The notes under the pieces are model-generated. The model saw nothing but the letters and a program-made list of their open reading frames with translations. It did no database searches and was not told the DNA's origin. From positions 1-24,927 of IMG/VR virus record IMGVR_UViG_3300021579_000037: a DNA stretch of 24,927 bases; one strand, 5' to 3'. This document shows positions 1-24,927 of this stretch, piece by piece; positions within the stretch are counted from its first letter, which is position 1, and each line of letters starts with the position of its first letter. Origin of the DNA: a virus. The position numbers were made by a program, and so were the translations under genes.

Positions 1-172
1 TCCAGTCGAGCCGCACCTGGCCGGGCAGATCCCAGCTCAGCAGCTGCGCCTCGCGCACCGAGCGCAGCGCGAAGCCGACGCCCGCGGTGATGACCCCCTT
101 GGTATCCTTGTAGAGGTGCGGCACGACCCCTTCGAAGCGCTTCAGATCTGCGAACCTGTCAGGCGAGGACAT
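1..172 (-). CDS. Phage lysozyme/endolysin (T4-type, GH24-like), partial
   Basis: This would cleave peptidoglycan glycan strands during lysis. Only the first 57 residues are in the window; the gene runs off the left edge. Reading from the ATG at 172 gives KRFEGVV, then LYKDTKG, then VITAGVGF. Glu14, Asp23 and Thr29 have exactly the spacing (9 and 6 residues) of the T4 lysozyme catalytic triad Glu11-Asp20-Thr26. The start overlaps the end of the upstream gene by 14 nt, and an AAAGGG lies about 8 nt before the ATG. It is the last visible gene of a minus-strand operon with two small membrane proteins, which suits a lysis cassette. The motif spacing makes the family call strong; the C-terminal lobe cannot be seen. 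Confidence 0.85.
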   Translation of the reverse strand, partial: MSSPDRFADLKRFEGVVPHLYKDTKGVITAGVGFALRSVREAQLLSWDLPGQVRLDW

Positions 173-428
173 GATATGTGCCCTTTCGTGTCATTGTGTA
201 GTTGGGTCCCATCGCGAGCTTCACGAGCTGGAACTGGTCTGCTGTGAGCTGAAACAGGTGGGCCGGCGCCGCCTTCCAGCCGTCGGGGACGAGGTGCACG
301 TCTCCGCTTTCCCACATCTCCGCGCGCGAGTCGTAGAGAGTGGTCAGCCCCTCCATCTTCCCGCCCGCCTCTTCACATTCGAACACCGCTCGCACGCTGT
401 ACGCGGCGAGCGTGATGGTGCTGCTCAT
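159..428 (-). CDS. Hypothetical protein, 89 aa, lysis operon
   Basis: I do not recognise this 89-residue soluble protein. It begins MSSTITLAAYSVRAVFEC and has no signal peptide, membrane segment or known motif. The start at 428 is chosen because its ATG overlaps the stop of the preceding 41-aa gene as ATGA. The frame stays open upstream to 620, but that extension is arginine-rich and overlies the coding frame of the neighbouring gene, so it is not counted. The gene lies directly before the lysozyme and is probably co-translated with it. Its role is unknown; position suggests a late accessory or lysis-linked protein. Confidence 0.7.
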   Translation of the reverse strand: MSSTITLAAYSVRAVFECEEAGGKMEGLTTLYDSRAEMWESGDVHLVPDGWKAAPAHLFQLTADQFQLVKLAMGPNYTMTRKGTYHVLA

Positions 429-550
429 GGCCCCCTCCGCATCTGGCGTACCAGCGCGACCGTGCCGAACACAAGCCCAACCCACGCGGCCGTGGCCAGT
501 GCGCAGAAGAAACCAGCGCCGGCCCAGTGCATCAACTCGGTCGGTGTCAT
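425..550 (-). CDS. Small single-span membrane protein, 41 aa (holin-like candidate)
   Basis: This short gene encodes 41 residues starting MTPTELMHWAGAGFF. One hydrophobic segment (about residues 9-34) is followed by a basic tail, VRQMRRGP. Its ATG overlaps the stop of the upstream gene (ATGA at 550-547) and its stop overlaps the start of the downstream gene (ATGA at 428-425), so translational coupling on both sides supports it as real. A single membrane span with a positively charged C-terminus next to a lysozyme fits a small holin, antiholin or other lysis accessory protein. No family motif proves this. Confidence 0.65.
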   Translation of the reverse strand: MTPTELMHWAGAGFFCALATAAWVGLVFGTVALVRQMRRGP

Positions 551-1008
551 GACGCACCCCCGGGCAGGACGCGGAAGCCGCGGCGTCGGATCGCGGGAAG
601 AGAAGCGCGGTGCGCCTCATGTACCTGGTAGGTCGGGCCGGTGATGCCCACCAGCTCGCGCACGCCAGGGTTGTTGAACATCTCCGCCGCGCTCGTTTGC
701 TGCGCCGGAGTGTCGAGCACCACCAACGTGCGCCGGCCCTCCGGCGCGTCGCACTGCATGGCGAAGACGCGATCGAGCCGCAGCGCCGCGTCCATGTCGG
801 GCAGGTACAGAGACGCCGGGCCGCGGAAGCGGCAGCGCAACGGGTCGATTTGCATCACGCCCCAGGTCAGCCCTTCGGTCGACCCGAGTGTGCCGCCGTC
901 GAGGGTGCTCACGTACAGCGTGACCTTGAGCCCATCTTCCCGCGCGTCATACAGGAAGCGCCGCTGTTCGCGGATGTTGTGCTCTGCCCGATCTTCGATC
1001 TCTTTCAT
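547..1008 (-). CDS. Hypothetical protein, 153 aa, lysis operon
   Basis: I do not recognise this 153-residue protein. It starts MKEIEDRAEHNIREQRR, a charged helical N-terminus, and continues into a mixed soluble domain with no signal peptide or membrane segment. The start at 1008 has ACGGAG about 7 nt upstream and overlaps the stop of the 56-aa gene as ATGA. A longer open frame up to 1077 lacks such a site and would overlap the upstream gene. It sits between two small membrane-protein genes in the minus-strand operon that ends in lysozyme. Confidence 0.7.
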   Translation of the reverse strand: MKEIEDRAEHNIREQRRFLYDAREDGLKVTLYVSTLDGGTLGSTEGLTWGVMQIDPLRCRFRGPASLYLPDMDAALRLDRVFAMQCDAPEGRRTLVVLDTPAQQTSAAEMFNNPGVRELVGITGPTYQVHEAHRASLPAIRRRGFRVLPGGAS

Positions 1009-1175
1009 TGGCAACTCCGTACTGCTGCGATCACTAGCGTGGTGAGCGTCAGGAAGACGCCGACCAGCCATGTCCAATCGTAGCTGTTGCGGGGGCGCGT
1101 GTCGACCCAGACACGCGCTTCCACCAGGGAATCCCCTGCTGGCGGCGCGTCTTCGGGATACTGTTCGTGGTGCAT
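1005..1175 (-). CDS. Small C-terminal membrane-anchored protein, 56 aa
   Basis: First gene of the minus-strand lysis operon. It encodes 56 residues beginning MHHEQYPEDAPPAGDS. An acidic, polar N-terminal half (1-35) is followed by one hydrophobic span (about 35-52, WTWLVGVFLTLTTLVIAA) and a short RSCQ tail. The start is set by a clear GGAGGAAACA immediately before the ATG; the open frame to 1220 has no such signal. The topology suits a C-tail-anchored lysis or membrane-interaction protein, such as a holin or antiholin, but no family is recognised. Confidence 0.7.
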   Translation of the reverse strand: MHHEQYPEDAPPAGDSLVEARVWVDTRPRNSYDWTWLVGVFLTLTTLVIAAVRSCQ

Positions 1176-1192
1176 TGTTTCCTCCGATCGTG

Positions 1193-1211
1193 GGTGTGGT
1201 ATCATTACCAC
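1193..1211 (-). repeat. Leader palindrome, copy 1
   Basis: The perfect inverted repeat GTGGTA/TACCAC (1196-1211, 4-nt loop) lies in the leader of the lysis operon, 18 nt before the start codon. On the minus strand the 19-nt sequence ending CACACC is matched 18/19 on the plus strand at 20544-20562. It is probably an operator or a leader hairpin. Confidence 0.6.
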
Positions 1212-1304
1212 TTGCAACACTGCTCCGAAGAACGCGAGCCGGGCGGGGCCGGTCGCTCCTCGCAGATACTACGACGTAGCTTCGTGCTGCATCGTGACGC
1301 TTTC

Positions 1305-1333
1305 ATTTTACCATAAAATCGCCCCGTGCGCAA
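1305..1333 (-). promoter_or_regulatory. Sigma70-like promoter for the lysis operon
   Basis: On the minus strand, TTGCGC (1333-1328), a 17-nt spacer and TAAAAT (1310-1305) preceded by TGG form a promoter. It would start a transcript near 1298 with a leader of about 120 nt before the 56-aa gene. The same TTGCG...TGGTAAAAT layout recurs on the plus strand at 20379-20406. Confidence 0.6.
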
Positions 1334-1360
1334 GCCGCCCCTACTTTTTGTAGATTCGAC

Positions 1361-1390
1361 TTGCCCGGCGCACAGATACGTGGTTAGAAT
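1361..1390 (+). promoter_or_regulatory. Promoter of the early/replication operon, near-leaderless
   Basis: TTGCCC (1361-1366), an 18-nt spacer and TAGAAT (1385-1390) precede the HNH gene. The -10 box ends only 5 nt before the ATG at 1396, so transcription should start at about the initiation codon. No Shine-Dalgarno sequence is present there. Confidence 0.55.
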
Positions 1391-1395
1391 GGGGC

Positions 1396-1740
1396 ATGGA
1401 ACCGTCAGTGTTTTGGAGGCGTGTCGACATCGCCGCGCCGGACGCTTGCTGGTTGTGGGAGGGTCCGTGCCATGTGAACGGCTATGGGCTGTTCATAACC
1501 ACAGACTTCAAGGAGTACGCACACAGACTCGCGTATGCGTTCGAGCACGGGCTCGTGCCGGACGGTCTACTCGTGCGCCACATGTGCGAGAGTCGGTATC
1601 GTCCCGGAGACACGACGTGCCGTAGGTGTTGCAATCCTGCACACTTGAAGGCCGGAACGCAGGCGGACAACGTGAACGACGCGATCCTTGCCGGGCGTCG
1701 TTGCGCGCCGCGTGCAACTCTGGAGGGGCAGACAACATGA
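1396..1740 (+). CDS. HNH homing-type endonuclease
   Basis: A 114-residue nuclease of the CWLW/HNH_3 homing-endonuclease type that would make double-strand breaks in DNA. Visible pieces are DACWLWEG (16-23), NGYG (28-31), AHRLAYAFEHG (42-52), the His of VRHMC (H62), and CRRCCNPAHL (75-84) with the HNH Asn80 and His83. The cysteines suggest a bound zinc. It is the first gene of the plus-strand operon, with a -10 box 5 nt before its ATG, and its stop overlaps the helicase start as ATGA. Two further members of the same family occur in the window: an intact gene at 2539 and a remnant at 15016. Confidence 0.9.
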   Translation: MEPSVFWRRVDIAAPDACWLWEGPCHVNGYGLFITTDFKEYAHRLAYAFEHGLVPDGLLVRHMCESRYRPGDTTCRRCCNPAHLKAGTQADNVNDAILAGRRCAPRATLEGQTT

Positions 1741-2549
1741 AGACGCTGGCGAAGGCACGGACTGATTACGTCGCGTGGCTGAAAGACCCCGCAGCTCGCG
1801 CGCTCTCGACTGTTCGCTGGGGCACACCGTTCATGCAGCGCGCCGCGGGCGACCCGGCGCTGGGGGGCTGCAGCGAGGTGGGCTCGCTGATCGTGGTGGG
1901 CGGCTGGCCCGGCACCGGCAAGTCCATGTTCGGGCTGCGAGAGCTGGCGTACCTGCCAGCGAAGTCACTTTACCTGAGCTTCGAAGACAGTGAGCGCGAG
2001 GTGGCGAAGCGCGGCGCCATCATCGACCCCGAGCAGCAGGAGCAGATCACGCTGATCACCGACCCGCGCGCCGCGACGCTGCCGGCGGTCGAGGACGCGG
2101 TGCGCGAGTTCCGCCTCGAACATGCGGATGATGACGCACCGTTCGTGGTGCTGGTCGATTACATCCAGCTGCTGAGTCTGGGCTCCCAGGGGCAGCAGCA
2201 GCGCACGCACGAGATCAGTCAGATCGTCGGCGGGCTGCGCGCGCTCGGCCGCGACGAGGGCGCGGTGTTCATCCTGAACGCACACTTGCAGCGGCCCCAG
2301 CGCTCCGCGAAGAAGCGCGGGCAGCAGGAGGAGGATGATGCGCCGCCGCCCAAGCCGCGCATGTCGGACCTGGGCGACAGTAAGAGCATCGAGGGTACGG
2401 CGGACGCGGTGCTGCTGCTCTACCCGTGGCAGGACGGCACGCTGGAGATATTCAACGCCAAGCACAAGCACGGCCCCGCGGGCGCGCGCAAGCTATTCCG
2501 CCGGGACCCAGACAGCGGCTGGCTGGACGAGGTACTCCATGACTACTGA
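1737..2549 (+). CDS. DnaB-like replicative helicase, RecA-type ATPase core
   Basis: This 270-residue protein looks like the ATPase core of a hexameric DnaB/T7 gp4-type helicase that unwinds DNA at the phage fork. Walker A is GGWPGTGKS (55-63), the catalytic Glu region is SFEDSERE (81-88), Walker B is VVLVDYIQLL (137-146), and the H3/H4-type segment is FILNAHLQRPQRS followed by MSDLGDSKSIEGTADAVLLLYP near 209-230. It lacks the N-terminal scaffold or primase domain of full-length helicases, so it is short for the family. The start at 1737 has TGGAGGGG upstream and overlaps the HNH stop. A RadA/RepA-like ATPase is the main alternative. Confidence 0.85.
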   Translation: MKTLAKARTDYVAWLKDPAARALSTVRWGTPFMQRAAGDPALGGCSEVGSLIVVGGWPGTGKSMFGLRELAYLPAKSLYLSFEDSEREVAKRGAIIDPEQQEQITLITDPRAATLPAVEDAVREFRLEHADDDAPFVVLVDYIQLLSLGSQGQQQRTHEISQIVGGLRALGRDEGAVFILNAHLQRPQRSAKKRGQQEEDDAPPPKPRMSDLGDSKSIEGTADAVLLLYPWQDGTLEIFNAKHKHGPAGARKLFRRDPDSGWLDEVLHDY

Positions 2550-3009
2550 GTTTCAATCCCACACAGTGGCGGCAAGGCTCCGACGGCGGATGATCGTCGG
2601 CGCTCCGGATGCGTGCTGGCTGTGGGTCGGGGCGGTGGACCAGTCAGGGTATGGGCGGATCAGCGTCGGGGGCGGCAAGTACCGTCGCACGCACGTCGTT
2701 GCATACGTCGTGTGGGTCGGTCCCCGCGGCGGGCTCGACGTGCTGCACCGCTGCGACATACGCAACTGCTGCAATCCGGCGCACCTGTATCTGGGGAGCC
2801 ACAGCGACAACATGCGCGACCGCGCTGCGCGCGGGCGCCAGACCAACGCGAAACTCACGAAAGAAGTTGCGGCTGACGTTGTGGCGTGGTACAAAATAGG
2901 AGGCTGGACACAGCGCGAACTTGCGGCGGCGTTCGGCGTCGACTATCGAACCGTGAACCAGGTCGTTCACGGTAAAACCTGGAACTGGTCACAGAAGAAA
3001 GCAGGGTAA
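2539..3009 (+). CDS. HNH homing-type endonuclease with C-terminal HTH
   Basis: A 156-residue nuclease. The HNH half (24-93) carries DACWLWVG, SGYGRI, VLHRCD (H70) and CCNPAHLYLG (N79, H82). A second domain (about 105-148, KLTKEVAADVVAWYKIGG then TQRELAAAFGVDYRTVN) is a resolvase/NUMOD-like helix-turn-helix that would aid target recognition. The ATG overlaps the last 11 nt of the helicase gene and has GAGG upstream. The gene is wedged between helicase and the RuvC-like gene, whose normal start codon is missing just downstream. That suggests it invaded an existing operon. Confidence 0.9.
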   Translation: MTTEFQSHTVAARLRRRMIVGAPDACWLWVGAVDQSGYGRISVGGGKYRRTHVVAYVVWVGPRGGLDVLHRCDIRNCCNPAHLYLGSHSDNMRDRAARGRQTNAKLTKEVAADVVAWYKIGGWTQRELAAAFGVDYRTVNQVVHGKTWNWSQKKAG

Positions 3010-3067
3010 GCCAATTCCCTACACACAAGACAAGTACGCCCCCTCAAATCGGACCTACGCCGCGATC

Positions 3068-3571
3068 GTGGCGCTGGACCCGGCGGGCGTCGCCGACGCC
3101 GGCTGCGCCGCACGCGTCACCGCGACGCTGCCGGACGAGCCAGTGCTCGAGAACCTGCGCTCGCCCGACTTCCAGTATCAGGGCCCGCTGTTCGACACGC
3201 GCTTCAGCGACGAGCTGACGCTGTGGTTGGCGCGCAACGTGATGGGGGGCGGGAAGGTGCTGCTCGCGTACGAGCGCAGCGGCTACCGCTCCATGACCAC
3301 GGTGCTGAGCATTGGGTCGGGCATCGGCCGCGTGCGCGGGCTGCTGCAAGACCTGGGTGTCGCGGGCCCCGCTGACGCGGTGTGGGTCGCGCCCCGCACG
3401 TTCCGCAAGTGGAACCTGGGCGAACCGCTGCCGAAGGGCCGCGACGATCTGAAGCGCGCCGCGGTGGACTGCGTCGCGCGCCGCTACGGCGTCGCCGTCA
3501 AGGACGACCTGGCCGAAGCGATCTGCCTGCTGGACTACGTCACCGTCGAGTGCCCGGGAGAGTGGCTGTGA
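3068..3571 (+). CDS. RuvC-like Holliday-junction resolvase/RNase H-fold nuclease
   Basis: A probable RuvC-type nuclease that would resolve branched DNA before packaging. From the GTG at 3068 it is 167 residues. The first catalytic Asp lies in VALDPAG (D4), a Glu in LLAYERSG (E69), and an Asp pair in VKDDLAEA (D146, D147). VWVAPRTFRKWNLG resembles the family's central strand. The start is doubtful. GTG 3068 has no ribosome binding site and cuts into the first beta-strand. The frame stays open back to 2957 with no ATG, GTG or TTG, but an ATT at 3014 has AGGG 7 nt upstream and would give 185 residues. The stop overlaps the next gene as GTGA. Confidence 0.75.
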   Translation: MALDPAGVADAGCAARVTATLPDEPVLENLRSPDFQYQGPLFDTRFSDELTLWLARNVMGGGKVLLAYERSGYRSMTTVLSIGSGIGRVRGLLQDLGVAGPADAVWVAPRTFRKWNLGEPLPKGRDDLKRAAVDCVARRYGVAVKDDLAEAICLLDYVTVECPGEWL

Positions 3572-4005
3572 AGCACGTTCAGCCAGTCCACAAGTCCGAG
3601 GACTTCCGCACGCTGCAGCGCGAGTGGTACGCCAAGCTGGCCGCCACCGGCTTCCGCGACATCGAGCAGTGGAAGCTCCAGGAGAACGGCGACCTGGAGG
3701 CGACCTACCTGGTCGATCACGTTGGCCGCGGCCGCGCGATCGCGACCCAAGGGAAGACCACCGGCGGCGAAGACCTGTTCGTGGTGCTGGGCCGTCACTT
3801 CCACGTCGCGCGCTTCGCCAGCTTACGGCAGCGCACCTGGGCGCTGCTCTACGTGAACGGGTGGCGCGGGGCGGAGATCGCCCGTCTCTTCCCGACCACC
3901 AACGCAAAGACGGTCACGGCATTCCTGAGCGCGTTTCGCGCAGAGGCGCTCGCGTGCGGGCTGCACGCCGACGCGGCCCAGGAGGACGAGGAGGAGGACC
4001 TGTGA
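3568..4005 (+). CDS. HTH DNA-binding protein, 145 aa, function unknown
   Basis: I do not recognise the family. The GTG start overlaps the upstream stop and has GGGAG before it. Residues about 92-128 (WALLYVNGWRGAEIARLF, then TTNAKTVTAFLSAFR) look like a helix-turn-helix of the sigma-70 region 4 or LuxR kind. The C-terminus is very acidic (EDEEEDL). The N-terminal half contains a beta-rich stretch with no motif. A regulatory or small-terminase-like role is possible for an HTH protein in a phage operon, but nothing specific supports either. Confidence 0.7.
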   Translation: MKHVQPVHKSEDFRTLQREWYAKLAATGFRDIEQWKLQENGDLEATYLVDHVGRGRAIATQGKTTGGEDLFVVLGRHFHVARFASLRQRTWALLYVNGWRGAEIARLFPTTNAKTVTAFLSAFRAEALACGLHADAAQEDEEEDL

Positions 4006-4340
4006 CGAAGAAGTCTAACACGGAGCTGGCGCGCATTCGCGCCGCGGCGAAGGCGCTGCGCACGTCGCAGCAGCCGGCGACCCAGCCGTCGGACGTGATG
4101 CCGGCACTGCACGGCGTGATCGCGGACGCGCGCGACATCATCGCGCGCGAGCTGCGCACCATGAAGACAGCCCAGGGCGGCGGCTTGCCGATGTCGCTGG
4201 GCGATGCTAAGAAGCTTCAGGCGCTGCTGTCGTCGCTGTCCGCCACACAGACCGTGGAGAAGGGACTGACCCCTGACACCGAGAACCTGACAGACGAGGA
4301 GCTTGCCGCCGAGCTGCGCAAGCTGGGAGAAGGGTCGTGA
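4002..4340 (+). CDS. Hypothetical protein, 112 aa
   Basis: I do not recognise this protein. The GTG at 4002 overlaps the upstream stop as GTGA, behind GAGGAGGA. It is helical and charged: a basic N-terminus (VTKKSNTELARIRAAAKAL), a middle helix and a C-terminal LTDEELAAELRKLGEGS segment. It may bind DNA or act as a small adaptor; some small terminase subunits have a similar size and tail, but no diagnostic motif is present. It is translationally coupled to both neighbours. Confidence 0.65.
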   Translation: MTKKSNTELARIRAAAKALRTSQQPATQPSDVMPALHGVIADARDIIARELRTMKTAQGGGLPMSLGDAKKLQALLSSLSATQTVEKGLTPDTENLTDEELAAELRKLGEGS

Positions 4341-4486
4341 CGTTGTTGCAGCGGTTGCGCGCCGCGTGGGACCGCATCACGGCACCGACGCCCGCACCTG
4401 AGCGGTATCCGGTGGACGAGGACCGGGAAGAGATCGAGCGCTGGAAGGCACGGCTACGAAAGGCTGGGATTCGATATGACGCGTGA
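4337..4486 (+). CDS. Small hypothetical protein, 49 aa
   Basis: A 49-residue reading frame from a GTG that overlaps the upstream stop as GTGA; AGAAGGG precedes it. It starts VTLLQRLRAAWDRIT and ends RWKARLRKAGIRYDA, giving two amphipathic charged helices around a proline-rich turn. It overlaps the following HAD gene by 11 nt. Coupling and the absence of any other gene in the gap support it. No function can be assigned. Confidence 0.55.
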   Translation: MTLLQRLRAAWDRITAPTPAPERYPVDEDREEIERWKARLRKAGIRYDA

Positions 4487-5078
4487 CGTGATCCTGTGTG
4501 ACGTGGACGGCGTGATCGCCGATTGCAGCGGCGCGGTGCACCGTGCTGCCGTCGACTTCGTGCTCGTGCACGGGGTCACCGGGAAGGGCGGGAAGCCCGA
4601 CCACACCTACGAAGTGCCGAGCCCGGAGCTGCAGCGCCAGTTCGAGTTCGAGCCGTGGCTGTTCCCGAGCGTGGAGGACTACGCGCGGTTCGTCGAGTAC
4701 GAGCTGTCGCGCGACCGGCTGGGCTGGGAGGTGAAGCTTTACCCGGACGCCGAGCGCTTCGTGGCGGAGCTGCAGAAGCTGGGCGAGGTGGTGTTCTGCA
4801 CCAGCCAGTGGTCAGGCATGGCGTGCTGGGTGCCGGCGCGCGAGCGCCTGCTGCACAGCCACTTCCCGGGCTGCGACATCGTGTTCACCCACGCCAAGCA
4901 CCGCGTGCACGGCGCGTACCTGATCGACGACAAGCCGTCGACGGTGCGCCACCCCGACAACAAGGACCGCGCGCTGCTGTTCGACAGGCCGTGGAACCGC
5001 GACGCGACCGACCTGGACGACTGGCGCTTCCCGGGCTACGATGCAGTTCTGGACGCTCTGGGGGGAGGTGGACTGTGA
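4476..5078 (+). CDS. HAD-family 5'(3')-deoxyribonucleotidase-like phosphatase
   Basis: A 200-residue HAD hydrolase predicted to dephosphorylate deoxynucleoside monophosphates. HAD motif I is LCDVDGVIAD with nucleophile D9 and acid D11. Motif II is the Thr/Ser of VVFCTSQWSG (T109/S110). A Lys lies in HAKHRVHG, and motif IV is YLIDDKPS (D151, D152). The cap-like insertion between motifs I and II fits the NT5C/phage nucleotidase group. It belongs to the nucleotide and DNA-modification section of the operon, next to a Dam-like methyltransferase. The exact substrate is not shown by the sequence; it could work with the dATP/dGTP diphosphohydrolase homologue at 11590 to drain purine dNTPs. Confidence 0.8.
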   Translation: MTRDVILCDVDGVIADCSGAVHRAAVDFVLVHGVTGKGGKPDHTYEVPSPELQRQFEFEPWLFPSVEDYARFVEYELSRDRLGWEVKLYPDAERFVAELQKLGEVVFCTSQWSGMACWVPARERLLHSHFPGCDIVFTHAKHRVHGAYLIDDKPSTVRHPDNKDRALLFDRPWNRDATDLDDWRFPGYDAVLDALGGGGL

Positions 5079-5719
5079 GCAACGCCATGACCGGACTGAA
5101 CACTAGCAACCGAGACGACAAGCCCGAGGAGCGCGAGCAGCAGATCCTAACGCCGCCCGCGCTGGTGTCGCTGGTGCGCGCCATTTTCGACGGCCCCATC
5201 GAGCTGGACCCGTGCGCCGCGGTGGATGAATGGGGCGACGTGCTGGGCTTCGTGGATGCCAAGCGGCATCACAGCGGCACGCTGGCGACCAATCTTCCCG
5301 AGGACCGAAACGGCTGGACGCAGCCGTGGGCGGATCGCACGTTCGTCAACCCTCCGTACGCGGAGTTGCGAGTGTGGCTCGCCTGCGCAGTTAGAGAGTC
5401 TGAGGATCAGCGCCACAGGATCGCGGTGCTGTGTCCGGTACGCAGCAACCGCTGGTGGTGGCGGCGCTCGCGCGACGCCGCGCGAGCGCGCGGCGCCTAC
5501 GTCGAGCTGGACCCGTTCGCGTTCGTCGGCTTCGAGAAGGGCACGCTGATCACGAAGGGGAAGAAGGCCGGGCAGACGCGCACGGCAGACGAGGTTGCGC
5601 CGATGGCCATGTGCCTGATGTGCTTCAACGTCGACGTCAACCGCGTCGAGGCGGCGCTGTTAGGGGCACAGCAAGTCACGACGGGCACTCGCCCGATCAT
5701 GGGCGAGGTGCTGCGATGA
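5075..5719 (+). CDS. Phage DNA N6-adenine methyltransferase (Dam-like)
   Basis: This 214-residue protein resembles the phage N-6-adenine methyltransferase family that methylates adenine in DNA. ILTPPALVSLVRAIF (24-38), the FDGPIELDPCAA segment (38-49) that binds S-adenosylmethionine, and the catalytic FVNPPY (90-95, the DPPY-type motif) are seen in order, followed by hydrophobic strands and a basic WWWRRSR stretch. The GTG start at 5075 follows GGGGGGAGG and overlaps the HAD stop. It is likely to protect phage DNA from host restriction. Target specificity cannot be read; GATC is the usual one in the wider family. Confidence 0.85.
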   Translation: MSNAMTGLNTSNRDDKPEEREQQILTPPALVSLVRAIFDGPIELDPCAAVDEWGDVLGFVDAKRHHSGTLATNLPEDRNGWTQPWADRTFVNPPYAELRVWLACAVRESEDQRHRIAVLCPVRSNRWWWRRSRDAARARGAYVELDPFAFVGFEKGTLITKGKKAGQTRTADEVAPMAMCLMCFNVDVNRVEAALLGAQQVTTGTRPIMGEVLR

Positions 5720-6483
5720 CCTATCGCCGCATCGCATCGAGCAAGGACCGCGCTACGTGGCTGGAAGCGCGCAAGCACTTCTACACCGCATCCGAGATCG
5801 CGTGTATCCTGGACGTGGGGTTCCTGACGTCGAAGGAGCTGGAGACCCAGAAGCGCGCAGCCGTCGTGTCGGCGGAGGATGACGAGGTGGGCAACCTGGC
5901 CATGGTCGCCGCGGGGCGCCACCTGGAGGCGGGCGTTCTCTCCTGGTTCGCGGCCGAGACCCCGCACCTGGAGTTCACACCCAACGACTGGCTGCTGGCG
6001 CGCGACGGCGGCGAGCTGCCCGTCGCCGCCACGCCAGACGGCATCATGGACGAGGTGCCGGTCGAAGCGAAGAACGTGCGCTTCGAGAGCTTCAGCAGCT
6101 GGACCAAGTTCGGCAGCCGCGACGAGTATGCGGCCTACGACTGGGCGTCGGATATCACGATCACGAATATCGTGAAGCGCTTCCCGCCTATCACGATGCG
6201 CGTGGCGAAGAAGGACTGGGGCACGCCGCGCGGCAACTGGCGCGCGGCGGTGGTCGGCGCGTACGAGGAGCGGCTCAAGCTCGGGCCACTGCAGGTGCCG
6301 CTGAAGTACGTGGTCCAGGCGCACGTGCAGATGTACGTCATGGACGCGCCGCGCGGCTGGGTGACAGCCGTGCTCGGCGGCGACACACGACTCGACTTCG
6401 AGCTTGCACGCAGCGCGAAGCTGGAGCATCATTGGTTAGAGGCGACTCGCAACTTCAACGAGACGATCGGAGGACTGACATGA
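5716..6483 (+). CDS. YqaJ-like viral recombinase/exonuclease
   Basis: A 255-residue nuclease of the lambda-exonuclease/YqaJ fold that would resect DNA ends to give single strands for annealing. The family opening is SSKDRATWLEARKHFYTASE (8-27). Catalytic residues lie in GRHLEAG (E71), ATPDGI (D108) and PVEAKN (E117, K119), followed by the Gln-rich helix VVQAHVQMYV. The ATG overlaps the methyltransferase stop, with GAGG upstream. The next gene is an ERF-type annealing protein, and the pair forms a standard two-component phage recombination system. Confidence 0.88.
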   Translation: MTYRRIASSKDRATWLEARKHFYTASEIACILDVGFLTSKELETQKRAAVVSAEDDEVGNLAMVAAGRHLEAGVLSWFAAETPHLEFTPNDWLLARDGGELPVAATPDGIMDEVPVEAKNVRFESFSSWTKFGSRDEYAAYDWASDITITNIVKRFPPITMRVAKKDWGTPRGNWRAAVVGAYEERLKLGPLQVPLKYVVQAHVQMYVMDAPRGWVTAVLGGDTRLDFELARSAKLEHHWLEATRNFNETIGGLT

Positions 6484-7232
6484 CCATGACGGACACGAAT
6501 CAGGCAGGCGCGGTGCACGGCGCCATCGGCAAGGCGACGCGCATGCTCGCTAAGATGGGCGTCGACAAGACGTCGACCAACGAGAGCCAGGGCTTCAACT
6601 TCCGCGGCATCGACGCGGTGTTGGGGGCGATGTCGGCAGTGCTGGTGGAGTGCTGCCTGTTCGCGGCGCCCCAGGTGCTGCAGCATCAGCTCGAAGTCAT
6701 CACCGACCCGAAGACGGGCAAGCTGAAGTTCCGCGCCCAGGTCAAGGTGATGTACACCATCACCTCCACGATCGACGGCTCGATCGTGAGCACGGTGCTC
6801 TGCGCGGAGGCACTCGACAGCCAGGACAAGGCGACCAGTAAGGCGTTGTCGATGGCGTACAAGTACTTCGCGTTCCAGACGTTCTGCATCCCGCTCGAGG
6901 GTGTGCTCGACGACGCCGACGCGGACAGCCCGATGTCGACCCGCGAGGAGCCGGCGGCCGCCGAAGAGGCGCCCGCCGAGAAGCCCGCGCGCAAGTCGCG
7001 CAAGGCCAAGGACGAGCCCGCCCCCGCGGCGGAGGAGAAGCCGGCGGCCGTCGACGTCTCCGAGGACACGGAGAGCAAGAACCTGCTGGCCGGGCTCGCG
7101 GCCATCGGCCAGGGCGACGGCGAGAAGCTCCAGGCGCTGCGCGGGCAGCTGCTGGGCTACCGTGGACAGGCCGTGTTCGCTGCCCTCAAGGCGGCGTACA
7201 AGGACGCCCAGACCCGCGTCGAGACCAAGTAA
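6480..7232 (+). CDS. ERF-family single-strand annealing protein
   Basis: A 250-residue annealing protein that would pair complementary single strands made by the neighbouring exonuclease. The ERF core covers about residues 11-145, with GVDKTSTNESQGFNFRGIDA near 27-46 and LDSQDKATSKALSMAYKYF near 113-131. A long Ala/Glu/Lys-rich linker (about 150-195) leads to a short C-terminal domain, ending KDAQTRVETK. The start at 6480 is behind GGAGGA and overlaps the upstream stop as ATGA; a second ATG lies 6 nt downstream. Conserved core segments and the operon partner make the call firm. Confidence 0.88.
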   Translation: MTMTDTNQAGAVHGAIGKATRMLAKMGVDKTSTNESQGFNFRGIDAVLGAMSAVLVECCLFAAPQVLQHQLEVITDPKTGKLKFRAQVKVMYTITSTIDGSIVSTVLCAEALDSQDKATSKALSMAYKYFAFQTFCIPLEGVLDDADADSPMSTREEPAAAEEAPAEKPARKSRKAKDEPAPAAEEKPAAVDVSEDTESKNLLAGLAAIGQGDGEKLQALRGQLLGYRGQAVFAALKAAYKDAQTRVETK

Positions 7233-7272
7233 CACTCACGGACAGCACCACTCACAGAGGAGACACTGACAC

Positions 7273-7632
7273 ATGCCCGGACCCAAGTATGACATCGTGG
7301 CCGTTCGCAAGGACGGCGAGGAGCAGACGTTCGCCGGCTACGACGGCGAGGAGCGCACTTCCAAGTTCCGCAAAGTGGGTGCGGTGTGGGAGCGCGACGG
7401 CAAGCTCAGCCTGAGCTTCGAGACCGCCCTCACCGACGAGGACGTCAAGGACTGCTGGTTCAACCTCTTCACCCGCAAGGAGAAGGGCGGCAACAAGCAG
7501 GCCGCCCCGAAGAAGGGTGTCCCGCCGAAGAAGGGCGCCGCCCCCGCGGGGAAGAAGACCGTGGGCCCGAAGAAGCCCGCGCCCCCCGCCGACGAGCCCT
7601 TCGACGACAGCGATGACTCGCTCGACGACTGA
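7273..7632 (+). CDS. Small SSB-like protein with acidic C-terminal tail
   Basis: The 119-residue protein begins MPGPKYDIVAVRKDGEE. A beta-rich N-terminal domain (1-75) contains KFRKVGAVWERDGKLSLSFE. A basic linker repeats PKKG-type units (80-105), and the tail DEPFDDSDDSLDD is strongly acidic. Acidic tails of this kind are used by SSB and T7 gp2.5 to recruit partners, and the gene lies between the recombination pair and DNA polymerase. This makes a single-strand DNA-binding or replication-accessory role likely, but I cannot confirm an OB fold. GAGGAGA precedes the ATG. A 40-nt gap separates it from the ERF gene. Confidence 0.7.
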   Translation: MPGPKYDIVAVRKDGEEQTFAGYDGEERTSKFRKVGAVWERDGKLSLSFETALTDEDVKDCWFNLFTRKEKGGNKQAAPKKGVPPKKGAAPAGKKTVGPKKPAPPADEPFDDSDDSLDD

Positions 7633-7679
7633 AGACATCGACACGATCGGTTGCCCGCGTCCTCCTTCCCGCGGCGTCT

Positions 7680-7698
7680 GGCCCCACGATACGGGGCC
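7680..7698 (+). terminator. Hairpin before DNA polymerase, possible terminator
   Basis: GGCCCC (7680-7685) and GGGGCC (7693-7698) form a 6-bp GC stem with a 7-nt loop, followed by the pyrimidine-rich GTTCTCTC. It could be a weak terminator or attenuator between the early operon and the polymerase operon. No promoter is obvious before the polymerase GGAGG at 7711. Confidence 0.4.
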
Positions 7699-7721
7699 GT
7701 TCTCTCGCCTGGAGGTTCCCG

Positions 7722-9731
7722 ATGACCGTCGACGTGCCCGCGCTCCTGCAGAAGATTCGCACCGCGGAGGTGCTGGGTTTCGACGTGGAGTACACCGCCC
7801 CGACGATCAAGCTGCCCGGGCGCAAGCCCCAGCCAGATCGCTTCCGCGCGAAGCTCCATGGATTCGCGGTGGCCTATCAACTGCCGGGCGCCCCGCGCCC
7901 CGGCTCGACCTACGTCCCGGTCCGGCACTGCTTGCCGGGCGACGTGAACGTGGACGCGTTCGATGTGACCTGCATCGTGGACGAGCTGCTGTCAGCCGCG
8001 GAGAGCGGGAAGAGGGTATGGGCCCACAACGCGAGCGCGGAGCTGCAGACGCTGATCAACGAGGGCGTGTTCCCCGAGGGCCGGCACTGCCCCTTCTTCG
8101 ACAGCATGGTGGCGACCTGGCTGCTGGGCAACCTGGACGAGGACGGGCAGGAGAAGCGCAAGGGCGACGACAAGCTGGCGCTGAAGTTCCTGCGCGTGCG
8201 CCTGCTGGGCAAGCCGGAGCGCCCCGACTTCAAGGCGGTCACGAAGGGCAAGCCGCTGGAGACCGTCGAGCTGTCGGTGGTGGCACCCTACTGCCGCTAC
8301 GATGCGGTCGACTGCCTGGAGCTGGGCGAGTACGCCTGGAGCAAGCTCGACCCCGAGCTGCAGCGCCACATGGTGACCATCGACCAGAAGTGCATCGAGC
8401 CGCTGCGCGCCATGGAGGCGGCGGGCATGGCGGTGGACGCGGGCCCGCTGGAAGAGTCGCGCAAGGAATGGAGCGCGCGCTGCGACCAGCTGCGCGCCGA
8501 GTTCGAGCTGATGACCACCACGTCGGTCATGATGCCGACCAAGGTCAAGGTGGCGGACGGGCTGTTCAAGAACGGCAACGTGCGCTACCGCACCGAGGTG
8601 CAGGAGCTGCCGTGCGAGGCGGGCGCCAGCATCAGCAGCAGCGAGCAGATCAGCAAGTGGTGCTACGACGTCCTGCGAGTGTGGCCGACCGCCGGGCTCA
8701 AGCGCAACGCCAAGGGCTGCTTCAGCACGGAGAAGGAAGTCCTGCTTCCGTTCCAGCAGCTGCCCGGGCTGGGCGGAGAGCTGGCGCGCATGCGGCTCGA
8801 GTTCAACAAGCTCGACAAGCTGGTCAGCACGTATGCGCGTCCCATGATGGCGGCCCCGTCGCAGTACGCCGACGGTCGGCTGCACTGCTCCTTCAAGCTC
8901 ACGGGCACGGACACGCAGCGCCTCGCGTGCGCCAACCCCAACTTGCAGAACCTTCCTTCCCGCTCCAAGGAGGGCAAGGCGGTGCGCAAGGCCATTGTGG
9001 CGCCACCGGGCCGGAAGATCGGTGTGGTCGACGCGAGCCAGGCGGAGCTGCGCATTGCCGCCCACCTGAGCCGCGACCCGGAGCTGTCGCTCTGCTACGA
9101 GCTGGAGGAGGACATACACGCCGGCACGTTGGCGAAGATGCGTGAGATCAACCCAGACTTCCAGCGCACCGACGCCAAGGTGGTGAACTTCAGCAGTCTG
9201 TATAACATCACCGCCCAGGCGCTGTCCAAGCCCGACAAGATGAACTGCGAAGTCGAGCGCTGCCAGCAGGCGCTCGACGCGTTCTATGCGCGGTTCACGC
9301 ACATTGCGCCGTTCCAGGAGTGGTGCTACAACTTCATCATCGAGAACGGGTACATGCGGACGATCGACGGCTTCCGCCGGCCGATCGACAACCGCGTGGT
9401 TTACGACAAGATCCTGGGTCGCCGCGCGCTGTTCTGGAAGTCTCGGAACCGCGGACCGAACACGGCCATCCAGGGGAGCGTCGCCGGGCTCATGAAGATC
9501 GCCATGATCAAGCTGTACGACCAGTGGCGCGCTGAGGAGATCTGGGGGCTCGGGCCGGGCCAGGTGGCGCTCCTCGCACAGGAGCACGACAGCTTCGTGT
9601 TCGAAGCCTGCGACACTGTGGCAGAGAGGGCGCTCAAGGATTGCATCTACCACATCGAGCATGCGGTGAGGCTGCGCGTCCCGTTCAAGGCCGACGGCAA
9701 ACTCGGCCAGAGCTGGGGCGATTGCAAATGA
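7722..9731 (+). CDS. Family A DNA polymerase with 3'-5' exonuclease domain
   Basis: The replicative polymerase, 669 residues, T7/Pol I type without a 5' nuclease. Exonuclease motifs: Exo I GFDVEY (D21, E23), Exo II AHNASAEL (N103, with Glu107 where Asp is usual), DSMVATWLL (D127) and Exo III YCRYD (Y190, D194). Polymerase motifs: TQRLACANPNLQNLP (398-412), motif A VVDASQAELR (D437, E442), and the O-helix R482-K486-F490-Y494 with normal spacing but Asn after the Tyr instead of Gly. Motif C is QEHDSFVFE, with Ser624 in place of the usual Glu after D623. Phe490 predicts dideoxynucleotide discrimination. The start follows GGAGG; the stop overlaps the next start as ATGA. Confidence 0.95.
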   Translation: MTVDVPALLQKIRTAEVLGFDVEYTAPTIKLPGRKPQPDRFRAKLHGFAVAYQLPGAPRPGSTYVPVRHCLPGDVNVDAFDVTCIVDELLSAAESGKRVWAHNASAELQTLINEGVFPEGRHCPFFDSMVATWLLGNLDEDGQEKRKGDDKLALKFLRVRLLGKPERPDFKAVTKGKPLETVELSVVAPYCRYDAVDCLELGEYAWSKLDPELQRHMVTIDQKCIEPLRAMEAAGMAVDAGPLEESRKEWSARCDQLRAEFELMTTTSVMMPTKVKVADGLFKNGNVRYRTEVQELPCEAGASISSSEQISKWCYDVLRVWPTAGLKRNAKGCFSTEKEVLLPFQQLPGLGGELARMRLEFNKLDKLVSTYARPMMAAPSQYADGRLHCSFKLTGTDTQRLACANPNLQNLPSRSKEGKAVRKAIVAPPGRKIGVVDASQAELRIAAHLSRDPELSLCYELEEDIHAGTLAKMREINPDFQRTDAKVVNFSSLYNITAQALSKPDKMNCEVERCQQALDAFYARFTHIAPFQEWCYNFIIENGYMRTIDGFRRPIDNRVVYDKILGRRALFWKSRNRGPNTAIQGSVAGLMKIAMIKLYDQWRAEEIWGLGPGQVALLAQEHDSFVFEACDTVAERALKDCIYHIEHAVRLRVPFKADGKLGQSWGDCK

Positions 9732-10135
9732 TGTTCGAAGTCCACACCACGATCCGGAGCGCGCTGCGCGCGGAGCTGCGCGATCTACACGAAGAGACCT
9801 TACCCGCCGACTACGTCCCGAGCTTCCGGCGCGAGTCGGCGGCGGTGAAGCGGGAAGACGGGCAGATCGTGGCCTACGTCACGTGGCGGGTGCTCCGCAC
9901 GTACGCGTGGCTGGATCGCATCGGCGTCTCCGAGGAGTGGCGGGGCGAGGGGCTGGCCGGACAGCTGCTCGACTTCGCGCTCGGGCGCGCGCGGGGCAAA
10001 GAGTGGCGCACATACATCGCGGCCCACAACATCCCGTCGCAGCGCCTGTTCATCTCCCGCGGCTTCGTGCCGTTCGCGCACTTCATGGATCACGACAACG
10101 CGTTCATACGCTTCAAGAGAGGACTGCCGAAGTGA
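9728..10135 (+). CDS. GNAT-family N-acetyltransferase
   Basis: A 135-residue GNAT fold protein predicted to transfer an acetyl group from acetyl-CoA to an amine or protein N-terminus. The core strand-helix is LDRIGVSEEWRGEGLAGQLL. Its RGEGLA loop is the pyrophosphate-binding motif A. The later NIPSQRLFISRGFVPF is the usual motif B, with the Tyr/Phe-ending helix. The start at 9728 overlaps the polymerase stop; a second ATG follows directly. The substrate is unknown. In phages such genes may modify host proteins or modified nucleobases, but there is no evidence for either here. Confidence 0.85.
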   Translation: MMFEVHTTIRSALRAELRDLHEETLPADYVPSFRRESAAVKREDGQIVAYVTWRVLRTYAWLDRIGVSEEWRGEGLAGQLLDFALGRARGKEWRTYIAAHNIPSQRLFISRGFVPFAHFMDHDNAFIRFKRGLPK

Positions 10136-11115
10136 AACAGAACCCCGACAAGCAGCTCATAGCGGAGCTGCGCCAGCAGCTGGCCGCGCTCGAAACCCGC
10201 GCCGGGCTGGAGGACCAGATCCGCCACCTGTCGACCCGAATCGATCTTCCCGGAAAGAAGCCGCTGCTACGTCACTCGCCGCGCCACACGCGGCCGGCGG
10301 TGGCGGTGCTGCACTGCTCGGACTGGCATGTAGGCGAGACAGTGGACCCGGCCAAGGTGAACGGGCTGAACGAGTACAGCCCAGCGATCGCCGAGAAGCG
10401 CATGGAGCGCCTGTTCGCGGGCGCGCGCTTCCTGGTCGAGCAGAAGCGCCGCACGTTCGACATCCGCCGCATGCTGGTCACGCTGAACGGCGACATGATC
10501 TCTGGCTACATCCACCCGGAGCTGGTGGAGGCCAACAGCATGAGCCCGGTCAAGGAGGTACTGTTCGCGGCGAAGCACATCATCCGCGGGCTGCGCAACC
10601 TGCTGGAGATCGACGGCCTGCAGATCCACGTGGTGTGCCAGTTCGGGAACCACGGGCGCACCACGGAGAAGACGCGCATCGCCACCGCGGCCGACAACAG
10701 CTACGAGACGCTGCTCTACCACTTCGTGGCCGCGCACTTCAAGAGTGAGAAGCGCATCACGTGGCAGCTGCCGACGGGGCACCACGCGGTGGTCGAGGTG
10801 GCAGGCATGCGCGTGCACGTGCACCACGGCGACAGCGTGAAGTACGGCGGAGGCGTGGGCGGGATCCTGGTACCGCTGACGCGCGCCGCGCTCCGCTGGC
10901 GCGCGATGTTCAAGGCGCAGCTCAGCCTGGTCGGGCACTTCCACCAGTACCACCCCGGGCAGGTGCTGGTGGTCAACGGTTCGCTGGTGGGACACGGCAC
11001 GTACAGCGACTTCCTGGGCATCGAGCCCGAGCCAGCGCAGCAGGCTTTCTTCCTGATCGACGCGCAGCGCGGCGTCACCGAGCACTGCCCGATCTGGGTC
11101 CAGGAGGCCGCGTGA
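10132..11115 (+). CDS. Calcineurin-like metallophosphoesterase (DNA repair nuclease type)
   Basis: A 327-residue two-metal phosphoesterase. An N-terminal coiled-coil (about 5-35) precedes the catalytic domain. Motifs are in order: CSDWHVGE (D64, H66), LNGDM (D121), FGNHGR (N173, H174), HHGD (H232) and VGHFHQY (H269, H271). This is the layout of Mre11/SbcD-like and other phosphodiesterases. Its place between polymerase and packaging genes suggests DNA processing. The GTG start at 10132 is preceded by GAGAGGA and overlaps the GNAT stop. No SbcC-type partner is visible in the window, so it may be a stand-alone nuclease. Confidence 0.88.
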   Translation: MKQNPDKQLIAELRQQLAALETRAGLEDQIRHLSTRIDLPGKKPLLRHSPRHTRPAVAVLHCSDWHVGETVDPAKVNGLNEYSPAIAEKRMERLFAGARFLVEQKRRTFDIRRMLVTLNGDMISGYIHPELVEANSMSPVKEVLFAAKHIIRGLRNLLEIDGLQIHVVCQFGNHGRTTEKTRIATAADNSYETLLYHFVAAHFKSEKRITWQLPTGHHAVVEVAGMRVHVHHGDSVKYGGGVGGILVPLTRAALRWRAMFKAQLSLVGHFHQYHPGQVLVVNGSLVGHGTYSDFLGIEPEPAQQAFFLIDAQRGVTEHCPIWVQEAA

Positions 11116-11567
11116 GCGTCCAGCTTTACCCGTTCGATGCGAAACGCGACTACGAGGCGGTCATGGTGGCGTGGGTCCAGCAGCTGCTGAACAGCCCGAC
11201 CTGTCTGGCCACCTACAACGTGAACCGCGCCGAGTTCGTGGAGGAGCTGATCCCGGTGCTCGACGCGTGGGTCATGCGTCCCATGCAGCTCAAGATCTAC
11301 ACCGACGACGCGGGCGGCTGGCTGGCCATCCGCGAGCCCATCGAGCTGGCGCTCGTCTCAGGCCAGAAGATCCGGCAGCTGGTCATGGAGCGCATGCAGG
11401 ACGCGCGCGTGTGGCACGGTAACGACGCGTTCGCCGCCACCGCGAACCCAGACGCGGTGTGGTGGCGCCTCTTCACCTGCTGCCCGGAACGGTACACCTC
11501 GGACGCCGCGATGCGCCGCATGGCGCGAGCGCTCAAGGCGTGCCAGGATCACGGTTTGTGCGGCTGA
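11112..11567 (+). CDS. Hypothetical protein, 151 aa
   Basis: I do not recognise this protein. The GTG at 11112 sits behind CAGGAGG and overlaps the upstream stop as GTGA. It begins VSVQLYPFDAKRDYEAVM and is mostly helical, with a Trp- and Met-rich middle and a C-terminal FTCCPERYTSD plus a KACQDHGLCG tail. The cysteines could bind metal. The open frame continues far upstream but only as a shadow of the phosphoesterase gene. It lies between nuclease and nucleotide-pool genes. Confidence 0.7.
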   Translation: MSVQLYPFDAKRDYEAVMVAWVQQLLNSPTCLATYNVNRAEFVEELIPVLDAWVMRPMQLKIYTDDAGGWLAIREPIELALVSGQKIRQLVMERMQDARVWHGNDAFAATANPDAVWWRLFTCCPERYTSDAAMRRMARALKACQDHGLCG

Positions 11568-11589
11568 GCAACACGGAGGACACGAGCAC

Positions 11590-12198
11590 ATGAGCTTCGA
11601 AGACGAGTTTCGTTCCCACGCGAGTGACCGATCGGCCGGGTTCCACCTGCCCGTACGTGCCGCCGAGCCCGGACCGGCCCACTTCGGCCCGACCGACGCA
11701 CCGCGCCCGGACCCCCGCACGGAGATGGTGCTGAGCGCCGACTCGGCGGAGCGCAAGCGGACACCCATCTACTCCGGGGTGATTGCCTACTTCCCGCTCG
11801 CGATCGCCGCCGTGGCGCGGGTGAGCCAGCGCGGCAACGACAAGCACAACCCGGGCGAGCCGCTGCACCACGCACGCAACAAGAGCAGCGACCACAAGGA
11901 CTGCATGGCGCGCCACCTGTGCGATATCGACACCTACAACCCGGAGCTGGCCGAGTACGAGGACGCGGCGTGCCACGCGTGGCGTTCCCTGGCGTACCTC
12001 CAGGAGCTGGAGGAGAAGCGGCTGGGCAAGGGCCTCCCCCCTGGGGCCCGTGACGACTCGAAGGCGGCAGCGAGCAGCAAACCGGCACCGGCGGGCAACC
12101 CCGGAGGGCCGCCGGGCAGGTATCGCTGCTGCAGCGTCGGGTGTGAGGCGCGGTGTTTGCGCCCAGGGCAGCTCTGCGCGGCGTGCACCAATGACTAG
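11590..12198 (+). CDS. dATP/dGTP diphosphohydrolase-family protein (MazZ/VC8-type domain)
   Basis: A 202-residue protein. Residues 57-140 carry the pattern I associate with the phage dATP/dGTP diphosphohydrolase N-terminal domain: RTPIYSGVIAYFPLAIAAV, then RVSQRGNDKHNPGEPLHHAR, then KSSDHKDCMARHLCD, then the helix EDAACHAWRSLAYLQELEE. Such enzymes hydrolyse purine dNTPs to dNMPs and are best known from aminoadenine (Z)-DNA phages, where dGTP diphosphohydrolase feeds PurZ. No PurZ or DatZ is in this window, and the domain also occurs in ordinary phages. A flexible Ala/Pro linker leads to six cysteines at 180-199, a possible zinc knuckle. GGAGGA precedes the start. Confidence 0.75.
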   Translation: MSFEDEFRSHASDRSAGFHLPVRAAEPGPAHFGPTDAPRPDPRTEMVLSADSAERKRTPIYSGVIAYFPLAIAAVARVSQRGNDKHNPGEPLHHARNKSSDHKDCMARHLCDIDTYNPELAEYEDAACHAWRSLAYLQELEEKRLGKGLPPGARDDSKAAASSKPAPAGNPGGPPGRYRCCSVGCEARCLRPGQLCAACTND

Positions 12199-12212
12199 GA
12201 CGTCCCGGTAGC

Positions 12213-13703
12213 ATGTCAGCAAAGACCCTGGACAAGGGCCGGGCGAGAGCGCTCCTGGCCGAGAAGCGGCGGCGGGAAAGGTTTCCCGCCGCCGTTGCGG
12301 CTTTGGTGGCCGGGCTGTTCCCGGCGCAGCGCCGGATCTACGACAGCAAGCACCGGCGGATCGTCTGCCACGCGGGCCGACGCGGCGGTAAGACGGCCGT
12401 GCTGCTCGCGCTGGCCCTATCCAGCGCGCTGGCACACCCGGGCGCGATGGTCCCGATCATCGAGCGGACCCTGAGCTGCGCCGCCGCTGACACGCTGTGG
12501 CAAGAGCTTCAGATGTGGGCCGTGACCCACAACGTGGACGTGGTCTTCCAGCACACGCTGAAGATCGCCACGTTGCCCAACGGCGCGTACCTGCAGATGT
12601 GGGGTGCGGACACCGCGGAGGCGGCCGACAAGCTGCGCGGTGGCAAGTACCACACGGTGCTTGTGGACGAGGTAGGAGCGTGGCGCAGCAGCATCCTGCG
12701 CTTCCTGGTGGTGGACGTCCTCGAGCCCGCCACGTTCGACTACCGCGGCCACATCTATCTGTTTGGCACGCCCACCGTCCTGAAGGATGGCTTCTTCTGG
12801 GACACTGTGAACAATCCGGGGTGGGAGTGCCACCACTGGGATCTCCGCGACAACCCGTACCTGGGCGCGTCGCGCGAGGAGCGGGAAGCCCAGCTTGCCG
12901 ACGTCCGGGCCACGAACCGCTGGACCGAGAAGACATCGCAGTACATCCGCGAGTACCTCGGCCTGTTCACCGACACGTTTGACGAGTGCATCTACGCGCT
13001 CGGTCCGCACAACATGGTCACCGCGCTCCCTGACGCCCCGCTGAGCGCCTGGACCTACGGCCTGGGCATCGACGTGGGCACGGTCGAGCCGTGCGCCCTG
13101 TGCGTCGTGGGGCGCGTCGACGACGCCCCCGAGCTGTACGTGGTCAAGTCCTACGAGCTGCCGGGTGCGACCCCCAGCGTCCTGGCCGCGCACGTCGAGC
13201 GTGCGCGAGACGAGTTCCCGCTCTATTGGATCGTGGTGGATGAGGGTGGCGCGGGCAAGGGCTACGCGGAGGAGATGCGGCGCAGCTACCAGATCCCGTG
13301 TCGGCCCGCCCAGAAGACGCTGAAGCAGGCCAACATCGAGTTCATCGCGGGCGACATCGCTAGCGGGCGCATCAAGATCGGGCCTGGCAACGGCCACCTG
13401 GCAGAGGACCTGCGCAACCTGGCATGGAACGACGGCCGCACCGACGTGGCCCGCGGCATTCCCGACCATCTTCCCGACGCTTTCCTCTACGCCATGCGCG
13501 AGCTGCGCGCGTTCGCGCCGACGGGCATGGGCGACCGTGACGCGCCGGTGCGCGGCACGGCAGAGTGGTTCGCTGCGGAAGAGGCCCGGCTGGAAGCCGT
13601 GGCCGTCGAGCTGGCTGTGCGGCGCGATGAAAGTTGGGACGAAGTGCTTGACCGGGACCTGGACGTGGACCATGATGAAGTCGAGGATTGGGACTTCGAC
13701 TGA
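12213..13703 (+). CDS. Terminase large subunit (DNA-packaging ATPase/nuclease)
   Basis: The 496-residue packaging motor. ATPase domain: Walker A CHAGRRGGKT (52-61), Walker B VLVDE (149-153) and the coupling motif YLFGTP (182-187). RNase H-like nuclease domain: GIDVGT (D287), IVVDEGG (D343) and DHLPDAFLYAM (D422). It is typical in length. The acidic C-terminus (DLDVDHDEVEDWDFD) probably contacts the portal. The ATG at 12213 has only a weak AGGA 14 nt upstream. A small subunit is not recognisable nearby, and the portal gene is 7.4 kb away rather than adjacent. Confidence 0.93.
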   Translation: MSAKTLDKGRARALLAEKRRRERFPAAVAALVAGLFPAQRRIYDSKHRRIVCHAGRRGGKTAVLLALALSSALAHPGAMVPIIERTLSCAAADTLWQELQMWAVTHNVDVVFQHTLKIATLPNGAYLQMWGADTAEAADKLRGGKYHTVLVDEVGAWRSSILRFLVVDVLEPATFDYRGHIYLFGTPTVLKDGFFWDTVNNPGWECHHWDLRDNPYLGASREEREAQLADVRATNRWTEKTSQYIREYLGLFTDTFDECIYALGPHNMVTALPDAPLSAWTYGLGIDVGTVEPCALCVVGRVDDAPELYVVKSYELPGATPSVLAAHVERARDEFPLYWIVVDEGGAGKGYAEEMRRSYQIPCRPAQKTLKQANIEFIAGDIASGRIKIGPGNGHLAEDLRNLAWNDGRTDVARGIPDHLPDAFLYAMRELRAFAPTGMGDRDAPVRGTAEWFAAEEARLEAVAVELAVRRDESWDEVLDRDLDVDHDEVEDWDFD

Positions 13704-13720
13704 CACCACGGAGGTTTCGC

Positions 13721-13921
13721 ATGAGCATCAATCAGGATCTGGAGAAGGACGTGATTGGGCCGACGGTCACGATCGATCGCGCAGTGTACGACCAGCTCTG
13801 TCTCGCAGCGGCGAGGCTCGACGCGCTGATGGCGGAAGGGGTCGACAACTGGGAGGGCTACGATCACGCCATGCAGGCGATGCACGACGCCGAGGAGTAC
13901 GGCACCAAGCCGTCCCGGTGA
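13721..13921 (+). CDS. Small hypothetical protein, 66 aa
   Basis: It follows terminase by 17 nt with a good GGAGG 6 nt before its ATG. The 66 residues start MSINQDLEKDVIGPTVTID and include a helical AVYDQLCLAAARLDALMAEG. No motif or membrane segment is seen. It is last in its operon, directly before three stacked hairpins. Function is unknown. Confidence 0.65.
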   Translation: MSINQDLEKDVIGPTVTIDRAVYDQLCLAAARLDALMAEGVDNWEGYDHAMQAMHDAEEYGTKPSR

Positions 13922-13928
13922 AGATGGT

Positions 13929-13962
13929 CATGGGGGCTTGCTCCCATGCGGCTCGTTGAGCC
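13929..13962 (+). other. Two tandem RNA hairpins downstream of the terminase operon
   Basis: CATGGGGG/CTCCCATG (13929-13948, loop CTTG, one G-T pair) is followed 1 nt later by GGCTC-GTT-GAGCC (13950-13962). Together with the larger terminator-like stem that follows, they fill the gap with structure. They may protect transcript 3' ends or form a small RNA; no tRNA TpsiC-arm consensus is present. Confidence 0.45.
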
Positions 13963-13964
13963 AG

Positions 13965-14020
13965 AAGCCCTCGCGGTCCCCGACTCGGGCAGGTCGGGAC
14001 CACCGCGGGGGCTTCGTTTA
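13965..14020 (+). terminator. Probable rho-independent terminator after the terminase operon
   Basis: AAGCCC (13965-13970) pairs with GGGCTT (14009-14014), and the inner arms around CGCGG/CCGCG and TCCC/GGGA extend the stem. It is followed by CGTTTATC. The T run is short, so efficiency may be modest. It lies between the terminase operon and the next gene set, which has its own GGAGG at 14031. Confidence 0.6.
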
Positions 14021-14040
14021 TCAGAGGGTAGGAGGACACA

Positions 14041-14247
14041 ATGTATAGTGGACTGTTATGGTTCTGTGTGGGCGTAGCGGGCTACGTGTGCCTGGCCGTT
14101 GGCTTCGTCGGGTACCTGCGCATCGGGCAGCGGAGCGACCGCGAGGAGCGTGCGCGCCGCGAGCTGAACCGCACCGCGGTGGAGTTCGCGCTGCGCGAGC
14201 TGCGGAAGGACCTGCGCGAGAAGGAGGTGCGCCGTGGTGTGGCTTGA
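14041..14247 (+). CDS. Small membrane protein with charged helical tail, 68 aa
   Basis: The 68-residue product has an N-terminal hydrophobic span (about 4-26, GLLWFCVGVAGYVCLAVGF) followed by a long, highly charged helix (REERARRELNRTAVEFALRE onward), a likely coiled coil. TAGGAGG lies 7 nt before the ATG. This topology resembles inner-membrane spanins (Rz-like), and a lipoprotein gene follows at 14619. The lysozyme, however, lies in a different operon, so spanin identity is only a possibility. Confidence 0.7.
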   Translation: MYSGLLWFCVGVAGYVCLAVGFVGYLRIGQRSDREERARRELNRTAVEFALRELRKDLREKEVRRGVA

Positions 14248-14332
14248 CGTGCTGTGCCTCGTGCTGTTCGCCGTGGCGTGCTGGGCGCACTTCGGCCCGC
14301 CGTCGGACCCTGGACCTGGAATGGAGGTGTGA
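14234..14332 (+). CDS. Very small hydrophobic peptide, 32 aa
   Basis: A GTG start at 14234 sits 6-7 nt after a perfect AAGGAGG inside the end of the preceding gene. It encodes 32 residues: a hydrophobic run WLDVLCLVLFAVACWAHF, then a proline/glycine tail ending GPGMEV. Its stop is 2 nt before the next ATG. Operon packing and the strong ribosome binding site support it. It could be a small membrane peptide; no function is assignable. Confidence 0.5.
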   Translation: MVWLDVLCLVLFAVACWAHFGPPSDPGPGMEV

Positions 14333-14334
14333 TC

Positions 14335-14622
14335 ATGTACGAGCGTGAGATCAAGATGCTTCATAGCGCCCGCCAACTCGGCCCGGGCATGGCCAAGGCC
14401 GTAGACATAGCCATAGCCCTGATGCGCACCGCGCAGCCCAAGGACGAGGCGGCGGAGCGAGCGCACTGCGCGGACACTGCAGAGCGGGCCGGCGGACAGC
14501 CCGGACTGGCCGCGCGCATCTACAGAGAGCGCGCCGCCGCGCGGGCGCCACTCCAGGCGCGCATCGCAGAGCTGGAAGCGCGCCTAGAGCGTCTCGGCTA
14601 TGGCACGAACGAGGAGCCGTGA
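14335..14622 (+). CDS. Hypothetical helical protein, 95 aa
   Basis: This starts MYEREIKMLHSARQLGPGMA, with GGAGG upstream of the ATG at 14335, and ends with a coiled-coil-like RIAELEARLERLGYG. It has no membrane segment or known domain. Its stop overlaps the GTG of the lipoprotein gene. It could be a scaffold or adaptor protein; I cannot assign a role. Confidence 0.65.
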   Translation: MYEREIKMLHSARQLGPGMAKAVDIAIALMRTAQPKDEAAERAHCADTAERAGGQPGLAARIYRERAAARAPLQARIAELEARLERLGYGTNEEP

Positions 14623-15038
14623 AGCGCGCCTGTGCGCTGCTGCTGGTGCTGGGCGCGTGCTGCAACCCGCCCGGCCCGGACGTGTCCGAAAAGTTCCGGG
14701 CTGAGCGCCGCGCCGTAGAAGCCGCAATGGCCGCTCGGGACCACCTCGTCGATCTTTCGGAGCCCGTGCACGAGTACCGCGCGCCGTCGGGGGTTTGCCC
14801 TGACGACGCGCTGGGGTGCTGCAACACGGGCATGTGCGCCGGGCTGTTCGTGCCGGACCGCGACATCAAGCTGGCCGGAGGCGCGACCCTCCTTCCCGCC
14901 GATGCGGCGCTGCACGAGTACACGCACAGGGCGCTCCTCGACTGCGGGCTTCAGCCCGGTCCAGAGGAGCACCCCCAGATCTTCTGGGAAACACTGAACG
15001 CTGCGAGAAGACTGCGTGAACAAGAATCTTCAAGATAG
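14619..15038 (+). CDS. Lipoprotein with HExxH zinc-protease motif, 139 aa (copy 1)
   Basis: An exported lipoprotein. A signal peptide (VKRACALLLVLGAC) ends in a lipobox with the acceptor Cys14. The mature part carries a Cys cluster (GCCNTGMC, 67-73) and HEYTH (H99, E100, H103), with a third His exactly 15 residues later (H118) and a Trp at +20 (W123). HExxH-x14-H matches the spacing of the SprT/SPRTN zincin core. It would act at the membrane or in the periplasm. The GTG start is coupled to the upstream gene with GAGGAG before it. A second protein with the same motif spacing is at 19660. Activity is inferred from the motif only. Confidence 0.75.
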   Translation: MKRACALLLVLGACCNPPGPDVSEKFRAERRAVEAAMAARDHLVDLSEPVHEYRAPSGVCPDDALGCCNTGMCAGLFVPDRDIKLAGGATLLPADAALHEYTHRALLDCGLQPGPEEHPQIFWETLNAARRLREQESSR

Positions 15039-15159
15039 ATTGTGGAGTAAGATCGACACGTCGGGCGGACCCGACGCGTGCTGGCTGTGGACCGCGTCAC
15101 TTGACACCAGAGGGCGTCGCGAACGGGAACGTCAGCTGCACGGCGCGGCTGCGCAGTAG
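15016..15159 (+). pseudogene. 5' remnant of a CWLW-type HNH homing endonuclease
   Basis: A GTG (15016) or TTG (15040) frame reads LWSKIDTSGGPDACWLWTAS then LDTRG, the standard N-terminus of the same endonuclease family as 1396 and 2539. Homology then stops, and the frame ends at 15159 in an arginine-rich tail without the GYG, His or CNPAHL parts. The break falls where the convergent minus-strand HNH gene ends (15097-15114). The gene was apparently truncated when the right-hand block was joined here. Confidence 0.75.
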
Positions 15160-15447
15160 CGCCTTGCCCAGCTCGATGTCGATCGGTCGAGCGGCGGCGC
15201 GGAGCGCCCGCCTCAGATCTTTCGGGCGCAGCTCTGCGTCCTGTCGGGCGCTGTTGCAGCTGAAGCAGCACGTCACCAGGTTGCTGGCGTCGTTGCTGCC
15301 ACCTCTGCTGCGTGGCGTGATATGGTCGAGCGTCAGATCGGTACCGAGGGGGAACACGCCGCGGCAGTAGACGCAGTCGAAGCCGTCTCGGACGTAGATC
15401 GCGAGCCGCTTCTCGGGACGAATCCACTTCGAACCGTGCTTGTTCAT
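15097..15447 (-). CDS. HNH endonuclease (McrA-like zinc type)
   Basis: A 116-residue HNH nuclease of a different subfamily from the CWLW type. It begins MNKHGSKWIRPEKRLAIYVR and holds CVYCRG, the catalytic LTLDHITPRSRGG (the His of DHI) and NLVTCCFSCNSAR with the HNH Asn. Paired cysteines form a structural zinc site. The ATG at 15447 overlaps the upstream stop as ATGA, with GGAGA further upstream. It is the last gene of the minus-strand block and ends inside the truncated homing endonuclease. It could be a free-standing homing enzyme or a packaging-associated HNH. Confidence 0.85.
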   Translation of the reverse strand: MNKHGSKWIRPEKRLAIYVRDGFDCVYCRGVFPLGTDLTLDHITPRSRGGSNDASNLVTCCFSCNSARQDAELRPKDLRRALRAAARPIDIELGKALLRSRAVQLTFPFATPSGVK

Positions 15448-15632
15448 CGGTAAAATGTCTCCGCGTAGGAGATCCGCGCCAGCTCGTACCAGGCACGCGA
15501 CTGCTCCTGCGCCCACACAGCCAGCCGCGCCCACCGCGGCCCGACCTGCTCGCGCGCGTCTTCCGCCAGACGTGCGAACGTCCGGGCTGTGTGCTGTGCC
15601 AGCACGATCCCACTGTAAGTCTCGACGCTCAT
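15444..15632 (-). CDS. Hypothetical protein, 62 aa
   Basis: It starts MSVETYSGIVLAQHTART behind a perfect AGGAGG and is a single, mostly helical, Arg/Ala/Trp-rich protein. Its stop overlaps the HNH start. It opens the fourth gene pair after hairpin element 1. No motif is recognised. Confidence 0.65.
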   Translation of the reverse strand: MSVETYSGIVLAQHTARTFARLAEDAREQVGPRWARLAVWAQEQSRAWYELARISYAETFYR

Positions 15633-15650
15633 AGTACCTCCTGTTCAGCC

Positions 15651-15685
15651 ACAGAGGGACCCCGAAACTTTCGGGGTCCGACTGT
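15651..15685 (-). repeat. Intergenic hairpin element 1
   Basis: Basal stem ACAG (15651-15654)/CTGT (15682-15685) and upper stem GGACCCCGAAA (15657-15667)/TTTCGGGGTCC (15669-15679). On the minus strand it lies between the stop of the winged-helix gene (whose TGA it touches) and the AGGAGG of the next gene. It shares conserved flanks with elements 2 and 3, but the upper stem differs with compensation. Confidence 0.8.
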
Positions 15686-15906
15686 CACTTAACCGGAGTC
15701 GGGAAAAGGCCGGGCCGCTCGCCGTCGCCGCGCTGCACCCAGCCGCCGCGCACCGCGCGCGCCACCGCGGCCAGCGCCGCCCGCTCGACACAGTCGAGCG
15801 CTAGCTGACGTGCGACGCCCCGCGCAGAGATGCCCGGGTTGGCCTCGACGATCTTTCGGACCGCGCGAATGCGCGGTCCGAGGTGAGTGGTGGGTGCGCG
15901 GCGCAT
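15685..15906 (-). CDS. Winged-helix-like DNA-binding protein, 73 aa
   Basis: A small basic protein with RIRAVRKIVEANPGISARGV then ARQLALDCVERAALAAVARA, and a strand-like WVQRGDGERPGLF end. This is the helix-turn-helix plus wing layout of small winged-helix regulators. The ATG at 15906 has GAGG 8 nt upstream; a GTG at 15912 overlaps the upstream stop and is an alternative start. It is probably a transcription regulator of this accessory region, but the fold is inferred from pattern only. Confidence 0.65.
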   Translation of the reverse strand: MRRAPTTHLGPRIRAVRKIVEANPGISARGVARQLALDCVERAALAAVARAVRGGWVQRGDGERPGLFPTPVK

Positions 15907-15908
15907 GG

Positions 15909-16310
15909 TCACGCGTCCTCGCCGTCGGGATCGTACAGGTTCAGCGTCTCGCCGCTATCAACCCAGCGCTCGAAAAGATCCCACGCTTCTTCGAACGGCA
16001 GCTCATCCACGCCCGCTCGTTCGGCCGCCTCCTGGAACGCGCCCCAGTCGAGTCCGAACTCGGCCTCCGCCTCGCGTAGCCACTCGCGATCCTCCCGGGC
16101 CCCAACGAACGTCCGGCCAACGACGCAGGCGCCCGCGGCTTTCAGGAACCGCTGCATCGCAGTGTCAGGCAGTTCGTCCCGATCTGCTTCCCGCATCAAC
16201 TTTAAGTTAGCCAACGCGTAGGCTGCGCGATAGTGCACGCATCTCATCGGCGGCTGGCTCTGGTCTATTGAGTCGAGCAGGTCGGTGTGCATTCTGACTT
16301 GGATCGTCAT
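15909..16310 (-). CDS. Acidic hypothetical protein, 133 aa
   Basis: It starts MTIQVRMHTDLLDSIDQ behind ATAGGAGGAA, after hairpin element 2. The protein is helical and rich in Asp and Glu toward the end (DELPFEEAWDLFERW, YDPDGEDA). The acidity could indicate a DNA-mimic or inhibitor-type phage protein, but no family is recognised. Its stop abuts the winged-helix gene. Confidence 0.65.
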   Translation of the reverse strand: MTIQVRMHTDLLDSIDQSQPPMRCVHYRAAYALANLKLMREADRDELPDTAMQRFLKAAGACVVGRTFVGAREDREWLREAEAEFGLDWGAFQEAAERAGVDELPFEEAWDLFERWVDSGETLNLYDPDGEDA

Positions 16311-16330
16311 AAAGTTCCTCCTATCGTGCC

Positions 16331-16364
16331 ACAGAGGCGCCCGAAATGTTTCGGGCGCAACTGT
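16331..16364 (-). repeat. Intergenic hairpin element 2
   Basis: Basal stem ACAG (16331-16334)/CTGT (16361-16364); upper stem GCGCCCGAAA (16337-16346)/TTTCGGGCGC (16349-16358) with a 2-nt centre. Downstream on the minus strand comes CTCTGTGGCACGATAG, then GAGGA and the ATG at 16310. It is homologous to elements 1 and 3. Confidence 0.8.
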
Positions 16365-16376
16365 CACAGCGCTAGG

Positions 16377-16607
16377 TCATGAGCGAGTGGCGGAATCGCT
16401 CGCCACTTGCACGCGCCGCTGTTCGAGCTTTTCGCCTTGCAGATTGGCTTTGCGCGCCGCCCGGTCGAGCGTGTGCTTCCCTTCTGGGTGCCAGTTTTTA
16501 CAGCCGGTACACGCCACTGTCGGGCGTTCGACGCGTCGCTTGCGCTCGTAGCGTGGCTTCATGAATCCCTGGCGCATCAAGTCGCACAGTCTCTCTTTAG
16601 CTTCCAT
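16377..16607 (-). CDS. Putative zinc-finger protein, 76 aa
   Basis: A basic protein starting MEAKERLCDLMRQGFMKPRY, with GGAGG 10 nt upstream. The middle CTGCKNWHPEGKH holds a CxxC-x2-H-x4-H arrangement that could bind zinc. Lys/Arg-rich flanks suggest nucleic acid binding. It forms a pair with the 38-aa membrane protein upstream. The family is unknown. Confidence 0.6.
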   Translation of the reverse strand: MEAKERLCDLMRQGFMKPRYERKRRVERPTVACTGCKNWHPEGKHTLDRAARKANLQGEKLEQRRVQVASDSATRS

Positions 16608-16634
16608 GTGTGGGTACCTCCAGATCTTTCGACG

Positions 16635-16751
16635 TCAGAACCAGACGTGGTGGAGCACCGCGCTCACCGCGTACGCGACGTACACGACCATCGTGTACAT
16701 GATGGCGGCGGTTGCCCAGAACATGTAAGCTTGTGCGTTTTCGGTGGTCAT
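16635..16751 (-). CDS. Small membrane protein, 38 aa
   Basis: A 38-residue frame starting MTTENAQAYMFWATAA, with one hydrophobic span (about 9-32) rich in Met, Tyr and Val, ending HHVWF. GAGGAGAG precedes the ATG and it directly follows hairpin element 3. Its position in the regular two-gene pattern supports it. Function is unknown. Confidence 0.6.
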   Translation of the reverse strand: MTTENAQAYMFWATAAIMYTMVVYVAYAVSAVLHHVWF

Positions 16752-16775
16752 GGTGACTCTCCTCGCTATCGGGCC

Positions 16776-16810
16776 ACAGAGAGGGCGGGAACACTTTCCC
16801 GCCCACCTGT
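16776..16810 (-). repeat. Intergenic hairpin element 3
   Basis: Basal stem ACAG (16776-16779)/CTGT (16807-16810); upper stem GGGCGGGAA (16783-16791)/TTCCCGCCC (16796-16804), 4-nt loop. On the minus strand it is followed by CTCTGTGGCCCGATAG, GAGGAG and an ATG. It has the same flanks as element 2 with a compensatorily different stem. Confidence 0.8.
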
Positions 16811-16822
16811 CGCATGCTAGCG

Positions 16823-17071
16823 TCAGGTGAACACGTGGGCGTAGCTGCCGTCAGGTAGACAGCCGGTGACGAACGCAGGGAGCGCCCCCGACGCACGGTT
16901 CCAGCCCAGTCGCACAGTCAGCTCCTTGGCGGCTGCGATGTGGTTGTCCTCGATGTTCAAGTCGTGATCGTAGGGCACTGAGATCTGCACGGCGGCCGCG
17001 TGCGCCGTGATGCGTGAGGCCCGAGTGTTGGTTGGAATGTGGTACTTGGTGTGAATGGTAGTAGAAGCCAT
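16823..17071 (-). CDS. Hypothetical protein, 82 aa
   Basis: It starts MASTTIHTKYHIPTNTRASR, a beta-strand-rich opening, and continues with ITAHAAAVQISVPYDHDLN and a helical AAKELTVRLGW. CGGAGGACACC precedes the ATG. The 29 nt spanning the ribosome binding site and first codons are duplicated (27/29) at the start of the next upstream gene (17248-17276). No known family. Confidence 0.65.
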   Translation of the reverse strand: MASTTIHTKYHIPTNTRASRITAHAAAVQISVPYDHDLNIEDNHIAAAKELTVRLGWNRASGALPAFVTGCLPDGSYAHVFT

Positions 17072-17084
17072 GGTGTCCTCCGTG

Positions 17085-17264
17085 TCAGTGCTTGTTGCAG
17101 ATCTGCTGGTGAGCACCGGTGCGCACGCAGCTCAGGAACGTCACCTCGCGAGCGGTCTTGACGGCGCACTCCTGAGCTGCGCCGTGAGCGGCGACACACA
17201 CCGGGGTGTTCAGCGGCGCAGCCATCAGAAGTGCCCAGAGAGTCGCGATCGTAGTAGCAGCCAT
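17085..17264 (-). CDS. Small secreted cysteine-containing protein, 59 aa
   Basis: MAATTIATLWALLMAAPLNT looks like a short signal peptide or membrane anchor. The rest (VCVAAHGAAQECAVKT and LSCVRTGAHQQICNKH) contains four cysteines that could form two disulfides after export. CGGAGGACACC precedes the ATG. It is the first gene after promoter box 1. A small exported phage protein is likely; its role is unknown. Confidence 0.6.
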   Translation of the reverse strand: MAATTIATLWALLMAAPLNTPVCVAAHGAAQECAVKTAREVTFLSCVRTGAHQQICNKH

Positions 17265-17308
17265 GGTGTCCTCCGTTTCGGGCCGCGTCTCTCGCGACCC
17301 TCACTATT

Positions 17309-17355
17309 AGATTCGCACGATCGGGGTCCGGGCTCAAGGGGAAAAGCGACAGTGG
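17309..17355 (-). promoter_or_regulatory. Promoter/operator box, copy 1 (minus)
   Basis: On the minus strand, TTGAGC (17337-17332), a 17-nt spacer and GAATCT (17314-17309) follow a conserved upstream block. The 23 nt at 17333-17355 are the exact reverse complement of 17895-17917. It should drive the gene pair 17264-16823. Confidence 0.6.
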
Positions 17356-17391
17356 TCGCATTTCGGTGCGAGCCGCGCCTACAGCTGCGTC

Positions 17392-17640
17392 TCACACGAT
17401 CGCGTCAAGGAATGCGCGAATCTTGCGCCCTAGGTCGCTGTCCCATCGCAGGCAGGCGAAACCACTGTCCGGACAGTCGCTCGCATCCTGAATGCCCCAT
17501 GCGGCACGCTCCGGAATCGCGTACACATCATCGCGATCGGTGCTTTCGAGTGCTTCGAGTAGCCCGCAATCGTAGCCGCGCTCGGCAAGCCACTTGACCG
17601 TCTTCATCTCGAAGTCTGTAATGTGAATCTCGTATGCCAT
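17392..17640 (-). CDS. Hypothetical protein, 82 aa
   Basis: It starts MAYEIHITDFEMKTVKWLAE, with AGGAG 8 nt upstream, and ends LRWDSDLGRKIRAFLDAIV. A compact alpha/beta protein with two cysteines in DASDCPDSGFACL; no motif is recognised. It is the second gene of the pair driven by promoter box 2. Confidence 0.65.
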   Translation of the reverse strand: MAYEIHITDFEMKTVKWLAERGYDCGLLEALESTDRDDVYAIPERAAWGIQDASDCPDSGFACLRWDSDLGRKIRAFLDAIV

Positions 17641-17658
17641 GTCTGCTACTCCTGTGGT

Positions 17659-17805
17659 TCAGCGGGCGGCGGCGAGACGCGCGAGCACCAGCTCAGTGAC
17701 CGGCTGCGGCTTGCCGCGCAGCGTCGCACGTGCGGCGGCATTCGCCAGCACCTGCTCCACTCGCGCCATCGGCCAGCTGCCCGTCAGTGTCATCGTCGTT
17801 CCCAT
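17659..17805 (-). CDS. Small protein, 48 aa, near-leaderless first gene
   Basis: A 48-residue frame starting MGTTMTLTGSWPMARVEQ and ending TELVLARLAAAR; helical and basic. The ATG at 17805 lies 5 nt after the -10 box of promoter copy 2 and has no Shine-Dalgarno sequence. A second in-frame ATG at 17793 is an alternative. It is the first gene of the minus block. No function known. Confidence 0.55.
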   Translation of the reverse strand: MGTTMTLTGSWPMARVEQVLANAAARATLRGKPQPVTELVLARLAAAR

Positions 17806-17810
17806 GACTA

Positions 17811-17856
17811 ACAATACGGCCGATCGTGCCCGGGCTCAAGGAGAAAAGAGGCAGTG
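17811..17856 (-). promoter_or_regulatory. Promoter/operator box, copy 2 (minus)
   Basis: TTGAGC (17839-17834), 17-nt spacer, TATTGT (17816-17811), then 5 nt to the ATG at 17805. The upstream block (17835-17856 on the plus strand) matches copies 1 and 3 with several changes. It is back-to-back with copy 3, giving divergent transcription. Confidence 0.6.
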
Positions 17857-17894
17857 ATCGCTTTTTGTGTGCAGGATGTAGGCACGAAATGCAG

Positions 17895-17941
17895 CCACTG
17901 TCGCTTTTCCCCTTGAGGGCAGCCCTGGATCGTGCGATGAT
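17895..17941 (+). promoter_or_regulatory. Promoter/operator box, copy 3 (plus)
   Basis: The conserved block begins CCACTGTCGCTTTTCCCC and runs into TTGAGG (17913-17918), a 17-nt spacer and GATGAT (17936-17941). The ATG of the next gene follows 6 nt later, so the transcript would be almost leaderless. 17895-17917 is an exact inverted copy of 17333-17355. Confidence 0.6.
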
Positions 17942-17947
17942 TTAGAC

Positions 17948-18145
17948 ATGGACAGCGACACACCAACCCCGATGCACCCGAGCTTCAACCCTGACATCGC
18001 CTGGGCGGTCGCCAGCGCCTCCGCTGAGCTGCACCGTCAGGAGATGCGCCGCATCCAGGAAGCGCGCCGCCTAGCCGCCCTGCTGGAGCCGGAGGACACT
18101 CGCCCGACCATCCGCGTCCCTGCCCCCGCCACGTTCCGCTGGTAA
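17948..18145 (+). CDS. Small hypothetical protein, 65 aa, near-leaderless
   Basis: It starts MDSDTPTPMHPSFNPDIAW, continues as a charged helix (ELHRQEMRRIQEARRLAALL) and ends PAPATFRW. No ribosome binding site; the ATG is 6 nt downstream of the -10 of promoter copy 3. First gene of the rightward early-type operon. No known domain. Confidence 0.6.
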   Translation: MDSDTPTPMHPSFNPDIAWAVASASAELHRQEMRRIQEARRLAALLEPEDTRPTIRVPAPATFRW

Positions 18146-18172
18146 CCCTACACCGCCCGAAGGAGCCTGACC

Positions 18173-18511
18173 ATGTCCGGATACACACACTGCGCCTGTC
18201 GTGACTGCTTCGAGACCGTCATCAGCGCCGACACCTGCCCCGCTCTGTGCCGCGAGCGGGACATGGTAACGCCAGCTCAACTCATCGAGGCATCCGAAGC
18301 GGCCAAATACGCATACGACCTACGCGCTGAGGTAGAGCAGTGGGCCTTTGAGGCAGTCGGTGACCCGTACAGGGTCGGTGGTCTCACGGCGCTCTACGAG
18401 ACGGTGCTTGCGCTCTCCGGCTGGCACGTCGCTCACCGGGAGTACCACGAGGCCAATGCCGTGGCCGATGCGCTAGGGTCCCAGTTCCGGCAGGAGTCCG
18501 GGCAGCGATGA
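18173..18511 (+). CDS. Hypothetical protein with N-terminal Cys cluster, 112 aa
   Basis: It starts MSGYTHCACRDCFETVIS behind AAGGAG. Cysteines at 7, 9, 12, 22 and 26 look like a small zinc ribbon of the kind found in phage CRDCFE proteins. The remainder is helical (AAKYAYDLRAEVEQWAF, HREYHEANAVADALG). The frame ends at TGA 18509-18511 but continues open for 23 more well-biased codons to 18583, where the next ATG overlaps. An original longer protein, or stop readthrough, is possible. Confidence 0.65.
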   Translation: MSGYTHCACRDCFETVISADTCPALCRERDMVTPAQLIEASEAAKYAYDLRAEVEQWAFEAVGDPYRVGGLTALYETVLALSGWHVAHREYHEANAVADALGSQFRQESGQR

Positions 18512-18579
18512 CCACCACCGCAGCCGACCTTCGCCGACAAGTACCGCGCCTTGTGCGATGCGCGCATCGAGGCGGCCAA

Positions 18580-18795
18580 ATGACACGTCTGTGTGCGTGG
18601 GACCGCAGCCCGGCTCAGTACTGGGCTGCGATCGAGGCTGTTCGACGCCACGAAGACACCGAGGGCGACTTGGCGGTCCTCTGCGACGCGCTCGCAGCGG
18701 CCACAGCCCGGCCCCTCCTTCCCGCCCTCTTCGAGGCTGCAGCGAGCTGCTTCGTGGTGATCCTGGTCCTGCTCGCAGCGCTCGTGTTCAGCTGA
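18580..18795 (+). CDS. Small C-terminally membrane-anchored protein, 71 aa
   Basis: It starts MTRLCAWDRSPAQYWAAIE, with GAGG 8 nt upstream, and ends in a hydrophobic span (CFVVILVLLAALVFS), so it is probably tail-anchored. An in-frame ATG at 18508 would give 95 residues and overlaps the upstream stop as ATGA. The extra 24 codons have poor third-position GC, so 18580 is preferred. Function is unknown. Confidence 0.55.
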   Translation: MTRLCAWDRSPAQYWAAIEAVRRHEDTEGDLAVLCDALAAATARPLLPALFEAAASCFVVILVLLAALVFS

Positions 18796-18822
18796 GCGGC
18801 ACCCGCGGCAGCGAGGTGCCGC
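18796..18822 (+). terminator. Hairpin at the end of the rightward operon
   Basis: GCGGCACC (18796-18803) and GGTGCCGC (18815-18822) form an 8-bp GC stem with an 11-nt loop, immediately after the stop codon. No T run follows, so it may be a transcript-end stabiliser or a rho-linked stop rather than a classical terminator. Confidence 0.45.
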
Positions 18823-19061
18823 CTACAGCCGTAGTATGGTGTGATGCCCGCAGCCAACCACTACAGAGCATGTCTGTGCAGGTCGTGGTTGCCTGCGCGC
18901 ATCATAGCGCCACATGTGCACTGCTGCGCTGTGAGTGGGCAGCGTAGGCAGGGGGGCTGGAAACCGGTGTCTGGAAGGTGTCTGGAAGGGGTCTGGGAGG
19001 GGCAAAATCCGTGCCAACAAGATCCGTGCCAATCCCCGCCGCCGCACCCGGACATCCGTGC

Positions 19062-19098
19062 CCGGATCCGAATGTCGCGGTGTGACATCCCGATCCGG
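19062..19098. repeat. Interrupted inverted repeat
   Basis: CCGGATC (19062-19068), three unpaired bases, ATGTC (19072-19076), a 7-nt centre, then GACAT (19084-19088), three bases and GATCCGG (19092-19098). Both arm blocks are perfectly complementary. It lies inside the GTGCC repeat field and could be a protein-binding site. Confidence 0.6.
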
Positions 19099-19452
19099 AC
19101 ATCCATGTCAGCCATGATCCCTGTGCCCGGGCGCTGAATGCGGCACACTTCGTGCCTGGCAACCACTGTGCCAGCCCTGTGGCATGGTTCGTGCATGGGC
19201 ACATCTCGTGCCAGATCCCGGTGACACCCCCCGGGGGGCGACCGAAGGGAGTAGCACCTCAAAATGAACGACCCCTCAGGGAGTCGACCCTTCCCCCGCT
19301 CCTGTGCGCCCTCAGGCTGCCCGGAACGAACGGACCCGCCACCTACCCAGCTTCAAGGGGTACCGCGCGGTTCCTGATGGCGCTGGGCCGCTCGCCGCTG
19401 GCGCGGGAGCGGGCATCGAGCGGCGCGAAAGTGACGAGCGGACGTGGCCGAT

Positions 19453-19469
19453 GCGGGAAGGAGGGGTCG
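19453..19469 (+). repeat. 17-nt direct repeat, copy 1
   Basis: GCGGGAAGGAGGGGTCG is repeated exactly at 20568-20584. It contains a strong GGAGG but is not followed by a convincing gene. A right-hand partner sequence, GTCGACCCTTCCC, occurs at 19283-19295 and again at 20581-20593. Confidence 0.6.
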
Positions 19470-19659
19470 GTGTCCCACACCCCTGCCACGATCCCACCCT
19501 CTCCAGGCTCTCCCGGTGCGCAGGATCGGGTCGACCGTCCGACGGACGCCCTTATTCCCGCCGATCCGCCGCTGCGCCCCCACCCCGGTGTTCCGAGGAG
19601 TGCCCGGAACCAACGTAAGACGGTTGTATGCTCACAGGATCGGGCCGTGCCGCCCCCGC

Positions 19660-20094
19660 ATGCGACCCATGCTCCTGCTGTGCCTGGTCGGCTGCGCGCC
19701 CGCGTCGCCAGAGGAGCTGTTCGTCTTCCCGCCCGGCACGGAGCTGCTCAAAGTGGACACTGCCCCGTTCCGCGAGCGCTGGGCCGCGGCCGGAATGCCC
19801 GACCCGAGCGGCTGCCCGGCGGTCACAGAGGCGCGCGTCTCGGCGGAGTTCTTGCAGCTCGTGTGTGGGCTGCCGTCCTGCTACGCACGGAGCTACACCG
19901 GCGGTTCATGTTGCTGGGCGTGCGCGCGGTACCTGACCGAAGCGCCCACCGTTCTCTTCTTCCCGCCCACCGACGCGCCCGCGCCGGGCCACAGCGAAGC
20001 GGACGAGCTGCGCCACGAGACCTACCACGCGTGGATCGCGTGCACGTTGGACGTGGCGGGGGATCCGGCGCACCAGCTCACGATCTGGCGCTGA
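19660..20094 (+). CDS. Lipoprotein with HExxH zinc-protease motif, 144 aa (copy 2)
   Basis: The signal peptide MRPMLLLCLVGC ends in a lipobox with acceptor Cys12. A Cys-rich stretch (SCCWACARY, 83-91) and a hydrophobic strand (TVLFFPP) precede HETYH (H119, E120, H123), a third His at exactly +15 (H138) and Trp at +20 (W143), one residue before the C-terminus. The order and spacing match the protein at 14619. There is no Shine-Dalgarno before the ATG; a second ATG lies 9 nt downstream. The gene ends head-to-head with the convergent gene at 20095, with no gap. A lipid-anchored metalloprotease or a protein using that fold is inferred. Confidence 0.75.
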   Translation: MRPMLLLCLVGCAPASPEELFVFPPGTELLKVDTAPFRERWAAAGMPDPSGCPAVTEARVSAEFLQLVCGLPSCYARSYTGGSCCWACARYLTEAPTVLFFPPTDAPAPGHSEADELRHETYHAWIACTLDVAGDPAHQLTIWR

Positions 20095-20319
20095 TCACTC
20101 CTCCGCCATCGCCCATTCGCCCTCGAAGTCGTCGGCCGTCACGTGCTCCTCGTCCGCCAGCGGGCTGATCCACGGGTACGCGCTCGCGCCGCGCACGCCG
20201 CGGCGCCGGAACATGCTCACGTAGCGCACGGGCGCCCAGCCCGGTGCGCCTTGCAGCGCGCGCCGCTCGACCCACACCTCGTAGCTGCCGTCGGTGTACT
20301 TGACGTGGCTCAGGTCCAT
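20095..20319 (-). CDS. Hypothetical protein, 74 aa
   Basis: It begins MDLSHVKYTDGSYEVWVERR and ends in the acidic DDFEGEWAMAEE. TACACT, a TANNNT-type -10 box, lies 6 nt before the ATG at 20319 and there is no good ribosome binding site, so it too may be leaderless. The open frame continues to 20361 but crosses that box. No family is recognised; it is convergent with the lipoprotein gene. Confidence 0.6.
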   Translation of the reverse strand: MDLSHVKYTDGSYEVWVERRALQGAPGWAPVRYVSMFRRRGVRGASAYPWISPLADEEHVTADDFEGEWAMAEE

Positions 20320-20378
20320 GCCTGGAGTGTAGCACAGCTTTTCTGCGTCTGCCCGCAACAAAAAGCTGGAATATCAGC

Positions 20379-20406
20379 TTGCGTTTTGGCAAAAGCGTGG
20401 TAAAAT
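20379..20406 (+). promoter_or_regulatory. Sigma70-like promoter, right arm
   Basis: TTGCGT (20379-20384), a 16-nt spacer and TAAAAT (20401-20406) preceded by TGG. It faces the exported-protein and portal genes with a leader of about 230 nt. The promoter and the first transcribed bases (GTCACGAT) resemble the lysis-operon promoter at 1333-1305 on the minus strand. Confidence 0.6.
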
Positions 20407-20412
20407 ATAAGG

Positions 20413-20507
20413 TCACGATCAGAGCAGCAGAGAAACGACAGCAGTTTCAAGAGCTGAACAGTTGATCAGCTGCTTCGTGATCGCGCGACGCGCAAGCGCT
20501 CGCGCGG
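20413..20507 (+). other. Structured 5' leader
   Basis: TCACGA with GCAGC near 20413-20428 can pair with GCTGC and TCGTGA near 20467-20479. A second strong stem, CGCGCGA/TCGCGCG, follows at about 20483-20507. The leader between promoter and coding sequence is therefore likely to fold; no riboswitch class is recognised. Confidence 0.4.
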
Positions 20508-20543
20508 GACACGCGGTGCACTGCCAGATGCGGTGCCCGCCGC

Positions 20544-20562
20544 GTGGTAATGATGCCACACC
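20544..20562 (+). repeat. Leader palindrome, copy 2
   Basis: GTGGTAATGATGCCACACC matches the minus-strand leader sequence at 1211-1193 at 18 of 19 positions. Here the dyad is imperfect by one base. A GGAAGGAGG follows, as an AGGA follows copy 1. Confidence 0.6.
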
Positions 20563-20567
20563 TGCGA

Positions 20568-20593
20568 GCGGGAAGGAGGGGTCGACCCTTCCC
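20568..20593 (+). repeat. 17-nt direct repeat, copy 2, fused to the GTCGACCCTTCCC repeat
   Basis: 20568-20584 is identical to 19453-19469 and 20581-20593 to 19283-19295. The joined sequence folds into a hairpin (GCGGGAA/TTCCCGC around GGGTCGACCC). It lies 50 nt before the exported-protein gene. Confidence 0.55.
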
Positions 20594-20643
20594 GCGAACC
20601 CGGTGCGCCCCGGCCCGGCCGTCTTCCCTTTTCCCGCCCCTGC

Positions 20644-21084
20644 ATGAAGAAGCTCGCGATCCTCCTCGCATTGGCTATATCGTCGCCCGCCGTCGCTCTG
20701 GACGTGGCCGTCGACACCTGGCCGGGAATCGGCACGAACAGGCAGCTCGATTCGCTGCGGTGCTACGCGCTCGCGTTCGCGCCGGCCGACCAGCAGCGCG
20801 CCACGTACACCTGTCAGAACGGCAGCTGCACCGCGCGGGTGACCGTGCCCTGGCTGGGCGGCTATACCACGCTGCGCACGACAGCGCCCGCGGGCTTCAC
20901 CTGGTACGAAGTGGTCACCGGCGGCGGGACCTGGCTCGCGACGCTGTACACATCGAGCCCGTCCGGTGACACGATCATCGGCCACTGGCCGCAGGGCGGC
21001 CCAGGCAGCACTCCGATCGGCGAGTGCACGTACCCGAACGTCGCGCCAGTGGGCAAGGTTGCGCGGCGCGTGGGTGGCATCTAG
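20644..21084 (+). CDS. Exported protein with Sec signal peptide, 146 aa
   Basis: MKKLAILLALAISSPAVA is a clear Sec signal peptide with an AVA-type cleavage site, giving a periplasmic or secreted mature protein of about 128 residues. The mature part is beta-rich (RCYALAFAPADQQRATYTC, ARVTVPWLGGYTTLRTT, FTWYEVVTGGGTW) and resembles a fibronectin- or Ig-like sandwich, with cysteines that could pair. No Shine-Dalgarno lies before the ATG. Its function is unknown; a superinfection-exclusion or host-envelope role would fit a phage-exported protein. Confidence 0.7.
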   Translation: MKKLAILLALAISSPAVALDVAVDTWPGIGTNRQLDSLRCYALAFAPADQQRATYTCQNGSCTARVTVPWLGGYTTLRTTAPAGFTWYEVVTGGGTWLATLYTSSPSGDTIIGHWPQGGPGSTPIGECTYPNVAPVGKVARRVGGI

Positions 21085-21108
21085 CGCGCAGCGTGCGCCG
21101 TCCCGTGC

Positions 21109-23040
21109 ATGGAGATGCCAGCTAACACCATGCTCGGGACGGTCCCGTGGTACGACGCCGACAAGGGGAAGGTCGGTAAGTTCGTCTGCGGAATGGGACT
21201 ACAGCTGTGGCTTGACCAGACGCCGTGGCGCCGGGACTACGAAGCGAACCGCAAGCGCTTCCGCGGCCGCAACTCGAACCGCATGCGCCGGCTCGACGGC
21301 GTGGACCGCGACAACGCGCGCCTGAACCTGACCAAAGCGACGATCGAGACGCTGGTGTCGCGGGTCGGCTCAAGCCGCCCGCGCCCGCGCATCCTGGTGA
21401 CCGGCGGGAACTGGAGCCTTCGCGCCAAAGCGAAGAAGATGCAGAAGTTCCTCGACCAGGTGTACAAGGCGTCGAAGATGTACGAGCTGGCCAAGGGCTG
21501 CGTGCGCGACGCCATGTTGGCGGGCACCGGCGTGCTGTTCCACTACGCCGACGTACCGCGCCGCCGCGTCATCACCGAGCGCGTGCTGCCGGGCGAGCTG
21601 CTCTGCGACGTGGCGGAGGCGTACACCGGCTGCCCCCAGACCATGATCCGCATCAAGCACTTCGCACCCGAGGTGCTCGCGGGCATGTTTCCGAAGCATG
21701 CGGACAAGATCGCGGCCATGGAGACCGTGAGCGCCGTCGAGCTTTCGCCCGACATGGTGGAGAGCAACACGCGGCTCGTCCGCGTGTATGAGGCGTGGCA
21801 CCTCGCGCGCCCGCTGGACGTGGGCGCCAAGGACGAGGAAGAGCGTCACGTGGAGGGCCGCCACGTCATCGCGGCCGGCGACCTGACACTCGTGGACGAG
21901 GGCTGGGAGTATGACTACTTCCCGTTCACCTTCCTACACTGGTGCCCGCCCACCGAAGGCTTCTGGGGCGACAGCGCGGCCGCGGAGATCCGCGGCATCG
22001 AGCGCGAGGCCAACATCATGTTGCAGCGCGTGCAGAAGGCCATGAAGCTCACGGGCCAGCCGATGATCATGGCGCCGCGCAGCGCCAAAGTGGCGCGCGC
22101 GAAGATCACCGACGAGATCATGTGCCTGGTCGAGTACGACGGCCAGGTGCCGCCGCAGATCACCACGGGCGCGCCGTCGCACCCCCAGGTGCTGCAGCAG
22201 ATCTGGGACCTGAAGCGTGCCGCGTTCGAGCAGCTCGGGACCAACGAGTACCAGGCGAGCGCGGTCAAGCCGCCCGGCATCGAGTCGGGCCGCGCGCTAG
22301 AGCAGCTGTCTGAGGAGCACGTGGTGCGCTTCAAGGACTTCGTGCAGCGCTTCGAGATGATGGTCGCGGAGGACGTGGCGCGCCAGGTGCTGCGCTGCGC
22401 GCGCGAGCTGGACTGCCGGCTGCGCGACAAGGGCGTGCGCGAGGGCTACGTGGTGCATAGCGCCGACCGACGCACGTCGCTCAAGCTCGCCTGGAAGGAC
22501 GTCGCCATCAGTCCGGACGACATGTTCGTCGAGACCTGGCCCACCAGCATCCTCCCGCTCACACCGAGCGCGCGCACCGAGGAGATCCAGCGCTGGCAGG
22601 ACGCGGGCTGGATCACGCCCCAGCGCGCCATCGCGCTGGCGGAGATCCCCGACCTGGAGAGCGAGGGGGACCTGCTGACCGCGGACTGCGAGCTGCTCGA
22701 CTGGCAGCTCGAGCAGATGCTCGACGACGGTAAGGACGTGGCCCCCATCGTGCGTCAAAACCTGGAGTACGCGCTGCTGCGCGGCACGTACGCGCTGGAG
22801 GTGGCCATCAAAGACGGTGTGCCGCTCTCCCACCAGGACAAGCTCTCCGTGTTCCTGGACCAGGTGCAGGCGCTGCTCGACGCGAAGCAGGCTGCCGAAG
22901 TCGGGCCCCAGGGCGTGCCCGGACCGCTGCCGCTCCCGGGCGCCCCGGGGTCGCCGATGCCGGGCCTTCCCCCGCCCCCTGGTCTTCCCGCCCCTGCAGG
23001 ACCCATGCAGGGTCCAGGAGGCATGATTACCAATGGCTGA
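21109..23040 (+). CDS. Portal protein
   Basis: The 643-residue product would form the dodecameric ring through which DNA enters the head. The order portal-scaffold-capsid and features such as the early DRDNARLNLTKATIETLVSR, the central FPFTFLHWCPPTEGFWGDS then AEIRGIEREANIMLQRVQKA, the helical EQLGTNEYQASAVKPPG and the SEEHVVRFKDFVQRFEMM region match portals of P22-like and related podovirus types. The C-terminus (600-643) is rich in Pro and Gly. The start is ATG 21109 or 21115; neither has a good ribosome binding site. It overlaps the scaffold gene by 8 nt. Confidence 0.85.
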   Translation: MEMPANTMLGTVPWYDADKGKVGKFVCGMGLQLWLDQTPWRRDYEANRKRFRGRNSNRMRRLDGVDRDNARLNLTKATIETLVSRVGSSRPRPRILVTGGNWSLRAKAKKMQKFLDQVYKASKMYELAKGCVRDAMLAGTGVLFHYADVPRRRVITERVLPGELLCDVAEAYTGCPQTMIRIKHFAPEVLAGMFPKHADKIAAMETVSAVELSPDMVESNTRLVRVYEAWHLARPLDVGAKDEEERHVEGRHVIAAGDLTLVDEGWEYDYFPFTFLHWCPPTEGFWGDSAAAEIRGIEREANIMLQRVQKAMKLTGQPMIMAPRSAKVARAKITDEIMCLVEYDGQVPPQITTGAPSHPQVLQQIWDLKRAAFEQLGTNEYQASAVKPPGIESGRALEQLSEEHVVRFKDFVQRFEMMVAEDVARQVLRCARELDCRLRDKGVREGYVVHSADRRTSLKLAWKDVAISPDDMFVETWPTSILPLTPSARTEEIQRWQDAGWITPQRAIALAEIPDLESEGDLLTADCELLDWQLEQMLDDGKDVAPIVRQNLEYALLRGTYALEVAIKDGVPLSHQDKLSVFLDQVQALLDAKQAAEVGPQGVPGPLPLPGAPGSPMPGLPPPPGLPAPAGPMQGPGGMITNG

Positions 23041-23962
23041 GATCGCACCCGCGGCAGTAGCCGCACCCGAGACCCCCGCCGCGCAGCCCACGGCTGCGCC
23101 GGGCGCTTCTGCCCCAACCGCCGCCGCGGCCGACGCCGATGCGGCGGATCTCGCACAAGCGATGGCGTTCCTGAAAGGCGACGCACCGGCTGCGGAGAAG
23201 CCGGCCGAGCCGGCGCCTGCGCCCGCTCCGGAGCCCGCCAAGGTCGAGCCCGAAGCAAAGCCCGTACCCGCCGAGTCGGAGGACACGAAGGCCATCCTCG
23301 CGCGAATGGCGCGGCTCGAGTTCGAGGCCGAGTCGGCGCGGGAAGAGGCGGCGCGGCTGCGCGCGGGCGAGGAGCACGCCGCGAAGTTCGCGAAGATCCA
23401 GGAGTTGAAGGCGGCGCGCAACTTCCAGGCCGTGCTGGTCGAGCTGGGGGTCACCGCGGACGAGCTGCAGAGCATGATCCTCGAGGGCAACAAGCCGCTC
23501 GCGCCGGAAGTGGTCGAGCTGAAGAAGCAGAGCGAGGAGCTGGCGCGCTTCAAGCAGCAGCTTGAGGCACGCGAGCAAGCCGCGGCCCAGGCGCGAGCGC
23601 AGGCGGACTTCAAGTCCAAGGAGCTGGCCCCGAAGCTCACGCCGGACGCGTTCCCGCTCGGGCGCGCCGTCTACGGCGACGCCCTGGTGGACGAGGTTTT
23701 CGCGGTGCTGCAGCACCAGTACCGCTCGGGCGACAAGAACCCGAGCATCACGGCGGCGGCCCAGGTGGTGGAGAACTACCTGAGCGGCATTCGCGCGAAG
23801 CTGGCGCCGTCCCAAGCAGCCGAGCCCACGCGGGCCGCGGCTGCCACACAACCCACAACGACGCTCACGAACGCACCGACCACCGCTCCGCGGGTGGCGG
23901 CGGACATGGACACTGATGAGGGCCGGTACGAAGCCGCGCTCAAACTGTTGAAAGGTAACTAA
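23033..23962 (+). CDS. Scaffolding-like protein
   Basis: A 309-residue protein that probably guides capsid assembly and is then lost. An Ala/Pro-rich disordered N-terminus (1-85) is followed by coiled coils (ARLEFEAESAREEAARLRAG; VELKKQSEELARFKQQLEAR) and a short C-terminal helix ending RYEAALKLLKGN, the usual capsid-binding tail in scaffolds. It lies between portal and major capsid, with AGGAGG in the portal coding end and an overlapping start. The call rests on composition and position, not on a strict motif. Confidence 0.8.
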   Translation: MAEIAPAAVAAPETPAAQPTAAPGASAPTAAAADADAADLAQAMAFLKGDAPAAEKPAEPAPAPAPEPAKVEPEAKPVPAESEDTKAILARMARLEFEAESAREEAARLRAGEEHAAKFAKIQELKAARNFQAVLVELGVTADELQSMILEGNKPLAPEVVELKKQSEELARFKQQLEAREQAAAQARAQADFKSKELAPKLTPDAFPLGRAVYGDALVDEVFAVLQHQYRSGDKNPSITAAAQVVENYLSGIRAKLAPSQAAEPTRAAAATQPTTTLTNAPTTAPRVAADMDTDEGRYEAALKLLKGN

Positions 23963-23965
23963 GAA

Positions 23966-24927
23966 ATGGCTGCCACCAACCAGACCTTGAGCAACGCCTC
24001 CGCCGCGCTCAAGATTCTCTACAGCGAGCGCAAGCTGAAGGAAATCGGCTACACCGATCACCCCTTCTGGGCGATGCTCAGCAAGAAGACCGACTTCACG
24101 GGCGAGAGCTACAAGATCCCCATCTGGTACGCCGCGAACCAGGGCGGTTCGCGCACGTTCAGCACCGCGCTCTCCGGCCGCAAGCCGAACAAGTACGCGG
24201 CGTTCAGCCTGACGCGCGCCAAGGATTACACGATCGGTCGCATCGACATCGAGGCGCTCAAGGCGTCGCGCAACGATCCGGGCGCCTTCCTGCGCCTCGG
24301 CCGCGCGAACATCGACGGCTCGATCCGCGCGCTGACCAACAACCTCGCGGTGTCGCTGTTCCGCAACCAGGGCGGAGCGCGCGGCCAGGTGGCCTCGATC
24401 GCGACCAACGTGCTCACCCTGAGCAACGTGTCGGACGTGGTCAACTTCGAAGTGGGCATGACCCTCGTGAACAGCACCGCGGACGGCACGTCTGGCTCCG
24501 TGGGCTCGGGCAGCACCGAGATCACGGCGGTGGACCGCCGCGCGGGCACGCTGACCGGCGCCAACAACTGGACCAACTTCAGCGCCAACGACTACCTCTT
24601 CCGCGCGGGCGACTTCGGCGCCAGCGTGGCAGGCGTGCAGGCGTGGGTGCCGGTGTCCTCGCCGAGCGCGACCGCGTTCTTCGGCGTCGACCGCACCGTG
24701 GACAGCCGTTTGTATGGCCAGGGCCACGACGGCTCGAACCAGGACATGATCGACGCGCTGCTCGACATCGACATGAAGCTGTACCGCGAGGGCGCGCGCT
24801 GTGACCTGGCGTTCGTCAACCCGGCGGACTTCAACAGCATCCGCAAGCGCCTGGGCGCCGACGTGATCTACGACAAGATCACGCCGAAGGACATGGCCTC
24901 CGTGTCGTTCAACGGCATCCAGATCGT
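23966..24927 (+). CDS. Major capsid protein, partial
   Basis: The first 320 residues of the shell protein; the gene runs off the right edge. It starts MAATNQTLSNASAALKILYS three nt after the scaffold stop. ERKLKEIGYTDHPFWAML and the YKIPIWYAANQGGSRTF segment are typical of phage major capsid N-termini. A variable Gly/Ser/Thr-rich region (about 150-200) could be a surface insertion, and DALLDIDMKLYREGARCDLA with FVNPADFNSIRK resembles the HK97-fold P-domain spine. Position after portal and scaffold confirms the role. Confidence 0.9.
   Translation, partial: MAATNQTLSNASAALKILYSERKLKEIGYTDHPFWAMLSKKTDFTGESYKIPIWYAANQGGSRTFSTALSGRKPNKYAAFSLTRAKDYTIGRIDIEALKASRNDPGAFLRLGRANIDGSIRALTNNLAVSLFRNQGGARGQVASIATNVLTLSNVSDVVNFEVGMTLVNSTADGTSGSVGSGSTEITAVDRRAGTLTGANNWTNFSANDYLFRAGDFGASVAGVQAWVPVSSPSATAFFGVDRTVDSRLYGQGHDGSNQDMIDALLDIDMKLYREGARCDLAFVNPADFNSIRKRLGADVIYDKITPKDMASVSFNGIQI

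Follow-up and report, generated by a model that had tools for sequence, protein, structure and literature searches.

In phage T7, RNase III sites (R0.3, R0.5, R1, R1.1, R1.3 and the late sites) occur in several copies between small early genes; R1.1, for instance, lies between genes 1.0 and 1.1 (PMC6121014). In adhE and in lambda cIII, an occluded ribosome binding site (RBS) is known to be freed by RNase III (PMC5371410). The extended start-associated sequences (ESASs) of cluster K phages contain 17-bp inverted repeats. Their authors reasoned against pairing as RNA (PMC3203893), and SigA-type promoters were subsequently located within them (PMC11373665). Here we describe three hairpins between small genes in a viral DNA stretch of 24,927 nucleotides (IMG/VR record IMGVR_UViG_3300021579_000037, hereafter the window). 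The hairpins are conserved, covary, occupy an intercistronic position and match the T7 sites in geometry. We see an even chance that they are RNase III-type processing sites of an early-type operon, which would also bury the RBS of the next gene.

Small-gene modules and hairpin structure

The initial annotation listed ten small genes on the minus strand. All ten are open reading frames with an ATG start (Table 1) and, except for a phrog_3199 member and an HNH endonuclease, all are orphans. Gene 17071, the phrog_3199 member, is from a family whose homologues T7-like phages of Pseudomonas carry in their early regions. Two relatives are close to the window, L007 (about 95% identical) and L009 (about 79% identical). 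The proposed two-gene modules are observed in five of five cases in the window, to which the strict pairing is limited: module 2 is a single gene in L007/L100, and L009/L055 show several genes in succession after the hairpin, none of them separated by another hairpin. Gene 17071 itself is missing in L007 and lies 3' of the hairpin in L009. The two boxes that had been assigned as promoters to the first two modules are indeed promoter-like on the minus strand, and a third, divergent copy had been overlooked. A strict sigma-70 scan was negative at box 1. Gene 17805 would be leaderless if read from the putative box 2.

Table 1. Genes, hairpin elements and promoter-like boxes, with positions in the window
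Feature	Position	Strand	Remarks
Module 1 gene a, 48 aa	17659..17805	-	ORF; orphan; homologues in L100 and L055
Module 1 gene b, 82 aa	17392..17640	-	other gene at this place in L007
Module 2 gene a, 59 aa	17085..17264	-	orphan; kept in all three genomes
Module 2 gene b, 82 aa	16823..17071	-	phrog_3199 family
Module 3 gene a, 38 aa	16635..16751	-	hydrophobic
Module 3 gene b, 76 aa	16377..16607	-	L007 has paralogue of gene 16310 instead
Module 4 gene a, 133 aa	15909..16310	-	orphan; stop codon directly after
Module 4 gene b, 73 aa	15685..15906	-	3' end and stop codon within H3 outer helix
Module 5 gene a, 62 aa	15444..15632	-	
Module 5 gene b	15097..15447	-	HNH endonuclease
H1 full hairpin element	16764..16822	-	folding
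H2 full hairpin element	16320..16376	-	folding; orthologous C-G to U-A change in L007
H3 full hairpin element	15638..15698	-	folding
Promoter-like box 1	17313..17365	-	repeat; CCACTGTCGCTTTTCCCCTTGAGC-17-GAATCT, upstream of gene 17264; conserved in L009 5057-5125
Promoter-like box 2	17815..17869	-	repeat; CACTGCCTCTTTTCTCCTTGAGC-17-TATTGT; same layout in L009
Third promoter-like box, divergent	17885..17937	+	repeat; absent from initial annotation

The three intergenic hairpins previously noted on the minus strand (16776-16810, 16331-16364 and 15651-15685) were all recovered, with their common base ACAG/CUGU and CUCUGUGGC. Fold z-scores of H1, H2 and H3 are -3.8, -4.9 and -5.1, and none of 200 shuffles was equally stable; RNAfold z-scores of -3.8 to -5.1 are obtained for six of the seven copies. 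The extent of the structure had been underestimated. Below the ACAG/CUGU stem, every window hairpin exhibits an outer helix that reaches to or into the Shine-Dalgarno (SD) sequence, with CCUA, CUCC or CGCUA upstream pairing with UAGG, GGAG or UAGCG downstream. The GATAG/GAACAG box, earlier taken as a mere RBS region, is one strand of this helix, as is GATAGGAG in the window elements. The full helix measures about 19-24 bp and is broken by small internal loops.

H1 comprises the outer helix CGCUA/UAGCG, a GxG mismatch, ACAG/CUGU, a 2x3 internal loop, a 9-bp upper stem and a 4-nt loop; its SD, GAGGAG, stands immediately 3' of the element, outside the outer helix. In H2 the outer helix CCUA/UAGG includes the beginning of the SD, and is followed inwards by ACAG/CUGU, a 2x2 pyrimidine loop, a 9-bp upper stem (GCGCCCGAA/UUCGGGCGC) and a 4-nt loop. 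The outer helix of H3 (CUCC/GGAG) spans the SD, with GUU/AAC, AGU/GCU, ACAG/CUGU, a 2x2 loop, a 10-bp upper stem and a 3-nt loop inside it. The stop codon of the upstream gene is found within the outer helix or 0-2 nt ahead of it in each of the seven copies, and the SD or its adjoining bases are paired in the helix. The 9-10 bp upper stem, the internal loop and the 4-bp stem stand out as the strongest and best-protected segments. The copies agree in sequence mainly at ACAG/CUGUGG, in the pyrimidine internal loop and at the conserved GxG/GxA mismatches. A sequence-blind descriptor of hairpin plus RBS gave three matches in the window, three in the 95% relative and the one element of the 79% relative; 28 distant terminase relatives together yielded one match, and shuffles gave hardly any. 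One weak descriptor match was seen in L018, without support from the covariance model.

Conservation and covariation

All three hairpins are present in the 95% relative. The 79% relative has one element, in which the basal stem ACAG/CUGU is replaced by AUGC/GCAU and the shape is retained. A covariance model (R2) was built from the window and L007, with the 79% relative held out. The element of this relative was the sole significant match (40.7 bits, E = 4e-10; runner-up 0.11), whereas a sequence-only model (R3) made from the same alignment gave no match at E<=5. Two-sided changes are observed in 13 of 20 pairs, a count reached by none of 500 shuffles, and 92.9% of cells are paired. Covariation is 0.581, against 0.269 when shuffled and 0.06-0.15 when slid. 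The held-out comparison and the pair counts support the earlier proposal that structure, not sequence, has been selected. As to the "full compensation" of the upper stems, the argument is weak on its own among paralogous hairpins, because any hairpin pairs with itself; stronger evidence comes from a clean C-G to U-A double change in orthologous H2 of L007, the basal-stem swap and the held-out model. G-U also substitutes for G-C, with U-G for C-G beside the GxG mismatch and a U-G in the upper stem of L009, which points to RNA.

Only three genomes are known to carry the element. Homologues with compensatory changes, sought as the initial annotation had proposed, were found in the two closest relatives; a further model (R1) had no match in 29 records of distant terminase/polymerase relatives. 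No Rfam family matched the element at or above its gathering threshold, and the isolate phage collection searched contained no DNA match to the window. Scans of viral contigs with TTTCGGGN{2,5}CCTCTGTGGC and CTGTGGCNNGATAGGAGG returned, besides the L007 contig, chance matches lacking a hairpin; a pattern scan of genome contigs likewise gave chance matches only, and a longer pattern retrieved only the known 79% relative. Searches with the polymerase, terminase, head-tail and 16310 genes recovered nothing beyond the two close relatives already named, apart from distant terminases and a single distant polymerase. The polymerase search of genome contigs retrieved none.

Proposed processing and competing readings

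Among the three roles first suggested for the elements (processing sites, regulator targets, recombination boundaries), processing sites fit best. Given the T7-like shape and position, a processing element is most likely, ahead of something wholly new. The small genes of the minus strand would be transcribed as a single operon from host-type promoters, and each element would fold, in the nascent mRNA, as a helix of about 19-24 bp with interruptions. From the top down, this would consist of an upper stem (9-10 bp), an internal loop (2x2 or 2x3), the 4-bp stem and mismatch-punctuated outer stems, the latter running from the stop codon of the preceding gene into, or just short of, the SD of the following one. 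The cut by host RNase III would fall on the 3' side of the internal loop and leave 22-28 nt up to the next start codon. The upstream message would keep a protective hairpin, and the RBS of the next gene would lose its pairing partner. Predicted openness of the uncut SD is 0.22-0.46. A model cut increased it in six of six copies tested, clearly in five, with the H3 SD nearly unchanged (0.33 to 0.35).

The T7 sites R0.3, R0.5, R1 and R1.1 fold with a 9-10 bp upper stem, a 4-5 nt loop, a small internal loop and an interrupted lower stem, each with a stop codon on one side and the RBS of the next gene on the other. A sequence-blind descriptor shaped like the elements finds 13 places in T7, six of which we take, from the positions of Dunn & Studier, to be R0.3, R0.5, R1, R1.1, R4.7 and R18.5. 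This descriptor is unspecific, as seven of the 13 T7 matches and most window matches outside the elements are not such sites.

The stop codon at or inside the outer helix and the paired SD region in all seven copies, together with the low openness of the uncut SD, would also suit a translational coupling switch that involves no cleavage: the outer helix would mask the SD until the ribosome ending the upstream gene melts it, and neighbouring proteins would be made in proportion. We consider this unlikely. A simple mask needs no 9-10 bp upper stem, internal loop or 4-bp stem, precisely the strongest and most protected parts; the SD of H1 is outside the outer helix; and genes inside modules are already closely spaced without such a switch. 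The sequence shared at ACAG/CUGUGG, the pyrimidine loop and the GxG/GxA mismatches is what specific contacts would give, and the conserved mismatches and ACAG/CUGU could equally be explained as contacts for another protein. Several copies in one operon would fit a target of an RNA-binding protein, from phage or host, that represses or activates the downstream genes as a set. However, the more distant relative keeps the shape with AUGC/GCAU, and no candidate RNA-binding protein was recognised among the small genes, which makes a site of this kind distinctly improbable.

Partial transcription terminators or attenuators, grading expression along the operon, are very improbable. The G+C-rich stems of 9-10 bp with short loops do lie between genes, but promoter and terminator scans found no such site at the hairpins, no T run follows the stem, the SD and next gene follow immediately with no downstream promoter, and a simple terminator does not need the conserved outer helix. 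The proposal of recombination boundaries draws on the 95% relative, whose similarity to the window picks up again, after gene replacement, 1-2 nt from the base that opens the outer helix on its 5' side, both at H1 and at H2, and on the 79% relative, in which genes 17071 and 16751 are on swapped sides of the hairpin. The two breakpoints at the element edges stand; however, the opposite end of each exchanged gene coincides with a gene start of the usual kind, and a special role in recombination is therefore not established for the elements. One breakpoint lies at promoter box 1 and another within the HNH gene, where there is no hairpin. A DNA-level boundary for cassette exchange, folding as an attC-like single-strand hairpin, is also at odds with the uniform orientation of all copies next to an RBS, with the tolerated G-U pairs, and with the lack of any integron-type recombinase noticed. 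We hold it to be very improbable, the least likely of these readings.

The processing reading, if true, would extend T7-style intercistronic processing to a lineage of uncultured phages that matches nothing at the DNA level in the isolate collection searched, and would add one feature, a processed helix that covers the RBS as well. It would show how a phage swaps small operon genes, each still separately stabilised and translated. We propose tentatively, with the chances against it, that the elements form an undescribed family of phage intergenic RNA switches: one hairpin architecture copied along an operon, its outer helix joining a stop codon to the next SD, that stays put while genes exchange and may act as a portable insulator or processing unit for cassettes. 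With the covariance model, other genomes can be searched for the element.

Comparison with known systems

The initial annotation likened the elements to the SAS/ESAS of cluster K "but with hairpins". ESASs already have 17-bp inverted repeats, so that contrast is wrong, and the likeness itself is not supported: ESASs are promoter-bearing inverted repeats, and models R1 and R2 had no match in phage Anaya. Like the elements, the SAS/ESAS (PMC3203893, PMC11373665, PMC12699233) are repeated near starts, with an inverted repeat and then ...GATAGGAG... The arms of ESASs share one sequence, with -35/-10 hexamers and, according to their authors, no RNA covariation. Here, in contrast, arms vary between copies and covary, there is no conserved 17-bp arm sequence, the promoter scan showed no SigA -35/-10, and GATAG is a helix strand. 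Instead of the near-invariant 13-bp SAS at starts (GGGATAGGAGCCC), the elements have CGATAGGAGGAA, CGATAGCGAGGAG and TGAACAGGAGGTA, with no GGG...CCC frame. The short inverted repeats of Cluster O and EG actinophages (PMC4351075, PMC7302621) are repeated dyads too, those of EG just upstream of starts; unlike the elements, they are nearly invariant DNA palindromes of 17-18 bp, not covarying hairpins with outer helices.

The T7 sites share the order stop codon, hairpin, SD and start codon, as well as an interrupted helix of at least about 20 bp with a 9-10 bp upper stem, a 3-6 nt loop and an internal loop. In both, copies differ in sequence with pairing retained. The distance from cut to start codon is about 27-35 nt in T7 R0.3, R0.5, R1 and R1.3, against 22-28 nt from the expected cut here. 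The 2x3 internal loop of H1 is of the kind found in T7 sites, whereas those of H2, H3 and the L009 copy are symmetric (2x2), unlike that of R1.1, described as 4/5. The elements lack the T7 core sequence (AAGG/CCUU with UAUGA), which is characteristic of T7 itself and is not a requirement for RNase III substrates at large. Unlike in T7, the outer helix reaches or covers the SD, and cleavage is predicted. In lambda cIII and E. coli adhE (PMC5371410), as here, the RBS is sequestered by folding and could be exposed by a cut; those are single leaders, whereas the window carries a family of intergenic copies in one putative operon, each with a predicted cut.

The fragment, its relatives and the operon

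The 24,927-base window, an IMG/VR virus fragment, encodes a DnaB-like helicase, a YqaJ/RecE-type exonuclease, a Dam-like methylase, a family A DNA polymerase, a terminase and a T7-gp8-like head-tail connector. A DNA search found no match to it in isolate phages. Viral contigs yield two relatives: IMGVR_UViG_3300021437_000115 (L007/L100), about 95% identical, and IMGVR_UViG_3300048998_000197 (L005/L008/L009/L055; the "79% relative"), about 76-83% identical, whose record is opened inside the terminase gene. These three genomes form the element sample; a model search of 29 distant records gave no match, which means only that this particular model misses them.

Promoter-like boxes (CTTGAG-17-GAATCT/TATTGT) precede the operon, also in the 79% relative; a strict sigma-70 scan found no promoter at the boxes. 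Gene 17071 (genes are named by minus-strand start) has homologues in T7-like Pseudomonas phages, where they lie close to the left ends, and in other phages of proteobacteria; it would be unsafe to assume an actinobacterial host.

Coordinates of the features discussed (window unless stated; SD, Shine-Dalgarno)
Feature	Position	Strand	Observation
H1	16764..16822	minus	outer helix CGCUA/UAGCG; SD directly behind it
H2	16320..16376	minus	CCUA-G-CG-C-UGU-G-ACAG-UU-GCGCCCGAA-ACAU-UUCGGGCGC-CU-CUGU-G-GCA-CG-A-UAGG
H3	15638..15698	minus	CUCC-G-GUU-A-AGU-G-ACAG-UC-GGACCCCGAA-AGU-UUCGGGGUCC-CU-CUGU-G-GCU-G-AAC-A-GGAG
Box 1	17313..17365	minus	
Box 2	17815..17869	minus	
Divergent box	17885..17937	plus	
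Box region	17800-17960		boxes divergent; genes 17805 (minus) and 17948-18145 (plus) would begin at or adjoining the transcription start (leaderless)
Gene 17071	16823-17071	minus	phrog_3199 member
Palindrome	12270-12292		GGCGGGAAAGGTTTCCCGCC, inside terminase gene; similar to H1 upper stem
70-bp stretch	13950-14019		G+C-rich inverted repeats directly behind small gene; L009 counterpart 87% identical; possible terminator of plus-strand operon
Gene 16310 copies (L007)	8049-8349; 7052-8053		about 74% identical
HNH gene interruption (L007)	6663-7052		about 390 unrelated bases replacing 57 bases of window 15321-15378

Hairpin structure and its conservation

Folding confirmed the three intergenic hairpins H1-H3 of the initial annotation, each being part of a longer structure with outer helices. 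The H1 structure given is that of the centroid; at minimum energy the H1 flanks pair differently. Because the H3 fold ends in GGAG, its outer strand is the SD itself. The upstream stop codon lies 0-2 nt ahead of the outer helix, or within it, in all seven copies (7/7).

Selection for structure had been proposed from compensation among the paralogous hairpins, an argument weak by itself because every hairpin pairs with itself; the claim stands instead on four stronger tests. The H2 orthologues of the window and L007 differ by a two-sided change (C-G to U-A), the remaining core differences (ACAG stem, upper stem, loops) being confined to loops. The 79% relative keeps the architecture with AUGC/GCAU replacing ACAG/CUGU and a different upper stem. 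A held-out covariance model built from five window/L007 elements scored this relative's element at 40.7 bits (E=4e-10; next best 0.11), its sole significant match in those 41 kb, against no match at E<=5 (default filters) for a sequence-only counterpart built on that alignment; E-values are rough owing to shortened calibration and related copies. Pair counts give two-sided changes at 13 of 20 pairs and a covariation score of 0.581, against 0.269+-0.037 shuffled and 0.06-0.15 slid; these counts lean towards the proposed structure, since it was derived from the same sequences.

Gene exchange around the elements

The ten named ORFs are all open and start where annotated. Their proposed arrangement in strict two-gene pairs is not kept in the relatives. 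L007 has another gene in place of gene 17640, lacks gene 17071 and, where the window has gene 16607, carries a paralogue of gene 16310; this second copy of gene 16310 sits just upstream of H2. The order in the 79% relative is 17264-16751-hairpin-17071-15906-HNH; therefore genes have crossed from one side of the hairpin to the other, and the element tends to stay where it is as the genes around it move.

The suggested coincidence of elements with gene-content breakpoints holds in part. At H1 and H2, L007 homology resumes no more than 1-2 nt from where the outer helix begins, thus marking the 5' edge of the element independently. Each exchanged gene is bounded at its other end by an ordinary gene start, and one break falls within the HNH gene; two relatives permit no claim of breakpoint enrichment at elements.

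Putative processing and known systems

We infer cleavage by host RNase III, which would cut the internal loop on its 3' side. The upstream RNA would retain a 3' hairpin, and the downstream RNA would begin 22-28 nt ahead of the start codon, losing the strand that covers the SD, with a putative effect on translation. A model cut clearly raised SD openness in 5 of the 6 copies tested (e.g. 0.46 to 0.78 in the relative) and barely changed that of H3. Lambda cIII and adhE are established examples of ribosome binding site occlusion relieved in this way by RNase III (PMC5371410). The leading rival is translational coupling by the upstream ribosome, which is compatible with processing.

The initial annotation had likened the elements to the SAS/ESAS of cluster K mycobacteriophages. 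The SAS is GGGATAGGAGCCC, and the ESAS arms have one kept sequence with SigA-like hexamers, their authors arguing against RNA pairing (PMC3203893, PMC11373665). The comparison is not supported: the ESASs of Anaya read TTGACATGCATACAG...CTGTATGCAT.TCAAC, the covariance model R2 (window and L007) has no match in Anaya, and the window GATAG forms the 3' strand of the elements' outer helix, its partner strand varying jointly with it (GUU/AAC in H3).

In the T7 genome, a descriptor blind to sequence (8-12 bp upper stem, loop of 3-6, an internal loop and a lower stem of net 6 or more) picks out 13 places, six of which lie 2 nt before what we take to be the published cuts of the RNase III sites R0.3, R0.5, R1, R1.1, R4.7 and R18.5. 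The general location of R1.1 is given in PMC6121014. Since chance matches occur too, the descriptor supports likeness, not identity. When folded, R0.3, R0.5, R1 and R1.1 share the plan of the window elements, namely an interrupted lower stem, a small internal loop, a 9-10 bp upper stem and a short loop, and the T7 sites likewise follow a stop codon and precede the next ribosome binding site.
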